A stretch of 64,000 nt of DNA, from NCBI RefSeq assembly GCF_963665995.1, contig NZ_OY762512.1, positions 4,464,001 through 4,528,000 of the forward strand, written 5' to 3'. The position numbers were made by a program, and so were the translations under genes. Below, piece by piece: positions 1 to 64,000 of this stretch (position 1 is its first letter; the number at the start of each line of letters is the position of its first letter). Origin of the DNA: Pleurocapsa sp. FMAR1. GTDB lineage: Bacteria > Cyanobacteriota > Cyanobacteriia > Cyanobacteriales > Xenococcaceae. The notes under the pieces are model-generated. The model saw nothing but the letters and a program-made list of their open reading frames with translations, was not told the DNA's origin and did no database searches.

Positions 1-420
1 ATAGCTGCGGGACAAATAGTCGAGCTATTTGGCGATCGCCCTATCCCGATTCGTAGTTTACCAGAATCATTAACGCCAATCAATTTGGGGATTTCATCTA
101 ATATTCCTATCCCTGGCATAGTTGTTTATGGTGGCAGGAAATCAATGCAGCTTGCTCGTTGGATAGATCGACAAGTACCCGCTTTTGTCAACTACATTCC
201 TACTGAAGTTGGTCAATCTGGAGGCTTTATTTTAGAAACTGGCTTAGTAGATCGTTGGATATTTAATACTTTTGAATCAGCACAGGCTGCATCCATTGCT
301 AAAGCTTATGAACAAAAAAAGCTAGCTAGCAAAGGACTACATTTTTTACTGATTCAACCCGATGACTCTGGAATGACAACTACTGCTTTTTGGTTGTTAC
401 GTGAATATAGACAGCTATAA
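1..420 (+). CDS. Tab2/Atab2-family RNA-binding protein, C-terminal part (partial)
   Basis: The reading frame is open from the first base, so the 5' part lies outside the window; the TTG at 85 is internal. The visible 139 residues match my memory of the C-terminal half of the Tab2/Atab2 (DUF1092) family: an IPGIVVYGGRKSMQLARW block, FILETGLVDRWIF, then a GLHFLLIQPDDSG segment and the closing TAFWLLREY. In algae and plants Tab2 activates translation of photosystem mRNAs (PsaB in Chlamydomonas); cyanobacterial members are about 280 residues and their role is less clear. Identification is by remembered family pattern. Confidence 0.78.
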   Translation: MAAGQIVELFGDRPIPIRSLPESLTPINLGISSNIPIPGIVVYGGRKSMQLARWIDRQVPAFVNYIPTEVGQSGGFILETGLVDRWIFNTFESAQAASIAKAYEQKKLASKGLHFLLIQPDDSGMTTTAFWLLREYRQL

Positions 421-435
421 AAACCAAAATTAGCA

Positions 436-1617
436 TTAGCTTTGAGAAAGACGCTTGACTGGCGCGCCTCCAAGTAGTTCGTCTGTTTCCATTAAAAGGT
501 CAGGAATTTCTTGAGCATAGGGACTTGATGCTAAACAGGATTGCAAATTTACCTGCTTTACTCGATCTGCTTTTGCCCCAGGAAACCAATGACCCCCATT
601 AGTAAGCAAATTATATCGCGCCTGACCATATTCAGTCATGTCGTAAGCCAAAGCCAAATTACGCAACCACAAAATTATCGGCAGATTAATATTGCCTGGA
701 GTCTCTTCGTAACTAGGTAAACCAACCTGCCAATTATCTAGCCAATCTTTGCCCAATACGGCGATCGCTTCCTGTTCTAAACGCTCTAAAATAGGTGGTA
801 ATATTTCATCTGCCTTGTCAAGTAAAGGTAAAACTTTGAGGTGTTCATCAAAATCCTCTGGTTTTGCTGCACCCAAGCTTAGGGTATGCACTTGAGAATG
901 GGATAGGCAAAACAAGTCATTAAAGACCATCGGGCTAAGAGGTTGGCACAATTCGACTAGCTTGGGCGGTGGGTTATAAAGATGCCCTCCCTTATCTGAT
1001 GGGGAAATAATAAATACCCCCATATCTTGCCCTTGTGCTGCTTCTATGGCTGACCAATTCCATTGATTGATGTAATACCAGTGCAGATTAACATAGTCAA
1101 ATTCACCAGTTTCAATCGCTTTAGTGATTATTTCTGTAGACCCGTGGGTAGAAAAGCCAATGTGTCTAACTTGACCTTCGGCCTTCAGTTTTTTGGCTTC
1201 GTCAAGACAGCCTCCAGGACGTACAGCTTGTTGAAATGTTTCTTCATTATTAATCCCGTGGATGCCCAAAAGATCTACATATTCCAATTGGCAAAAGTTA
1301 AGAGACTGCTGAAATTGACGACGAAATTCTAAAGGATCGCGATTTGGGGATACTTTGGTTTGAAAAATTAATTTTTCCCGTGAGAGCTGGGGTAGTATTT
1401 GACCCAACTGCATCTCAGAGCTACCATAACCCCTAGCCGTTTCTATATGATTAATCCCTAGCTCAAATGAACGCTGAATCGTCGCTTCAAGATTGCGCTG
1501 ATTAGCTGCGGGTATTTGGGACTGGGGCAAATCTTGCCACTTATATTGATATCTCATGCCTCCACAGGAGAAAATGGGCATCTGTAACTCTGTACGACCA
1601 AATCGTCGATATTGCAT
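436..1617 (-). CDS. Aldo/keto reductase family protein
   Basis: The N-terminal two thirds form an aldo/keto reductase TIM barrel: start MQYRRFGRTELQMP, the FELGINHIETARGYGSSE segment carrying the active-site Asp/Tyr region, then QTKVSPNRDP, YVDLLGIHGI and RHIGFSTHGS. The C-terminal third resembles the extension of the larger bacterial members of the family, but the four-cysteine ferredoxin-like cluster found in many is not visible here. ATG at 1617 is preferred over the TTG two codons upstream because it gives the family start. It diverges from the response regulator at 1700. Substrate unknown; probably an NAD(P)H-dependent oxidoreductase. Confidence 0.85.
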   Translation of the reverse strand: MQYRRFGRTELQMPIFSCGGMRYQYKWQDLPQSQIPAANQRNLEATIQRSFELGINHIETARGYGSSEMQLGQILPQLSREKLIFQTKVSPNRDPLEFRRQFQQSLNFCQLEYVDLLGIHGINNEETFQQAVRPGGCLDEAKKLKAEGQVRHIGFSTHGSTEIITKAIETGEFDYVNLHWYYINQWNWSAIEAAQGQDMGVFIISPSDKGGHLYNPPPKLVELCQPLSPMVFNDLFCLSHSQVHTLSLGAAKPEDFDEHLKVLPLLDKADEILPPILERLEQEAIAVLGKDWLDNWQVGLPSYEETPGNINLPIILWLRNLALAYDMTEYGQARYNLLTNGGHWFPGAKADRVKQVNLQSCLASSPYAQEIPDLLMETDELLGGAPVKRLSQS

Positions 1618-1699
1618 AATCAAATCTTTATTCTTTTAACCTCTATCACTATTATTTTAGATATTATTTGCTGATGGCAGAAGTAATCAAGGAAGAGAA

Positions 1700-2389
1700 A
1701 TGAAAATATTGTTGGTGGATGACGAAACTGAATTAAGCGATCCTTTAAGTAAAATCTTATTACAGGAAGGATATGAGGTAGATATAGCCAATGATGGTGC
1801 GGTGGGAATGAAGCTAGCATTGCAACATCAGTATGATTTGTTAATTTTAGATTGGATGCTGCCTGCTAAATCAGGGTTAGAAATTTGTCGTGAAGTGCGA
1901 TCGCAATTTTTAGCAACTCCTGTACTATTTTTGACGGCTAAAGATACAGTAGACGATCGCGTTGCAGGCTTAGATGCAGGGGCAGATGATTATCTAATGA
2001 AGCCTTTTGAGCTTCGGGAATTACTGGCTAGAGTCCGCGCCTTGCTGCGTCGCTCAACTTTAGAAGGTTTTAGTAGCGATTTGTCTAGCGATCGCCTAAA
2101 AGTAGCAGATTTAGAATTAGACATTGTCAATCAGGTAGCATATCGTCAAGGCAAGGCGATCAATCTTTCGGAAAAAGAAATTGAACTGCTTAAATACTTT
2201 ATGCAGCACCCCGATCGGTTATTAACCCACACAGAAATCTATAGTTATCTCTGGCAAACAGAAGAAGAACCGAGCAGCAATGTCCTGGCTGCTTTAGTGC
2301 GACTATTACGACGAAAAATTGAAATTAAAGGACAGGCACAGTTAATTCATACCGTTTATGGCAAGGGTTATCGTTTTGGTGTTAGCTGA
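1700..2389 (+). CDS. rppA: OmpR/PhoB-family response regulator, RppA-like
   Basis: REC domain at residues 1-115 with acidic pair D7/D8, phosphoacceptor D51 in LLILDWMLP, T79 region and K101, followed by a winged-helix DNA-binding domain (about 130-228, ending in the HTVYGKGYRF wing). Length 229 is normal for the family. The sequence strongly resembles the cyanobacterial RppA group, which in Synechocystis works with the kinase RppB in redox or metal sensing. No histidine kinase is adjacent here, so it is an orphan in this window. A good ribosome binding site (AAGGAAGAG) precedes the ATG. The symbol is from family resemblance only. Confidence 0.75.
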   Translation: MKILLVDDETELSDPLSKILLQEGYEVDIANDGAVGMKLALQHQYDLLILDWMLPAKSGLEICREVRSQFLATPVLFLTAKDTVDDRVAGLDAGADDYLMKPFELRELLARVRALLRRSTLEGFSSDLSSDRLKVADLELDIVNQVAYRQGKAINLSEKEIELLKYFMQHPDRLLTHTEIYSYLWQTEEEPSSNVLAALVRLLRRKIEIKGQAQLIHTVYGKGYRFGVS

Positions 2390-2482
2390 AATTTGCAGCA
2401 AGATCATTTAACAATAGTTCAGACAAAATTTGAATGATGTACAAGCTTGAAAGGCTAAAAATTTTCAATTCTAACTGTTGGT

Positions 2483-4690
2483 CTAAGACTGACTAATTAA
2501 TTGCTCGGCAGATTTACTATCTAATGCTTCAGAGAAAAGATATCCTTGTCCCAACTGACAATTAAAGGTTTGTAAAATTTTTAATTGCTTTAAATTTTCA
2601 ACTCCCTCAGCAATTACGTCAATTTTTAAAGTTCTGGCTAAAGAAATAATCATCTTGACAATTTCAAAATTTTCCTTGTCTTTCAACATTCCTTCAATAA
2701 AGGAACGATCGATTTTAAGGGTGCTAATGGGAAAACGATTTAGGTACTGCAAAGATGAATAGCCAGTTCCAAAATCATCAATATTAAAATTAATTCCTCT
2801 AGCTTTGATTTGATTAAATAAAGCAATTGTTTCTGGCTGATGATCCATCAGGGTACTTTCGGTAATTTCTAAATTTAGACAATCGCCAGACAAGCGATTT
2901 TTCTTTAAAACTGCCTTTAACTGAGCTAAAAAATTAGGATTTTTGATTTGTTGATTAGTCACATTAACGCTCATTTTCAAATCTGCTGCACCAGAGTGTT
3001 TAAGCTGCCATCTGTACATTTGACGACAAGCTTCTTCTAAGACCCATTCGCCAATATTATTAATTAGTCCCGTTTCCTCGGCAATATGAATAAATTTGTC
3101 AGGAAACAAGCAACCTTTTGTCGGATGATTCCAGCGCAATAAAGCCTCAAAACCATATAAAGTGTTGTTGTCAAAAGAAACAATAGGTTGATAATGGAGA
3201 GTTAATTCATTTTGCGATAATGCTTGTCGTAAATCATTTTCAATCTCCAAAAGTTCTTTAGTCTCTGCATACATTTCTTGGTCAAATACTTCATGTCTTG
3301 CCTTACCTAAAGACTTAGCGCGATACATAGCAAGATCTGAATCACGCAAAATTTCGGAACTATCCTGATATTGATTATTGCCTATGACAATCCCAATACT
3401 GGCACTAGTAAAGACAGTATGACCTTGAAGACAAAAAGAGTAATTTAGCTTGGTTTGGATTCTAGCAGCGATAATACTGCCTGACTCTATGGTTTCAACT
3501 TGGTCTAGGAGGATAGTAAACTCATCTCCTCCCAAACGAGCAACAAAATCTTGAGAACGAGAACACTCAAGTAAAATTTCAGCCACAGTTATCAATAATT
3601 CATCCCCAACCAAATGTCCCAAACTATCGTTGACAATTTTAAAGCGGTCTAAATCAATAAATAAAACGGCAAACAGATAATTGGGATCTCTTTTAGATTG
3701 TGTTAAAGCTTCTTCAACTCGTTCAATAAAAGCTGCACGATTAGGCAATTTAGTTAAAGAGTCGTGTTTGGCTTCGTAACTTAATTCAGATTCAACCTGT
3801 TTTCTTTGAGTAATGTCACAGATAATTCCATCTCGGCGATGAGCCTTGCCAGTTTTATCAAAGATTAAGCGACTGCGTTCCCATACCCAGCGCACTTCGC
3901 CATTAGGTTGAATAATTCTGTATTCAAGATCGTTGCTAGGATTAAAAGAGCTAGCTAAAGACAACTCAACGCGATCGCGATCTTCAGGGTGAATTGACTC
4001 TAGGCGTAAATCAGGATTATTTAGTAATTCTGCCACTGAGCGACCATATACCTGCCTTGCTGCGGGATTGAGAAAAAGCAAATTACTAGTAGTCGCATCC
4101 GCCGACCAAACTACTTCTTCTAAAGAATTAAGAATACTTTCTAATCTGGCTTCACTTGCTTGGAAAAGCTGAGTAATTTGCTCGCGCTCTTTGATTTCGT
4201 GTTTTAATTCTTGATTGGCTTGTTCTAATTGTGCCGTACGCTCTTGAATCCGCTGCTCTAATTCTGCGTTGAGCTTTTGTATTTCTTGTTGAGCAAACTT
4301 AAGTTTTAGCTGATTATTGATCCGCAATAATACTTCATCGATTTGAAACGGCTTGTCAATAAAGTCTACTCCACCAGCACACAAGGCTTTGACGCGATCA
4401 ACAGGATCGTTGCTGGCACTCAAGAAAATAATCGGAATATCTTGAGTAATGCTATTGGCTTTAAGCTGTTCACAAACTTGATAGCCATTTAGTCCTGGCA
4501 TCATCAAATCTAACAAGATTAAATCGGGAATTACCGAATTAGCCACCCTCAATGCCATTTCACCACTAATTACTCCTTTAGCTTCGTAGTTTTCTTTAGT
4601 CAAAGCCTCTGACAGTAAATGAAGATTTTCAGGCTTGTCATCAACGATTAAAATCTTGGCTCTAGTCTGCTTTAAAGTGGAAACGCTCAT
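2483..4690 (-). CDS. REC-PAS-GGDEF-EAL cyclic-di-GMP protein
   Basis: Domains in order: receiver (about 11-125, phosphoacceptor D61, K113), coiled coil (130-180), PAS/PAC (180-300), GGDEF (305-470) and EAL (480-735). The diguanylate cyclase site GGDEF is intact at 387-391 and is preceded by an I-site RSQD exactly five residues upstream, so product inhibition is possible. The EAL domain keeps EALLRW (515-520), NVTNQQ, EITEST, DDFGTGYSSL, LKIDRS and EGVE, so both synthesis and hydrolysis of c-di-GMP look possible. The start codon overlaps the stop of the upstream REC gene by one base (TAATG), which suggests translational coupling. Confidence 0.93.
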   Translation of the reverse strand: MSVSTLKQTRAKILIVDDKPENLHLLSEALTKENYEAKGVISGEMALRVANSVIPDLILLDLMMPGLNGYQVCEQLKANSITQDIPIIFLSASNDPVDRVKALCAGGVDFIDKPFQIDEVLLRINNQLKLKFAQQEIQKLNAELEQRIQERTAQLEQANQELKHEIKEREQITQLFQASEARLESILNSLEEVVWSADATTSNLLFLNPAARQVYGRSVAELLNNPDLRLESIHPEDRDRVELSLASSFNPSNDLEYRIIQPNGEVRWVWERSRLIFDKTGKAHRRDGIICDITQRKQVESELSYEAKHDSLTKLPNRAAFIERVEEALTQSKRDPNYLFAVLFIDLDRFKIVNDSLGHLVGDELLITVAEILLECSRSQDFVARLGGDEFTILLDQVETIESGSIIAARIQTKLNYSFCLQGHTVFTSASIGIVIGNNQYQDSSEILRDSDLAMYRAKSLGKARHEVFDQEMYAETKELLEIENDLRQALSQNELTLHYQPIVSFDNNTLYGFEALLRWNHPTKGCLFPDKFIHIAEETGLINNIGEWVLEEACRQMYRWQLKHSGAADLKMSVNVTNQQIKNPNFLAQLKAVLKKNRLSGDCLNLEITESTLMDHQPETIALFNQIKARGINFNIDDFGTGYSSLQYLNRFPISTLKIDRSFIEGMLKDKENFEIVKMIISLARTLKIDVIAEGVENLKQLKILQTFNCQLGQGYLFSEALDSKSAEQLISQS

Positions 4691-5382
4691 TAGTTAACAG
4701 ATTTAGCTAAATCAATAATTTTGTCACAGCGAAAATGCTCCACTAAAGTTTCTAATCCTTGAGCAAGGGATTCATATTCAGCGGGAATTTCTGCTAGTAG
4801 CTGGTAGATTTCCTGATTATTTACCTTCGTAGCTGCTTCATATAGTTGCGATCGCCATTTTAACGTCATTACCGTTAAATCTTCAGCGGTTAAATCCCGA
4901 AGTGATGACTGCTCATAGGTGGAAATTCCTTTGCCATCTTCATAAAGATACTCAACTTTTAGATACTGTCCTATTTTTGTTAATAATTCATGGTCATGAA
5001 ATGGTTTACGCATAAAATCATCACATCCAGACGATAAAACTTCGACTTTTTCTTCTTCAAAAGCACTGGCAGTCAAAGCGATAATAATCGTTTTTTTGCC
5101 TAAAGGCTGGGATTTGATTTGTTTGGTTGCTTCATAGCCATCTATTACGGGCATTCTCATATCCATTAAAATTAGCTCTGGATGCCACTCCTGCCATTTT
5201 GCGATCGCTTCTTGACCATTGCTAGCTTTTTGGACAGCATAGCCAAAAATTTCAATTTTATTTAAAGATTGTTGACATTGAGCTAAATAATATTCTTCTA
5301 TTGACTGTAGTTTTTCACTAAGATTAATTGATTCTATTTGGCTGTGACCGTTGGTCAGTTTTTTACTATCGAAAAATAGCAA
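4690..5382 (-). CDS. Diverged REC-domain protein, possible remnant of a hybrid histidine kinase C-terminus
   Basis: Residues 45-165 carry the later part of a receiver domain: SNGQEAI, phosphoacceptor D74 in LILMDMRMP, LTASAF and KPF. The first strand is abnormal: where ILVVDD is expected the protein reads LQSIEE, so the Mg-binding acidic pair is EE (29-30). The tail with KWRSQLYEAA and VEHFRCDKIIDLA is typical of the C-terminus of large cyanobacterial hybrid histidine kinases, but no kinase precedes it. Only a TTG start is available at 5382, and a TGACC-gtt-GGTCA palindrome lies inside the first codons. It may be a decayed kinase tail or a diverged response regulator serving the coupled c-di-GMP protein. 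Confidence 0.6.
   Translation of the reverse strand: MLFFDSKKLTNGHSQIESINLSEKLQSIEEYYLAQCQQSLNKIEIFGYAVQKASNGQEAIAKWQEWHPELILMDMRMPVIDGYEATKQIKSQPLGKKTIIIALTASAFEEEKVEVLSSGCDDFMRKPFHDHELLTKIGQYLKVEYLYEDGKGISTYEQSSLRDLTAEDLTVMTLKWRSQLYEAATKVNNQEIYQLLAEIPAEYESLAQGLETLVEHFRCDKIIDLAKSVN
5345..5357. repeat. TGACCGTTGGTCA palindrome, copy 1
   Basis: A 13-base palindrome (TGACC, 3-base loop, GGTCA) that recurs exactly at 25830-25842 and 41320-41332. Here it lies inside the first codons of the diverged REC gene, where it encodes LTNGHS-like residues. It is probably related to the GC-rich repeat family described at 36187. Confidence 0.6.
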
Positions 5383-5512
5383 TTTTTAAATATGTTAAAT
5401 CTAGTACTAAGAAAATATACTTTGATTTATGGGTGATCTACAAAATAACCTTTGCTATTAACAAGTGTAAATACGGGAATTCTCTGAAATTAAAACCATA
5501 TTGCTTTACCAG

Positions 5513-7615
5513 TTATTCAGTAGGTAAATTCTTGAATAATTTTCCTACTTCTGGGTTATAAACCAGCATATAGTTCCAATAATTTTCAAATACAGATTCT
5601 ACATAGCCTTTGGTTTCTGGGTAAGGAATCTTCTCTACAAATTCGTCCTCATCTTTCAAACCATAGCGATTAACCCATTTTGCTACTGCATTTGGTCCCG
5701 CGTTGTAGCTAGCAACTGCCAGCATCGAGTTGTTGCCGTATTTTTTATGGGTAAAATCGAGATAGTAAGTGCCAATATTGACGTTATCTTCGGGGTTGGT
5801 CATGGAGTAACTTGTTAAGCCAATATTCTTGGCTGCGCTTTTGGCAGTAGTCGGAATTACCTGCATTAAGCCTAATGCCCCGGCGGTAGACTCAATTTCT
5901 GGTTCAAAACGGGATTCTTGACGAATCAAAGAAGTTACCAATAAAGGATTAAGCCCACGATTTTTAGACCATTTAAGAATTGTTGATTCAAAGGGAAAGG
6001 GATATAAAGCCTGCCAATATTCAGGGGTTTGTCGTAGCTGATGCCATTGTTGTTTATCTTCTGGTTTATTTCTATCTTTTAAATACCAAATTTGATTGAT
6101 ACCTCGCAGATTTTTTCCTTGATATAGTTCGAGTAAACCATTGGTAAATTCATCAGCGATAGTCAACTCAGTTTTACCGCTAACTTCTGTCTGGAATTGC
6201 GCCCAGGCTTCTGGTTCTAAACCCAGTTTATATAGTTCTTGAAAGGTTTCTGAACCTCCTGGAGGAGTAATACGATTCACTTTGACTACTTCAGGCATTT
6301 TGTGCCGCACGGTGGTAAAGTCCCCCACATCCCAACCTAAAGCCACCGCAGATCGCCAAGCATAATATGAGCGAGGAAAACGAGCTAAAACAGATTGATA
6401 AGCTTTGGTTGCGTCTTGAGGGCGATTGAGCTTTGCTGCCCACTTGGCAATCCAAAAACCTGCTTTGGGTGCAATGGGGCTGTCTGGATTATCCGTCACA
6501 ATAGGTTGCGCCCATTGCCAGGCTGTAATTAAATCTCCAGCTTCAGCTTTTTTGTTGGCAAAATTCCAACGGTATTCCGCAGCAGCTTCAGAATGTTGAT
6601 ATTTAGCTAAAAGGGTTTGTAGGGCTTGGCTGGCGGATTGTGGACTTTTAAGCGCGTCCAAAAATTCGGCTTTTTCTAATAGTGCTTCTGGTGCTTGTTC
6701 GGGAAATCTCTCAATTGTCATATTAAGATAAGCCAAACCTTCTCTTTGGCTGACAATCATTGCTAAACGACGCAAGCCCAAACCTGTGTCTGAACTATTT
6801 GGGTATTGCTTAATTAGCTGTAGATAATATTGTTTTGCCGTAACTTTATCATTGCCAATATCATATCCCCTAGCAGCACGATAGAGATTACGGGAAGTAT
6901 TGGGGGATTTAGCGTAAGCTTTGCCTGCTTTATCGTAGTCCCATTTTGCCCAGTAGCTGTCGGCGATCGCCTCCCAGTCTTGAGGAGTTAACCCAGGGGC
7001 ATATTCTGTGGCTAAACGATCTCTCATTTTGTCTACCCCTGGTGCATCGGGGGCATATTTGACCAAAATTGCCATTAGCTTTGGCTGATTGGGATTTTGA
7101 CTTAACTGCTGGCGGATTATTTCTTGGGTACGAGGATGAGCGGGAAATCTGGCGATCGCCTGTTGCCAGTAAGCAGGATTTGATTTACCCAACAGATATA
7201 GTGCTTCTGCCGTAGCGGGGGAATTAGGATATTTATTTGCTAATTCCTGCCAAGTCGTTATGGCTTGGGGTTGATTTTGCTCTAGCTCATAAGCCTTTCC
7301 TTGAGCCAGCAAAACATAAGCAGCGAGTAAAGGATATTCTCGATCCAATCCCTGTAGTTTTGCTAATGCTTCTTTACCCTGTTGGCGATCTATTAAATCT
7401 GCTGCTAATAAAAAATTGTTACGAGTATTTTCTGAAGAATTGTGAAAATCAACTACAGGTTTGGTACCAAAAGTTTGCTGATTATGTAAAGAATCTAATG
7501 AGTTGTTAGTCTGGGGATCTTCTTGAGATATCAGAGCTGGTGATTTACAGCTTACTGTTAATATTAAACCAACACTAATCAATAAAAAACTTTTGTAATT
7601 AAATGATTTTTGCAT
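5513..7615 (-). CDS. Lytic murein transglycosylase with TPR-like solenoid (Slt70 type)
   Basis: This is a 700-residue exported protein. The N-terminus has a hydrophobic signal segment ending in LTVSC, a plausible lipobox, so it may be a lipoprotein. Residues 70-520 are an alpha-helical TPR-like solenoid (repeats of KYPNSPATAEALYLLG type). The C-terminal SLT domain has the catalytic Glu567 in IRQESRFE, followed by the GALGLMQVIP and AVASYNAGP motifs of the Slt70 family. It cleaves peptidoglycan glycan strands to 1,6-anhydro products in the periplasm. It is a single gene with no close same-strand partner upstream. Confidence 0.92.
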   Translation of the reverse strand: MQKSFNYKSFLLISVGLILTVSCKSPALISQEDPQTNNSLDSLHNQQTFGTKPVVDFHNSSENTRNNFLLAADLIDRQQGKEALAKLQGLDREYPLLAAYVLLAQGKAYELEQNQPQAITTWQELANKYPNSPATAEALYLLGKSNPAYWQQAIARFPAHPRTQEIIRQQLSQNPNQPKLMAILVKYAPDAPGVDKMRDRLATEYAPGLTPQDWEAIADSYWAKWDYDKAGKAYAKSPNTSRNLYRAARGYDIGNDKVTAKQYYLQLIKQYPNSSDTGLGLRRLAMIVSQREGLAYLNMTIERFPEQAPEALLEKAEFLDALKSPQSASQALQTLLAKYQHSEAAAEYRWNFANKKAEAGDLITAWQWAQPIVTDNPDSPIAPKAGFWIAKWAAKLNRPQDATKAYQSVLARFPRSYYAWRSAVALGWDVGDFTTVRHKMPEVVKVNRITPPGGSETFQELYKLGLEPEAWAQFQTEVSGKTELTIADEFTNGLLELYQGKNLRGINQIWYLKDRNKPEDKQQWHQLRQTPEYWQALYPFPFESTILKWSKNRGLNPLLVTSLIRQESRFEPEIESTAGALGLMQVIPTTAKSAAKNIGLTSYSMTNPEDNVNIGTYYLDFTHKKYGNNSMLAVASYNAGPNAVAKWVNRYGLKDEDEFVEKIPYPETKGYVESVFENYWNYMLVYNPEVGKLFKNLPTE

Positions 7616-7862
7616 ATTAATTAATCAGTGAGATGAGTGTGGGCTGGTACTCTAATTATTCCCCTGAAATATTTTTTCTTAACATCTAAAAACTAACTCA
7701 GGAAAATTATTCATTGACATATATGCAAGCAACAGTAATTTTAGATACTTAAATAAAGTACGGAGATATTAATATTAATATTAATATTTTAGTTCCTGGA
7801 ATTTCCTAACTGTACGTAGAGATACTAATGCCTTGAAAATCATGTGTTAGCTTTAAAATATT

Positions 7863-7875
7863 GTATACAGTATAC
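7863..7875. promoter_or_regulatory. GTATAC-a-GTATAC operator-like site upstream of the M20 hydrolase
   Basis: The 13-mer GTATACAGTATAC lies 30-42 bases upstream of the ATG at 7905. Exactly the same 13-mer lies upstream of the GntR gene (14103-14115), and the flanking TTGTATACA is repeated upstream of the DUF1028 gene (12129). FCD-type GntR regulators often bind TTGTATACAA-like palindromes, so this is inferred to be the operator of the local GntR protein. Confidence 0.65.
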
Positions 7876-7904
7876 TTACTTATTTACCTTCGGCTGCTTA
7901 ATCT

Positions 7905-9158
7905 ATGAAATCGACAACTACGGCTCAACTACAGGTAAATGGCGATCGCCTGAATCAAAGTATTACTAGTTTGGCGAGCATTGGTCAACTAGCTAACGGT
8001 GGTGTAAAACGTATTGCCTATAGTCAGCAAGACATTGAAGCCCGAAATTTAGTCCAGCACTGGATGAGGAAGCTCAAGATGCAGGTAAAAATTGATGCAG
8101 CAGGCAATATTATTGGTAGATATCCTGGTAAAAATATTAATATACCAGCTTTAGCCACAGGTTCGCATATTGATACTGTTCCCTGTGGTGGACATTATGA
8201 TGGTGCTTATGGAGTCTTGGCGGGATTAGAAGTAGTACAAGTGCTTCTAGAAAATCAAATTAGGCTGGATCGCTCAATAGAAGTGATTGTCTTTACTGAT
8301 GAAGAAGGCAGTATGATCGGCTCTAAATCAATTTCAGGCAGGACAATTCAAGATCCCCAATACTATCGTCGTCCTGAAGGTACAGATATTCAAACCTGTT
8401 TAGCCAGAGTTGGTGGTAACTGGGAGAATATTACTCAAGCTCGTCGTAATAACCAAGATATAGCTGCATTTGTCGAACTTCACGTAGAACAAGGACCTGT
8501 TTTAGAGTCTATGGGCAAAAAAATCGGCGTAGTTAAGGGAATAGTTGGACAAAGGCGTTTTAATATCACTGTTAAAGGTAGTGCTAATCATGCTGGGACT
8601 ACGCCAATGCAGATGCGCTGTGATGCATTGGTTGCTGCTTCTCAGGTTGTTTTGGCTGTCAACAAAATTGGCAATACTCCTGGTCAACAAGTAGCTACCG
8701 TTGGCAAAATGGAGGTACTGCCCAATGCTGCCAATGTTGTCCCTGGCTGGGTAGAAATGAGCTTGGATATTCGCGACTTATCTAGTTTGCATATAAATAG
8801 TCTACTAGAACAGCTACGCACCCACCTAGAAGAAATTGCCGTTGCTACTAATACCCAAATTCGCTTAAATCCCTGTCTTCACAACGAACCAGCGTTAGCC
8901 GAACCCTATATTCAAAGAGCGATCGCCTTAAGCTGCGAAAATCTTGAGCTAAATTATACTTATTTACCTAGTCGTGCCAGCCACGATGCTCAAGAATTAG
9001 CTCAAATTACCGATATGGGGATGATCTTTGTTCCTAGCAGAATGGGAGTTTCTCACGATGCCAGCGAATACACCTCTCCTGAACTATGTACCCAGGGTGC
9101 AAATGTATTATTACAGACGCTGATCCAGTTAGATTTAGAACTATCATCAAAAAAATAA
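7905..9158 (+). CDS. M20-family amidohydrolase (N-carbamoyl-L-amino acid hydrolase / allantoate amidohydrolase type)
   Basis: A 417-residue zinc hydrolase of the HyuC/AllC group of family M20. Metal ligand motifs are visible: GSHIDTVPCGGHYDG (H88, D99), TDEEGS (E133/E134), ELHVEQGP, and near the C-terminus SRASHDAQELA and GVSHDASE. The dimerisation domain holds GSANHAGTTPM. Such enzymes remove a carbamoyl group or ureido nitrogen from N-carbamoyl amino acids or allantoate, releasing ammonia and CO2. The gene has a GTATAC operator-like site in its promoter and converges on the asparagine synthase gene, which ends 12 bases away. The exact substrate cannot be told from sequence. Confidence 0.88.
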   Translation: MKSTTTAQLQVNGDRLNQSITSLASIGQLANGGVKRIAYSQQDIEARNLVQHWMRKLKMQVKIDAAGNIIGRYPGKNINIPALATGSHIDTVPCGGHYDGAYGVLAGLEVVQVLLENQIRLDRSIEVIVFTDEEGSMIGSKSISGRTIQDPQYYRRPEGTDIQTCLARVGGNWENITQARRNNQDIAAFVELHVEQGPVLESMGKKIGVVKGIVGQRRFNITVKGSANHAGTTPMQMRCDALVAASQVVLAVNKIGNTPGQQVATVGKMEVLPNAANVVPGWVEMSLDIRDLSSLHINSLLEQLRTHLEEIAVATNTQIRLNPCLHNEPALAEPYIQRAIALSCENLELNYTYLPSRASHDAQELAQITDMGMIFVPSRMGVSHDASEYTSPELCTQGANVLLQTLIQLDLELSSKK

Positions 9159-9169
9159 GAGCTTTTATA

Positions 9170-11179
9170 CTAAATCCAACCAAGCTCGACGGCGAGATCG
9201 CGTGCTAATTGAGGAATATTGGTAGCAACAAAATGTTCGTGCATCATTTGTACACTCAAAAGATGATTAATTACCGCGTCTAGCTGCACCCGTTGGGAAA
9301 TTGGCGTATTTTCATTTTCATGACGCAGTAGAATCTGATTTACCCCTTCACTATCTAGTAAACCACTGTCGGCGATCGCGCTTTTTGATAGATAAGTATC
9401 CGCTAGTCCTCGCATTGCCTTTTGCTTCTTAATATCGGTATGGGAAGGAGGAGCCATAAAAGCAAACTTTTGTCTTTCGTATAGTGATTTGGGCAGCAGG
9501 GGACGCATCATTTCTCGGAGAATATATTTATCCTGACGACCCCGCAAACGCATATTTATCGGTAGGGTAACGGCAAATTCTGCTAAAGGATGGTCTAAAA
9601 AGGCAGGACGAGCTTCAAGAGAGTTTGCCATGTCCACACGATCGCCTGCCCAACCAAGCACCTGAGACTCAAACTGGGTTTTGATCCAGACATACTGAGC
9701 TTTATCAAGAGGATGACGATTTTCTAATTGCTCTTTGTCTAAAGTTTGTGCGATCGCCGAACCTGGAGAGTAATCTTTAGTAGCTGCCCGATGTTCTGGA
9801 TGCAGCAAGTTAGAGACGAGTGGTGCAGCAGATAGCCAAGATTGTAAACAACTAGGAGTAAAACCAATTTGCTTAGTTAGGGCGGGATCGTCTAGGGTAT
9901 TTTCCGCTAGTAAGTTGCCTTTGAATAAACTATTGCTTTGCTGTAGCCAGGCTTGTAAATCTGCTTTTTCTTGGGGTGGTGCATCTTCCATGCCGTGCAG
10001 TATATAGTCAAGACGCAGTTGAGGATAGCCAGCAAAGAGTTCGTCCGAACCTTCTCCAGTAACTACCACCTTGTAACCAGAGTTATGCACATATTCGCTC
10101 ATTAACATCTTGGCAACGGTAAAAGTATTATAAATACTGCGTTCAGTATGCCAAATAGCCTGCTTAAAGTGTTCGTAAAGCTGTCCACCTTTGACAGTCA
10201 AAATGTCTTGATCTGCGGACACCGCCTGAGCCATCTCTCTAGCGATCGCCGTCTCATCGTAATCTTGGTCGTCAAAGCCAATGGTAAAAGCCTTGACGGG
10301 CGACTGCTGACAGGCTGCTGCTACTCCCATAATCGAGCAGGAATCTATGCCTCCTGAAAGGTAACAGGCAACGGGTACATCTGCTTCTAGACGTAACTGA
10401 ATTGCTTCGACAAAATGATGGCGTAACTGCTCGATATAAGCTTCATCCGACAAGGATTTACCCCGTTCTCTACGAAGAGGAAAATTTAAATCCCAATACT
10501 TTTGCTTACGAATTTGTAAGCGTCCGTCTCGACGCTCAAAAGCGATCGTTTGTCCTGGTTCTACGGCATATATACCCTCAAAAGCAGTTGTTCCAGGCAC
10601 CATTAACTGCATCAGTTGGTGATAGAGTCCTTGGGAAGAAAAACGACACTTCACGTCTGGATGAGCCAACAAGACCTTGATCTCTGAGCCAAAAACTAAG
10701 CCTTCTGGGGTTAATGTCCAATATAACGGCTTAACTCCAAAGCGATCGCGCACCAGAGTCAGACGATCTGCTGAACGTTCATAAAGAGCAAAGGCAAATT
10801 CTCCGCGTAGATGGGGTAAAGCACCTTCTAACCCCAATCTATCGGTTAAGTGCAGCACTAGTTCAGAATCGCACTTACTGGCAAAGCGATAACCCCGCGA
10901 AGTTAAATCCGCCCGAATATATTTATAATCATAAAATTCCCCGTTGTGAATTAGAGCATACTGATTGTCAGCCGAGATAAAGGGCTGCTGCGCTCGATCG
11001 GGATCGAGGTCGATAATTGCCAGACGCGCCTGCCCAAAACCAACTCCACGGTCTTCAATCACCTTCCAGCCAGCTTTATCGGGCCCTCGATGGGATTGAA
11101 TTGCTGCCATGGCGATCAGCGTTTCAGGAGCGACTGGTCGAGATGAATCATGATACATTACCCCAGCGATCCCACACAT
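9170..11179 (-). CDS. asnB: Glutamine-hydrolysing asparagine synthase
   Basis: The N-terminal Ntn glutaminase domain starts with the nucleophile Cys2 (MCGIAGV) and contains SHRGPD and IHNGEFYD. The C-terminal synthetase domain has the ATP-binding SGGIDS loop (275-280) and VVTGEGSDELFAGYP. It is 669 residues, longer than the about 550-630 of typical AsnB but within the range of cyanobacterial and exosortase-type paralogues. It transfers glutamine nitrogen to aspartate, or to another carboxylate in amide-ligase paralogues. It sits tail-to-tail with the M20 hydrolase, which supports a role in nitrogen assimilation but does not prove it. Confidence 0.88.
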   Translation of the reverse strand: MCGIAGVMYHDSSRPVAPETLIAMAAIQSHRGPDKAGWKVIEDRGVGFGQARLAIIDLDPDRAQQPFISADNQYALIHNGEFYDYKYIRADLTSRGYRFASKCDSELVLHLTDRLGLEGALPHLRGEFAFALYERSADRLTLVRDRFGVKPLYWTLTPEGLVFGSEIKVLLAHPDVKCRFSSQGLYHQLMQLMVPGTTAFEGIYAVEPGQTIAFERRDGRLQIRKQKYWDLNFPLRRERGKSLSDEAYIEQLRHHFVEAIQLRLEADVPVACYLSGGIDSCSIMGVAAACQQSPVKAFTIGFDDQDYDETAIAREMAQAVSADQDILTVKGGQLYEHFKQAIWHTERSIYNTFTVAKMLMSEYVHNSGYKVVVTGEGSDELFAGYPQLRLDYILHGMEDAPPQEKADLQAWLQQSNSLFKGNLLAENTLDDPALTKQIGFTPSCLQSWLSAAPLVSNLLHPEHRAATKDYSPGSAIAQTLDKEQLENRHPLDKAQYVWIKTQFESQVLGWAGDRVDMANSLEARPAFLDHPLAEFAVTLPINMRLRGRQDKYILREMMRPLLPKSLYERQKFAFMAPPSHTDIKKQKAMRGLADTYLSKSAIADSGLLDSEGVNQILLRHENENTPISQRVQLDAVINHLLSVQMMHEHFVATNIPQLARDLAVELGWI

Positions 11180-11343
11180 AGATTTTATACCTTTGATTCA
11201 AAACAACTTTAGAAGCAGTATAGTAGATTAGCTGGTGGGGTTTCTAAGATTGTCAGGCGATCGTCATTTTTTTCGCCCTTACAAGATGTGTCGCCTTCTA
11301 TTTTATTATGATATCCAGCCATTTTCCATCTGCCGTTAGCAAT

Positions 11344-11742
11344 TTAAAGTAATAGAGCAGATTTTAGTCCGAGGTATTCGGTAAACGGTTCAAAATCTTT
11401 GTCTGAGTAGAGTAAAGGCAAATTATTTTCGATACAATACGTTGCAATAATACAGTCAATAGTTTTCCGAATTGTAATTCCCTGCTTGCGAAGTTGGCGA
11501 TAATTATCGGCAGATTTCATCCCGTAGGAAATATTGCATAAAGAAATAAGTTCGAGTTCTTGTAATAATTGTTTAGCTAGCCGATAATCTTTATCTGTTC
11601 TGAATCCTTGTAAAATTTCGGCAAGTACCAAATCGCCAACAATGACAATGGTTGAGGAAAGTAGAATATCTAATCTCTCAGTCTCTGGGGTAGTTGTTCC
11701 GTTAAAGAAATCAATCCAAACGCTAGTATCAACAAGCACCAT
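11344..11742 (-). CDS. vapC: VapC-type PIN-domain ribonuclease toxin
   Basis: 132-residue PIN-domain protein. The acidic active-site residues are all visible: D5 in VDTSVWIDFF, E42 in LAEILQGF, D96 in KTIDCIIA and D114/D116 in YSDKDF. PIN toxins of VapBC modules cut tRNA or rRNA when freed from VapB. The ATG overlaps the antitoxin stop codon by one base, the usual coupled arrangement. The module sits between the asparagine synthase and DUF1028 genes and splits the nitrogen locus. Confidence 0.9.
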   Translation of the reverse strand: MVLVDTSVWIDFFNGTTTPETERLDILLSSTIVIVGDLVLAEILQGFRTDKDYRLAKQLLQELELISLCNISYGMKSADNYRQLRKQGITIRKTIDCIIATYCIENNLPLLYSDKDFEPFTEYLGLKSALLL

Positions 11743-11933
11743 TAATTAATTCTCATCTGTTCGAGATCCCCTGACCATTGAAGCTTACCTTTGTAATTTT
11801 TAAGCTTTTCTTGTTTTCTCAATTGAATCAAAGTTTTAAGTCCGAGTTCTACAGCCTCTTTCTTAGTCTTTAGTCCAGTTAGTGCCAAAGCTTCTTTCAT
11901 TAATTGATCATCAATGACTATGTTGGTACGCAT
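11742..11933 (-). CDS. vapB: VapB-type antitoxin
   Basis: 63-residue antitoxin starting MRTNIVIDDQLMKEAL and continuing TGLKTKKEAVELGLKTLI, the pattern of the ribbon-helix-helix VapB family (DUF2191). The N-terminal part binds DNA and the C-terminal part (KLQWSGDLEQMR) wraps the toxin. It immediately precedes and overlaps the PIN toxin. The AT-rich region upstream (11934-11985) probably holds the autoregulated promoter. Confidence 0.9.
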   Translation of the reverse strand: MRTNIVIDDQLMKEALALTGLKTKKEAVELGLKTLIQLRKQEKLKNYKGKLQWSGDLEQMRIN

Positions 11934-12128
11934 AAAGTTTATCTAATGTGTATTGTAAATATATATTATACACACAAAAATTTAAATTTAATATAGAAAG
12001 ATTGTCAACAAAATAATCTGCTTCGTAAACACATTCTCAAATACACGCTCTAACCAAGAGCATCCCTCGCGGTAAAATCCATCACAATCGATCTATGTTT
12101 TTCTATGCTATACAAGAAGAACAAATAC

Positions 12129-12141
12129 TTGTATACACAAG
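12129..12141. promoter_or_regulatory. TTGTATAC half-site with CTTGT/ACAAG arms upstream of the DUF1028 gene
   Basis: CTTGTATACACAAG (12128-12141) has 5-base inverted arms CTTGT/ACAAG around ATAC, and shares TTGTATACA with the site at 7861-7869. It lies about 31-44 bases before the ATG at 12172. It is inferred to be a third, weaker site for the local GntR regulator. Confidence 0.5.
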
Positions 12142-12171
12142 CTACATCAATAAATAAATTTAGCAAAATCT

Positions 12172-12903
12172 ATGACATTCTCAATTGTGGCTTGGGATCC
12201 AACTACAAAAATGACTGGAGTTGCAGTGGCAACAAAGCATCTAGCCGTGGGCGCATTAGTGCCTCATGCTAAAGCTAATGTAGGTGCGATCGCAACTCAA
12301 GCACAAACTAATCCACTTTTGGGAATTAGAGGGCTTAAACTGTTAGCCAAACATAATTTAGGCAAAAATCAGACAGAAGCAATTACTACAGAAGCTATCA
12401 TTACTAATTTGCTCGAAGAAGACGAAGATCGTCATTATCGTCAACTTCACCTTGTTGATCGCCAAGGTAGGACTGCTGCTTGGACTGGTTCTGAATGTAT
12501 CGATTGGGCGGGACATCTAACTTTTGCTGATTTTTCCGTTGCGGGTAATATGCTAGTGGGTGAACGAACTTTAACCGCTATGGCAGATGCCTATCAGGAG
12601 AAAGAAGGCATGGAGTTCTGCGAAAGATTATTGCAGGCATTAGAAGCAGGAGAAGCTGCTGGAGGCGATAAGCGTGGTCGTCAGTCTGCTGCTTTATACG
12701 TAGTTCACCATGATGATTATCCTCATCTGGATTTACGAATCGATCACCATGACGATCCTATTGCTCAACTTCGCTATATATTTGAAGAGTCTCGTAAAGA
12801 CTACTATCAATCTTTCCGTAAGTCTATGCCTACCAGAAGTCTACAAGATAAAATTAAAAACTTCCCCGTTACAACTGTGGTCAGGTCAGCAAAAAGTGCT
12901 TAA
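12172..12903 (+). CDS. DUF1028 family Ntn-hydrolase-like protein
   Basis: 243 residues. The N-terminus MTFSIVAWDPTTKMTGVAVATK, then GALVPHAKANVGAIATQA and VAGNMLVGERT, is characteristic of the DUF1028 family, which has an Ntn-hydrolase fold (proposed nucleophile Ser4 after processing). The middle contains EAGEAAGGDKRGRQSAALYV, also typical. Function is not established; the fold suggests amide-bond hydrolysis. Neighbours are amidohydrolase, AtzF-like and asparagine synthase genes, and the promoter has a GTATAC motif, so a role in nitrogen scavenging is inferred. Some relatives carry a C-terminal peptidoglycan-binding domain; this one does not. Confidence 0.82.
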   Translation: MTFSIVAWDPTTKMTGVAVATKHLAVGALVPHAKANVGAIATQAQTNPLLGIRGLKLLAKHNLGKNQTEAITTEAIITNLLEEDEDRHYRQLHLVDRQGRTAAWTGSECIDWAGHLTFADFSVAGNMLVGERTLTAMADAYQEKEGMEFCERLLQALEAGEAAGGDKRGRQSAALYVVHHDDYPHLDLRIDHHDDPIAQLRYIFEESRKDYYQSFRKSMPTRSLQDKIKNFPVTTVVRSAKSA

Positions 12904-12929
12904 TAATTACCGATATAATGATTAGTAGC

Positions 12930-12963
12930 GATTGTTCATTGTTCATTGCTAATTGATAATTGT
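12930..12963. repeat. Heptanucleotide tandem repeat (TCATTGT type)
   Basis: Consecutive 7-base units: TCATTGT (12936), TCATTGC (12943), then the diverged TAATTGA and TAATTGT. The array covers the stop codon and last codons of the AtzF-C-like gene, so the residues NEQ at its end are repeat-encoded. The same TCATTGT unit is found at 22304-22331. Short tandem heptamers of this kind are known from cyanobacterial genomes. Confidence 0.75.
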
Positions 12964-13346
12964 TTATAAGCTGCCCAGCCTCCGAGATCAGAGATATCGG
13001 GCCAGTTATGCTTCTCGATTAACTCTTGAGGATAGAGCATAGCGATCGCCGTTTCTTTTTCTTCAAGATTTACCGTATCAGGATACATATGGGGAGGTTC
13101 GTTTGCCAACAGATATTCATACTGTTCGGTTGTCATTTCATAAATCTCACCAGGAATGCTAATTCCCCCTGTTTGGGTAGCATAAATAGCAGGATGCCAG
13201 CCGTCTTCCGCTGCATGAAGACGATATTGAGGAAGGGTTTTAGTCGTCTTGATAAACTTTGCCGATTGGAGATTTTGATGGTCTGGTTGTCCTTTTAAAG
13301 CTGAACCACAGATAAAAACTCGCTTGATACCTGATGCTGTTGTCAT
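12936..13346 (-). CDS. Gamma-glutamylcyclotransferase-like / AtzF C-terminal-like protein
   Basis: 136 residues. FICGSALKGQPDHQNL at the N-terminus followed by PQYRLHAAEDGWHPAIY and ISIPGEIYEMTTEQYEYL resembles both the small gamma-glutamylcyclotransferase fold and the C-terminal domain of allophanate hydrolase AtzF, which completes urea/allophanate breakdown. No amidase domain is present. It starts 8 bases after the GntR gene on the same strand, so the two are probably co-transcribed. The last residues fall inside a heptamer repeat, so the original C-terminus may have changed. The enzymatic role is uncertain. Confidence 0.7.
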   Translation of the reverse strand: MTTASGIKRVFICGSALKGQPDHQNLQSAKFIKTTKTLPQYRLHAAEDGWHPAIYATQTGGISIPGEIYEMTTEQYEYLLANEPPHMYPDTVNLEEKETAIAMLYPQELIEKHNWPDISDLGGWAAYKQLSISNEQ

Positions 13347-13354
13347 GATCTTAT

Positions 13355-14044
13355 TTAAATGGATGTAATTTCTGGGTTGTTGATCGCCTCTAATTCACGC
13401 ACTACCCTGGCTTTGCTGGCAATTAAATGTTCTTTAATAGTTGCTTGGGCTAAATCTGAGTTCTTTTCGGCGATCGCATTATAAACTTGTCTATGTTCTA
13501 AGCGAATTTCTAAAACTTGAGGATTGTGTTTGGTAGTTTGCACTCTTAAAAGTGACATTTGATCAAAAACCTGTTCCAGCAAGGTTAGCAGCCATTTATT
13601 ACCCGAACTTTCGGCGATGAGATGATGAAATTGATAATCTATTTCCAGAAGTTTCAAGCTATCAGATTTACTAGACGGATGTGCTAACTTTTCTGCCAAC
13701 AGCACATATTTTTCAAGCTGCTTTAGCTGCTTTGGGCTAATTTGCTCGCAAGCACTCACAATGGCAGGTTGTTCTAAAGCTAGACGACAATCATAAAGCT
13801 GAACTGCGTCTTGAACAGAAAGGGTAGTAACTCTTAAGCCACCTGTAGAATTAGCTACTATTAATTTTTCCTGCTGCAATTGACCAATTGCTTCGCGAAT
13901 AGGAGTACGGCTAACCTGTAATTGTTTGGCTAACGTTGTTTCAACTATTCGTTCTCCTGAAGCCAAATCTCCTTTGAGGATAATTTGTCTCAGGGCTTGA
14001 TATACTTGCTGCCGTAAGGACTGGTTTTTTTCAATAGCAATCAT
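13355..14044 (-). CDS. GntR-family transcriptional regulator (FadR/FCD subfamily)
   Basis: 229 residues: an N-terminal winged helix (about 10-75) with TLAKQLQVSRTPIREAIGQL, and a C-terminal all-helical FCD ligand-binding domain with DCRLALEQPAI, DYQFHHLIAES and the EHRQVYNAI motif; the D and H residues usually bind a metal and a carboxylate ligand. The promoter carries GTATACAGTATAC, identical to the site before the M20 hydrolase, so autoregulation and control of the divergent nitrogen genes is the simplest reading. It leads a two-gene unit with the AtzF-C-like gene. Confidence 0.9.
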   Translation of the reverse strand: MIAIEKNQSLRQQVYQALRQIILKGDLASGERIVETTLAKQLQVSRTPIREAIGQLQQEKLIVANSTGGLRVTTLSVQDAVQLYDCRLALEQPAIVSACEQISPKQLKQLEKYVLLAEKLAHPSSKSDSLKLLEIDYQFHHLIAESSGNKWLLTLLEQVFDQMSLLRVQTTKHNPQVLEIRLEHRQVYNAIAEKNSDLAQATIKEHLIASKARVVRELEAINNPEITSI

Positions 14045-14102
14045 AGTTTGAGTTTTAACTCATGAGAGACTACTAATTATTTCGATGAATTACAAAATAC
14101 AA

Positions 14103-14115
14103 GTATACAGTATAC
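14103..14115. promoter_or_regulatory. GTATAC-a-GTATAC operator-like site upstream of gntR
   Basis: Exact repeat of the 13-mer at 7863-7875, located 59-71 bases upstream of the GntR start at 14044. Two identical 13-mers in front of two functionally related genes 6.2 kb apart are unlikely to be chance. Confidence 0.65.
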
Positions 14116-14295
14116 GATATTAAACTATAAATTTATGGCTTGAAATTACGAAAAATAGCTTTTTTGTTTTGATACAGACGCATAATATTATTTAATGAAC
14201 GTACTATAAGAGTTTTGGCAGCAGCGACTATTTTAGGTTGGTTTTTGTCTTAAAATTAATTTTAATAAGATCTAAACATCAACCCGATTTTGATT

Positions 14296-14877
14296 ATGGT
14301 AAAAACTGCTTCGACAATGCTAGCTCTAGGGACTGCTGCACCTGAGTTTGAGCTTCAGGATGTAGTGTCTGGTAAAACTGTTTCTTTAGCCGACTTTAGC
14401 GATCGCCAAGCTTTACTATTGATGTTTATTTGTCAGCATTGTCCTTTTGTTAAGCACGTACAGAATGAATTAGCGAGCATTGGTCAAGACTATGACCAGC
14501 AACCTTTAGGCATTGTAGCAATTAGTGCTAATGATGTAGCAAATTATCCTCAAGATGCTCCTGAAAAGTTAAAGCAAATGGCGCAAGAATTAAACTTCAA
14601 CTTTCCTGTTTGCTACGACGAAAGCCAAGAGGTAAGTAAAGTTTATACTGCTGCCTGTACTCCTGACTTCTTTTTATTTGATGCAGACGCTAAACTGGCA
14701 TATCGTGGTCAATTAGATGATAGTCGCCCTAGCACAAATATTCCCGTTACAGGCAAGGATTTACGTCAGGCGATCGATGCCTTGCTACAGGGTAAGACGG
14801 TCGATTTTGAACAAAAACCCAGCATTGGCTGCAATATCAAATGGAAACCAGGTAACGAGCCAAAGTACTTTGGCTAG
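14296..14877 (+). CDS. Thioredoxin-like / AhpC-TSA-type protein
   Basis: 193 residues from ATG 14296 (an in-frame TTG lies two codons upstream). The pattern APEFELQDVVSGKTVSLADF, then the redox motif CQHC (C46-C49) within MFICQHCPFVKH, followed by AISANDVANYPQD and the cis-Pro region ACTPDFFLFD, fits the thioredoxin-like family related to resA/alkyl hydroperoxide reductases. The second half of the domain shows GQLDDSRP and a CNIKWKPG end common to the family. There is no signal peptide, so it is probably cytoplasmic. Substrate unknown. Confidence 0.85.
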   Translation: MVKTASTMLALGTAAPEFELQDVVSGKTVSLADFSDRQALLLMFICQHCPFVKHVQNELASIGQDYDQQPLGIVAISANDVANYPQDAPEKLKQMAQELNFNFPVCYDESQEVSKVYTAACTPDFFLFDADAKLAYRGQLDDSRPSTNIPVTGKDLRQAIDALLQGKTVDFEQKPSIGCNIKWKPGNEPKYFG

Positions 14878-15025
14878 AATAAACCAGACATTTTACGTAG
14901 TTTATATAGTTATTTTGACTCTATCTTTGTAGCATTTTTGAAGTAATCTTGTGTTAAATAAATTACTTAAGTGTTTTCAAAAACTGAAAATCTATTTTCT
15001 AGCTATCTAAAGACTTAAAATCTAT

Positions 15026-16405
15026 ATGGAAGATACAGAAACTCAAAACACTTTGTTTGTTCCTTTTTTGGGTCAGTCTAACGCTCAGCAAATGAGCTAT
15101 ATTTACGATCCATATCAGCCAGGAATGATCGCTAATGATACCTCTGGAGCGATTATTTTAGATCGAAATTTGACAGCCTTGATTGAAGGCAATGTGGTGA
15201 CTAGCGATACGAGAGAAACCAATTTTGCCGTGGGCGGAAGTAAGGTCGACGGCAATGGTTATTTTCAAGATGATAGTACGGTCTGGTGGTATCCAGATTG
15301 GGGTCAACCAGGGGGAGCTTTACGCCAGGCTGAACAAGGTTTACAAGACTGGTTATCTGTCCAAGGAGCGCAGCCAACAGACGAGATTGCCATTGTTTGG
15401 TCTCAAGGAGAATCTGACGTAGGAGATATTTTGGAAGGAGATCCTATTGCTAGAGAAAAATATAAACAGTCTACTTTGGCAGTTTTTGATAATTTGCGCA
15501 GTCAGCTAAATTATGCTGATGTTAAGTTTTATCTTGTGCCAACGGGACGTTTTCAGGCAGATGGAGCAACTAATGCCGGTCTTTCTCCTCTAAACATTGA
15601 AACAATCAATGGTGGGTTAAAAGTAGTCCGTGAAGTCCAAGAGGAAATAGCTACCCAACGAGATGATGTCTTATTGGCAACAGATTATTCAGATCTTAAT
15701 ATGGTCTACGAAGAAGGTACATTATATGGTGCAAGCTACGATCTCGACTATAGTGAATGGTCTACTGATTTTTGGCATTTAGGTCATGATGGACTAAAGA
15801 TTAATGGCGATCGCCTGGCGCAATATATAGCCTTGGATCGGGGAGAAAACAACGTTATTAGCTTTACTGATTCTTTTGGGAATCCTGCCCAGTCTACCTC
15901 GCTTGCTCGTGCTGGACTATTAGATATCAACGTTTCAGGCAACCCCAGCCTGGGGGTTATTCAAGGAACAAATAATCCTGATGTGATAGTCGGCACTTTG
16001 GCAGCCGATGTAATTATCGGAGGAGAAGGGAATGACATAATTATGGCTAGTCAAGGAGTAGATACTTTGACAGGATCTGCGGGAAATGATGTTTTTTTCT
16101 TTGACCCTTTAATATATCCTGGGGTGGCTAATAACTCTGATACGATCGCTGATTTTGAACTTGGCAGCGATCGCCTGGACGTATCGGAGCTTTTAAAGCT
16201 TACTGGCAACCCGCTTGCTGATACTATTGCTACTCAATACATTACTGTTAATCCCCTCAGCGAAACTAGTTTGGAGATTAAGTTTGATGTTGATGCCATA
16301 GGAGAACAGTCTGCTGAAACTTTGGCTATCTTAGAAAACGTCAGTCCTGGGGAATTTATCGCCGAAATTGGCACTCAGTTAATTGTTACGCCAACTGAAT
16401 TTTGA
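15026..16405 (+). CDS. SGNH/sialate O-acetylesterase-like esterase with RTX calcium-binding tail
   Basis: 459 residues. The N-terminal 250 residues have the SASA/SGNH pattern: FLGQSNAQQM (Ser nucleophile block), VWSQGESDVGD (block with the Gly/Gln and Glu) and WHLGHDGLKINGDRLAQYI (Asp/His block). Residues about 310-375 contain RTX nonapeptide-like repeats (GGEGNDIIM, LTGSAGNDVFF) and the closing SDTIADFELGSDRLDVSEL. There is no Sec signal peptide; RTX proteins are usually exported by type I secretion using the C-terminus. It probably removes acetyl groups from extracellular polysaccharide. No ABC exporter is nearby. Confidence 0.82.
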   Translation: MEDTETQNTLFVPFLGQSNAQQMSYIYDPYQPGMIANDTSGAIILDRNLTALIEGNVVTSDTRETNFAVGGSKVDGNGYFQDDSTVWWYPDWGQPGGALRQAEQGLQDWLSVQGAQPTDEIAIVWSQGESDVGDILEGDPIAREKYKQSTLAVFDNLRSQLNYADVKFYLVPTGRFQADGATNAGLSPLNIETINGGLKVVREVQEEIATQRDDVLLATDYSDLNMVYEEGTLYGASYDLDYSEWSTDFWHLGHDGLKINGDRLAQYIALDRGENNVISFTDSFGNPAQSTSLARAGLLDINVSGNPSLGVIQGTNNPDVIVGTLAADVIIGGEGNDIIMASQGVDTLTGSAGNDVFFFDPLIYPGVANNSDTIADFELGSDRLDVSELLKLTGNPLADTIATQYITVNPLSETSLEIKFDVDAIGEQSAETLAILENVSPGEFIAEIGTQLIVTPTEF

Positions 16406-16676
16406 ATACTAAAGGAAAAAATTTCTAAAATCTTGACGAGCGATCGCCAAATGTGATTTAATTGAAATTGAAGCTTTCATAATGGGAACATTAGCAGTCA
16501 AGCGTTGAAGTCACCACTCCCATTATAAAAAAATTTTAGCATAAAGCGCGATCGCCAAGCAAATTTAAAAATTCTAAATTTTTAGTAATTTTGTACTTAA
16601 AAAAGTTTAATACAACTTCTTTCTTCTTTCTAAAGATCGCGATTGTTGCTATAAGGACATAACTATACTTTGTTGG

Positions 16677-17957
16677 TTAGATTAACTTTAACCCCAAACT
16701 AATTCCTAAAGCGATCGCACTTAATAAATAACCAATTTTTGCTAAAGGGCTATTTGTTTTGCCAATGGGTATTTGCCACCAAAAGTAAGCAAAAAGCACA
16801 ATCTCCCCAACTGTAATCGCTGCTGCTATGCTTACCGCTTCTTGTATGCCCCAGAATATACCACTGAGGGTAACTAGCAAGGCGGGAGTGATTATGGCAA
16901 GAATAGCCCCCTGGGTTTTTGCCTGAGGGTCTATTTTGGCAATCTCAACTGCTCCCAATTCGGTAATACCAATGGCGATCGCGGCAACAGTGGCGATCGC
17001 TATGTTGACTAAAGTTGGTTCTGTAGAGCGATCGACAAAGCTCAAACTCCATGTGGCTGCGGTACTTAAACCAAAAATTCCTAATGTACCGATAATAATT
17101 GGCTTAGACTGGGTATTTAATTGAGAGTCATTAACTGCTAAAATACTACTAGATGTGGACATTAAATGTGATAACGCATCTTGAGCAGTTAAAGCATTGG
17201 GAAAACGCTTGCTTACTTTGGCATTAGTCATTTTTGCTAACCACTGCCTAAACTGTCGCTCTAACTCTGGCAATAAAGATTTTAAGCTCAATTGATAAGG
17301 GTCATCTGCCGATGTAAAGTCGCGAATCTCGGTAATACTTTTGTCTGATATCAGACAAACAAGAGTAACTCCTAAGCTATAAAGATCCGAAGCCAGAGTT
17401 GGTTTAATAATTTGCTCAGGAGCAATAAATCCAGGAGTTCCCTTAAAAACGCTGCTACCAGATGCTTCAATGCTACCTAAGCAAGCAAATCCAAAGTCGA
17501 TTAAATACACCTGTAGATTTTCAGACAGCAAAATATTTTCAGGCTTAAGATCGCGATGTATTACAGAAGGATTTTGTTGCTGTAAATAAACCAAAATTTC
17601 AAGAATTTTACCAGCAATTTGCTGGATTTCAAATAATGATAATTGCCTAAAATTGTCCAAATTAGAGGCTGAAATGTATTCTTGGACTAAGCAGAAACCA
17701 TCATCTGTTTCTATACTGCCTAAATATTTAGGAATCCCAGGATAATCTAGTTTTTCTAATACTTTGATTTCCTGTTCATAAGCTTTATATCCTGACCAAG
17801 TTGAGCCAGTCGTTGCAAAGCAAAATTGCTTGATCACTACTGAGCGTTGATTATTTAGAGCAACTCCTTTCCAGGTTATGCGCCCTCCTTCACGATTGCG
17901 CCCTAATTCGGCGTTAATTTTATATCCGTAAGGTATCAAATTAGGATAATCATTCAT
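16677..17957 (-). CDS. Membrane-anchored Ser/Thr protein kinase
   Basis: 426 residues. Kinase domain (about 12-270) with catalytic Lys in SVVIKQF, HRDLKPENILL catalytic loop, LIDFGFA (DFG) and GTPGFIAPEQ activation segment. The C-terminal 135 residues contain about five hydrophobic stretches (for example IIIGTLGIFGLSTAATWSLS and LLSAIALGISLGLKLI), so the kinase is anchored in a membrane with a cytoplasmic catalytic domain. The ligand or partner is unknown. It is transcribed away from the response regulator pair at 18410. Confidence 0.9.
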   Translation of the reverse strand: MNDYPNLIPYGYKINAELGRNREGGRITWKGVALNNQRSVVIKQFCFATTGSTWSGYKAYEQEIKVLEKLDYPGIPKYLGSIETDDGFCLVQEYISASNLDNFRQLSLFEIQQIAGKILEILVYLQQQNPSVIHRDLKPENILLSENLQVYLIDFGFACLGSIEASGSSVFKGTPGFIAPEQIIKPTLASDLYSLGVTLVCLISDKSITEIRDFTSADDPYQLSLKSLLPELERQFRQWLAKMTNAKVSKRFPNALTAQDALSHLMSTSSSILAVNDSQLNTQSKPIIIGTLGIFGLSTAATWSLSFVDRSTEPTLVNIAIATVAAIAIGITELGAVEIAKIDPQAKTQGAILAIITPALLVTLSGIFWGIQEAVSIAAAITVGEIVLFAYFWWQIPIGKTNSPLAKIGYLLSAIALGISLGLKLI

Positions 17958-18409
17958 TTTTAGTTTTTAATACCCATAGTTGCTAATAATCTTAGTAAAT
18001 TTTTGACACCAAATTGAAATATCTTGAGTAAAATTATTTATAGTAATTATTAGCCTGAGAACTTTAGGCTAGAGTAGCAAAAATAAAATAACTCTTAATA
18101 ATATAAATTAACAATAGTTTGAGTTATCTTAGTTTTTCATAACCAGTTCCAAGAAAATATAATGTTCAAAATAAGATCGAGTTTTGGCAAACTTAACTGT
18201 AATAAATAAGACATCTATATCCCTTAGATATGCTGTGTTTTTATGTTACTAAAATATACAAAAATAATAAAGCTATAAACTAGAAATACTTGCACTTGCG
18301 TTCAAAAAATTTTATTTATTTTTAATTTATAAGCAGCATTAATCTTAATAATCAGTCAACCAAATAAATCAGTGGTTGACTGCCAAGAAGTATCGGCAGC
18401 ATATATATA
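17958..18409. other. 452-base AT-rich intergenic region
   Basis: Divergent promoter region between the membrane kinase and the response regulator pair. It is very AT-rich; I see no gene, no strong hairpin terminator and no clear operator. Confidence 0.6.
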
Positions 18410-18886
18410 ATGTCAATTAAAACTATCTTATTAGTAGAAGATAATCCTGATGATCGCGAGTTAATGACCCTTGCTTTCTCTCAAGGAGAAATCCCCCACA
18501 ATTTGGTTGTCGTGTCCAACGGAATTGAGGCTTTAAACTATTTATTAGGGAATAATTCTAATAATGAGCCATCTGCATCGTTAAACGAGGAAAATTTACC
18601 TTCCATGCCAGCCTTAATCATGCTGGATCTCAATTTACCAAAAATGGATGGAATTGAAGTTTTAAAGCGTATTCGCGCTCATCCACAGACAAAATTAATC
18701 CCAACAGTCATTTTAAGCTCTTCAAATGAGCGACAAGACCTCATAGACAGTTATATTAATGGTTGTAACAGTTATATTCAAAAACCGATACACTTTACAC
18801 AACTACAAAATTTTGTTAGAGAAATAAGTACGTATTGGTTGACTGTTAATCAGTTACCACCTGTTTTTGGAGTCCCAAATGAGTAA
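18410..18886 (+). CDS. Single-domain response regulator, Rcp1-like
   Basis: 158 residues, essentially one receiver domain: LLVEDNPDDRELM (acidic residues E10/D11), a long loop typical of Rcp1-type regulators, phosphoacceptor D73 in LIMLDLNLPKMDG, SSSN and K at QKPI. Rcp1-like regulators are phosphorylated by phytochrome-type kinases. The gene overlaps the next one by 8 bases, so the two are translated together and probably act in one signalling path. Confidence 0.88.
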   Translation: MSIKTILLVEDNPDDRELMTLAFSQGEIPHNLVVVSNGIEALNYLLGNNSNNEPSASLNEENLPSMPALIMLDLNLPKMDGIEVLKRIRAHPQTKLIPTVILSSSNERQDLIDSYINGCNSYIQKPIHFTQLQNFVREISTYWLTVNQLPPVFGVPNE

Positions 18887-20627
18887 ACTTCTGCGAGTCT
18901 TAATTGTTGAAGATTCAGAAGATGATGCCGAACTACTAGCCATTGAACTTGAACGAGGTAATTATGAAATAACTTATCAAAGAGTTGACACCAAAGCGGA
19001 TATGCAGGCTGCTTTACAAAAATCCCAATCTTGGGATATTGTGCTGGCTGATTATTCTATGCCTCAGTTTAGCGCGATCGCTGCTTTAGAACTATTAAAA
19101 GAATGTGATCTAGATCTACCCTTTGTCATTGTGTCAGGCAAGATTGGCGAAGATACGGCAGTAGCAGCCATGAAAGCAGGCGCTCACGACTATTTAATCA
19201 AAGGTAAGCTATCTCGCCTAATTCCTGCCGTTGAAAGAGAGTTAAGAGAAGCAATACTGAGAGAAGAATATCGCGCTGCTCAAAAAAGACTTAAGTATCT
19301 TGCCTTTTACGATAAGTTAACCGATTTACCCAACAGGACTTTATTTTTTGAACACCTCAGCCGTGAAATAACTCGTCAGCAAGAACAAAAACAAGCCGAT
19401 AATCAAAGTTTGAGCGGGCATAGATCATCAAGTACTTTAGCTGTTTTATTATTGAGTATCGATCGCTTTCGGTGTATAAAACATAGCTTAGGTTACGAAA
19501 TTAGTGAGCAGCTACTAATCTCGGTGGCTCGTCGCCTAGAGGAATATATTAGCGAAAATGATTTTAATCTTGTTGCCAAAATTGGTGAGGACGAATTTGC
19601 CTTACTAATTACAAATATTATCGATCCTCAGGATATTATAAATCGGGCAGAACATCTTTATCGTCAGCTTATTAAGCCCTTTCAAATCAAAAGCAGCCTA
19701 ATCTGCTCTACAGTCAGTATTGGTATTGCTCTTAATCAAGATCGCAACCAAAATCCTGCCCAGCTTTTGCAGTCGGCTGATACAGCTATGCAGTATGCCA
19801 AAGTAAACTTTGTCAAAACTTCGGTCTTATTTAATGACAGAATGCAGAGTAAGGCAGTCGAAAAGCTGCGGTTAGAAAACGATTTACAAAAGGCGATCGA
19901 AAACAAGCAGCTATATCTTAACTATCAACCTATAGTTTCTTTAGATACAGGAAAAATTAGTTGTTTGGAAGCCTTAGTCAGGTGGAAACATAGTTCTCTT
20001 GGCTCAATTCCTCCAGACAAATTTATTCCTATTTGCGAAGAAACTGGTCAGATTATTGCTTTAGGTCAGTGGGTGCTTTCTGAAGCTTGTTGTCAATTGG
20101 TAGCTTGGCAAAAGTTATTTATTGCCGACTCATCTTTGACAATGAGTATTAATTTGTCCCGCATCCAAGTTTATCATCCTGAGTTGATTCCTCAAATAGA
20201 CGGTCTTTTGGATTCATTGAATTTAAAGGGCGAAGATCTAAAGCTAGAAATTACCGAAAGTACCCTGATGGAAAACACCTCATCAGTAAGAAAAGTTTTA
20301 AAGCAGTTAAAAGAACGAGATATCAAAATATGTTTGGATGACTTTGGGACTGGTTATTCTTCTTTGAGCTATTTACGCTATTTACCTGTAGATACGGTAA
20401 AAATAGACCGCTCATTTATTGGAGCAGAGATCAATGGTACTAATTACGATATTATCAAGGCAATTATTAACCTAGCTCATAGTTTAGGTTTAGATGTTGT
20501 TGCCGAAGGTATTGAAACCAAAGCTCAACTAGAAATATTGCGAGGTTTAGGCTGTGAATATGGACAAGGATATTTCTTTGCTTATCCTCTCGATAGTAAA
20601 GATGTTTTAAACTTAGTGCAGCAATAA
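18879..20627 (+). CDS. REC-GGDEF(degenerate)-EAL protein, probable c-di-GMP phosphodiesterase
   Basis: 582 residues from ATG 18879, chosen because a GGAG lies 6 bases upstream and it overlaps the previous stop; an in-frame TTG lies four codons further up. Receiver domain 5-125 with D58; degenerate GGDEF domain 140-320 reading GEDEF at 236-240 with no RxxD I-site; EAL domain 330-580 with EALVRW (364), NLSRIQ, EITEST, DDFGTGYSSL, VKIDRS and EGIE intact. The expected output is c-di-GMP hydrolysis gated by phosphorylation. The degenerate GGDEF may bind GTP as an allosteric site. Confidence 0.92.
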   Translation: MSKLLRVLIVEDSEDDAELLAIELERGNYEITYQRVDTKADMQAALQKSQSWDIVLADYSMPQFSAIAALELLKECDLDLPFVIVSGKIGEDTAVAAMKAGAHDYLIKGKLSRLIPAVERELREAILREEYRAAQKRLKYLAFYDKLTDLPNRTLFFEHLSREITRQQEQKQADNQSLSGHRSSSTLAVLLLSIDRFRCIKHSLGYEISEQLLISVARRLEEYISENDFNLVAKIGEDEFALLITNIIDPQDIINRAEHLYRQLIKPFQIKSSLICSTVSIGIALNQDRNQNPAQLLQSADTAMQYAKVNFVKTSVLFNDRMQSKAVEKLRLENDLQKAIENKQLYLNYQPIVSLDTGKISCLEALVRWKHSSLGSIPPDKFIPICEETGQIIALGQWVLSEACCQLVAWQKLFIADSSLTMSINLSRIQVYHPELIPQIDGLLDSLNLKGEDLKLEITESTLMENTSSVRKVLKQLKERDIKICLDDFGTGYSSLSYLRYLPVDTVKIDRSFIGAEINGTNYDIIKAIINLAHSLGLDVVAEGIETKAQLEILRGLGCEYGQGYFFAYPLDSKDVLNLVQQ

Positions 20628-20648
20628 TCAATTATCAATTATCAATTA
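20628..20648. repeat. Heptanucleotide tandem repeat TCAATTA x3
   Basis: Three perfect TCAATTA units starting one base after the stop codon of the EAL gene. Confidence 0.8.
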
Positions 20649-20701
20649 ATAAAAAGGTTATCTACGCCTGAGTTGACCGAGCTTTAGACTTTTTCATAGT
20701 G

Positions 20702-20743
20702 GCTAAAAGCTAAGAGCTAAGAGCTAAGAGCTAAAAGCTAGAA
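20702..20743. repeat. Heptanucleotide tandem repeat GCTAAGA x6 (imperfect)
   Basis: Six 7-base units: GCTAAAA, three GCTAAGA, GCTAAAA, GCTAGAA, between two converging genes. Confidence 0.85.
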
Positions 20744-20781
20744 ACCAGTTAGTTTGAACGGAAGATAATTTACATTAAGCG

Positions 20782-22293
20782 TTATTTATGAGCTATATTA
20801 CGTAAACTTCGGGTTTGTTCGAGAATATCTTCAATATCTTCTTGAGATAGGCGTTCAACATAATTAATTTTGATTTCTTCTAGTAAGTCTATTAGTAAAA
20901 GCTCAATTTTGTTCATGCTTTGTTGTGCCTGTAGCTCACTAGAAACCGATTTACCGATGTTATCTACCAGAGTTTCTAGTAAACGGTCAAACTGTTCATC
21001 TTCTGCCAGTGCTGCTTGTAAGGTACTGCTAAAGGCGCTGTAGATTTGGGAGACTAGCTGATGACTGAGGGTAGTCATAGTGCGATCGCCTCCAGGAAGC
21101 ATTTTGATGCCTTGGTATGCTGGGCTTTGTCTTAAAGCTTTATCGATGCTGTATTTTAGTAGAGTTTCTGCTTCTGGTTGAATGGCAGGTAATACGCGAT
21201 CGGCAAAGACTTTTGCTAAGATCCTGATAATTTCTGCGGTTTCATTAGTGTCATTGATGTCAATGTAGGGGTTAGCTGTTTGTTGAGATAGCAATCTGCT
21301 AAGACCACCGTTACGAATTGAAGCTTGTGTTTGATTGATTAGGCGAATAATTACTACTTCTGTCACGTCTTCGGCTATGCCTGCTACTAATCCTTGGCTT
21401 AACTGTTTCTGAATAGAATTAAGGTTAATAATTTGTGCCTGACTTAAACGAACCGTAACGGGAATGACCCGCAGCCAACGCCAAAAGGGAAGCAGAAAAA
21501 ATATATCATACCAACGCCAAAGCATAGCATCTAGCCAGCTTACACCCACTCGACGACGGCTAATAAACCAAGTGCGTCCCAAAAATTCTAGGGCAAAAAG
21601 TACCCCAAAAGGGAAATCAATCACGCCAAAATAATCTATATAGCCACCATTATCGCCAACAGCGCGATAGTAGTTAGTCGCCATTAAAGGTTTGATTTCG
21701 CTATCAAAAAAGTTTAGTTCCTCAGTGACTTTGCCCTGAAAATTATTGGGAGTCCAATATCGCCAAAATGCTGCCTTAGCTGAATTATCTCGGCTAGGAA
21801 GATGCGATCGCATTCTATTTTTAATCCGTTCTAAATTCCCTGTTTTGTTTGCCTCAGAAAAGGCATTGGTTTGAATAATTTCAATACTGCGACGACGGAG
21901 ATCTCCGAAAAGATTTTTGACAACAGGAGAATCAACGCTATTGACAGCTAATTCTTTTCTTAACTGCTCTACCTTGGCTAAATACTCTTGGGTGTCTCGG
22001 TTAGAAATTATGCCCTTAATGGCATCATAGCGAGTAATAAATGCAGATATATTCGCAGGAATCAGATCTAACTTTATGCCATCGTATTTGATGTAAGCCG
22101 TCTTAATACCGCCCAATGTAACTTGACCAGATAGCCAAAAATCTCTTAAAGGAATATAGCTAAGATCGAAAGCCACAATGGTTATGTTAATTACAGCCAC
22201 TAAAGCCATTAACCTCTCAAACCAGAGATTAGGTCGATATTTTCTAGTTCTTCTTTTAGGTAATCTAGTGACGATAGTCATTTCATTTAACAT
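20782..22293 (-). CDS. Conserved cyanobacterial membrane protein of unknown function
   Basis: About 500 residues. Near the N-terminus there is a hydrophobic segment (LMALVAVINITIVAFDLSYI), then a soluble region of about 170 residues, a second hydrophobic block (YFGVIDFPFGVLFALEFLG) and FFLLPFWRWLRVIP, and a long helical C-terminal half rich in Gln, Ile and Leu. The segment order recalls ion-channel-like cyanobacterial proteins, but I do not recognise a named family. The start is uncertain: candidate ATGs at 22314, 22293 and 22281, the first inside a heptamer repeat, so 22293 or 22281 is preferred. Confidence 0.7.
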   Translation of the reverse strand: MLNEMTIVTRLPKRRTRKYRPNLWFERLMALVAVINITIVAFDLSYIPLRDFWLSGQVTLGGIKTAYIKYDGIKLDLIPANISAFITRYDAIKGIISNRDTQEYLAKVEQLRKELAVNSVDSPVVKNLFGDLRRRSIEIIQTNAFSEANKTGNLERIKNRMRSHLPSRDNSAKAAFWRYWTPNNFQGKVTEELNFFDSEIKPLMATNYYRAVGDNGGYIDYFGVIDFPFGVLFALEFLGRTWFISRRRVGVSWLDAMLWRWYDIFFLLPFWRWLRVIPVTVRLSQAQIINLNSIQKQLSQGLVAGIAEDVTEVVIIRLINQTQASIRNGGLSRLLSQQTANPYIDINDTNETAEIIRILAKVFADRVLPAIQPEAETLLKYSIDKALRQSPAYQGIKMLPGGDRTMTTLSHQLVSQIYSAFSSTLQAALAEDEQFDRLLETLVDNIGKSVSSELQAQQSMNKIELLLIDLLEEIKINYVERLSQEDIEDILEQTRSLRNIAHK

Positions 22294-22303
22294 TGACCAT
22301 CGA

Positions 22304-22338
22304 TCATTGTTCATTGTTCATTGTTCATTACTCATTTC
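22304..22338. repeat. Heptanucleotide tandem repeat TCATTGT x3 plus variants
   Basis: Three TCATTGT units (22304-22324) followed by TCATTAC and TCATTTC. It lies at the 5' end of the membrane protein gene and creates a spurious upstream ATG. The same unit occurs at 12936. Confidence 0.85.
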
Positions 22339-22437
22339 AAGTACGGCACTTAGGGTAATGTAATAATTTTCTTAGCTTTAAGCTTTTATAAAGCAAAGAT
22401 TAAATAGCAAGCTATATTTTCATTTTTTGATAAATGT

Positions 22438-22458
22438 TCAATGCTCAATGCTCAATGT
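22438..22458. repeat. Heptanucleotide tandem repeat TCAATGC x3
   Basis: TCAATGC, TCAATGC, TCAATGT. The array supplies the stop codon and last residues (NIEH) of the TetR gene. Confidence 0.8.
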
Positions 22459-23083
22459 TTAAGACTCCCCGTAAAAAGATATCAGAAATCCCTTCAGCCA
22501 TTTCCTGCATAGCTTGAGGTGATGAATCAGGGTCAAGAATTGTTTCTTCAGAAAAACCAGCGATCGCAAATATACCTAAAAATACCTTGGCAACTATTTT
22601 AGGATTCATCTGACGATAAATTCCCTTTTCCATCGCGGTTTCAAAAAAAGCTTCTGCCACATCGGTCATCTTGTCAATTACTTCTGCTTGAATACTCTCT
22701 CTTAATTCTGGATGATATTGAGCCTCAATGAAGCAAACTCGCATCAAATCGCTATTTTTACGCATATTCAGCATTCTACGACGCATCACTTGCGATACTG
22801 CTTTATAGCTACCCATTTCGCTAAGTTCCATTAGTAAATCTGTCAGAATGTCAACCCATCCCGCAGTAGCCACTTCAATTAAAATTGCTTTTTTGTTAGT
22901 AAAGTGACGAAACACAGTTCCCTCAGCTACTTGTGCTGACTTGGCTAAATCTTTAGTGGTTGTGCCATCATAGCCTTGACGAGCAAATAGTTTTAGTGCA
23001 GCCTGTAAAATTTTAGTGCGGGTGTCCTTCTCTGTAGCAGGAGTTTGACGCATCTTCCAGGTTTGCTGAGAAAAAACTGGCAT
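22445..23083 (-). CDS. TetR-family transcriptional regulator
   Basis: 212 residues with an N-terminal helix-turn-helix: KILQAALKLFARQGYDGTT, then KDLAKSAQVAEGTVFRHF and TNKKAIL, the standard TetR pattern. The C-terminal ligand domain is not specific enough to name an inducer. The gene is divergent from the M16 peptidase gene. Its last four codons fall inside a heptamer repeat, so the natural C-terminus may have been slightly altered. Confidence 0.9.
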   Translation of the reverse strand: MPVFSQQTWKMRQTPATEKDTRTKILQAALKLFARQGYDGTTTKDLAKSAQVAEGTVFRHFTNKKAILIEVATAGWVDILTDLLMELSEMGSYKAVSQVMRRRMLNMRKNSDLMRVCFIEAQYHPELRESIQAEVIDKMTDVAEAFFETAMEKGIYRQMNPKIVAKVFLGIFAIAGFSEETILDPDSSPQAMQEMAEGISDIFLRGVLNIEH

Positions 23084-23402
23084 AGTAATTGTGATTGATT
23101 AGTAACTGTGATGGGCTTAATAATATAGCAATATTGCAAATATCTAGTTTTAGCTTATATTTTCAGTGGAATTGCTTAATATTCCACAATAATTTTCTTT
23201 GATTGCAATCAAGCATTATTTACTAAATTCTTAACAGAGACAGTAAGCATTAAAATCCAAGTAAAATATAACCGCAGTAAGATTGTACATAGCTAAATTG
23301 AGACACTTTTGGGTATATTGGATGAAATTAAGCAGATTAAATCGATTTTTTGCCCATTTAGATTACTTTTGTAACTATATAAAAGGGCGATGGGTGAGTC
23401 TA
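23084..23402. other. Divergent intergenic region, TetR / M16 peptidase
   Basis: AT-rich region that must hold both promoters. An alternative M16 start (ATG 23322, or TTG 23283) would take part of it. I see no clear palindromic operator. Confidence 0.5.
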
Positions 23403-24931
23403 ATGGCGACTCGTATAAGCGTATGCTTAATCGCTTTATTGTTCTGGAATTTTGCGGGGATGTCTGCTTTGGCTGCACCCCAAGCAAGCAAATCAAGTGC
23501 TTCAATTAAGCCTTACCTGAATCGGGTAATAGAACAGATAACGGAATTTACCCTAGATAATGGTTTAAAGTTTATTGTCTTAGAAAACCACGAAGCTCCA
23601 GTTATTTCTTTTGTCACCTATGCTAATGTTGGTGGTGTTGATGAACCTGATGGTAAAACGGGAGTGGCTCACTTTTTAGAACATTTAGCATTTAAGGGTA
23701 CTAAAAAGATTGGCACAACTAATTACGCTGCTGAAGCTGAAGAATTAAATAAGTTAGATCGTTTATTTGCCGACATCAAACAGGCACAAAAGTCGGGAAA
23801 TAATGCTAAGTTAGCTAAACTCACAGATGAGTTTATCGTCACTCAGGAAAAAGCCAGTAAGTACGTCAAGCAAAATGAATATGGCGAAATTGTCGATACA
23901 GCAGGTGGAGTAGGCTTAAATGCAGCGACTTCGGCTGACAGTACCACTTATTTTTATAGTTTCCCTGCTAATAAGCTAGAACTATGGATGTCTTTAGAAT
24001 CAGAAAGATTTTTAGATCCCGTATACCGAGAATTTTATAAAGAAAAGCAGGTAATTTTGGAGGAAAGACGGTTGCGCACTGATAATTCCCCCATCGGTAA
24101 GATGATCGAGGAATTTTTAGATACTGCCTTCACGATTCATCCTTATAAACGTCCCGTAATTGGCTATCAAGAGGACATCGAAAATTTGAGTAGAGAGGAT
24201 GTTCAAAAGTTTTTCCAGGCTTACTATGTACCTAAAAATTTAACTATGGCGATCGCTGGAGATGTCGATCCTGTTAAAGTTAAAGAATTAGCTCAAACTT
24301 ATTTTGGACGCTTCAAATCTAAGCCTCAACCAAATAAAGTAGCTAAAGTTGAACCTCCCCAAGAGCAAACCAGAGAAGTTACCGTTAATTTTCCTTCCCA
24401 GCCTTTGTATTTAGAAGGCTACCATATCCCCGCCTTAAATGATCCTGACTATATAGTGTATGAAGTTATTTCTGAACTACTTAGCAGTGGTAGAACTTCT
24501 CGTCTCTATAAGTCTTTGGTAGAAGAAAAACAGGTAGCTTTATCGGCACAAGGGTTTTTAATGGTTTTCCTGGAGATAAATATCCTAATTTAATGTTAGT
24601 CTATGCCTTAACTGCTCCAGGTACAAGCATTGAACAATTAGCAACTGCTTTGCAAGCCGAGATCGAACGTTTAAAAACAGAAGCGGTCAAACCTGCGGAG
24701 TTAGAACAGGTGAAAACTCAACTCAAGGCTGGTTTGTTGCGAACTCTTGATTCTAATATGGGAATGGCAAGTATATTGGCAGAATACGACGCTAAAACAG
24801 GTAGCTGGCGCAATATTTTTGATGAGCTAACCAAATTAGAACAAATCACTCCCCAAGATATTCAGCGAGTAGCTCAAACTACTTTCACAGCCGAGAATCG
24901 CACCATTGGACGTTTATTAGCCTCTAGTTAA
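23403..24931 (+). pseudogene. M16-family zinc peptidase, interrupted by a frameshift
   Basis: From ATG 23403 the protein begins with a signal peptide (MATRISVCLIALLFW to SALAAPQ) and carries the inverted zinc motif HFLEH at 90-94, the GGVGLNA loop and EERRLRTDNSP. The first frame stops at 24591-24593 after reading KQVALSAQGFLMVF; the rest of the protein (NGFPGDKYPNLMLVYALTAP onward to 24931) is in another frame. The shift lies at a run of five T (24555-24559); normal reading would be GFNGFPGDKYPN. Either the peptidase is inactive or this is a homopolymer sequencing error. A start at ATG 23322 is also possible. Confidence 0.85.
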
Positions 24932-24944
24932 ATAGGTATACCGT

Positions 24945-24985
24945 CTTCATTGCCTTTTAGCTAACAGTCTAACGAGGCAATGAAG
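24945..24985. terminator. Inverted repeat after the M16 gene, possible terminator
   Basis: CTTCATTGCC (24945-24954) pairs perfectly with GGCAATGAAG (24976-24985), loop 21 bases. It lies 14 bases after the M16 stop. Only a mixed T/C tract follows, so intrinsic termination is uncertain. Confidence 0.4.
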
Positions 24986-25100
24986 CTATCTCTTTCTTCA
25001 ATCGCGATCGCCAATTAGTCAGGTTTTTAAACAAATAGCGATCGCAAAATACAATCAACCAATAACCAAGTTAATCAGGTTCTTATTTTTTGTCAGAAGT

Positions 25101-27278
25101 TTACTCTTTTAAGGATGAGCTTGTTTTAGCAGGGTTGTCTGGGGATTTGTAATTTAGCTTTAATTTATTGGCTAAAGCGTGATTTAATTTTTCAGATGCA
25201 CCAGGGTATTGTGCTTCTATCTGTAGCAATTTGCTATAAATTTTTACTGCGCCGTCCCAATTATCAACTAATTCTAACTGTTGACCTAAGCAAAAATAGG
25301 ACTCTGCATTGTTGGGGTTATTGCTAATTTCCAGCTTTAAAAAATCTATTGCCTCTTGATGTTTGCCCTGATTACTTAAAATTTCACTCAGGCGATAATA
25401 AGACTGAGAAAATAGAGGATTTAAGATGATCGCTTGATAATAAAAGCTTAGAGCCTGTTGTAATTGACCCTTATCTGCTAAGGCATTGGCCAAATGAAAG
25501 CGATCCATAGCTGTACCGATTTCTGGTTCAAGAGCCAAAGCCAACTGCATTTCTTGGATAAATTCTTGTTGCTTACCTATTTTAAATAAGGTTCTAGCTA
25601 GATTTAGATGAGCCTTAGAATACTGAGGATTAAGGTCTATAGCTTGACGATAACAGGCGATCGCATATTGCCACTTTCTTTTTCTGCCATACAGGTTTCC
25701 CAAATCAGTATGAACTTTGGGGGAGTTAGGTTGCAGCTTAGATTGCTTATAATAGCGTTCGATTGCCTTATCTAGCTGGGTTGTAGAAGTATTAGTTTTG
25801 GTTTCCTGATAATCATGCTTTAATTGTTTTGACCAACGGTCAGACCCGCTAAAGAGTTCAACAGTTCCTATAACGGGACGGGGTGGCTTATGAACTGCCG
25901 AACCTGCGTCGTCAGATAGCCCCTTGCAAACCCGCGCAACGGACTGTCTCGCAATGGGGGAAACCTCCACAACGCGCTGACTCGCAACGGACTCAGATGC
26001 GGACGAAGCGTCCTTTCTCACCGCGTCGTTGTACGGCGGAGTAATCTCTAACTCTTGCTGAGAAAGCTTTGGCTGACTTGGTTTTGGTTTCATAGCTGCT
26101 GGTAGTGCAGGTTGAGCCATGCTTAAGTCTAAAGCTTTTCGATAGTATAATGCTGACTGTTTCCATTGATTTTGCTGCTCTAATTTTTCAGCGAGGAGAC
26201 AGTATGTTTCTACTGAGGGTTTTGCATCAAATAAAGCCTTATCGTCTAAATCTGAACTAGCTGCTTGAGAAACTGTTTCTAATTCTCTTGCTCGATAAAG
26301 ATTTAACTGAGCTTTATCAGAGTTCCCCAACTGCTGCCAAACTTCAGCTAAGTTGCGATAGATGGTTGCACTAGGTCTAATGATGATAGCTTTTTGATAA
26401 TGTTTGACTGCCTGGTGCCATTTTTCTTGCTGAGTATAAATATCGGCAATTCCAGCATAAACTTCAGCTAGATTAGGTTCTATCTCTACCGCCTTGGCAT
26501 AGCATGACATCGCCTCCCCAGTTTTGCCCATTCTTTGTAAAGCATTGCCCCAAACTTTGTAAGCCTCTGCCATATTAGGCATAATTTGGACTGCTTGTTT
26601 ACAAGCTAGTGCTGAACCTTCCCATTCCTGCTTTTCTGAATGTTCTAATGCTTTTTGGAGATAAACCTGCGCTGTTTCCCAGTCAATGTCCCTAGATTGC
26701 TGTGGATTAATGGTTTTGAGAGGTTTTAAAAAAGAAGGAGATATATTATTACTTAGCTCAACTTCAACTTTAGAAAGAGGCGGTTGAGAGTCAGAAGTTT
26801 TGGTTAAGGCAGAATTGATCTTAGTTAGAGGCTGAAAAGAAAATGCTGTTTCTTTGAGAGTAGAAGTGGGAATAGGAGAGCTAGGAAGACTAGCTATGTT
26901 CGCTCTAAATAGCTGTTTTTTTGTATTCTCCGTCAAAGCTTTGAGATGAATAGCCTGACGATAGTAGTTAGCTGCTTGTTGGACGTTGCCATGATTTTTC
27001 AACCCTGTTGCTAGTTTTTCATAGGCAACTGCCAAATCTCCCTGTTGTTTTAAACGTTCTGCTAAACGTTGCTGAATCTCTATTAGATGAGGATATTGTT
27101 CTATTGCTAAACCGTAGATTGCTAAAGCTTCGCTTAATTTGCCTTGTTCCCAAAGAAGATCAGCCTGAGCAATTTGTGTTGACCATGAATCATTAACATT
27201 AAAGTCTGAAGAAACTGCTGAGTCAGATTGTTTTTTTCCAGTTTCAGATGGAAGCAGGTTTTGAAATAGCTTAAACAT
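25101..27278 (-). CDS. Large TPR-repeat protein with an embedded GC-rich repeat
   Basis: 725 residues from ATG 27278. Two TPR arrays are visible, about 35-120 and 200-390 and again 490-720, with repeats such as AEVYAGIADIYTQQEKWHQA and PQYSKAHLNLARTLFKIGK. They are interrupted by residues about 416-486, a low-complexity basic/serine segment containing SVASQRVV, encoded by a GC-rich repeat (25830-26042) related to one at 50476. TPR proteins scaffold protein complexes; no catalytic domain is seen. The reading frame survives the insertion, so the protein may still fold around an extra loop. Confidence 0.85.
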   Translation of the reverse strand: MFKLFQNLLPSETGKKQSDSAVSSDFNVNDSWSTQIAQADLLWEQGKLSEALAIYGLAIEQYPHLIEIQQRLAERLKQQGDLAVAYEKLATGLKNHGNVQQAANYYRQAIHLKALTENTKKQLFRANIASLPSSPIPTSTLKETAFSFQPLTKINSALTKTSDSQPPLSKVEVELSNNISPSFLKPLKTINPQQSRDIDWETAQVYLQKALEHSEKQEWEGSALACKQAVQIMPNMAEAYKVWGNALQRMGKTGEAMSCYAKAVEIEPNLAEVYAGIADIYTQQEKWHQAVKHYQKAIIIRPSATIYRNLAEVWQQLGNSDKAQLNLYRARELETVSQAASSDLDDKALFDAKPSVETYCLLAEKLEQQNQWKQSALYYRKALDLSMAQPALPAAMKPKPSQPKLSQQELEITPPYNDAVRKDASSASESVASQRVVEVSPIARQSVARVCKGLSDDAGSAVHKPPRPVIGTVELFSGSDRWSKQLKHDYQETKTNTSTTQLDKAIERYYKQSKLQPNSPKVHTDLGNLYGRKRKWQYAIACYRQAIDLNPQYSKAHLNLARTLFKIGKQQEFIQEMQLALALEPEIGTAMDRFHLANALADKGQLQQALSFYYQAIILNPLFSQSYYRLSEILSNQGKHQEAIDFLKLEISNNPNNAESYFCLGQQLELVDNWDGAVKIYSKLLQIEAQYPGASEKLNHALANKLKLNYKSPDNPAKTSSSLKE
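25830..26042. repeat. GC-rich dispersed repeat inside the TPR gene
   Basis: The tract begins with TGACCAACGGTCA, the reverse complement of the palindrome at 5345 and 41320, and contains a block (about 25950-25992) whose reverse complement matches 50567-50610 nearly base for base (AGTCCGTTGCGAGTCAGCGC and onward). GC content is clearly above the flanks. It is translated in-frame. Confidence 0.75.
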
Positions 27279-27736
27279 TAGCAAATTAAAATAGTATATA
27301 TAGTATATAAATATTTTTACTTAGATCAATTTGATGCTAAGGAAAACCTACCACTGCAAACAGCCTGTATTCCGAAGTCACAGATTACTTTTTTTTGACC
27401 ATCTCATATTTACAATAAAAAAAGATCAGTATTTATACATAGGTGTTTACTAAATTTTAAACCCATTATCAAAAAATTTACTTAATCTTTAATTTGTTAG
27501 GTATTTACATTTTATTTTTTTTAAGAAAAAATAGGCTTATATTTGTTAAATTCTGAGATTTGAGTGGGCGCAAGCACGAATTTATCTCGCGTTGATAACT
27601 GCCTAGTGTTTTTACACAAAAAAAGAGTGCCTTAACACTCAATATAAAATCTATATTTGCTTATTATTAAGCAAATATTGCTACGCATTTGGTCATTATT
27701 CCGCTAGATGAAACAACTGAACTTATTAAATTTAAG
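27279..27736. other. 458-base intergenic region with hairpins
   Basis: AT-rich. It contains the nrdB terminator (27618-27640) and a second perfect 10-bp stem TATTTGCTTA/TAAGCAAATA at 27654-27677, loop TTAT. Promoter elements for the TPR gene should lie at 27280-27450 but none is clear. Confidence 0.6.
27618..27640 (-). terminator. Rho-independent terminator of nrdB
   Basis: On the minus strand GAGTG (27640-27636), loop TTAAGG, CACTC (27629-27625), then seven T (27624-27618). It lies about 100 bases downstream of the nrdB stop. Confidence 0.75.
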
Positions 27737-28804
27737 TTATATCTCGTCCCAACCACCAACTCCACTGGACATCACATAGCTAGTTACCCCAGCCTCAAAA
27801 AAATTAGCTTTAGTATGACCTTCTTTTTTGGTATCAGAAAATCTTTCTAGATGTCGGTAAGGACTTTTCTTGTATTGTTCATCGACATATAAAGCTTCTA
27901 AGCCAATCGATCGCAGACGCATATTAGCCATATACTTAGTGTATTGTTCGGTACTCGCTTCTGTAATGCCCAAAACGTTATCCCCGACTATATGATTTGT
28001 CCAAAGACATTCATGCTGTACTGCCGTGTCAAACATTTCGTAGATTTGTTCAACTGAATGGGGAAACAACTGCATTGCTTCGGGAAGTAGTTTTTGATAA
28101 AGTCGAACATGAGAAAGTTCATCACGGTTGATCATTTTAAAAATGTCAGCACTTCCTGGCATTAGCATTCGTGAAGCCAGATTATAAAAGTAAATAAAAC
28201 CGTTATAAAAATAAATTCCCTCTAACAGATAATCGGCTAAAAGCGAAACAAAATAGTTTTCTGGGGTAGGATTATCGACATATTTTTGATAAATAGAGGC
28301 GATAAATTCACAACGGTCTGATAGTATTTTGTCCGTGCGCCAAAAATCGTATACTGTGCTACGGCGATCGCTAGGAATTACGGTTTCAATAATGTACTGA
28401 TAGCTTTGATTGTGCATTCCCTCTTGAGCTATTTGTTCTGCCATACAAATGCTTACTTCTGGTGCAGTGACGCAACTTTTGATGTGGGGAATATTGCAGG
28501 TTTGGACTGAATCTAGGAAAGTTAAATAGCTTAAAATACCATCATAAGCACGACGTTCTTTGCTAGTCAGGTTCCAATAATCGGTTACATCTTGAGTAAG
28601 ATCGAGTTTTTGGGGAATCCAAAAGTTCTCTCGCATCTGTTGATACAAGCCAATTGCCCAAGAATAACGCACATCATTTAGCTGCATTAAATTGGTAGTG
28701 TTACCAAACCAAATGGAGCGATTTTCTACCTTGTCATCTCCACTCTTATTAAAAATGCGGTTAGAAGACATAACATCGTCGGGTTTGGCTAAGAATGAAG
28801 TCAT
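27737..28804 (-). CDS. nrdB: Ribonucleoside-diphosphate reductase class I, beta subunit
   Basis: 355 residues. The di-iron ligands align with E. coli NrdB spacing: D98, E128, H131, E195, E229 and H232, and Y135 (in HNQSY) corresponds to the radical tyrosine Y122. It generates the tyrosyl radical used by NrdA to make deoxyribonucleotides. No nrdA is in the window, so the subunits are not encoded side by side here. A T-tailed hairpin follows the gene. Confidence 0.95.
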   Translation of the reverse strand: MTSFLAKPDDVMSSNRIFNKSGDDKVENRSIWFGNTTNLMQLNDVRYSWAIGLYQQMRENFWIPQKLDLTQDVTDYWNLTSKERRAYDGILSYLTFLDSVQTCNIPHIKSCVTAPEVSICMAEQIAQEGMHNQSYQYIIETVIPSDRRSTVYDFWRTDKILSDRCEFIASIYQKYVDNPTPENYFVSLLADYLLEGIYFYNGFIYFYNLASRMLMPGSADIFKMINRDELSHVRLYQKLLPEAMQLFPHSVEQIYEMFDTAVQHECLWTNHIVGDNVLGITEASTEQYTKYMANMRLRSIGLEALYVDEQYKKSPYRHLERFSDTKKEGHTKANFFEAGVTSYVMSSGVGGWDEI

Positions 28805-29105
28805 AAAATTTTATTTAAAGCTTAACGCTATATACGGTGTTATAGCCTAACAAAATTTATCGTAAAACACTAGTATTTTTACTTATAAGTTAAATGTCAG
28901 AATATTTGTACTAAATTTAAGATAGTATTTGACTGCTCACCGTCTTAAAAGGGTCGGTGATTCTAGTTATTAGTTATTAGTACTACGCACAAAGGGGATC
29001 TAATTATAAGTCTCGCATCGGGCGGTTTTCAACAAAACTAACGACTAAAGAAGTTGCTCTTTAGGGCAAGGCTTTAAACCCAGAACTTTGGTAATTTTAA
29101 ATTTT
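28805..29105. other. Divergent intergenic region nrdB / DUF4230
   Basis: 301 bases, AT-rich, with a short TTATTAGTTATTAGT direct repeat near 28971. I see no unambiguous NrdR box or terminator. Confidence 0.45.
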
Positions 29106-29798
29106 ATGAAAGCATCTAAATCCTACCCATTTTGGCAGCGTGTAATATTTTGGAGTGCTGGCGGTATTAATCTAGCCATTTTACTTATTTTATTGAGTAT
29201 TTGGCGTACAGGCGATCGCGCCTTAAATTTCATGGGCAATATGTTTAAATTTCAGCCAGTTCAACCCAGGATTGAAAGCTCAAGTACAGTTGTGCAGCAG
29301 ATTAGAAATATTCAAGAGTTAACCACCACTGTACAAACAATGGAAACTATTATGCCAGCCACCGCCGAGCGCAAATTAGGACAGATCCCCTTAGCGACAA
29401 CCCGCTTATTGTATATCGCCAGAGGAGAAATTAGAGCGGGAGTTGATTTGAGCAAGCTTACGGATAGCAATATTAAAATCAGCGATAATATTATTGAAAT
29501 TGATTTACCGCCAGCCAAAATATTAGATAGCAAAATCGACGTAAACAACTCTCGCGTCTATGATTATGATCGCGGATTTCTTAATTTAGGTCCCGATGTT
29601 GCCCCGCAGCTACAAACGCTGGCGCAAAGAGAAACCCTGACAGAAATTGTTGACACTGCCTGTAATGAAGGGATTTTAAATACGGCTAATGAGCGAGCAA
29701 AAACTAGCATTACTCAACTCTTAAACAGTACTACTAATAGTTATCAAAAAGTAAAGATAAATACAACCCCGCCTGATTCTTGTGGAACACTTAAGTAA
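29106..29798 (+). CDS. DUF4230 family protein
   Basis: 230 residues from ATG 29106 (an in-frame TTG lies six codons upstream). One N-terminal membrane segment (VIFWSAGGINLAILLILLSI) is followed by a soluble domain with QIRNIQELTTTVQTME, LLYIARGEIRAGVDLSKL, NIIEIDLPPAKIL and a RETLTEIVDTAC C-terminal helix, which match the DUF4230 pattern. Function unknown; probably anchored facing the periplasm or lumen. A 10-bp inverted repeat (AGTAAGTAGG at 29794 / CCTACTTACT at 29843) follows and may be part of a heptamer-type repeat. Confidence 0.8.
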   Translation: MKASKSYPFWQRVIFWSAGGINLAILLILLSIWRTGDRALNFMGNMFKFQPVQPRIESSSTVVQQIRNIQELTTTVQTMETIMPATAERKLGQIPLATTRLLYIARGEIRAGVDLSKLTDSNIKISDNIIEIDLPPAKILDSKIDVNNSRVYDYDRGFLNLGPDVAPQLQTLAQRETLTEIVDTACNEGILNTANERAKTSITQLLNSTTNSYQKVKINTTPPDSCGTLK

Positions 29799-29920
29799 GT
29801 AGGCAGAATTAAATATGAAACCAAATAAGCAAGATTTTATTCCCTACTTACTACTTACTTACTAAGACTATCTTCTAATTAATTTGTCCTACCTACTTAC
29901 TTATTACCTATTACCTATTT

Positions 29921-30655
29921 TTAACGCTTAACCAAAACCCCTGGCTCTTTCTGAATTGGCAAAACATCCAAAATATCGGTTTGCGAACAGTACCTAAGAT
30001 CTTCGTCTCCATCAAGCTTGAGAAGACGCTGCCCATGACTGCATAGACGGAAAAGATTTAACAGATTATCTTGCCATTGCGCGTAAAGTGCGATCGCGCC
30101 AATCACTTCATCATTACCAAATAGCTTAAGCTTAGATACATCACTTTGCTGTAAAATCGACTGAGCGATCGCTCCAGCGCAGGCTGTATCTTCTACAGAA
30201 TAATCTCCCTGCCAGCCTGAACCTACCATCCACACTGTTTCTGGTTGAGTTTCGAGTAAATAATTAACTGCTGCTTGACGATTAATTTGGGCTGCGGTAA
30301 TCACTTGGGGAACTTGTTCCACCCTTTGCAAAGCACGAGTGCCGTTGGTAGTGGTGAGAAATAATCGTTTATTTTTTACCACTTTAGGAGTGCAGGCAAG
30401 AGGAGAATTGCCCATATCAAAGCCTTTTACCATTTCCCCCCCACGCTCACCCGCTAGTAAACGCTTATCTGCTGACCATGAATTAGATTGACGCTTCAAT
30501 TCTTCTATGTTACTAAATGCTTGGACAGCCTCTGCACCTGCATCAAGAGCAGTGGCAATTGTAGTGGTTGCTCGTAAAACGTCAATAACTACGGCACAGT
30601 CTGGCAATAGGTCGGTAGGAGTACTTTCAGGAGTATGATAAACAAATAATTTCAC
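29921..30655 (-). CDS. comB: 2-phosphosulfolactate phosphatase family (ComB)
   Basis: About 244 residues from GTG 30655, chosen because the family begins [10 protein letters not shown]; an ATG 16 codons upstream (30703) would add a non-conserved leader. Motifs: [68 protein letters not shown]. In methanogens ComB dephosphorylates 2-phosphosulfolactate in coenzyme M synthesis; cyanobacteria carry the family but do not make CoM, so the substrate here is unknown. Confidence 0.88.
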
Positions 30656-30852
30656 GCTCAGACAAATATTATATGTAGGGTCAATAAATTTAAACTTAGG
30701 CAATTATACGTTATTTACTATGTGCAGTCTTAAATTACTAAATAATTGAACAAAACTACTAAAAGCCAATTTATTATTGCTCAGATATAAGCACTCATAT
30801 TTATTTTAATACTTCAACTCATAAGCAATATCCATTATTAAGGAGCTAGATT

Positions 30853-32427
30853 ATGGAAAGCAGCGATCGCCAAAAAAGTTACCGAGACAGTTTGAGAAAA
30901 CTAAAGCAATTTAGCAAGAATAAACGTTTTACTTGGATATTAGCGGTATTGACCTTTACTTTGCCTGTAAATGTTGTGCTGCAAGCTCAACCAAGTCTAG
31001 CTCAAGTTGTAACTGCTCAAATACCTGCTTTAGACAAAAATATCATTTACGTTAATCCTAAAACAGGAGATGACTCGCAAACAGGTGAAAAATTCGCCCC
31101 CTTCAAAACTATTACTCAAGCCTTAAAAGTAGCTACTTCTGGCAGCACGATTAAGCTGGCATCGGGGACATATAGCCAAGAGACAGGAGAAACTTTTCCC
31201 TTAGTTATTCAAGCTAAAATTACTCTCAAAGGTGATGCTGATAACCAAGGCTACAATACTGTTATTCAAGGCGGTGGCTATTTTATTAGCCCTACAGGTG
31301 CAGGACAGAATGTAGCGATCGCAGCTTTAAAAGATGCAGCAGGTATTACAGGAGTCACTGTAACTAATATCCAGTCGCGGGGACATGGTTTATGGCTTGA
31401 GTCTTCTAGCCCAGAAATAGTTAGCAATACTTTTACCCGCAATGGTAATACTGGAGTTTCAGTTAACGGAAATAGTTCTCCCGTCATCGCCAATAATTAC
31501 TTTTATAATAATTCTGGCAACGGTTTACTTGTTTATGGCACTTCTCAACCGCAAGTTACAGATAACACTTTTAAAAACACAGGCTTTGCGGTTAGTGTCG
31601 TACAGAATGCTGGTGCTACTCTAACCAAAAACACCTTTGACGGCAATCGAATTGGTATTATTTTAGAAGGCAATTCTCAAGCTGTCTTGCGAGATAATGA
31701 GATCATCAATTCTATGGACTCTGGCTTAACGGCGATCGCCGATTCTCAAGTTGATTTAGGTACTAGTTCTGAACCTGGAAATAATGCTTTCCGTAGCAAT
31801 AGAAAACTAGACATTCAAAACGCTACTAAAAATGAGATTGTAGCAGTCGGTACACAAACCAGTGGGCAAACCGAAGGTGACATCAATTTTGAGAGTGGCG
31901 AATTTACCGCCCTTAGTAACTCAACTCAAGACTTATCTCCTCTTTCACCCTTACCTAGTGCGGATAAACCCTCTGTTGCCCAGTTAGAGCTACCCGCACC
32001 TGTACCTGTATCCGCACCTGCACCTGTATCCGCACCTGCACCTCTACCTATTCCAACAATAGGTACTACCGCCAATCCTTCTTTACCTGCACCACCTCCT
32101 GTAACTGAGCCAAATACGGGCAACAAAGAATTGGTGTTTACTGCTGCTTCTTCTGTGCCGACTGCTGAAACTGCTCAACCTCAACCAGTACCATTCCCGC
32201 CGACAATCAGTAGTTCGTATAGCAACCCAGTTAAATATAAAGTTTTAGTTGAAGCCTTAGATAGCCATGAAGAAACCGAAGTGCGATCGCTCTATCCCGA
32301 AGCTTTTGAGACTGTATTCGAGGGACAATCTTTATTACAAATAGGAGCGTTTAATAATCGGGATAAAGCCAAACAAGCAGAGCGATCGCTGGCAAAAATA
32401 GGTTTAGCAACCTATTTTTTGGAATAG
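30853..32427 (+). CDS. DUF1565 beta-helix protein with SPOR-like C-terminus
   Basis: 524 residues with a strong ribosome binding site (AAGGAG). N-terminal membrane/signal segment (ILAVLTFTLPVNVVLQA), then DUF1565 (IIYVNPKTGDDSQTG, PFKTITQALKVA) and a right-handed parallel beta-helix with repeated short Asn/Gly-rich rungs (NNYFYNNSGNGLLVYG). A proline-rich linker includes an imperfect PAPVSAPAPVSAPAP repeat. The last 75 residues (YKVLVEAL to QIGAFNNRDKAKQAERSL) resemble a SPOR domain that binds denuded peptidoglycan. It is probably exported to the periplasm or outer membrane side. Function is not known. Confidence 0.8.
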   Translation: MESSDRQKSYRDSLRKLKQFSKNKRFTWILAVLTFTLPVNVVLQAQPSLAQVVTAQIPALDKNIIYVNPKTGDDSQTGEKFAPFKTITQALKVATSGSTIKLASGTYSQETGETFPLVIQAKITLKGDADNQGYNTVIQGGGYFISPTGAGQNVAIAALKDAAGITGVTVTNIQSRGHGLWLESSSPEIVSNTFTRNGNTGVSVNGNSSPVIANNYFYNNSGNGLLVYGTSQPQVTDNTFKNTGFAVSVVQNAGATLTKNTFDGNRIGIILEGNSQAVLRDNEIINSMDSGLTAIADSQVDLGTSSEPGNNAFRSNRKLDIQNATKNEIVAVGTQTSGQTEGDINFESGEFTALSNSTQDLSPLSPLPSADKPSVAQLELPAPVPVSAPAPVSAPAPLPIPTIGTTANPSLPAPPPVTEPNTGNKELVFTAASSVPTAETAQPQPVPFPPTISSSYSNPVKYKVLVEALDSHEETEVRSLYPEAFETVFEGQSLLQIGAFNNRDKAKQAERSLAKIGLATYFLE

Positions 32428-32585
32428 ATTTGAGTTGAGTAATAATAAAGGCGATCGCTTCATTATATTAAAGCCTATTATTGGGAAAGCGAGATCGCAC
32501 CAGCTCAAATCAAAAATAGTCTTGACATTTTGTTCTCAAATGGAGAATATATAAAAATAACCCTTTCTTAGTAAATAAAATAAAT

Positions 32586-32885
32586 TTGCGTGTCATCAGC
32601 CGAAAGATTCTCCGCGATTATTGCCAATCTCATGCTGATGTCTGTGAATCTCTTTATAACTGGTATAAAGTCGCCAGCAAAGCCCAATGGAAAAATTTAA
32701 CCGAAGTCCAAGCTACCTACAAAAATGCTGAAGCGGTAGGTAATTTTACCGTTTTTAACATTAAAGGTAATCGCTACCGTTTAATTGTCGATATTATCTA
32801 CCACAGTCAGAGAATTTATCTCAAATACATTTTGACTCACGCTGAATACGATAAGGATAAATGGAAAAATGACCCTTACTACTAA
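32586..32885 (+). CDS. higB: HigB-type mRNA interferase toxin
   Basis: 99 residues starting MRVISRKILRDYC and containing WYKVASKAQWKNLTEVQATY, YRLIVDIIYHSQRIYLKYILTHAEYDK, the RelE-fold HigB pattern. The start is a TTG at 32586; there is no nearby ATG in frame, so low translation is likely. It overlaps higA by 17 bases. HigB cuts mRNA on ribosomes. Confidence 0.9.
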   Translation: MRVISRKILRDYCQSHADVCESLYNWYKVASKAQWKNLTEVQATYKNAEAVGNFTVFNIKGNRYRLIVDIIYHSQRIYLKYILTHAEYDKDKWKNDPYY

Positions 32886-33267
32886 TCCCGAATCTTATGC
32901 TCAGTTATTAGCTAAGTATCAACCCAAAGTAATCGAAACAGAAGCAGAAAATGATCGTGCTATTGCTTTAGCCCAAGAATTAGAATATAGAGCAGATCGC
33001 ACTCCCCAAGAAGATGCGCTCCTCGAATTATTGGTTACTTTGATTGAAAAATTTGAAGATGAGCAATATCCGATTCCATCAGGTACACCTCATTCAATGT
33101 TGCTACATTTAATGGAATCAGGTGATCTTAAACAAGAAAACCTAATCGGCGTAATAGGTTCAAGAGGAGTAGTGTCTGAAGTAGTGAATGGCAAACGCAG
33201 TATTAGTAAAGCCCAGGCAAAAGCTTTAGCTGAATTTTTCTCCGTTGATGTTGGATTATTTATTTGA
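32869..33267 (+). CDS. higA: HigA-type antitoxin with HTH domain
   Basis: 132 residues. The N-terminal half is acidic and helical; the C-terminal 60 residues contain an XRE-like helix-turn-helix (IGVIGSRGVVSEVVNGKRSISKAQAKALAEFF), the arrangement of HigA antitoxins in host-inhibition-of-growth modules with toxin first. It overlaps higB and should repress the shared promoter. Confidence 0.9.
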   Translation: MTLTTNPESYAQLLAKYQPKVIETEAENDRAIALAQELEYRADRTPQEDALLELLVTLIEKFEDEQYPIPSGTPHSMLLHLMESGDLKQENLIGVIGSRGVVSEVVNGKRSISKAQAKALAEFFSVDVGLFI

Positions 33268-33459
33268 AGCTATACCAAGACACACAGAAATTAAAGAACT
33301 TTTGGCGAAAAAAAATCCTCAAAAACTTAAATGCCAAATAGTAAAATAATTTTGGGAATGTGATGAAAACTCTGTTAAAGTGCGATCGCTCTATCAGCAA
33401 TCAACGATTTAACGATAAAATACTTTAGCGGAATATATAAATCATCAACAAGGGCTTCG

Positions 33460-35892
33460 ATGCGCGTCTCTCTAAACTGGTTAAAAGAATTAGTCGATAT
33501 CAATATGTCTCCAGAAGAGTTAGGCAGAGTCCTAACCATTGCAGGATTTGAACTAGAAGAATTAATCGACCTGCGCGCCAACGCTGATGGGGTGGTAGTG
33601 GGGAAAGTAATAGAGCGATCGCAACATCCCAATGCTGATAAACTAAGCGTCTGTAAAGTAGATATAGGTGCGGACGAGCTTTTAGACATTGTCTGTGGTG
33701 CATCTAATGTCAAAGCCGATATATTTGTGACTGTAGCTACGGTAGGGACTTTTTTACCCGCAATTAATTTAAAACTTAAGCCGACTAAACTGCGGGGTGA
33801 ACCTTCGGAGGGAATGATTTGTTCTTTAACGGAGTTGGGTTTGGAAAAAGAGTCCGACGGGATATATATATTTGCAGAAGAAGATATCAAGCCTGGAGAT
33901 GATGTTCGTCCTTTGTTGGGTTTAGATGATGTAATTCTGGATTTGGCGACTACTGCTAATCGCGCTGATGCTTTGAGTATGGTAGGTATTGCACGAGAAG
34001 TTGCAGCTTTGACGGGTGTAGAGGCAAGATTACCTGAGATCAAAGAACAGGATATTGCTTCTAATAGTTCTCTGGTAATTGAGATTCAAGAACCAGCAGC
34101 CTGTATGGCATATATCAGTACAGTAATTGAAGGGGTAAAAGTTGCGCCTTCTCCTGACTGGTTGAAGTGGCGACTAGAAGCAGCAGGAACACGCCCGATA
34201 AATAACGTAGTAGATATTACTAACTATGTTTTATTGGAATGGGGACAACCACTTCATGCTTTTGATCGCGAGAAACTTCAGCAGGTTGCAGCAAACAACG
34301 ATCTAACTATCGGCGTGCGTTTTGCTCAATCAGGTGAAAAATTAAAAACGCTAGATGAACAAGAGCGAAATTTATCTACTCAGAATTTATTAATTACCGC
34401 CAATAACAAACCTGTTGCATTGGGGGGAGTTATGGGAGGAGAATCAACAGAAGTTGACGAAAATACGAGCAATATTGTTTTAGAAGCAGCCCTATTCGAT
34501 CCTGTGGCTATTCGTCGTTCATCTCGCGCCCAAAGTCTCCGCAGCGAAGCCTCTACCCGTTATGAAAGGGGCGTAAACCAAGTAGAATTAGAATCTGCCT
34601 GTAAAAGAGCGATCGCACTATTACAAGAATTAGCTAGCGGTACTCCTGTTGCTCAAGCTATGTCCGATCATCGTCTCGATTTTTCTAAGCTTGATGCTAT
34701 TGAATTACGTCTGAGTAGAATTAATCAGATCCTAGGTACGGTAAACAATGAAGACGGTATTGGTTACATCAAAGCTGCTGACGTGGAATCAATTTTAGGT
34801 GCATTAGGCTGTAATTTACAACCAGTGACAGAGAAAGAAAATACTTGGCTGGTGAAAGTTCCTCCCTATCGTTATCGCGATTTAGAGCGAGAAATTGACT
34901 TAATTGAAGAAGTTGCCCGTTTGTATGGTTATGATCGCTTTTGTGATACTCTCCCTAACAAAACCGAACCTGGTTATCTTTCAACGGAATACGCAATTAA
35001 AAACAAACTCCGCGCTATTTTACGTGGTGTTGGCTTAACTGAAGTGGTGCAGTATTCCCTAGTAAAACCTACAGGTAAAGAAGTTACCTTAGCTAATCCT
35101 TTATTTGCGGAATATTCGGCATTGCGTAGTGAATTATTTTCTGGTTTATTGGATGCTTTTGTTTATAATCAGTCTCAGGGTAATGGCGCGCTCAATGCTT
35201 TTGAAATTGAGCGCGTATTCTATCAAGAAGATCGCTTACAAGAAAGAGATTCCGTTGCGGGAATTATGGGCGGTAATATTACCTCTCAGGGTATGTGGGT
35301 TGATGGTGGCAAAGGTACACCGATGACTTGGTATCAGGCGAAAGGAGTTTTAGAAAACGTCTTTAATAATTTGGGTGTTAGCGTTGAATACCGCCCAGCC
35401 AGCCATGAAGAAAGACTACATCCAGGGCGTACTGCTGCTTTATGGATGCAAGGCAAACGTTTAGGTGTCTTTGGACAAATTCACCCTCAACTGGCACAGA
35501 AGCGAGATTTGGCTAACGAAGTGTATTTGTTTGAACTGGATTTTAGCATTTTGCTGACAGCCTTAGATAGAGATGCCATTACCACACCCAAATTTAAAAC
35601 TTATTCTACCTATCCAGGTTCAGCTAGAGACTTGGCTTTCTTTGCCCCACTAGATTTATCTGTAGCAACTATTGAAAAAGCAATGAGTAAAGCGGGTGGT
35701 AAATTACTACAACGGGTAGAAGTGTTTGATGAATACAAAGGTAAAAATGTCCCCGAAGGACAGCGCAGTTTAGCTTTTAACTTAGTTTATCAAGCAGGCG
35801 ATCGCACTTTAACTGACAAAGATGTCGATCCTGTGCATCAAAAAGTTCGCGATACCTTAGTTAAAAAGTTTGATGTGACGTTGCGGAGTTAA
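33460..35892 (+). CDS. pheT: Phenylalanyl-tRNA synthetase beta subunit
   Basis: 810 residues. Domains in order: N-terminal start [20 protein letters not shown]-like tRNA-binding domain ([20 protein letters not shown]), B3/B4 editing domain, B5, core with [10 protein letters not shown] and YERGVN, and the C-terminal FDX-ACB domain ([12 protein letters not shown] to RTLTDKDVD). It charges tRNA-Phe together with PheS, which is not in the window. Its 3' end is partly duplicated 840 bases downstream. Confidence 0.97.
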
Positions 35893-35901
35893 TTTTTAGC
35901 A

Positions 35902-36281
35902 TCAATTTAGGATATCAATGATTTTATTGGTTACTTTCTTCATCTTATTTACTTTTAATTGACCTGCTGTGTAGAGAACTATTGCTTTATCGGCTGTGAA
36001 CAATCGATTAGGGCGAATATTGCTATTAAGATTTAGTCCGCCACTAATAAAGTCGGCGTTAGTGACTGCAATAGCATAATTATCAGATTTAGCTTGACTG
36101 GTAATTTGACATAGAATTAAATCATCTCCTTGTAATTTAGCAGCAACTAAAGCTGGACGGCGTTTTGCTTGGCTCAGATCGGAGAAGCGGTCAGACCCCG
36201 CGTCGGCGAAAGACGCAAGGGAATGCTGACCAAGACAGGGAAGGGAACAATTACTACATCTCCCTTTACAAATGCTGCCAC
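35902..36281 (-). pseudogene. PemK/MazF-family toxin disrupted by a 50-bp repeat insertion
   Basis: The C-terminal part reads FSDLSQAKRRPALVAAKL and DDLILCQITSQAKS, typical of small MazF/PemK toxins. The matching N-terminus is in another frame: from GTG 36281 the sequence reads AAFVKGDVVIVPFP. The two halves join perfectly (VPFP|FSDLSQ) if 36187-36236 is removed, giving about 109 residues. The 50 bases removed are a copy of the GC-rich repeat and shift the frame. A frame from 36330 stays open through the insert but lacks the toxin N-terminus. The toxin is therefore probably dead. The old start overlaps the antitoxin end by 16 bases. Confidence 0.82.
36187..36236. repeat. GC-rich mobile-like repeat, 50-bp insertion in the toxin gene
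   Basis: Core 36189-36231 is bounded by short inverted ends GGTCAG...CTGACC and holds ACCCCGCGTCGGCG and GACGCAAGGGAATG. Related copies: 58078-58138 in the YraN gene and 54079-54126 (intergenic). The exact junctions are known because the interrupted toxin frame can be restored. Confidence 0.85.
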
Positions 36282-36529
36282 GCCTCATCCTCTTCTGGAG
36301 TTGACCAATCTTTGCTAAGTGCGGATTCACTCAGAGAGATAGTTTCTATTTTTTCATTTTGATTCGGGAGATCGGATAGTGTTGCTTCGGCAGCAATAAC
36401 AGATTCAACACCTTTCTGATTTATTAATTTGTGTTTGTATTTAAGATATTGAACAAAATTTAGCGCTTCTGGAATTAGTGATTCTGGGATGCTGTCAATT
36501 TCATTCAAAAGAGACTTTTTAGCATTCAT
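36266..36529 (-). CDS. Antitoxin of the PemK-type module (DUF2281-like)
   Basis: 87 residues: NEIDSIPESLIPEALNFVQYLKYK at the N-terminus is the pattern of DUF2281-type antitoxins, and the acidic C-terminus (STPEEDEAWQHL) would wrap the toxin. It precedes and overlaps the disrupted toxin. With the toxin broken, the antitoxin may survive as a relic or still act in trans on relatives. Confidence 0.8.
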   Translation of the reverse strand: MNAKKSLLNEIDSIPESLIPEALNFVQYLKYKHKLINQKGVESVIAAEATLSDLPNQNEKIETISLSESALSKDWSTPEEDEAWQHL

Positions 36530-36637
36530 AACTGAGTGGTACTAAGTAACATTTTAATATTATTTTTATTACATAATTTGCATAACGCTACTTATAATGT
36601 ATCTACTATCCTAATTAGATATTGTCAAAGTTGAAAT

Positions 36638-36689
36638 GCGATCGCACTTTAACTGACAAAGATGATGTCTTGCTGCGGGGTTAATTTTT
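36638..36689 (+). repeat. Truncated second copy of the pheT 3' end
   Basis: 36638-36664 is identical over 27 bases to 35798-35824 inside pheT. The following bases, ending TTAATTTTT at 36689, match the pheT terminus (35873-35897) at about 21 of 26 positions, with some 47 bases of pheT missing in between. The two copies flank the PemK-type module. Confidence 0.8.
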
Positions 36690-36775
36690 CCCAATCGAAA
36701 ATTAAAGCGATCGCCCTGTACATGATGTTAACAGTTGAGATCGCCTTAATCTTGCCAATTAGTATTTATTGTTTA

Positions 36776-37114
36776 TTACTCGTCGCGATCATCAACCCTG
36801 GCTGGAGGACTGGTAGCTTCAACAGCAGTAAAAGATTCGGTAATTTTATAGGTATGTGATGCATCTTTAGGTACTAACCAAGAATCTCCAGGTTCTAACT
36901 TGATTACCTGTTCCTCTATATGTAGTTCTGCTTTCCCAGCAATAACATAACCTACTGTTTCATATTCTCTAGATTGTTTGGGCTTGGGTTCTCCTGGCTG
37001 CTCCTGCTCCCAAAGACGCATAGCCATAGTTTTACCCGCAACTAGGTATTTTTGACCCATTTCACCTTTTGGTGAACTGTCAGAACTAACTTTTTTAACA
37101 GTAGTATCGCTCAT
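36776..37114 (-). CDS. Small cupin-domain protein
   Basis: 112 residues with a single cupin barrel: ETVGYVIAGKAELHIEEQVIKLEPGDSWLVPKDASHTYKI. The usual metal-binding HxH is not obvious in the first motif (YVIAGKAEL), while the second motif keeps P and H. Single cupins often bind small ligands or act as isomerases or dioxygenase-like proteins; no specific role can be assigned. Confidence 0.8.
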   Translation of the reverse strand: MSDTTVKKVSSDSSPKGEMGQKYLVAGKTMAMRLWEQEQPGEPKPKQSREYETVGYVIAGKAELHIEEQVIKLEPGDSWLVPKDASHTYKITESFTAVEATSPPARVDDRDE

Positions 37115-37335
37115 AAGATTTTTGATAAATTTGAATGCTACTCGATGACTAGTTCTACTGTAGTACTATAGGCACGATCATTACTTCTGCTCAAAGATAG
37201 AGAAAATAAAGTGAATTGATTTACTGTTTTCTTAAGATATAAAAAGAAATAAAAAAATATATTTTGTTACTAAAGATAGATGTTTCTGACTATTGAGCCT
37301 ACTAATCTGGTAAAAAACAAAGGAAAAAAACTAAC

Positions 37336-37641
37336 ATGGAAAATCAAGACAATCAAGACAAAAAAGTAGTCGCTAAAACCAATCCCGAAAAAGCAGAGCC
37401 AGGAAAAGGCGCACCAGGCAATCAAATTGGGGTACAGACAGCGCAGTCTACAGACGTTAATCCACCTGACATGATTATTCCTTCTGGTGTAGACGAAGAA
37501 TTGAATAAAGAGCAAATTCAAGCAATGAAAGAGCAGGAAGCAGAAACTGGAGTCAGTACTACAGATGGCTACATCATTGATGAAGCTGGAAAAATGGATA
37601 ATTTTGCCGTAGAACCAGAAATGTATATAGAAGACAAGTAA
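37336..37641 (+). CDS. Hypothetical acidic, probably disordered protein
   Basis: 101 residues rich in Glu, Asp, Lys and Gln with few hydrophobics; no membrane segment. An AAAGGA lies 10 bases before the ATG. I do not recognise a family. It precedes a small exported protein in the same orientation, and both are close in size to stress-associated cyanobacterial proteins, but nothing in the sequence proves that. Confidence 0.6.
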   Translation: MENQDNQDKKVVAKTNPEKAEPGKGAPGNQIGVQTAQSTDVNPPDMIIPSGVDEELNKEQIQAMKEQEAETGVSTTDGYIIDEAGKMDNFAVEPEMYIEDK

Positions 37642-37734
37642 AAATTGATTAATTAAGAGAAAGTTAAAATCTTATTCCTCTTTAGATTAAGCAAATTATT
37701 AGCTTTTTTTAGTAGTAATCGACTTAAAAATATC

Positions 37735-38049
37735 ATGCAGAAAAAAATTAATGTATTCAATTTGTTGCGTTCGTTTGCGATCGCCTTTATTTTTGGACTG
37801 GGAGTTATCATTCTAAATGTACAAACAACTTCACCAGCCTATGCAGGAGATAATTACAGCGCGCAAACAGATACTTATCAAGAAACTCGTAATCCTAATC
37901 GAGTTGACACCACCACTGAAGAGTTGTCTAACAGTAAATTAAATGAACCAGAAGAGAAAGGTAAATCTATTTACGAAAATTTGATCGATAAGGTAGATCA
38001 GCAAAAAGAATCTGCATTACAAGGTAAAAAAAGTAAAGATCTTCGTTGA
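37735..38049 (+). CDS. Hypothetical small exported protein
   Basis: 104 residues. The N-terminus has a signal-like segment (LLRSFAIAFIFGLGVIILNV) with a plausible cleavage site SPAYAG, followed by a polar, charged, probably disordered domain (ENLIDKVDQQKESALQGKK). The family is not recognised. A perfect 18-bp hairpin terminator begins at its last codons. Confidence 0.6.
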   Translation: MQKKINVFNLLRSFAIAFIFGLGVIILNVQTTSPAYAGDNYSAQTDTYQETRNPNRVDTTTEELSNSKLNEPEEKGKSIYENLIDKVDQQKESALQGKKSKDLR

Positions 38050-38086
38050 ATCAAAAAAGCGATCGCTTGATCGCTTTTTTGATTCA
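38047..38086. terminator. Bidirectional rho-independent terminator with HIP1 in the stem
   Basis: TGAATCAAAAAAGCGATC (38047-38064) pairs perfectly with 38069-38086 around a GCTT loop, an 18-bp stem with A6/T6 tracts within the arms. It lies between the converging genes ending at 38049 and 38089 and could serve both. Confidence 0.8.
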
Positions 38087-38088
38087 TT

Positions 38089-38286
38089 TTAATTATCATG
38101 CTGGGTTGTCTGGCGATCGTTTTCTTCTGGTTCGCCAAAAACTAGTATTTGCACCATAGAACTTGAAAACCAGTAAACACTAGCAATCAAAATTGTTAGA
38201 AATAAAGGTGCAAAGCCAGCAAAGGGAGCTAAAACAAAAGTTAATACGAATCCTAAAAGGGCTATTTTGTACCAAATATTATTCAT
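38089..38286 (-). CDS. Hypothetical two-helix membrane protein
   Basis: 65 residues. Two hydrophobic stretches (IALLGFVLTFVLAPFAGFAP and LFLTILIASVYWFSSS) and a polar tail ending EENDRQTTQHDN. No family recognised; small cyanobacterial membrane proteins of this type are common. It shares the terminator at 38047. Confidence 0.5.
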   Translation of the reverse strand: MNNIWYKIALLGFVLTFVLAPFAGFAPLFLTILIASVYWFSSSMVQILVFGEPEENDRQTTQHDN

Positions 38287-38377
38287 TTTTATATATCAGT
38301 TAACCTATATTTCTAACTTAGCCATAACTTAGTTTGTAATCACCTATCTTTAGCAATAGCTTTTGGCTTGTCTCAAA

Positions 38378-38891
38378 TTAGAGAACAGAAATGGCAGTAT
38401 CAAAAGCTAAATTATAATAATTATTGTTGTTAAATTCAAAGCGATCGATTACCGTCATCTTCAATTTTCGAGTGTGAGCTTCATAAGAACGTCGATTGGC
38501 ACTGTTGATAAAAGTAATCCCCGTTGTGAACTTAGTTAAAAATTCTTGACGCATTACTTCAAATAGTTGTGAAAGTAAATTAGTACCTCTTTGGCACTTT
38601 TCAATACAAATTAGTCCGTATTGAAAAGTGCGATCGCGCTGTATTATTCGTCCTTTAAAACTGAGAAAAAAAATGCCAATCGCCAGCAAAAATATATCCT
38701 AACATTACGCTGTTGTCTTTGGCTACAAACACTCCTTTTTGATTTAGTAACTCTTTAATTTGTTGCTCATTAAACGGAGTTGTAACAAATCCAGCCCGCT
38801 GTTCGGTTGTTAAATTGTTATACAGGTTTTTCTCTTGCAAAGCCAATATACCTGATATATCTTCTACCTTTCCTAACCTTAATTCCATCAT
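38378..38891 (-). pseudogene. GNAT-family acetyltransferase, frameshifted
   Basis: The N-terminal part (38891 down to about 38670) reads LRLGKVEDISGILALQEKNL and VAKDNSVMLGYIFAGDWHFF, and the C-terminal part (about 38670 to 38378) reads QYGLICIEKCQRGTNLLSQL, ANRRSYEAHTRKL and VIDRFEF, together a GNAT fold. They are in different frames and join at a run of eight A (38666-38673 on the plus strand). Joined length would be about 170 residues, normal for the family. Either a recent inactivation or a homopolymer error. Confidence 0.75.
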
Positions 38892-39036
38892 GTTATTAAT
38901 AACATCTTAGTATTCAATCTTTTACCTCAATTTATTCTCATTCCTATCAAATATTATTTATAACTATCGACAGATAAACTAAATCGCCAAGTAATTTTAA
39001 GCTTTATAAAGCAATTATTAAATAAAATATCAAACA

Positions 39037-40731
39037 ATGCCGACATACGATGTGGTAATTATCGGAGCGGGTCATAATGGGTTAGTATGTGCTGCATATC
39101 TACTCAAGGCTGGTTATAGCGTAGCTTTACTAGAAAAAAGAGCTATTCCTGGCGGTGGTGCAACTACAGAAGAGGCAATGCCAGAATCAGCACCAGGATT
39201 TAAATTTAATCTCTGCGCGATCGACCATGAGTTTATCCACTTAGGACCTGTAGTTGAAGAATTAGAATTAAATAAATATGGTTTAGAGTATCTTTATTGC
39301 GACCCTGTAACCTTTTGTCCCCATCCTGACGGTAAATATTTCTTAGCGCACAAATCTGTCGAGAAAACCTGTGCAGAAATCGCTCGCTTCAACAAAAGAG
39401 ATGCTGAGAAATACGGTGAATTTATAGATTTTTGGCAACGTCTAACCAAAGGCATTACTCCTATATTTAATGCACCACCAAAATCCGTACTAAATATTGC
39501 GGGTAACTATGGTCTAAAAAACGTTCAGGATTTACTTTCTACTATAGGCGGTATAGATAAAACCCTAGACCTAATTCGTACTATGCTGACATCTCCTCAA
39601 GATAGTCTTCAGTATTGGTTCGACTCAGAGTTTCTTAAAGCACCTTTAGCTAGGTTAGCATCGGAATTTGGTGCGCCTCCTTCCCAAAAAACTATTGGCA
39701 TTGGTTCAATGATGATGTCTATGCGTCATAACCCTGGTATGGCAAGACCTCGCGGTGGAACAGGAGCATTAACTCAAGCTTTGCTCGATTTAGTGAAAGA
39801 AAAAGGCGGGGTTGTCTTGTGCGATCGCGCTGTAGAAAGTGTTTTAATTGGTAATAATGGCAAGGCAGAAGGTGTAAGAACCAGCAACGGTGAAGAATAT
39901 CGCGCCAATACCGCCGTAATTTCTAACATTGATGCCCGTCGTCTATTTTTGAATATGATTCCGATTGAAGCGAGTAATGCAGCCGATCCTAATTTACGAG
40001 AAAGACTAGATAGACGTATTGTTAATAATAATGAAACTATTCTCAAAATTGATTGCGCTCTTTCTGAAGCACCTCGTTTTGAATATCATAATCATAGAGA
40101 AGAGTTTAATATCGGTTCAATTTTAATTGCCGACTCTGTACACCATGTAGAAGAGGCTCACGCTCTACCCTCTATGGGTAAAATACCCGATGAAAATCCT
40201 TCTATGTATCTTGATGTACCCACCGTACTCGATCCGTCCCTTGCCCCAGAAAACAAGCATACACTATGGATCGAATTCTTTGCTCCATATCAGATTCACG
40301 GCAAAGAAGGAACAGGTTTAAACGGTACTGGCTGGACGGATGAACTCAAAAATCAAGTTGCAGATAGGGTAATTAATAAGCTGGCTGACTACGCACCCAA
40401 TGTAAAAAACTCAATCATTGCTCGTCGTGTTGAAAGTCCTGCCGAATTAGGGGAACGTTTGGGGGCATACAAAGGCAACTACTATCATATTGATATGACC
40501 CTAGATCAGATGGTATTTTTCCGTCCTCTCCCAGAAATAGCTAACTACACTACGCCTATCGAAGGATTATATCTTACAGGGGCAGGAACTCACCCAGGAG
40601 GTTCAATTTCAGGGATGCCTGGACGTAACTGCGCCCGCGTTTTTCTTCAGCAGCAACAGCCTATTAAGCAACTGATCGAAGATACGAAAGGCACTATAAA
40701 ATCTACTATTAAATCTACATTTGATAAGTGA
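39037..40731 (+). CDS. crtO: CrtO-type beta-carotene ketolase
   Basis: 564 residues. The FAD-binding Rossmann motif VVIIGAGHNGLVCAAYLLKAG is at the N-terminus (the first 20 residues of the fold), followed by EKRAIPGGGATTEE; the C-terminus has TGAGTHPGGSISGMPGRNCA. This pattern matches CrtO ketolases, which are related to phytoene desaturases (CrtI) and convert beta-carotene to echinenone or canthaxanthin in cyanobacteria. Some close relatives are annotated only as FAD oxidoreductases, so the substrate is inferred. Zds, an upstream pathway enzyme, is 2 kb away on the other strand. Confidence 0.82.
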   Translation: MPTYDVVIIGAGHNGLVCAAYLLKAGYSVALLEKRAIPGGGATTEEAMPESAPGFKFNLCAIDHEFIHLGPVVEELELNKYGLEYLYCDPVTFCPHPDGKYFLAHKSVEKTCAEIARFNKRDAEKYGEFIDFWQRLTKGITPIFNAPPKSVLNIAGNYGLKNVQDLLSTIGGIDKTLDLIRTMLTSPQDSLQYWFDSEFLKAPLARLASEFGAPPSQKTIGIGSMMMSMRHNPGMARPRGGTGALTQALLDLVKEKGGVVLCDRAVESVLIGNNGKAEGVRTSNGEEYRANTAVISNIDARRLFLNMIPIEASNAADPNLRERLDRRIVNNNETILKIDCALSEAPRFEYHNHREEFNIGSILIADSVHHVEEAHALPSMGKIPDENPSMYLDVPTVLDPSLAPENKHTLWIEFFAPYQIHGKEGTGLNGTGWTDELKNQVADRVINKLADYAPNVKNSIIARRVESPAELGERLGAYKGNYYHIDMTLDQMVFFRPLPEIANYTTPIEGLYLTGAGTHPGGSISGMPGRNCARVFLQQQQPIKQLIEDTKGTIKSTIKSTFDK

Positions 40732-40954
40732 GATTGTTGCCGAAAACAAAACAACCTTATAACTTGAGATAGATGCTATGAGAATGTGATTTTGTTAATG
40801 TTGTCAGGAGTATCTAAAAAATTTAGGAGTATTTATTTTATTCGCTAGTTAATAGATATTGGCTAAATTCTTCAGGAAAATTAAATTTAAAATGAAAACT
40901 AAAGTTGAGTAATGGCAAAACGCTCTAATTTGTTAAATTTGTCCTTCAAGCTTT

Positions 40955-41200
40955 CTAGATACCAATGGTGATGCTTTAGGCGATCTAAATGGGATTGTTG
41001 ACAAACTTGATTGTATTACTGCTTTGGGGTAGATGTTATTTGATTTTCAAATCACCGATGAAAGACTTGGGATATGACATTACGGATATGCAGGCGATCA
41101 AGCCGATGTTTGGCAATATGGGAGACTTCGATCGCCTGTTGGCTTTTTGTCATGCTAGAGAATTAAAAGTAATGCTCGATTGGGTTTGGAATTATACCTT
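40955..41200 (+). pseudogene. Alpha-amylase (GH13)-family remnant
   Basis: In one frame the bases from about 40959 read DTNGDALGDLNGIVDKLD, the start of a GH13 catalytic barrel, then a stop (TAG 41028). In another frame the text continues FKSPMKDLGYDITDMQAIKP and MGDFDRLLAFCHARELKVML, matching the next GH13 region. The catalytic half is missing. So this is a decayed fragment of a trehalose-synthase or alpha-glucosidase-like gene with at least one frameshift and one stop. Confidence 0.8.
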
Positions 41201-41290
41201 AAGGCATTATCATATTATCCCTGCGGGATGCAACGCCAAATGAGTCAAACTTCAAAAGTGAAATTAACAACAAATACCTAGTCACAGATT

Positions 41291-41332
41291 ACTCCGCCCT
41301 AAACGGACGAAGCCTGCTGTGACCGTTGGTCA
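41291..41332. repeat. GC-rich patch with TGACCGTTGGTCA palindrome, copy 3
   Basis: Contains ACTCCGCC, GGACGAAGC (also at 26001) and the exact 13-base palindrome at 41320-41332. Member or fragment of the dispersed repeat family. Confidence 0.6.
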
Positions 41333-41402
41333 ATCTAATCAACTTAGGCTCTATTATTAATTGACTACGAAGAGTAAACTCCGTAGCCAAAACAATCTAT
41401 GA

Positions 41403-41624
41403 TTACATTTTTCCTTTTTGCATTACTTTTATCAAATGCTCTTTAATCTTTTGCATTTGTTCTGAATCAGATTGCTTTAAATTTTCCAACAATTCAACAC
41501 AGGGTTGAGAATCTGCTGTTTTTGCATCTTCAATATACTTATCGTATGCTTCTACAGCTTTGCCTTTCTCATGTAGCACAGTTACCCAATCATACTCTAG
41601 ATCGCTAACGCCTTGAATAGACAT
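41403..41624 (-). CDS. Hypothetical small protein
   Basis: 73 residues, predominantly helical and charged (AVEAYDKYIEDAKTADSQPC, MQKIKEHLIKVMQKGKM). The start is well supported by a strong ribosome binding site (AAGGAG, 9 bases upstream). The helix pattern faintly recalls ferritin-like bundles but is too short to claim. No neighbour shares its strand within 350 bases. Confidence 0.6.
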   Translation of the reverse strand: MSIQGVSDLEYDWVTVLHEKGKAVEAYDKYIEDAKTADSQPCVELLENLKQSDSEQMQKIKEHLIKVMQKGKM

Positions 41625-42023
41625 AATTTTTGCTCCTTTTAAATTTGAATGTTTAATTTAATATCACGCAATTTCAAAGTAATAAACATCTATCAATATT
41701 CGTAAAAATAAATACGGTTTTTATATACTAAGTCGGATGTTCGATCGCCTCTATTGTGCAACATTAAACTCCTTCCACATTGAAAAGAGTTTTAATAAAA
41801 ACGAAATAGTGTTAAATCAAAACTTGCTATATGCGAAGCGGTATCTTTTGGAACGCCCTAGATGCGGTTTAATAGATGCTTGACATTAAATCTTGGTAGT
41901 TTTGCAAAAAAGAAGAGCAAATCGCCGTGAAGGTTCATGCTTGAGAGATTTAACTCTCTATGTAAAAGGTAGGTTGAGCGAATATTCGAGAAATCAAAAA
42001 TATGCAGAGCGTCTTGCTGAATC
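41625..42023. other. 399-base intergenic region
   Basis: AT-rich, between the small protein and the SRPBCC gene. It lies downstream of the zds operon. I see no gene of quality and no clear terminator. Confidence 0.5.
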
Positions 42024-42473
42024 CTACTCAGATTCTGCATAAGCTTTAATAGCATATTCCTTAAAACGCTCAAGATCCGCCATAACGGTAGACTCAACAA
42101 TGTTACCGATTAAGCTATCCATTAGTTTGCCAATAATGCCAGGTACAGCATAAGCAAAAGTCATTTTGACAATGCTAGTGTTATCTTTGCGAGCATAAAA
42201 ACGAATAGCTCCTTTGTTCGGTAAACCATCAACAGATTGCCATTCGATAATCTGCTGTGGGACAACCTGAACAATACGAGACAGCCAAGTAAAATTGAAG
42301 TTTCCACTAGCTAATTTCCAACGAGATAGCTCAGGATTATCTTCTAAAATTTTAACTGACTCAATCCACTTCATCCAAATAGTCATCTGTTCGAGATCTG
42401 ACCAGAGACTCCATACAAATTCTATGGATACGGGAACTTCTATTTGTACAGTGTGTTCTAGCCAGTCTGCCAT
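42024..42473 (-). CDS. SRPBCC / polyketide cyclase-like protein downstream of zds
   Basis: 149 residues: EHTVQIEVPVSIEFVWSLWSDLEQM, then IVQVVPQQIIEWQSVDGLPN and MTFAYAVPGIIGKLMDS, the START/SRPBCC lipid-binding fold. In Synechocystis the zeta-carotene desaturase gene (slr0940) is likewise followed by such a protein (slr0941), so an assisting role in carotenoid metabolism is inferred. It begins 37 bases after zds in the same direction, probably one operon. Confidence 0.85.
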   Translation of the reverse strand: MADWLEHTVQIEVPVSIEFVWSLWSDLEQMTIWMKWIESVKILEDNPELSRWKLASGNFNFTWLSRIVQVVPQQIIEWQSVDGLPNKGAIRFYARKDNTSIVKMTFAYAVPGIIGKLMDSLIGNIVESTVMADLERFKEYAIKAYAESE

Positions 42474-42510
42474 TGTTTTGATTAAGTGTTTTTAACAGAT
42501 TAAACTATGA

Positions 42511-43971
42511 CTATACCATTACTGCCTTTAGCTGTTCTGCATTGGCTAAAATTGCCTTAGCTGCTTGCTTTCCTGATAAAGTCGCTCCTTCCATACTATC
42601 GATATAATCCTGTTGAGTATAGCTACCAGCAAGAAAGAAATTGGCTACAGGAGTTTGCTGAGGTGGACGATAAGGATCCATTCCTGGTGCTTCACGATAA
42701 AGAGATTCAGCTAGCTTGACCACACTATACCAGGTCATATTAAGTTCTCTAGAAGAAGGAAAAAGCTGATGTACCTGTTCTAAAATATGCTGGGCAATAT
42801 CTTCATTCTTGGCTTTAATAAAAGGATCTCCTGGAGTTAAAACTAATTGCAGTAAAGAACCTTCTCCTGGTTTATAGTAATTTGCTGGACTTGTTAAAGC
42901 CAGATCCGCAAAACAAGAGAAGTCAGCATCAGGAGTATAAAGTAAATTATCAATGCCCACAGCTTGCTCTAGCTGCTGGCGATTAGCTGCATCGTTAAGC
43001 TCTGTAACCCAGCCATCAAAACGTAGCTGTACTGTCGCTACAGGCACGGCATCAAGCTTATAAATATTGTCAAACTCAGACCATTTACGCCACTGCGGGG
43101 GAATTACTTTTTTAATTCCTGGAACATCACAAGCGCAAACATAAGCATCAGCACGAATTGTTTCTTCTGTTTCTCCATTAGCCACCACAATTCCTGTAAC
43201 TTGCGTGGTGTCTTGGGAATCTTCAAATAAAATCTCTCTCACCCGACGACGAGTGTGAATCTTAGCACCCCGTGCTTCTAAATAATCAACAATCGGCTTG
43301 TGTAAATATTCACTAGGAGAACCTTCTAACATTCGCAAAACGGAGGCTTCAGTTTTGGTAGCGAAAAACTGAAAAATAGTCAGCATACAGCGCGCCGAAA
43401 TGTTTTCTGTATCAATGAAACCTAAAGCATAGGCAATAGGATCCCACATCTTTCTCAAGCTGCCGTTGTTTCCTCCATGACTACGAAACCAATCAGCAAA
43501 GCTAATTGAGTCCAAACCGCGAATAGTATTCATTGCGCCTTCAGAGTCAATTAAAGCTCGTACAATGGGACTTGTTCCTAGTGCCAAAGAGTTTGCCACT
43601 TTATCTGCTGCGGAAAGCTGAGAAGTAGTGAAAAAAGCTTTTAGACCATTGAAGGGTGCGCCTGTAAGGAAGCGAAAATCTAGCTCGCCGAGTCTACCAC
43701 CTTTATTAATAAAGGTATGAGTATGTTGTTTAAGACGAAGATTATCGATCGCACCTACTTTTTCCATTAAGCCAAACAGATTGTAGTAGCAGCCAAAAAA
43801 AACGTGCAAACCCATTTCTAGGTGATTGCCATCTTTGTCAATCCAACTGCCAACTTTTCCGCCGACAAAAGGACGAGATTCAAAGATCTCTACTTCAGCA
43901 CCTGCATCAACTAAATCTATAGCTGTTGCCATGCCTGCTAACCCTGCACCAACGATTGCTACACGCATCAA
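42511..43971 (-). CDS. crtQ: Zeta-carotene desaturase
   Basis: 486 residues. [20 protein letters not shown] is the FAD-binding Rossmann motif, followed by [28 protein letters not shown] and, at the C-terminus, [19 protein letters not shown], all characteristic of plant-type Zds (CrtQ). It converts zeta-carotene to lycopene by two desaturations in the membrane. Followed by an SRPBCC gene 37 bases downstream, and by a carotenoid ketolase gene elsewhere in the window. Confidence 0.95.
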
Positions 43972-44019
43972 ATTTATATTCCCGAAAAGCAGATTTGTCT
44001 TTACATATTGTAATATAAA

Positions 44020-44718
44020 TTACTGCCCTTCTAACTTTTCTTCGCCAAATGTTTTTAGCTTGTTAAAAAAGGAAGACACATCTGGTAAAGGAATAAACTG
44101 GTGAATCATCTTATTGCCAATAGCAAATTCACGCCAATCAGATTTGCCAGGAAGTCTTAAAGTTGAAATTAGAGGAATATTGCTTGGCGAAGTATCTAAG
44201 CTATCTAAATCTCCAACAGCTTTTTTTGGGTTTAGAGTATCGTTGGTGAAAGTAGCGTTTTCTGGTTGGCTAATTTCTGGTTGAGTCGGCTTAACCTCAG
44301 TCAAAGATATAATTTGTTGGCGATTTAATTCTTTAGCGTCAGAAACAAGCTTGTCGTTAGCGGAAAAAGTGATTTTTGGCTGTTGGTCGCTGGTCTTAGT
44401 TTCGCCATCGATTATATCTCCTAGATCGCTTAAATGCTTTGGTAACTTACGGCAAATTAGTCTTTCAAATTCAAAGGTGAAGTGAGTATTAGGATTACCA
44501 ATACGCAGCCAAACGTTTAAAATATGTTCGATAGAAATTGCTTTATAGCGTCCCAGATATAAAGCTTCAATAGTTGCCAATCTGATCCAGCTTGCATGAT
44601 ATATCTCTAACCAATACCCTAGCAGTTGTTCAGCATCATCACCTCCCAAATCAAAAGCGTAGCTATCAATTAAAGAGTGTGCTTGGGCTAAAGATAAATC
44701 TTGAGTTGGTTCAGTCAT
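44020..44718 (-). CDS. Conserved cyanobacterial hypothetical protein
   Basis: 232 residues. The first 100 are well ordered and look conserved (SLIDSYAFDLGGDDAEQLLGYW, EHILNVWLRIGNPNTHFTFEF); the middle is a low-complexity linker and the C-terminus has LPGKSDWREFAIGNKMIHQF. No known catalytic motif or membrane segment. It sits immediately upstream of zds (gap 48 bases) in the same direction and may be in the same transcript. I do not recognise a named family. Confidence 0.65.
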   Translation of the reverse strand: MTEPTQDLSLAQAHSLIDSYAFDLGGDDAEQLLGYWLEIYHASWIRLATIEALYLGRYKAISIEHILNVWLRIGNPNTHFTFEFERLICRKLPKHLSDLGDIIDGETKTSDQQPKITFSANDKLVSDAKELNRQQIISLTEVKPTQPEISQPENATFTNDTLNPKKAVGDLDSLDTSPSNIPLISTLRLPGKSDWREFAIGNKMIHQFIPLPDVSSFFNKLKTFGEEKLEGQ

Positions 44719-44973
44719 CGACCTTAATTGTTATATAACTATATTCTAAGTATGTATGTATTGCTTTTTTGCCAAAATAGCGACTGTTATATTCTAACGG
44801 CTAAATTTAGATGAATCTAGTTTTTTGTTATGACAGTAAAACTATTATGCAGTCTTGAAAATTAAGTGCGGTCTTATTCTGCCCAAAACTTTAAATAAAA
44901 TTGCTGTATTTAATTTTTTTGCTCAAAAAACTTTTTATCTTCATCTATTTTTCTAATTTTTACCAAACATAAA

Positions 44974-45504
44974 CTACAAATCAACAGCAAAACTAGCTCG
45001 AGCGTGAAAATCTGCTTTAGAGGCTGGATGATTTAATGCCCAATAACTAAGCTGATCATCTTGATTTTCAATTACGGCAGTAATACCAACCTCTAAAGCT
45101 TGTTTGGGGTCAATGATTTGATTAAGATTAACTTCTAGATCTAACTTTAATATGTTTATCTGTTGTAAGTTGGAAGGTAATGAATTAAAAACCGTCTCTT
45201 CAGCTATATTGTGGCGGTACTTCAAAAAGCGAAATACATTCCAATCTCCTGAAGGCGAGAGATTAAATTCCCAATACTTGTCAGTATCTTTTAGTCCTAA
45301 AAAAAACTCAAAACAAGTATGTTCCCAAAGATCGTATTGTCGAGTGGGATTCGCTTTCGAGACTGGAATTACAATTGTTGCCAAATTGCTTACAAGATAT
45401 TTAATATTTAACTGATTATGATGCCGTGAGATATTGCCAGTGATGTCAATATTAGGTGCGGTATTTGCCGAAAATGGGATTAAAGAAAAACTAGACTTTT
45501 TCAT
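44974..45504 (-). CDS. DOMON-like domain protein
   Basis: 176 residues: LVSNLATIVIPVSKANPTRQYDLWEHTCFEFFLG and EFNLSPSGDWNVFRFLKYR are the pattern of cyanobacterial DOMON-like proteins, a beta-sandwich thought to bind heme or sugar. No signal peptide. The start overlaps the upstream kinase-like gene by 4 bases (ATGA), so the two are translationally coupled. Confidence 0.78.
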   Translation of the reverse strand: MKKSSFSLIPFSANTAPNIDITGNISRHHNQLNIKYLVSNLATIVIPVSKANPTRQYDLWEHTCFEFFLGLKDTDKYWEFNLSPSGDWNVFRFLKYRHNIAEETVFNSLPSNLQQINILKLDLEVNLNQIIDPKQALEVGITAVIENQDDQLSYWALNHPASKADFHARASFAVDL

Positions 45505-46598
45505 CGCAAATGTTCAATTATGTTCCGTATTGCGGTTGCTTGAGTTTCTATACTCTCAGTAAGCTTAAACTGAACCAAAGCTCTAGCTAAATTGTGTTCT
45601 GCGTGTCTGACATTAAAATAAACGTTGCCTTCCAGGTAATCTGTAAAAAATCGCAACCCCAATTCAAAAGCCAGTAAACGAATTGAATCGTAAATATATT
45701 CATAATCATGGGCGGTAAGAAAATTCTGTGCCACCTTTAGATAGCCTCTTAAAATAGCCTCTGCCAAATCTGGATCAAATAATACCTTTTCCCAGTTATC
45801 GGTTTCTTCTCCCAATCGATTGCAGCCTGAGCGCAAACAGTCCCCAATATCATAATGAATCAAACCAGGTTTGACCGTATCTAAATCGATCATGGCTACT
45901 GATTGTTTGGTAGAACAGTCGAGCATAATATTGTTTATTTTAGGATCGCCATGGATTATCCTCAGCTTTAATTTTGCTGCTGCTTTAGCTTGTTCGAGAA
46001 TATGAGGCAGAGTAGGGCGATCGCGAATAAATTTTAAGCAATAATTAATCTCAGGAGACTGTTTGACTTTAGCCGTAGCCAGCACAGAATTGTAATGTTC
46101 GAGATATCCAGGGGTAATGTGAAATCCTTCTAAAGTATCGGCTAATTGTTCTACTGGTAAGCTACTAACTATATGGTGAAACATACCTAACCCATAACCA
46201 ATTTCTTGTGCGTGTTGAAGATCTTGAATGGTGTCAAAAGACTGGGAATTATCAACAAAGCTCATGGCACGCCAAAAAGAACCATCTGCTGCTTGCCAAT
46301 GATTTTTTTGCTCTTTGGTTAACAAGACTTGAGGAAATAACCAACGGCGATTTTGGAGAATATTGTCAGGGTTTAATCTTTGACGAACATAGTCCGACAA
46401 AATACAAATATTGTCCATGACTAATTTCGGCTGAGTAAATACTGTAGTGTTCAACCGTTGGAGAATAAATGGTTTTTGGCTATTAAAGGTAACTAAAAAG
46501 GTACTGTTGATATTGCCACTACCATACTGCTGAATGTCTTTAATTGTACCTTTGGGCTTAAATTGATTGGCGGCAACCGTAATCAGATTATCTGTCAT
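45501..46598 (-). CDS. Aminoglycoside-phosphotransferase-like sugar kinase (NahK-like)
   Basis: 365 residues from ATG 46598, which has GGAGG just upstream; a TTG eight codons earlier is less likely. Motifs: YGSGNINSTFLVTF (nucleotide loop), FILQRLN (Lys/Arg), LRIIHGDPKINNIMLD (catalytic Asp loop) and VAMIDLDTVKPGLIHYDIGD (Mg-binding DxD-like). This is the APH-fold family that includes N-acetylhexosamine 1-kinase. The substrate is unknown. The group II intron lies about 60 bases upstream on the same strand. Confidence 0.8.
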   Translation of the reverse strand: MTDNLITVAANQFKPKGTIKDIQQYGSGNINSTFLVTFNSQKPFILQRLNTTVFTQPKLVMDNICILSDYVRQRLNPDNILQNRRWLFPQVLLTKEQKNHWQAADGSFWRAMSFVDNSQSFDTIQDLQHAQEIGYGLGMFHHIVSSLPVEQLADTLEGFHITPGYLEHYNSVLATAKVKQSPEINYCLKFIRDRPTLPHILEQAKAAAKLKLRIIHGDPKINNIMLDCSTKQSVAMIDLDTVKPGLIHYDIGDCLRSGCNRLGEETDNWEKVLFDPDLAEAILRGYLKVAQNFLTAHDYEYIYDSIRLLAFELGLRFFTDYLEGNVYFNVRHAEHNLARALVQFKLTESIETQATAIRNIIEHLR

Positions 46599-46660
46599 AT
46601 CCTCCCCAGCCTTGATAAACAACCGTTGCTACGAGTCTCTTCCACAATTAGAACATCTTA

Positions 46661-47568
46661 GTGCCTGGGAGTAGGGTAGGTCAGGAGTATTACTACTCCC
46701 TTCCCCCCGTAGAACCGAACGTACAGGTTTCCAAGTATTCGGCTCAAGCATTTACTACGATTTTGTTGTAATACTAATTGACTATACATAGCTCTTTTTT
46801 ATTTTCCTTTATTGTTAGGAGGTTTCTATATTCCATTTACTCCTTCAACCTTACTTCCAGGATATATATCAAGCTCTAAGTTACGTTTGGATTAAAAGGC
46901 AACCATCTAACTTTTCCTTAGATTTAATCTTTCGTATACTTCAAAATATAGTAGTTAACACCTGTGTTCACGTCAGCATCCTTTCAGATCGGGTATATAC
47001 CCTATTCACCGAGTTATTGATTCCTCTTATCTTTCGATATAGTGACATTAGCTTTTTGAAGGTGAGGGGTGGCTCTGTTTAAGAGCCATACCCAATCACC
47101 TTGTTGAACTATCCTACTCCCTCTCAAGAATTACACCTTCCTTACGGTTGGTTTACTCCGAAGAGACTTGATAGGGTTTTTCCTGTTCCGCATTTTTGAG
47201 ATACGACATATTTAGATTCCTGCTTTACTCCTATTAATCGATATTCGCGGTAGTCTATAATTTCCAAGTTCAGGGAAAATTATGTAAATTCAAATCAAAG
47301 GGTTGAATTTCTGAATATCTACACCCTAAACATCGTCATTGGGTGTTCTGTATTGTAGAAGCCTCATCACAGATTCACAAATGTTAATCATATATGTCTT
47401 ACCCTAGCCCATAAACCAATAGATGTTTTATTGATATTGGTACATTTAACCTTCTAGCTGTGAGACATTTCTGTTACCAGTAATGCCCCTTCAGGCGGGT
47501 ACAGCCTTGACTACTAGGCTGGAGTCTTTCTGAGGGACTCACTCTTAAATGCGACTTTCAGGTCGCAC
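46661..47568 (-). mobile_element. Group II intron without an encoded reverse transcriptase
   Basis: Read on the minus strand, the element starts GTGCGACCTGAAAGTCGC (47568 down), the conserved GUGYG 5' end with a TGCGAC/GTCGCA stem. Near the other end a domain V hairpin is readable at 46745-46711: GAGCCG...AAAC...CGTTCGGTTC with the catalytic AGC-like triad region. A domain VI-like hairpin with GGGAGTAG/CTACTCCC arms follows, and the 3' end is near 46661 (...GGCAC). At about 908 bases it has no room for, and shows no trace of, a maturase ORF in any frame. Exact 3' junction is approximate. It lies in the 5' leader of the NahK-like gene. Confidence 0.82.
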
Positions 47569-47763
47569 TGAACTTAATACACTGTAACTATAAAAAATTA
47601 AATATATTTGCAGTTATATGTAATCTTTAGCATAAATAGGTATTTATATTTAGATATAGACTAATCAAAAAACTAACTAGATTAGCTTTATGATGAAAAA
47701 TTAAGTGTAAGCACTGATTTGGTCTACCAAAAAAATTGTGTAAGTGTTAGGGAGTAGGATTTT

Positions 47764-48768
47764 ATGGCTGTATCTACCAGGGTTAATGGAGTGCTAAGTC
47801 CTGGTGCTTGTTTGGCAAGTGGTGAATATAGAATCAACAAACCTTTGGGACAAGGAGGCTTTGGCATTACTTACCAAGGCATCGACACCAGATTAAATCG
47901 CGCCGTAGCGGTAAAAGAATTTTTTCCCGAAGGCTGCTGGCGAGAGGGTCAAACGGTAGTATCCGCAGGTAAGTGGAACTATGATACTTACAGCAATGCT
48001 AAACAAAAATTTCTCCTGGAAGGTCAAACTTTAGGACAGTTTAATCATTCGGGAATTGTTCAGGTTTTCTATTATTTCGAGGAGAATAACACTGCCTACA
48101 TGGTAATGGAGTATCTTCAGGGAAAAACTCTGGCGCAACTGCTCAAACAACGTCAGGGTAAACTACCCCAAGCAGAAGCTTTGAAATATATCGCCAAAAT
48201 TAGCGCAGCCTTAGAAGTTTTACATCAGGCTCAATTTTTACATCGGGATATCAAGCCAGATAATATTATGCTGGCAAATGATGGCAGGGTCGTATTGATT
48301 GATTTTGGCGCAGCTAGGGACTTTACCGCCAGCAGCACCGATAAATATTCGACAATGTTGACTCCTGGTTATGCACCCCTAGAACAGTATGGGCGTAAGC
48401 TTAAGTATGGGGCATTTACAGATATGTATGCCCTAGGTTCAACTTTATACCATCTATTAACTGGAAAAGCTCCCGTTTCCGCCATTGAAAGAGCAGCAGG
48501 AGTTAAACTAAAAACTGTTAAAGAGATTGCCCCCCAGGTTAATTCTCATGTAAGTGAAGCGATCGCCAAAGCTATGATTATGGATGTAACTAAAAGATTA
48601 CAGTCGGTTAGCGAATTTTTAGATTTATTATGTTTAGATAGTAAACTACCTGTAAAAATCAACTCCAACAATTTTTATCGTGCAGTAACAGATCCCTGGA
48701 ACGCTTTTAATCATGCAGAGGCTGTTTATGCTCGGCAAGCTTATGCCAAAACCAGTAAATGGTTTTAG
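47764..48768 (+). CDS. Ser/Thr protein kinase, first gene of a kinase-GTPase operon
   Basis: 334 residues, soluble. Gly-rich loop GQGGFGITYQG, catalytic K51 in VAVKEFFPEG, HRDIKPDN (160-167), DFG (180-182) and the TPGYAPLEQYG activation segment; all key residues are present, so it should be active. There is no membrane segment or sensor domain; the tail after 290 is short. Its last 10 bases overlap the start of the GTPase gene, so the products are made together. Its role is inferred to be phosphorylating one of its two partners. Confidence 0.92.
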   Translation: MAVSTRVNGVLSPGACLASGEYRINKPLGQGGFGITYQGIDTRLNRAVAVKEFFPEGCWREGQTVVSAGKWNYDTYSNAKQKFLLEGQTLGQFNHSGIVQVFYYFEENNTAYMVMEYLQGKTLAQLLKQRQGKLPQAEALKYIAKISAALEVLHQAQFLHRDIKPDNIMLANDGRVVLIDFGAARDFTASSTDKYSTMLTPGYAPLEQYGRKLKYGAFTDMYALGSTLYHLLTGKAPVSAIERAAGVKLKTVKEIAPQVNSHVSEAIAKAMIMDVTKRLQSVSEFLDLLCLDSKLPVKINSNNFYRAVTDPWNAFNHAEAVYARQAYAKTSKWF

Positions 48769-49751
48769 AGAATATGGAACTCGAAAATATCAAGATTGCA
48801 ATGTTAGGCACTAGTGGTGCAGGAAAAACCAGCTATTTGCTGGGAATGTATGCGGTAATGCAAACGGGAATTCAAGGATTTACCCTTGCAGCCCAAGACA
48901 TGGACTCAGATTTAGAACTAACCCAAAGATGGGAAAAATTAATTTCTCTTGAGGGAGAAGACCGTTGGCCCACACCTAATGCAGCGACCATAGAATACTA
49001 TAAGTTTGACTTTAGCTACGGCTATCGTCCTTTGATGGGATTTGAATGGCTAGATTATCGGGGTTTAGCATTAAGCGATCGCTCTACAGAGCAAGATGTA
49101 TCAGACTTGGTTCAGTATATAACTGAATCCGAGTGTTTATTTCTGTGCCTCTCAGGGGAACATCTAGTCAATGAAATTACTCCTAACACCGTGCGGGAAT
49201 TAAAAAGCGATCGCCTGAATCAGTTTATTCAGCAATATGTGAGCGTCAAAAAAAATCCTAGCCTCCAAAAACCTTTTCCGATAGCGATCATCATCACTAA
49301 ATACGATCTTTGCCATCATCGAGAAAGAGATGACATTATTAGCGACGTTAAAAAACTGTTCCAAGCACTATTTACTCCCAACTCAGGCTGGCTAGTTATG
49401 ATTTGCCCTGTAAGTTTGGGACGAGAATTGTGTGACGATCCCAATGGGGGAAAAATTATTCCTGTCAATGCTCATCTGCCAATTGTCTTTGCTATTTATG
49501 CCCAGCTAAGAGCTAATAATTTAAAGTTAAAAGCACAGCTAGAGCATCAAACTGTAGCTGTTAACGCCCTCAAGCAGACAAACCCGATTGTCCAGCTATT
49601 AAAAGCCTCAGAATTAGAAGAACAGACTACCCAACTGCAAACCTTTGAAAGCGAAATTATTGCTATTGAAGAGAATATGAAGCTTTTGTCTCAGGAATTA
49701 CAGCAGGCTTCTTTGTACTTTAACGGCAGCGAGGTAACAGCCGATGTCTAG
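48759..49751 (+). CDS. TRAFAC-type GTPase, second gene of the operon
   Basis: 330 residues. P-loop GTSGAGKT (17-24), DYRG (99-102) as the G3 motif after FEWL, and TKYD (180-183) as the G4 specificity motif, so GTP binding is likely. The C-terminal 80 residues are helical and probably coiled coil (KLKAQLEHQTVAVNALKQ). It resembles the double-GTPase-type proteins found in NTPase-centred conflict systems of cyanobacteria and actinobacteria. It overlaps the kinase gene by 10 bases and the next gene by 8. An alternative ATG lies at 48774. Confidence 0.85.
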   Translation: MVLENMELENIKIAMLGTSGAGKTSYLLGMYAVMQTGIQGFTLAAQDMDSDLELTQRWEKLISLEGEDRWPTPNAATIEYYKFDFSYGYRPLMGFEWLDYRGLALSDRSTEQDVSDLVQYITESECLFLCLSGEHLVNEITPNTVRELKSDRLNQFIQQYVSVKKNPSLQKPFPIAIIITKYDLCHHRERDDIISDVKKLFQALFTPNSGWLVMICPVSLGRELCDDPNGGKIIPVNAHLPIVFAIYAQLRANNLKLKAQLEHQTVAVNALKQTNPIVQLLKASELEEQTTQLQTFESEIIAIEENMKLLSQELQQASLYFNGSEVTADV

Positions 49752-50994
49752 ACAAAATTGGGCAGCAATTGTTTATGGACGTAGTTTTCATCTAGATTTT
49801 CGCTATATTACTGTTCCCCATGATTTTACCGACCAAGACATCACCTGGGCATCAGCCTATATCTTAGCCACAACTCATCAGGCTCGTAACCTTGCCAATC
49901 ACCCTCGTTGGTCATTATTCAAAAATAATTCTTACTGCATTGTTGGTGTTACCTGCATGGTAAGAGATTTGATGGAATTTGGACAAGATTCAGTCGAAGT
50001 GATGGCAAAAGATGACCAGGGTAGACCACTATATGTATTTGTTGGTTATGTTACTCCGTTGAGTAAGGGAAAAAATATCCTTAATTTTCCTGCCTATACA
50101 GAAAAACACCTGGGGGGTTTTAAACCTCTTTATCAACAAATGGAAAAGGTGTGGTTGGTTAAAGATTATGACCAGAAAAGTAGACAACCTCTGCTGAGTC
50201 AATATCAATCATTGAACTCTTCTGTAGAATTGATTCAGGTAGATACAAAAATTGATTCCATTCCCAGAATAAATAGTCTTCTAAAACAGCCTGACAAAAT
50301 ATATTCCTGGTGCAACTCAAACCAGCAAAATAATCAGCTATGGATGGCTGCTGCTAAATGTTCAGTTGAAACTTCTCTATGTTTAAACATCAAAGCAAAA
50401 GTTATTTCTAATAGTCCTTTTTTAAATCAGACTATCACTCAACTAGATGGTTTTACTATCAGCGATCGCTATCTTGATGCGCATTCCCTTGCGAGGCAGC
50501 GCGGTCTTGTTGGTTTCCGACAAAGAGCGACTGCCGAGGGCGCGCCTAACGGCGACGCGGTGAAGCAGTCCGTTGCGAGTCAGCGCGTTGTGGGGGTTCC
50601 CCCCATTGTAGCGACTGACGAGGGCGCGGAGGTTCCCTCCGTTGTAGGAACTGCTGAACCCTCTAGGGGGTCGCATCGCATTTCCACCCAAAAACTCCGT
50701 TTAGCTTCGACGCAAGCGAATCATCACAAGCAAACATTAAAGCCTAAACATCCTCAGACTCATCAGTCGTTGCCCCAGATAATTTCAACCAGGGCAAAAA
50801 AAGATTTTGACCTAACTTTAAAACAGGCTGCTAAAGTAACAACCGCAAGCCAGGAATTAATTAATAACTTTACCAATCAATTTGACCAACCCTCAGAGAT
50901 TATTCCCAAAATAGATAAATCTAGTGATATAGAGAATTTTGGCTTCAAAACTAAAATACACTCACCCACTACAGTTAAGAAAGATTGGTTTTAA
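49744..50994 (+). CDS. Unknown protein, third gene of the kinase-GTPase operon
   Basis: 416 residues. The first 210 look like a folded domain (AAIVYGRSFHLDFRYITVP, DITWASAYILATTHQARNLA, NNSYCIVGVTCMVRDLMEFG) with no motif I know. Residues about 245-315 are encoded by a GC-rich repeat (50476-50690) and include SVASQRVV, also found in the TPR protein at 432-439. The tail is polar. Strict overlap with the GTPase gene (8 bases) argues for a physical or functional complex. A GTPase-associated effector or GAP-like role is only a guess. Confidence 0.7.
   Translation: MSRQNWAAIVYGRSFHLDFRYITVPHDFTDQDITWASAYILATTHQARNLANHPRWSLFKNNSYCIVGVTCMVRDLMEFGQDSVEVMAKDDQGRPLYVFVGYVTPLSKGKNILNFPAYTEKHLGGFKPLYQQMEKVWLVKDYDQKSRQPLLSQYQSLNSSVELIQVDTKIDSIPRINSLLKQPDKIYSWCNSNQQNNQLWMAAAKCSVETSLCLNIKAKVISNSPFLNQTITQLDGFTISDRYLDAHSLARQRGLVGFRQRATAEGAPNGDAVKQSVASQRVVGVPPIVATDEGAEVPSVVGTAEPSRGSHRISTQKLRLASTQANHHKQTLKPKHPQTHQSLPQIISTRAKKDFDLTLKQAAKVTTASQELINNFTNQFDQPSEIIPKIDKSSDIENFGFKTKIHSPTTVKKDWF
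50476..50690. repeat. GC-rich dispersed repeat inside the third operon gene
   Basis: Shares with 25950-25992 (reverse complement) a near-identical block of about 43 bases at 50567-50610 and contains GCATTCCCTTGCG as in the toxin insertion at 36187. It is translated without a stop. Confidence 0.75.
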
Positions 50995-51499
50995 TAACCT
51001 GAGTTCGACCAGAATAATCATGAGTGTTAACACGAGCCAACGTCTCACGGTTTTTCAGTATTTCTGATCTCTGACCTCTGACCTCTGACCCCCCATAATT
51101 AAGGTATTCATCGAACTCACATTTAATACTTAAATTCAGGGTAAGAAAAAATCTTGACAAATGAAGTCGTCGTTAATCATAGTCCGCGATCGCTATCTAA
51201 GCTAGAAGATTTACTGGTAATTCGGTGTCAAAAATTGTCAAAACAACAATATTTGGTGAAAGGATGAACTTATTATCATTGGTGAGCGATGACTAGAGCA
51301 ATTTAATTTAACTATTCATCCGTACTTGATATTGGATCTAAATCACAGCTTTTTTATCAATCTGCTTTTAATTTATAAATACCGTATTAATTATTTGAGC
51401 AGTTGGATAAATTCCATTAAATGAAATTTATCCAGCTTAATAAAATCGCCCTATTTAATAAATTGTTAAACCAACTGCATATTGATTGGTAATTATAAA
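50995..51499. other. 505-base intergenic region
   Basis: Downstream of the kinase-GTPase operon. It contains a TCTGACC heptamer array (51063-51090) and otherwise AT-rich sequence with the promoter of the c-di-GMP gene. No gene seen. Confidence 0.55.
51063..51090. repeat. Heptanucleotide tandem repeat TCTGACC x3 plus variant
   Basis: TCTGATC followed by three TCTGACC units, in the intergenic region after the kinase-GTPase operon. Confidence 0.8.
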
Positions 51500-54010
51500 A
51501 TGTTCTATGAAATGCAATTTAAGCCAGGGAAAATAGTTCAGCTAACTGAAAATAATTGTGACTCTAGCTCTATACTTTTATTAGAAAAAATATATGATGC
51601 AGCTATTATTTTTGATGATAGCCGTAATTGTATCTTCTTAAATCCTGCTGCTGAACAAGTATTAGGCGATCGCGCTGATATTTCTCTTATAGGAGACTGG
51701 ATTCGCTCTAAAACTCAAGATCTCGTGCAGCAAGTTTTAAGTTTTAAGGTGGAAGAATTACCATTAAGAATTACTGCCCTTGAAGATAATCAGCATAATA
51801 AATTAGAGGTGAGTCTAAGTAAGCTAGATGTGTCAGAGGAGTTTTTGCAAGAGTTAAATCAGCAAAAATCTTTAGCTATTCGCGAACCAAAGGTAAAGCC
51901 TGAGTATGCACCGATAGAAGATATTATCGACTTGACCGCCACCAAAAGTGTCAGTTACGATCGCCTGACGGGCTTGCCTAGCTATAATTTATTATTAGAA
52001 AATATTGAACAAGAAATCTGTTTTGCTCAAGAAAAGCTGGGGTATGAGTTTGTAATTTTATTTGTTGATATTAATCGTTTCAAAGTAATTAATAGCAGCT
52101 TGGGGAGAATATTGGGCGATCGCCTGTTAATTGCCATTTCTGAAAGATTACAAGCTTGTTTACGTTCTCACGATTTTATTGCCCGTATGGGGAATGACGA
52201 ATTTGCTATTTTACTGAGTAATGTTGAACATTTGAACTATGCTACTAATGTAGCAGAAAGAATCCAGCAAGAGCTAGGTGTACCTTTTAATCTGGATGGC
52301 TATGAAGTTTTTATTGAAGCTAGTATTGGTATTGCTCCAGGAAATAAAGATTATACTAAACCCGAATATTTATTAAGAGATGCTGAATTAGCGGTGTCTG
52401 ATGCCAAAAGGCATAGTAAATCTCATTATCAAATATTTAATCAGTCAATGCGCGGTAAAGCGTTGACTTTGCTACAGCTTGAACATGATTTAAGAAGAGC
52501 AATTAAAGGAAAAGAATTCATTCTGCACTATCAGCCCATAATATCTTTGGGCAGCAATCAAATAAAGGGTTTTGAAGTACTGGTGCGCTGGCGACATCCA
52601 GAAAAAGGATTGATTCCCCCTGGCAAGTTTATTCCTCTAGCAGAAGACACGGGATTAATTGTTCCCCTTGGTTTTTGGGTACTAGAAGAAGCTTGCAGAC
52701 AAATGTATGACTGGCAAGTTATGTTTGGTGGTTTAGCTGATTGGAAAGTTAGCGTCAACATATCAAGTAAACAGCTAGCTTTATCCAATTTTGTTGCCCA
52801 GGTTAAGCAGGTTTTACAAGAAACTAAGTTAAATCCTCATAACCTTAAGTTAGAAATTACCGAAAGCTCTTTAGTAGAAGACACTCAGCATACTATTGCC
52901 ATCCTGAGAGAGTTAAAAGCGATTGGCATTGAATTTTCCTTGGATGATTTTGGCACAGGTTATTCTTCTTTGAGTTATTTACATCAGTTTCCCTTCGATA
53001 CTTTAAAGATTGACCGTTCTTTTGTTAATAGTATTGGTGATAATGTTGAGAAATTAGGCATTGTGCGCGCAATTGTCACTTTAGCTCGTAATTTGGGCAT
53101 GGATACTATAGCAGAAGGTATTGAAACAGTTAATCAATTGGCTCAATTAAAAGCTTTAAAATGTGAGTATGGCCAAGGATTTTATTTATCTAAACCTTTA
53201 GATAAAGATATCTTAGAAAGCATCATTGCTGCTGAAGTTACTAGTCCAACCCAAACAGAGATAGATGATTATAATTCGCTTTTAGATGAACAAGTAGCTA
53301 GAGAGCAATTATTCTTTCAAATTGAACACCTGCGTCAAGAGTTAGCCGAAGCTAAGTTAGAAAAGGCAGATCTAGAAATCATGTTGGAAACAACTACCGA
53401 ACACGCAGACTTGGTAGAGGCACAGCTACATAATGAAATCTGCGATCGCCAAAAAGCACAAGCTGCCTTAAGTTTGGCAAATAGAGAATTAGAGAAACTA
53501 AGCGTTCTTGATAGCTTAACTCAGGTGGCAAATCGTCGTCGATTTGATGATTATTTAATTACTGAATGGCAGAAGCTCAAACAAGAAAAAGCTCCTTTGG
53601 CACTGATTTTAGGCGATATAGACTATTTCAAATTCTACAATGATACTTATGGTCATCCCATTGGTGACTACTGTTTGCAACAGGTAGCATTAGCGATTGA
53701 ATGTGTAATTGAATCTACTCCTGGTTTGGTAGCTCGTTATGGTGGGGAAGAATTTGGAATTATTTTGCCTAATGCTAATAAGCAACAAGCCCTAAGAGTA
53801 GCTCAAAAGATCGCCGTTAGCGTTAGCCAACTGCATATTGCTCATCAAAATTCTTTGGTTAGTGAATATGTGACTATTAGTCTAGGTGTACATAGCCTAA
53901 TACCTAACTTTGATACTGCACCCGATCTTATAGTTGCTTTGGCAGATAAAGCACTTTATGAAGCAAAAGAGCAAGGAAGAAATCAGGCTTGTTTGTATAC
54001 TGCCGAATGA
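51500..54010 (+). CDS. PAS-GGDEF-EAL-coiled coil-GGDEF cyclic-di-GMP protein
   Basis: About 836 residues from ATG 51500 (an in-frame TTG six codons up is less likely). A short PAS-like segment (about 30-110) precedes a first GGDEF domain reading GNDEF (231-235) with RSHD I-site five residues before it, then an EAL domain with EVLVRW (359-364), NISSKQ, EITESS, DDFGTGYSSL and EGIE. A coiled coil (600-665) leads to a second GGDEF domain with intact GGEEF (748-752) but no RxxD I-site. So the first cyclase domain is probably regulatory, the EAL may hydrolyse, and the C-terminal one may synthesise c-di-GMP. Positions are from ATG 51500. Confidence 0.9.
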   Translation: MFYEMQFKPGKIVQLTENNCDSSSILLLEKIYDAAIIFDDSRNCIFLNPAAEQVLGDRADISLIGDWIRSKTQDLVQQVLSFKVEELPLRITALEDNQHNKLEVSLSKLDVSEEFLQELNQQKSLAIREPKVKPEYAPIEDIIDLTATKSVSYDRLTGLPSYNLLLENIEQEICFAQEKLGYEFVILFVDINRFKVINSSLGRILGDRLLIAISERLQACLRSHDFIARMGNDEFAILLSNVEHLNYATNVAERIQQELGVPFNLDGYEVFIEASIGIAPGNKDYTKPEYLLRDAELAVSDAKRHSKSHYQIFNQSMRGKALTLLQLEHDLRRAIKGKEFILHYQPIISLGSNQIKGFEVLVRWRHPEKGLIPPGKFIPLAEDTGLIVPLGFWVLEEACRQMYDWQVMFGGLADWKVSVNISSKQLALSNFVAQVKQVLQETKLNPHNLKLEITESSLVEDTQHTIAILRELKAIGIEFSLDDFGTGYSSLSYLHQFPFDTLKIDRSFVNSIGDNVEKLGIVRAIVTLARNLGMDTIAEGIETVNQLAQLKALKCEYGQGFYLSKPLDKDILESIIAAEVTSPTQTEIDDYNSLLDEQVAREQLFFQIEHLRQELAEAKLEKADLEIMLETTTEHADLVEAQLHNEICDRQKAQAALSLANRELEKLSVLDSLTQVANRRRFDDYLITEWQKLKQEKAPLALILGDIDYFKFYNDTYGHPIGDYCLQQVALAIECVIESTPGLVARYGGEEFGIILPNANKQQALRVAQKIAVSVSQLHIAHQNSLVSEYVTISLGVHSLIPNFDTAPDLIVALADKALYEAKEQGRNQACLYTAE

Positions 54011-54078
54011 TTTTACTAATTACTTAATTACGGTATTTGAGTAGCAAGTGTACAGATATGTCGTACCAAGTTAAATTA

Positions 54079-54126
54079 GCGGTGCGACCCCGCGTCGCCG
54101 ACAGGCGCAAGGGAACGCTCGAATCA
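54079..54126. repeat. GC-rich dispersed repeat, intergenic copy
   Basis: Reads GCGGTGCGACCCCGCGTCG then CCGACAGGCGCAAGGGAACG, closely matching the toxin insertion at 36187-36236 with a few substitutions. It sits between converging genes. Confidence 0.8.
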
Positions 54127-54129
54127 GAG

Positions 54130-54181
54130 TAATGAGTAACGAGTTTTAAGAAATGTCTTAACGTTTACTCGTTACTCATTA
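54130..54181. repeat. 15-bp perfect inverted repeat from heptamer units
   Basis: TAATGAGTAACGAGT (54130-54144) and ACTCGTTACTCATTA (54167-54181) are exact reverse complements with a 22-base spacer. The arms are built of TACTCGT/TACTCAT-type units that reappear at 54291-54311. A hairpin or terminator is possible. Confidence 0.7.
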
Positions 54182-54290
54182 ATTTTCTAAGGCTGAAAGT
54201 CTTTTTTTGTAAGCGTTATAGAACTATAGTCATTCTAATTAGTTGGCGTATAGTAGTTTTGTATTGATAACTAGGTTAAATACTAATCGT

Positions 54291-54311
54291 TACTCGTTAC
54301 TCATTACTCGT
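54291..54311. repeat. Heptanucleotide tandem repeat TACTCGT/TACTCAT
   Basis: Three units TACTCGT, TACTCAT, TACTCGT just after the glycerate kinase gene end. Confidence 0.75.
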
Positions 54312-54337
54312 TACTTTTTCCCAAAACCACTCGGTTG

Positions 54338-55291
54338 CTATTTAAAATAACTATATATTTTGCGATCGCTTTTGATCTCAACCCATAGATCGGCGGTATT
54401 TTTTAAAGGCTTAATAAACAATTCTGGATGAAGAGATTGCCAAAAATATTCTACAAAGCGATCTATTTCTGCATCACTCATGCCTGTTTTTCCTCTGGCA
54501 ATCATTTTATGTTCTGCTTCCGTGCGCCACTGTTTGCTAAGACGATAATCTTCTGGATACAAGACAATTAGATAATCAAGTTTATCCCACAAAGGTAAAT
54601 AAGCCTGTAGACGCTGATTACTATCTAAAGCAAACTGTTTATCTGTTGGGGTGATAATTGGTGCAGGAGAAAGATCGAAGCAACTTTCGGCAATCGGCTT
54701 CACGCCCACAAACCAGCCCTCAAATAGCAAAATATCTGGTTTGGTTATAGCTTCAGGAGTCGTGCTATCGCCTGAACCATTAAACGCCGATTTGTCAAAA
54801 CGAGGCATTAAAATTGGCTCATCACTCGCCTGTAAACACTGTTCAATTATCTGTAACCCCAGGTTAACATCGTGAGTTCCAGGAGGTCCGCGCCAGATTA
54901 AACGAGGATCTTGCTGCTGTAATGCTTGTCTCTCAAGATAGGTAAGATACAGGTCATCAATAGAGAGATTGGCTACAGAAAAATCTAAAGCATTAAGAAT
55001 AAATTTTAAGATGATGCAGAGAGTACTTTTGCCTGTTCCTTGACTTCCTAAAATGCCTGGAATTAATGTTCTGCCTAACTTCTGTCTGGCGATCGCTAAA
55101 TTTAGTGCCAAAGGCAACCATAGTTTAGCTAGATTATCTAAAACCCGGTTTTTGTCTGTTAATCCCAAACCTTGACATAAAGAAATTACTTTAGAAGCTA
55201 AATCTTCTAAAAACGATGACTGCATTTCTTGAGATATAAAATCTGCTAATTTTTGGTTGTCAACCTGTAAGGATAAATTAAACTCAGACAT
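54338..55291 (-). CDS. glyK: D-glycerate 3-kinase, plant type
   Basis: 317 residues. The P-loop GSQGTGKST (82-90) lies in a GRTLIPGILGSQGTGKST context, followed by NLSIDDLYLT, a WRGPPGTHDV motif and LLFEGWFVG, the signature of plant/cyanobacterial glycerate kinase (GLYK), the last enzyme of photorespiration, producing 3-phosphoglycerate from glycerate and ATP in the cytoplasm. Length is normal. Confidence 0.9.
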   Translation of the reverse strand: MSEFNLSLQVDNQKLADFISQEMQSSFLEDLASKVISLCQGLGLTDKNRVLDNLAKLWLPLALNLAIARQKLGRTLIPGILGSQGTGKSTLCIILKFILNALDFSVANLSIDDLYLTYLERQALQQQDPRLIWRGPPGTHDVNLGLQIIEQCLQASDEPILMPRFDKSAFNGSGDSTTPEAITKPDILLFEGWFVGVKPIAESCFDLSPAPIITPTDKQFALDSNQRLQAYLPLWDKLDYLIVLYPEDYRLSKQWRTEAEHKMIARGKTGMSDAEIDRFVEYFWQSLHPELFIKPLKNTADLWVEIKSDRKIYSYFK

Positions 55292-55681
55292 TAATAATAT
55301 TGTGCCTAAAAACAGCTTTGGTTAGCCAACTTACTTGCCACCTGATTTAAATATAATTTGCGTTGTCCACTGACAATATAAGGTTTAGTTGCCCCTTGGG
55401 TAAATTAAGAGTGTAAGGATCTTGGCTGTCATTAAGTTGACGTAGAAAGTCAGTCAGAAATACCACAGGGCGATCGCTATTCCCATAATTTTCTAATTCT
55501 GTCAAAAAGTATGGCGATCGCTATACCATCAACTAAAGCAATTACGATTCTCCAGCTATGTTGAGAATAACGGCTAGGTAAATGTAGCTTGAATAATAAC
55601 AGGCGAGCTAAAAAAATAAGAAGCTAATAGCTTAAAGCTTAAAACTAATAAATTTGAAGGTTGCCAATTTATCTTGAACAT
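55292..55681. other. 390-base intergenic region with a small open frame
   Basis: Between glycerate kinase and DUF1995 on the minus strand. Holds the small frame listed at 55347 and a TATTAGCTTAAAGCTTAAAA-like element near the DUF1995 end. No other feature. Confidence 0.5.
55347..55505 (-). CDS. Small open frame, possible gene remnant
   Basis: About 52 residues with a TTG start: MTELENYGNSDRPVVFLTDF and then RQLNDSQDPYTLNLPKGQLN. The composition is protein-like rather than random and the frame contains two HIP1-bearing segments upstream. There is no ATG and no recognised family; it may be the end of a lost gene between glycerate kinase and DUF1995. Low confidence. Confidence 0.3.
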   Translation of the reverse strand: MTELENYGNSDRPVVFLTDFLRQLNDSQDPYTLNLPKGQLNLILSVDNANYI

Positions 55682-56437
55682 TTATTGACTCAAAGCCTTT
55701 AAAAACTTTTGTAAATTACCTAGTAAGCTGGGCTTTTTTTGTTGCTGGGTAGCGTTACTATTTTCATCACCTTTAGGGCTAGTTAACTGTATCATCAGGC
55801 GGTCTAAATCTTCTCCCATCGGCTTAGTAGAAAGCTCTGTCGCCAATTCATAATTCAACTCTGCCGACTCATTTTCTAACCATACTTGCCAAGCAGAAGG
55901 ATGACAGCGCAAAATTGCGCCATCGGCAATTGGACGCAGATAATAGCAAGTATAAATATTTTTAATAAAGCGATCGCGCAACTGTCTGGCTGCTAAACCA
56001 ATTCCCACTACGGCTACATCTTCTAGCTGGGGAATGAGAAAGATTACAGGGCGATCGCCAGCTAGATTACTTAGCTTCTCCGCCCTCTCAACCTCTACCG
56101 AGGAAGGACAGGCAACGATGTAAATTTGATCTTCTGGGGACATTTGCGTTTCGATTGAGGTAAAACGACTACCCATATCCGTCACCTGAAATGGCTGTTC
56201 GCCCCAGTTGCGTTTTGCTAAAGCTGCTGCACCTGTATCAGGAAACATCACTTTTATCCCTGAATAGGTAGCAGTAAAGAGATTAGCAAATTCCAAAGCC
56301 AAAGCTTCAGACTGAAGGGCAATTTCGGGTACAACTAATTCTACCTGAATTAATTTATAGCCATCATTAAGGGCAGCTTGAGTAGCTTCTTTTGCTTGTT
56401 CTACTGCTGCATCTAAAGTTTCGGGAAAAGTATTCAT
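55682..56437 (-). CDS. DUF1995 family protein
   Basis: 251 residues. FPETLDAAVEQAKEATQAALNDG at the start, IKVMFPDTGAAALAKRNW, then IYIVACPSSVEVERAE and VIFLIPQLEDVAVVGIG match DUF1995, the family that includes the chloroplast protein LPA3 involved in photosystem II assembly. The C-terminal 40 residues are a low-complexity tail with QQQKKP. A role in PSII assembly is only inferred from the plant relative. Confidence 0.85.
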   Translation of the reverse strand: MNTFPETLDAAVEQAKEATQAALNDGYKLIQVELVVPEIALQSEALALEFANLFTATYSGIKVMFPDTGAAALAKRNWGEQPFQVTDMGSRFTSIETQMSPEDQIYIVACPSSVEVERAEKLSNLAGDRPVIFLIPQLEDVAVVGIGLAARQLRDRFIKNIYTCYYLRPIADGAILRCHPSAWQVWLENESAELNYELATELSTKPMGEDLDRLMIQLTSPKGDENSNATQQQKKPSLLGNLQKFLKALSQ

Positions 56438-56531
56438 TAATTATAATTTGCTTTCTTTAACCAGTATTGGGGATTAAATTCATTTTAGCGACGGATGTTC
56501 GCCTCAATTGCTAAATGTTTTTACGTTTTGA

Positions 56532-57620
56532 TTATTTCAATCTTTGTTTTAAAAGCTGTCTAAGCTCATCTTGCTCGGCAATTGAGCCGGCAAGTAACAC
56601 TCCAAGTTTGCCGACCAAGACGCTACCCCAGTTATAGATAATCGCTCCTGTTTGAGTAGCTGGGTTGTATTCCAATTCACCTAAATCAATCTCATCTAAC
56701 GAGCGATATTTGGTGATAAAATTGTCGCTCGACCAACTTTCGATCTCAAGCTTTTGAGCTATTCCTGTAGGATAGGAAGCACCATTAAATCTAGGATTGC
56801 ACTCGATCGCAAAATAATTTACTCGATCATCCGTATCTACCACCGCCACATCAAATGCAAAGATTTCTTTCATTCCCTTTTTAGCCATCCACTGTGCCAT
56901 AGGCTCAACTAATTCCCAAGGTTGATAGGCAGTTGGATAACGATTACCCTGGTGAGCAAAACCATCTAATATTTGTTCTGTAGCTGCCAGAGATTGAGCT
57001 TGTTCATCTTTGATCTCATACTGCAAGTTAAGAAATTTATCAGCAATTATTTCTTGCTGTACCTGTACAGGTGTATGGTCATCTAACTTAGTTAGGGCAT
57101 TATATAACTCTGCTTGATTTGCACAGCGATAAATGCCTACACCGTCTACTGAAACCGCAGGTTTAAGATAGCAAGGATAGGGAATATTATCATGCTTTTT
57201 AAGCTGTGACTGATTTTCAGCACAAAGGGTTCGAGGAATATTAACATTTAGCTCTTCTGCCAGGCTGATAAAGTTATTCTTGGAATTGATAAACTCAACA
57301 ACATCTTGCCAATCTTGATGGAGATCGGCTTCTCCAGACTCATTAATAGCTTCGCTAAAAATAAACACTGATGGCTCATAATCTGGATATTGTTTCAATT
57401 TGCCAAAAGAGACATCCCAAATTGGATTTTGGCTATGACTCAAACCAATATTGCTATAGTGAGCCGTAATTGCCGTCCATTGAGATTTAAGCTCAGGATG
57501 TAGTTGAATTAGGTCATTGGGTTCACTTATGCCCAATACCCTACCAGAATAGAGGTAATTACCAATCACCGCATCATGGGTACAGTGCATGATATCGTGA
57601 TTAAAAATTTTGTCAATCAT
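56532..57620 (-). CDS. ATP-grasp domain protein
   Basis: 362 residues. The ATP-grasp core is visible: YPCYLKPAVSVDGVGIYRC (nucleotide loop with Lys), VQVQQEIIA, EIFAFDVAVV and AIECNPRFNGASYPTG, the metal-binding Glu/Asn pair. It should ligate a carboxylate to an amine or thiol using ATP. The N-terminal domain (first 110 residues) is not recognised. Not matched to a specific product. Confidence 0.82.
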   Translation of the reverse strand: MIDKIFNHDIMHCTHDAVIGNYLYSGRVLGISEPNDLIQLHPELKSQWTAITAHYSNIGLSHSQNPIWDVSFGKLKQYPDYEPSVFIFSEAINESGEADLHQDWQDVVEFINSKNNFISLAEELNVNIPRTLCAENQSQLKKHDNIPYPCYLKPAVSVDGVGIYRCANQAELYNALTKLDDHTPVQVQQEIIADKFLNLQYEIKDEQAQSLAATEQILDGFAHQGNRYPTAYQPWELVEPMAQWMAKKGMKEIFAFDVAVVDTDDRVNYFAIECNPRFNGASYPTGIAQKLEIESWSSDNFITKYRSLDEIDLGELEYNPATQTGAIIYNWGSVLVGKLGVLLAGSIAEQDELRQLLKQRLK

Positions 57621-57744
57621 GTTTAGCTCAGAGTCGCCGCTGTTAAATTACTATTTCAACTTCCCTCAAATATTTGCTTTAAACTGTAGCTAAACGAACA
57701 TCTTTAAAAGACAAAAGCTGCGGGTAAACAATAAGATTGAATGA

Positions 57745-58275
57745 ATGAAAGAAATTGGAATATGGGGTGAAAAACTAGTCGGGCGATGGTTGCAGATTCA
57801 AGACTATGAGCTATTACAGCAGAATTGGCGTTGTCGCTGGGGAGAAATCGATTTGATTGCTCAAGAACGAGTAAGTAAGGCGATCGCTTTTGTGGAAGTA
57901 AAAACCCGCAGCAAAAACAACTGGGACGAAAACGGGTTACTAGCTATTGATTCTGCTAAACAAGAGAAAATTATCAAAACAGCATCTTTATTTTTAGCTA
58001 AATACCCTCAACTAGCAGAATTACCCTGTCGCTTTGACGTGGCTTTAGTTAGTTATCAGAAATGTCTCGCGCTAAGAGGTCAGACCCCGCGTCGCCGTCA
58101 GGCGCAAACGAAGGCTTTAGACGCACGTAATGCTGACCTAGCCGAAGGCGCAAAGGAAAGAAAAAAGATAGATGTAAAAGAAATTGCTCGACTAACTATA
58201 GGTCAAGCAGTAGATATTGAGCAATGGCAGGTAACTATTGAAAATTATTTACAGTCTGCTTTTGATTTGTCTTAA
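57745..58275 (+). CDS. YraN-family (UPF0102) endonuclease-like protein with an inserted repeat
   Basis: 176 residues. The conserved YraN core is present: LVGRWLQIQDYELLQQNWR, GEIDLIA and AFVEVKTRS, a Holliday-junction-resolvase-like fold, and the end IGQAVDIEQWQVTIENYLQS. Residues about 108-139 (ALRGQTPRRRQAQTKA and onward) are not expected in the family and are encoded by a GC-rich repeat (58078-58138). Without it the protein would be about 145 residues, the normal range. Confidence 0.85.
   Translation: MKEIGIWGEKLVGRWLQIQDYELLQQNWRCRWGEIDLIAQERVSKAIAFVEVKTRSKNNWDENGLLAIDSAKQEKIIKTASLFLAKYPQLAELPCRFDVALVSYQKCLALRGQTPRRRQAQTKALDARNADLAEGAKERKKIDVKEIARLTIGQAVDIEQWQVTIENYLQSAFDLS
58078..58138. 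repeat. GC-rich dispersed repeat inside the YraN gene
   Basis: Bounded by GGTCAG and CTGACC, as in the toxin insertion at 36189-36231, with the same ACCCCGCGTCGCCGTCAGGC interior and an extra segment of about 18 bases. Translated in-frame. Confidence 0.85.
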
Positions 58276-58428
58276 TTTTTGATAACAATAAGTAGCAGCG
58301 ATCGCTTTTAGCTACCTAAATCTTAATTCATCATTAATTTAAGTATTTAGACTTATAATATCTGCTGGTTTTGTAAAGCAATGTAAAGAAAACTTTTCTG
58401 GCTTTATAGTCATTTACCATAATAATTA

Positions 58429-58623
58429 ATGAATGCAAAAGAACTTTTGAGGCAATATCAAGCTGGAGAAAGAAATTTTCAACAGGTTAATCTTACTCAA
58501 GTAATTCTTAAAAACACCAGTTTACCTGAAATAAATTTTAGTCAGGCAATACTAGCCGAGGCTGACTTTAGCGACGGCAACCTTAAACAAGCAATTTTTT
58601 ATCAAGCTTCCCTAAATCCCTAA
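58429..58623 (+). CDS. Short pentapeptide-repeat protein
   Basis: 64 residues: after a helical start (NAKELLRQYQAGERNFQQ) come A(D/N)LxQ-type units (VNLTQVILKNTSLPEINF, ADFSDGNLKQAIF), about six pentapeptide repeats. Usual members are longer, so this may be truncated. The stop codon falls inside the TCCCTAAA octamer array, so the original C-terminus may have been replaced. Confidence 0.65.
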   Translation: MNAKELLRQYQAGERNFQQVNLTQVILKNTSLPEINFSQAILAEADFSDGNLKQAIFYQASLNP

Positions 58624-58636
58624 ATCCCTAAATCCC
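58609..58636. repeat. Octanucleotide tandem repeat TCCCTAAA x3
   Basis: Three TCCCTAAA units plus TCCC. It covers the last codons and stop of the pentapeptide gene. Confidence 0.8.
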
Positions 58637-58802
58637 AACTTCCCTATTCTTAAAATAAGAGAATGAAACAGCCCCGCCTTACCTTTGCAGGAGGGCTTGC
58701 CACGCCCGAAAAAAAGTTTATATCGCCCTTCAAACTGCTGTGGTATTTTAGTGGCAGTATTCTTTCACTCCTAGATAAGCTTGATTAAGCATGGCTTTTT
58801 AG

Positions 58803-61070
58803 TTAACCTAAGCCTGAGAGTCACCTCTCAGACTCGGCTTCAAAACCGTGCGTGTTCCTTTCAAATCACACGGCTCCTCAATTGCTTGATGCTTGTCATG
58901 CAGACCTCTACTTCTATGGGCATTGTCATGGCAATGTCCATGAATTAACCGAAGATTTGTTTTGTCGTTGTTATCATGGTTTTTATCCGCATGATGTACC
59001 TCCAAAACTTCACCAGGCATAAAATAGTTTAAACATTGAGAACATTTTCCTTTCTGGATTTTCAGTAGCATTGCTACTTTATTTCTAACCATTGGGTGTT
59101 TTCCCATGCGTTGTGACCAGTATAGATAGTCTCCGTCGTATGGACTTTTGTCTCCTCGAACTTTTACATGATTTTTGATTTTGAGGTCACTATGGCGATA
59201 CAAAAAATAACCATCGGAGTCCATAAATCTCCAATTATCATTTCCATGTCGTTTAAAGTATTTACTCTTAATCCACGTTAGTCCTTTATGAGCATGACGA
59301 AACTTTGCCCATTGCCATAGTTTTTGGTGAGTCTGATGGGCTGCTTTTGCAAAGACTTTTCGGGAAATAGCGGTACAGAAGTATTGACTCCAACCTCGAA
59401 TGATTGGATTCAATTTTGATATTACTGCTGCTTGATTCGCTCCTCGCAATTTCCGCAAGCTTTCCTTAATGACTTTGAGATGTTTTTTCAAAGAATTGGA
59501 ACTTGGTTTAATCAGGGTTTTGAAGCCTATTCGACTTTTTCCACAGTTATGTAGGCTGACATTTTGTTGACGTACATTAAACCCTAGAAAATCAAATCCA
59601 GGTTTGTCTCCATCAGATGTATGACAAATTCTAGTTTTGGAGTCTTTGAGTTCCAATCCTATATTTTGTAACCAGTGTTCGATGTATTCCTTACTTCTTT
59701 CGACAATATGTTTGTCCTCGTGTAATACAACAAAATCATCGGCATACCTGATGATGCTCATATTGGAAAGGAGAACTTTACGACTACTTGGATAATCTTT
59801 TGTTTTCTTCCAATGAGCTTTTAGCAGAGGTAACATAGCTTCCTTGGTATCTGTTTCCAGACCGTGAAGGGCTATGTTTGCCAATAATGGCGATATTACC
59901 CCGCCTTGTGGTGTTCCTGATTCAGTGTTGTAAAAGGCATTTTTATCGATTACTCCTGCTTTCAGCCAATTCCGTATTAATCTACGAAATGTTGGAAAGG
60001 TCTGAAGTTTTTCCAGTAGGGCATTGTGATTGATATTATCAAAGCATCCTGAGATATCTGCATCCAGAACATATGCTCTTTTCCTGCAAATAGCTTTAAA
60101 GATTGCTTCGATTGCATCGTGACAACTTCTTCCTGGTCTAAATCCGTAGGAATTTCCTTCAAATTTTGCTTCCCATTCAGGCTCAAAAGCCATTTTACCT
60201 AGAGCTTGTACAACTCTATCTGCAATTGTTGGTATACCCAGCGGACGTTTTTCCTTCTTTCCTGGTTTGGGAATCCAAACCCTTCTAGTTGGTTGTGGCT
60301 TCTTAGTTATATTTAGCTCTTGGGCTAGTTTTAATCTATCCTTTGGTTCAATGGCAACTTTGCCATCAATACCTGGGGTTTTTTTGCCACGATTGTCTTG
60401 GGTTACTCTTCTAATTGCCAGTAGTTTGGCACTATGGGATTTGAGTACTAGTCTTTGTAGTCTATGTACGAGTTGATTCTCACCATTTAAAGAGGCTTGA
60501 TAGATTCGTTTTTGCAGCTTAAAAACTGTTTTCTCTAGCTTTCGCCAGGGAATAGTTTCCCATTCATACCTAAGCATTGCTTGGTTCATAACTTATTGAC
60601 TGCTAATTACAACTCTATCTTTCAAATAACCGTACCTCTGTCTGCATATCCTTGACATTACTTAAGGCATTGGCTTCTGAGGTAATCCTGCTTCCTAGTA
60701 GCATACGGTTGACTCCCTACTTAGAAAATTTCTAAGAGCATACTAAGAAGTTACTCCGTTCCAGATTATCGTTTTACGCTGGACTTAGACTCCTACTTTC
60801 CACCGAGGCTAATTGTGTGACATCGATACCAACCCATTCAAATTGATATCTTACATTTCACCTAATACCATTTTGGTACAGGGCGAATGCCCAGATCGTC
60901 GTCTTACGACGACTGGCGACGCTACCGCGTCGCGTGTGTGTCATCCCATTTTCACTACGTCGAAATAACGATGGGTCAGATGTAGGTTTCTCGCGTAGTC
61001 ATATCCAGCTATGCTTGGCGGGGTTCTAATTAGGGCTATCAGTTACCGCCTTTTATCCCATGCTGTACAC
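58803..61070 (-). mobile_element. Group II intron with reverse transcriptase (CL-like)
   Basis: Minus strand. The 3' part has domain V at 58876-58841 (GAGCCGTGTG...GAAA...CGCACGGTTTT) and a domain VI hairpin with CTGAGAG/CTCTCAG arms just before 58803. Domain IV holds the reverse transcriptase gene. Upstream of it, 60600-61070 is structured non-coding sequence (domains I-III). The 5' end is tentatively GTGTACAGC at 61070, about 100 bases after the SSB-like gene stop. Boundaries are approximate. GC-rich stem elements at 60886-60953 may be later insertions or ribozyme stems. Confidence 0.78.
58808..60589 (-). CDS. ltrA: Group II intron reverse transcriptase/maturase with HNH endonuclease
   Basis: 593 residues. 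RT domain: LAIRRVTQDNRGKKTPGIDG (about 57-76), FRPGRSCHDAI, SGTPQGGVISPLL and active site YADD (282-285), all consistent with an active enzyme. Then the X/maturase domain (about 370-470), and a C-terminal HNH endonuclease with CSQC, LEVHHADKNHDN and LIHGHCHDNAH. This is the CL-type arrangement, allowing splicing and retrohoming into a cleaved site. The ORF runs on into domain V and domain VI, so the last 30 residues are ribozyme-encoded. The gene symbol follows the general name of the family. Confidence 0.93.
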   Translation of the reverse strand: MNQAMLRYEWETIPWRKLEKTVFKLQKRIYQASLNGENQLVHRLQRLVLKSHSAKLLAIRRVTQDNRGKKTPGIDGKVAIEPKDRLKLAQELNITKKPQPTRRVWIPKPGKKEKRPLGIPTIADRVVQALGKMAFEPEWEAKFEGNSYGFRPGRSCHDAIEAIFKAICRKRAYVLDADISGCFDNINHNALLEKLQTFPTFRRLIRNWLKAGVIDKNAFYNTESGTPQGGVISPLLANIALHGLETDTKEAMLPLLKAHWKKTKDYPSSRKVLLSNMSIIRYADDFVVLHEDKHIVERSKEYIEHWLQNIGLELKDSKTRICHTSDGDKPGFDFLGFNVRQQNVSLHNCGKSRIGFKTLIKPSSNSLKKHLKVIKESLRKLRGANQAAVISKLNPIIRGWSQYFCTAISRKVFAKAAHQTHQKLWQWAKFRHAHKGLTWIKSKYFKRHGNDNWRFMDSDGYFLYRHSDLKIKNHVKVRGDKSPYDGDYLYWSQRMGKHPMVRNKVAMLLKIQKGKCSQCLNYFMPGEVLEVHHADKNHDNNDKTNLRLIHGHCHDNAHRSRGLHDKHQAIEEPCDLKGTRTVLKPSLRGDSQA

Positions 61071-61170
61071 TTTTTTTTGATAGTCAGTCTTAAAGTGTGG
61101 GATATGCTGTTACTCTGATGTCGAGAGAGGTAGAATTTCAATACCACAATAATCCAGTTAAACAATTTGA

Positions 61171-61752
61171 TTAAACAAACTGTTTTACTCCGTCCCAATA
61201 TCTGTTAGCTTGTAATTCCCAAGAGTCACATAGCTGTGAACCGAAATTGGTTCTGGAGTAAACGGGTCGCACGAAAGGAATTTCGTCCCAATCTTCATTT
61301 TCACTGCTTGCATCAGGTGCAGAACTAACTGGGGCAGGTTCAGAAGCAACGGTTGCAGCTTGAGGTTGAGGAGTGGGAGCAAAATTGACAAGATTATCAG
61401 AGTTACTGCCAGATGCTTGATAATTTTGATTGCTGGAGGAATCTAAGCTACTTCCACCCACAGGATAAATTTTAGAAGCAACAAGCTTGGCACGCTTTTC
61501 CTTGTAGCCTTCAGGCATTTCAAAGAGGTTCATCGACAACCTTCCTTCAATAATAATGCGATCGCCTGTGCTGTATGTATTTTTAATTTCTTCGGCTAAG
61601 TTTCCCCACCCTTCAACCTGTACTTTGCCTGGTTCTTCCCCTTCTCTAGTAGATTCAAACTCAACTATCATCGAAGATACGCTCTTTTGATCTTGAGTAG
61701 AACGTAATTCAGGATCGCTAACTATCTGCGCCATCAAAATACAGCTATTCAT
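61171..61752 (-). CDS. SSB-like single-stranded DNA-binding protein
   Basis: 193 residues. OB fold: NSCILMAQIVSDPELRSTQD, then GWGNLAEEIKNTYSTGDRII and EGRLSMNLFEMPEGYKEKRA. It fits the cyanobacterial SSB/Ycf41 group. The linker (101-150) is Pro/Ser/Ala-rich. The usual acidic C-terminal tip appears at 156-160 (DEIPF) but is followed by 33 more residues (VRPVYSRTNFG, WDGVKQFV), so the tip is not terminal as in bacterial SSBs. The extension may be natural in this group or due to lost termination. Confidence 0.85.
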   Translation of the reverse strand: MNSCILMAQIVSDPELRSTQDQKSVSSMIVEFESTREGEEPGKVQVEGWGNLAEEIKNTYSTGDRIIIEGRLSMNLFEMPEGYKEKRAKLVASKIYPVGGSSLDSSSNQNYQASGSNSDNLVNFAPTPQPQAATVASEPAPVSSAPDASSENEDWDEIPFVRPVYSRTNFGSQLCDSWELQANRYWDGVKQFV

Positions 61753-61864
61753 TTTACTACTCCTTAGATAATCAGATTATTAAATATGTGAACAATTGTA
61801 CTATTTATTACTTGGACTTTCATCGATGACTAATTTTAAGCGCAATTTTAGATTAATCTCCAGA

Positions 61865-64000
61865 TTAATCTGGCTCGCGGTCAACAAAACTTTGGATTCG
61901 TAGACGATATTCGGTTAACTGTTCCTCGACCCAGTTGCGATCGCTACTATTAGCATAGATATGAACTAAAGGTTCTCCAGCATCGGGTAAAATTAGCACC
62001 CAATTGTCATTTTGGTTATTAATTATTTTTACGCCGTCAATTAGCTCTAAATTTTCCGCAGGATGAGTTTCTACCAAATAACGCATCAAAGAGCCTTTAA
62101 CCTTCCACGGACAGCGAACAGAACAGGATTTGTGACAGATATTGGGTAAATCACTACGAATATCAGCCAGCGATCGCTCTTGGATAGTTAACATTTCAAT
62201 TAATTTGGCAATGCTAAACATTGCATCAAAGCCTGGATGGAGTTGGGGAAAAATAAATCCCATATCGCTATTACCTCCCAACACTACATTAGGATTATCT
62301 TGAGAAGCTTCCATCAGGGCGGTAGGACTAACTTTTGTCCGAATTACGTTACCGTCATGACGACGGGCAATTTCCTCCACTGCACTAGACGCATGAACAG
62401 GCACAACTACCGTACTTCGAGGATTGGCAGTAAAAATCGTGTTGACCATTAAAGCAGTCAAAGTTTCTCCGCGAATGGGCAAACCTGCTTCATCCACCAA
62501 AATAAACTGCTCTCCATTGGCTGATACCTGGACTCCAAAATTAGCTTTAAGAGCCTCTACCACCTGACCAAGCTGATCGATTAGCACTTCTTTTTGGTCA
62601 GCAACAACGGCGGTTTCCTTAAGACTGGCATTAAGCACTACCGCATCACAGCCAAACTTAATTAAAAGCTGGGGTAAGATTGCTCCTGATACGGCATAGA
62701 CATAATCAATAATAATTTTTGAACTGCTATTTCGCACCGCCTCAATATTAATGTATCTTTCAAAGGTGCGACTGTAGGTATCTAAAATTCCACTAGGATA
62801 ACTAACGCTGCCAATTTCTTGAATGCCAACTCGTCGCAAGTCTTCCTTAAAATAAGCCCCCTCAATTTTCTTTTCTTGAGACTTAGAAATACTAATTCCT
62901 TTTCGATCAAAAAACTCAATTAATAAATAATCTGGTTTATCTGGTTCAAGACGAATATGAATTCCCCCTGCTACATCCATAAGATTTGTCACCATCATGG
63001 TGCGGGCGATAGGAATAGCAGTCGCCTCTAGGTTTTGCACATGAACTCCCGCTGACATCAACCCCGCGATCATGGCTCGACCAATCATCCGCGAAACGCT
63101 ACGCTGATCGCGAGAGACAATTACAGTTGAACCTAGCTTTAAGGTTGAGCCATAGGAAGCACCTAACTTAACTACAAATTCGGGAGTAAGGTCAACGTTT
63201 GCTAATCCTGTGACTCCTCTTTGCCCAAAAAGATTGCGTTGGGCAGTATTTCCCCAGATTAGATTGATATTAAGAATTGCACCAGATTCAATCCTTTTAC
63301 TGGGCCAAACCCTAACCCCAGGAGAAATTTGAGCTTCTTCGCCTACAATAGATAAAGACCCCACTACCGAACCTTCTAAAGCCTGCGCCCGACGCTCTAT
63401 TCTTGTCCCGCGAGAGATAATACAGGCACGTAAATGAGCTTCGTCTCCTATCGTAGCCCCATTCCATATAATAGGGCGTTTAAGGTCGGCATCTGCGCCA
63501 ATGGTTACGTTGTCGCCAATAACCGTTCCCGCTTCAATTTTTACCCGCGCCCCGATGCGACAGTTATCACCAATTAAGGCTGGTGATTCAATTACCGCGC
63601 TAGAGTCAATATGAGTGTTGTTGCCGATCCAAATTCCCGCGGACTTTTCCTGATAAGGAAAATTTAGCTCAACTTTCTTATCTAATCCGTCGTATTGTGC
63701 TTCTCGATAGGCTTCTAGATGACCAACATCGCACCAATAAGCATCAGCAACATAGCCATACATTGGTTCTCCTTTGGCTAGCAGCAGAGGAAACAAATCC
63801 TTGGAAAAATCAGACTCTTCGTTTTCTGGCAGGTAATCTAAAATTTCTGGTTCAAGAATATATGTACCTGTATTAACCGTATCCGAAAAAATTTCGCTTA
63901 GAGAAGGTTTTTCTAAAAAGCGTTTAATCTTGCCGTCCTTATCGGTAATTACCACCCCAAACTCAACTGGATTAGGCACACGAGTTAAAATTAGAGTAGC
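61865..64000 (-). CDS. Mannose-1-phosphate guanylyltransferase-like / phosphomannomutase fusion (partial)
   Basis: The frame continues past the right edge of the window, so the N-terminus is missing; the GTG at 63979 is internal. From the visible start: end of a nucleotidyltransferase domain (NPVEFGVVITDKDGKIKRFL, DVGHLEAYREA), a left-handed beta-helix with hexapeptide repeats (IGDNCRIGARVKIEAGTVIG), then a phosphoglucomutase/phosphomannomutase-like domain (about 260-700) with VSRDQRSVSRMIGRAM, where the usual catalytic Ser is seen in the family as TASHNP-type, not clearly present here. Cyanobacteria use such fusions to make GDP-mannose-like sugars for polysaccharides. Confidence 0.85.
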   Translation of the reverse strand, partial: ATLILTRVPNPVEFGVVITDKDGKIKRFLEKPSLSEIFSDTVNTGTYILEPEILDYLPENEESDFSKDLFPLLLAKGEPMYGYVADAYWCDVGHLEAYREAQYDGLDKKVELNFPYQEKSAGIWIGNNTHIDSSAVIESPALIGDNCRIGARVKIEAGTVIGDNVTIGADADLKRPIIWNGATIGDEAHLRACIISRGTRIERRAQALEGSVVGSLSIVGEEAQISPGVRVWPSKRIESGAILNINLIWGNTAQRNLFGQRGVTGLANVDLTPEFVVKLGASYGSTLKLGSTVIVSRDQRSVSRMIGRAMIAGLMSAGVHVQNLEATAIPIARTMMVTNLMDVAGGIHIRLEPDKPDYLLIEFFDRKGISISKSQEKKIEGAYFKEDLRRVGIQEIGSVSYPSGILDTYSRTFERYINIEAVRNSSSKIIIDYVYAVSGAILPQLLIKFGCDAVVLNASLKETAVVADQKEVLIDQLGQVVEALKANFGVQVSANGEQFILVDEAGLPIRGETLTALMVNTIFTANPRSTVVVPVHASSAVEEIARRHDGNVIRTKVSPTALMEASQDNPNVVLGGNSDMGFIFPQLHPGFDAMFSIAKLIEMLTIQERSLADIRSDLPNICHKSCSVRCPWKVKGSLMRYLVETHPAENLELIDGVKIINNQNDNWVLILPDAGEPLVHIYANSSDRNWVEEQLTEYRLRIQSFVDREPD

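Follow-up and report, generated by a model that had tools for sequence, protein, structure and literature searches.

The peptide SVASQRVV, which is common to two otherwise unalike proteins of Pleurocapsa sp. FMAR1, is very probably the accidental translation product of a small mobile hairpin repeat. Both copies lie within a 64,000-nt stretch of contig NZ_OY762512.1, hereafter the window, in the following features:

25101-27284, minus strand: gene of a TPR-repeat protein of 727 aa, which carries the first insert (ORF; Pfam TPR on both sides; orthologues)
49744-50994, plus strand: gene of the third protein of a kinase-GTPase operon (416 aa), in which the second insert lies (ORF; orthologues)
25968-25991, minus strand: SVASQRVV codons, residues 432-439 of the TPR protein (frame reading)
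50569-50592, plus strand: SVASQRVV codons, residues 276-283 of the third protein (frame reading)
25952-25993, minus strand: 42-bp shared block in the TPR gene (sequence match)

The first insert sits in a linker between two TPR blocks, each recognized by Pfam, and the third protein returned no match in a Pfam search. The original prediction held that both proteins carry the peptide at these residues, that the DNA blocks are near-identical after reverse complementation, that both insertions keep the reading frame and that the proteins share nothing else. All of this was borne out: positions 50567-50608 (plus strand) and 25993-25952 (minus strand) are identical at 40 of 42 bp (E ~5e-14 within the window), both host reading frames are open throughout, and no further similarity between the proteins was found. 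The genome-wide search proposed along with the prediction placed the full 42-nt block, at an identity of at least 95%, at only two positions in the 5.43-Mb genome (40 candidates scored; 59 found initially). Part of a 60-nt query matched 43 genome places at E<=10, with 90% identity over 40 nt in the best of them after the two full copies, which indicates that the block is a piece of a modular repeat. It consists of 9 nt of a host hairpin (AGTCCGTTG) and the first 33 nt of a hairpin of the family termed E2; in the TPR gene, the E2 hairpin holding the block is interrupted by a further E2-like module. Thus the block is repeat DNA, as proposed, but it is only one fragment of longer composite inserts (~25830-26053 and 50470-50679) and not the repeat unit itself.

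Modules were sought in 80 evenly spaced 20-kb stretches, through over-represented words and matches to the inserts. L numbers denote sampled stretches or loci, G000 is this genome and other G numbers are compared genomes. Both inserts turned out to be mosaics of small GC-rich hairpins, with the following parts:

25830-26053, minus strand: composite insert in the TPR gene, edges approximate (outermost module E4; residues absent from congeners)
41280-41333, plus strand: compact intergenic E4 copy, of the type of the outer module of the TPR insert (sample search)
50470-50679, plus strand: composite insert of 210 nt, or 70 codons, an E1 with nested hairpins (module matches; absent from 11/11 congeners)
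50492-50542, plus strand: E2a, 51 nt, preceded by CCCTTG in the left arm of E1 (E1 copies without interruption match the joined flanks)
50561-50666, plus strand: E2b, a host hairpin nested in E1 and split by E2c into the pieces 50561-50575 and 50627-50666 (matches to uninterrupted copies)
50576-50626, plus strand: E2c, 51 nt, the SVASQRVV hairpin, inserted after the TTG of E2b (E2 comparison)

The second insert is composed of E1 (53 nt, with two extra G), E2a (51 nt), E2b with a tail (55 nt) and E2c (51 nt). E1 holds E2a and E2b, and E2b in turn holds E2c. When the flanks were joined without the inner pieces and compared with the 80-stretch sample, the window and 80 named-genome loci, the E2a site had 100 matching pieces, the E2b site 20 (this insert has two extra G there) and E1 in full 12; uninterrupted matches to the E2b host number only six, 71-85% identical among the five listed. 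The E1 and E2a part recurs in a GH15-type gene (L122:6007-6104, 97% identity over 98 nt). The predicted RNA fold of 50472-50681 reaches -104.8 kcal/mol (z -4.2). In the TPR insert, E4 ends in AGATTACTCCGCC and CGTTGGTCA on the gene strand and encloses other hairpin modules, in a nest more broken than that of the third-protein insert; taken whole, the insert has a fold no more stable than that of shuffles (z -0.62). Other copies of E4 are found in L097, L105 and L121 and at 41280-41333 of the window. Accordingly, the inserts are repeat-encoded, frame-keeping and absent from orthologues as predicted, but each is a nest of several different hairpin modules instead of a single element.

E1 forms a sizeable repeat family, with a length of 48-51 nt where it was measured in genes. 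An E1 model (R1) gave 137 matches at E<=0.01 in G000, from 150 scored of 1149 candidates, the weakest being partial or variant. The locus L157, which lies wholly inside the window, was left out of the counts of E1, E2, nesting and frames and kept in that of islands. Three further copies in the window are of note:

36184-36238, minus strand: un-nested E1 covering N-terminal codons of a PemK/MazF-family ORF (35902-36288), the start codon of which is uncertain (E1 match; Pfam)
54076-54130, minus strand: intergenic E1, the two outer arms of which are of different arm types (arm comparison)
58078-58107, minus strand: partial E1 in frame in a UPF0102 gene (57745-58275, plus strand), close to its 3' end and beyond the Pfam domain (E1 match)

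Structural comparison was based on 30 distinct un-nested E1 copies, cut with fixed flanks around a core that has the same 30-nt length in 29 of them. In total, 92.5% of the cells are paired, compared to 82.8% in shuffles that ignore the relatedness of the copies, and 46 cells are changed on both sides, compared to 17.1. Neither the pairs with a double change (6 versus 5.2 shuffled) nor the extra pair types (15 versus 15.5) are in excess. The inner stem shows no covariation and hardly any variation. The outer arms of E1 covary: 89 of 102 cells are paired in this genome against 63.9 in shuffles (17 distinct arm pairs), and 111 of 120 in the named-genome loci against 77.2 (20 arm pairs).

Across the order, E1 was detected in 32 of 195 genomes and 18 of 94 genera at E<=1e-8, with at most 29 candidates scored per genome. 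The exact core pattern occurs in 94 stretches of a genome contig collection; the 80 listed include Okeania, Hydrocoleum, Spirulina, Lyngbya, Xenococcus, Pleurocapsa, Hyella, Myxosarcina, strain ESFC-1 and others, as well as one stretch in a possibly contaminated metagenome-assembled genome (MAG) labelled Chloroflexaceae. E1 is also found on a plasmid of Chondrocystis sp. NIES-4102, which a second query matched only at this copy. A viral origin of E1 was rejected, as the exact core pattern was found in 0 stretches of IMG/VR. Two group II introns (46671-46747 and 58775-58878, both on the minus strand) are the only Rfam matches of the window at the gathering threshold.

The E2 family is represented in this genome by nine well delimited copies, six of 51 nt, two of 52 nt and one of 62 nt; no well delimited copy was found in the named-genome loci. 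TTG precedes eight of the nine, and it stands before the same first seven bases at 74 of 1511 sites in the sample, E2 copies included. In a wider set, 13 of 19 copies, some of them overlapping, follow TTGC; as this set was filtered for pairing and folding, it gives no covariation evidence.

These repeats largely avoid genes, given that ~80% of the sample was called coding: only 10 of the 87 repeat islands in the 80 stretches lie inside ORFs predicted with a simple gene caller, 17 run across an ORF end and 60 are outside. With the window added, 14 of 93 islands are in ORFs (13 distinct, the TPR island being counted twice), 17 across an end and 62 outside. Besides the TPR protein and the third protein of the kinase-GTPase operon, the genes hit encode a ChlH-like chelatase subunit, CobN, a PabB/TrpE-type, a GH15-type and a LytR-type protein, a PKS, a Uma2 protein, an ISL3 transposase, UPF0102 and PemK-family proteins and one protein fragment without a Pfam match. 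The PemK and UPF0102 cases are weaker, owing to the uncertain start codon and the C-terminal position, respectively. When a coding signal is required on both sides, ORFs contain 8 of the 79 distinct E1 copies from the named genomes; the six scanned (all but L234 and L271) include a ChlH-like gene, a PKS, a Uma2 gene and an OprB porin. The Uma2-family genes L116:7552-8229 (minus strand, from this genome) and L257:3839-4519 (plus strand, from a Myxosarcina MAG) have E1 at apparently the same protein position, which points to an old common insertion or to a hotspot. In the PKS gene that has an E1-type insert, a second palindrome, of the simple GTAG kind, is also in frame (L123:16146-16173).

The ChlH-like query aligns with the chain of a solved ChlH structure up to residue 287 and again from residue 288, and the insert is located within query residues 235-277, which have no match in that structure. 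The PabB insert is absent from 12/12 congener loci, all of which are present in the alignment, including three (L195, L198 and L199) that a loop pattern had missed. For CobN, inspection of 13 loci from 12 congeners revealed E1 in none, L361-L363 being cut near the loop. The GH15-type gene was found in 0/12 congeners at E<=1e-60 and was compared with its paralogue L204 only.

In several relatives, the loops of the ChlH-like and CobN genes hold in-frame palindromes of a further kind, the GTAG-REPs of 28 nt. The sample from this genome has three copies of the exact REP that encloses an E1, each in a gene (ChlH-like, PabB or CobN), and the borders of the composite are identical in all three; the piece within the REP measures 51, 51 and 102 nt, the longest holding a second hairpin. 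A scan for the simple GTAG palindrome found 10 in 1.644 Mb, three of them in ORFs, and two of these three are probably due to chance. Among 21 ChlH-like loops, seven have a simple intact GTAG palindrome, three a nested and three a degenerate one, two another palindrome, one an AT-rich hairpin and five none (G008, G014, G015, G209 and G161). The loops L336 and L222 share their sequence, and L340 and L345, which escaped the loop pattern, are outside the 21. In six distinct palindromes chosen as intact, five of them from congeners and one from another genus, 98.6% of the stem cells pair, and double changes affect 15 cells, compared to 4.6 in shuffles; L337 (G016), which repeats the 28 nt of G007, was left out of this set. 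In CobN, GTAG palindromes are present in L353 and L354, interrupted in L355 and degenerate in L351 and L359, and L356-L358 contain neither a palindrome nor a tandem repeat. Short tandem repeats occupy the CobN loops L352, L360, L361 and L363 and the ChlH-like loop L179 of other species; repeats of several kinds are thus accepted at these sites.

The palindromes of the ChlH-like and CobN loops bear on whether in-gene hairpins are kept for a function of their own, for example as RNA or DNA signals in pausing, RNA stability or protein binding, with the peptide as the price. Their presence in the same ChlH-like loop of several relatives with co-changing arms (15 versus 4.6), and in similar loops of CobN, is what such a function would leave. 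However, 5 of 21 ChlH-like loops and CobN L356-L358 have no palindrome, the six rows were picked for being intact, and repeated re-insertion of other REPs, or conversion by them, would change the arms as well. We therefore consider a retained function unlikely. A more tentative thought, which we find possible though doubtful, is that conserved genes act as hairpin nurseries, where a loop palindrome is kept in shape while its sequence and peptide turn over, and serves as a landing site for nesting, frame-neutral cassettes of 17 codons. Loops of proteins would then lengthen by 17 codons at a time, through a process that reads the shape of the DNA or RNA and not the sequence or the peptide.

Insertion sites with an empty counterpart were found in two cases. 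In the ChlH-like gene, 102 nt (E1 plus an inner hairpin) lie inside a REP that occurs without them in G006. The filled and empty sites are identical from GGGCGTTTCGCGAAA to CTACCAGT on the two sides, and the outer 5' REP arm and the preceding loop differ between the two genomes. In the ISL3 transposase gene, which is open over its full length here, 48 nt of E1 are absent from the copy on the Stanieria plasmid pSTA7437.01; the two copies are ~87% identical over the matched parts, and ~15 nt just past the site match poorly. Both empty sites (n = 2) are near-clean, and a target duplication over 2-3 nt was found at neither. On both sides of the GH15 insert (L122:6007-6123) lie the copies of an 8-nt direct repeat, CGCTATCT, a possible target duplication. 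The empty sites also weigh on the proposal that not insertion but gene conversion, or recombination between palindromes, spread the blocks. The arms of two types in the E1 at 54076-54130 suggest recombination between elements, and the composite of REP and E1 with equal borders in three genes would suit such an exchange. Yet the empty sites and the nested filled and empty pairs need insertion at some step, and the compared copy of the ISL3 site has no resident REP, which makes spread by conversion quite unlikely.

The lengths and frames of the inserts agree with the accidental translation of hairpins. Outside the window, the gene insertions measure 48, 51, 51 and 102 nt, all divisible by three, the 48 and 102 nt against a homologous or orthologous gene and both 51 nt against the REP that they split. 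Together with the open frames, this implies that the copies add codons and not breaks; as in-gene copies were found through their open frame, gene-breaking insertions fall outside the count. The inserts would be translated along with their hosts. Some intron-like or bypass hairpins are spliced out or skipped by the ribosome, and the very stable mid-ORF hairpin (-104.8 kcal/mol) and the group II intron matches in the window could suggest that these inserts, too, are missing from the mature protein. Nevertheless, a skipped insert needs neither a length divisible by three nor an open frame, an argument tempered by the use of the open frame as a search criterion, and we regard splicing or bypass as very improbable. 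The in-ORF E1 copies are read in five of the six frames: +0 (five copies), +1 (two), -0 (two), -1 (four) and -2 (five). The tally of 18 comprises 10 copies here and eight in named genomes, including two from Okeania (L271 and L287) that seem related. Of the six frames, three to six are open in each of seven example units. The use of five frames suggests that the shared peptide is probably incidental and not selected.

Orthologues of the two host genes were aligned as proposed with the original prediction, under which the same residues in the orthologues of many species would have spoken against a repeat. Because TPR repeats are common, the TPR query matches 30/30 genomes, so the best match of each of 12 congeners was aligned; the insert residues are absent from 12/12. 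The third protein was matched in 18/30 genomes, its own included, and its insert is absent from 11/11 same-genus genomes with a full-length orthologue. The twelfth congener, G001, has only the first 44 residues of this protein and is outside that count. The linkers holding both inserts vary in length among orthologues anyway, and the TPR orthologue of G010 (728 aa) has a linker of about equal length and unrelated sequence, so length alone is no marker of the insert there. The E1 model matched 0 of 46 congener loci, which is uninformative for the TPR insert, as it is not an E1. An ordinary shared domain or paralogy, which the same peptide in two proteins might suggest, is virtually out of the question, since the proteins are otherwise unalike, the orthologues have no such residues and E1 is read in five frames.

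Based on these comparisons, we propose that the genome harbors several short GC-rich hairpin families (E1 of ~51 nt, E2 mostly of 51-52 nt, GTAG-REPs of 28 nt, E4 and others), whose copies would enter one another and, occasionally, genes, with no obvious target duplication at the two comparable sites. A copy landing in a loop or linker would add codons and leave the gene unbroken, and selection would leave such copies in place. The elements would be mobile in the strict sense, and their copying would pass through a single-stranded hairpin, which may be of RNA or of ssDNA that an HUH/Y1 transposase cuts. A single-strand mechanism of the HUH/Y1 type, as in IS200/IS605, would suit both the constant TTG and the absence of a clear duplication at two sites. 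RNA is a possible intermediate as well; the window has group II intron matches. None of the seven Y1_Tnp matches in the genome has E1 or E2 as its ends, and E1 lies within 1.5 kb at 2/7 of these loci, which are too few to mean much. A RAYT-like Y1 protein with the motifs DHLH and YIHYNP (L210, G000:C1:2994945-2995313) is flanked by GTGGGCA...TGCCCAC hairpins, which are a separate REP type.

The small dispersed repeats (SDRs) of Nostoc and relatives that Elhai et al. are said to have described in 2008 are reportedly hairpins of 21-27 nt with compensatory arm changes, inserted into one another. In-frame coding copies are, to our knowledge, not among their features. The present elements are likewise very small cyanobacterial hairpins with nested insertions and a fixed short insertion site, and compensatory changes are seen in the outer arms of E1, although not in its nearly invariant inner stem. 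They differ in size, E1 being 51 nt (48 nt in one gene) and E2 51-52 nt, with one of 62 nt, compared to 21-27 nt. According to the available text of PMC4390886, SDR5 inserts at a fixed short site, HIP1, whereas E2 follows TTG; this likeness is one of description. The SDRs of Elhai et al. 2008 are cited in the available parts of PMC4390886 and PMC3116915.

The nearest described relatives are probably these cyanobacterial SDRs and the GTAG-REPs (PMC3733652). The resident palindromes of the ChlH-like and CobN loops carry the GTAG tag at one end and are within 20-40 nt, whereas E1, E2 and E4, upon inspection, have no such tag. The accessible text of PMC3733652 describes REPs in ORFs of other bacteria that encode 20-30 residues, or 43-82 in clusters, and REPs at about the same recB site in two Xanthomonas species; its section on cyanobacterial REPs, as far as available, names no intragenic case. 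The single-stranded hairpin mobility of RAYT/TnpA-Y1 and REPIN systems, as given in parts of PMC6006769 and PMC3116915, fits short hairpins without target duplication, whereas RAYT-driven REPINs differ in that 0/7 Y1 loci here are flanked by E1 or E2. With regard to MITEs, which have terminal inverted repeats and a target-site duplication, no duplication over 2-3 nt was seen at the ChlH-like and ISL3 sites, and an 8-nt repeat flanks the GH15 insert.

The original prediction likened the inserts to Rickettsia palindromic elements (RPEs). In the available portion of PMC2229807, these are single units of 105-146 bp that lie in frame in unrelated conserved genes and also between genes. The likeness holds for the way of working, a palindromic repeat inserted in frame in unrelated genes, but not for the build: the cyanobacterial units are ~51 nt, nested and read in five frames, a comparison made by description. 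Coding palindromes, both arms of which encode conserved protein, are described from mitochondria of Nematomorpha in part of PMC6649704; those are similarly kept inside genes, whereas the present ones are in variable loops.

By titles and the beginnings of abstracts, in a literature that mostly leaves subscription journals uncovered, no report of in-frame nested hairpins in cyanobacterial genes was found. What is new here are tiny nested units of ~51 nt, the history of which can be read in conserved genes with empty counterparts, so that it becomes testable how very small elements move and how often they yield protein loops; the wide but patchy distribution of E1 among relatives (32/195 genomes) puts such comparisons at hand. 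Altogether, coding palindromes, so far described from Rickettsia and some other bacteria, are extended to cyanobacteria by hairpins that agree in full with no single family definition and work like RPEs and intragenic REPs with SDR-like nesting.
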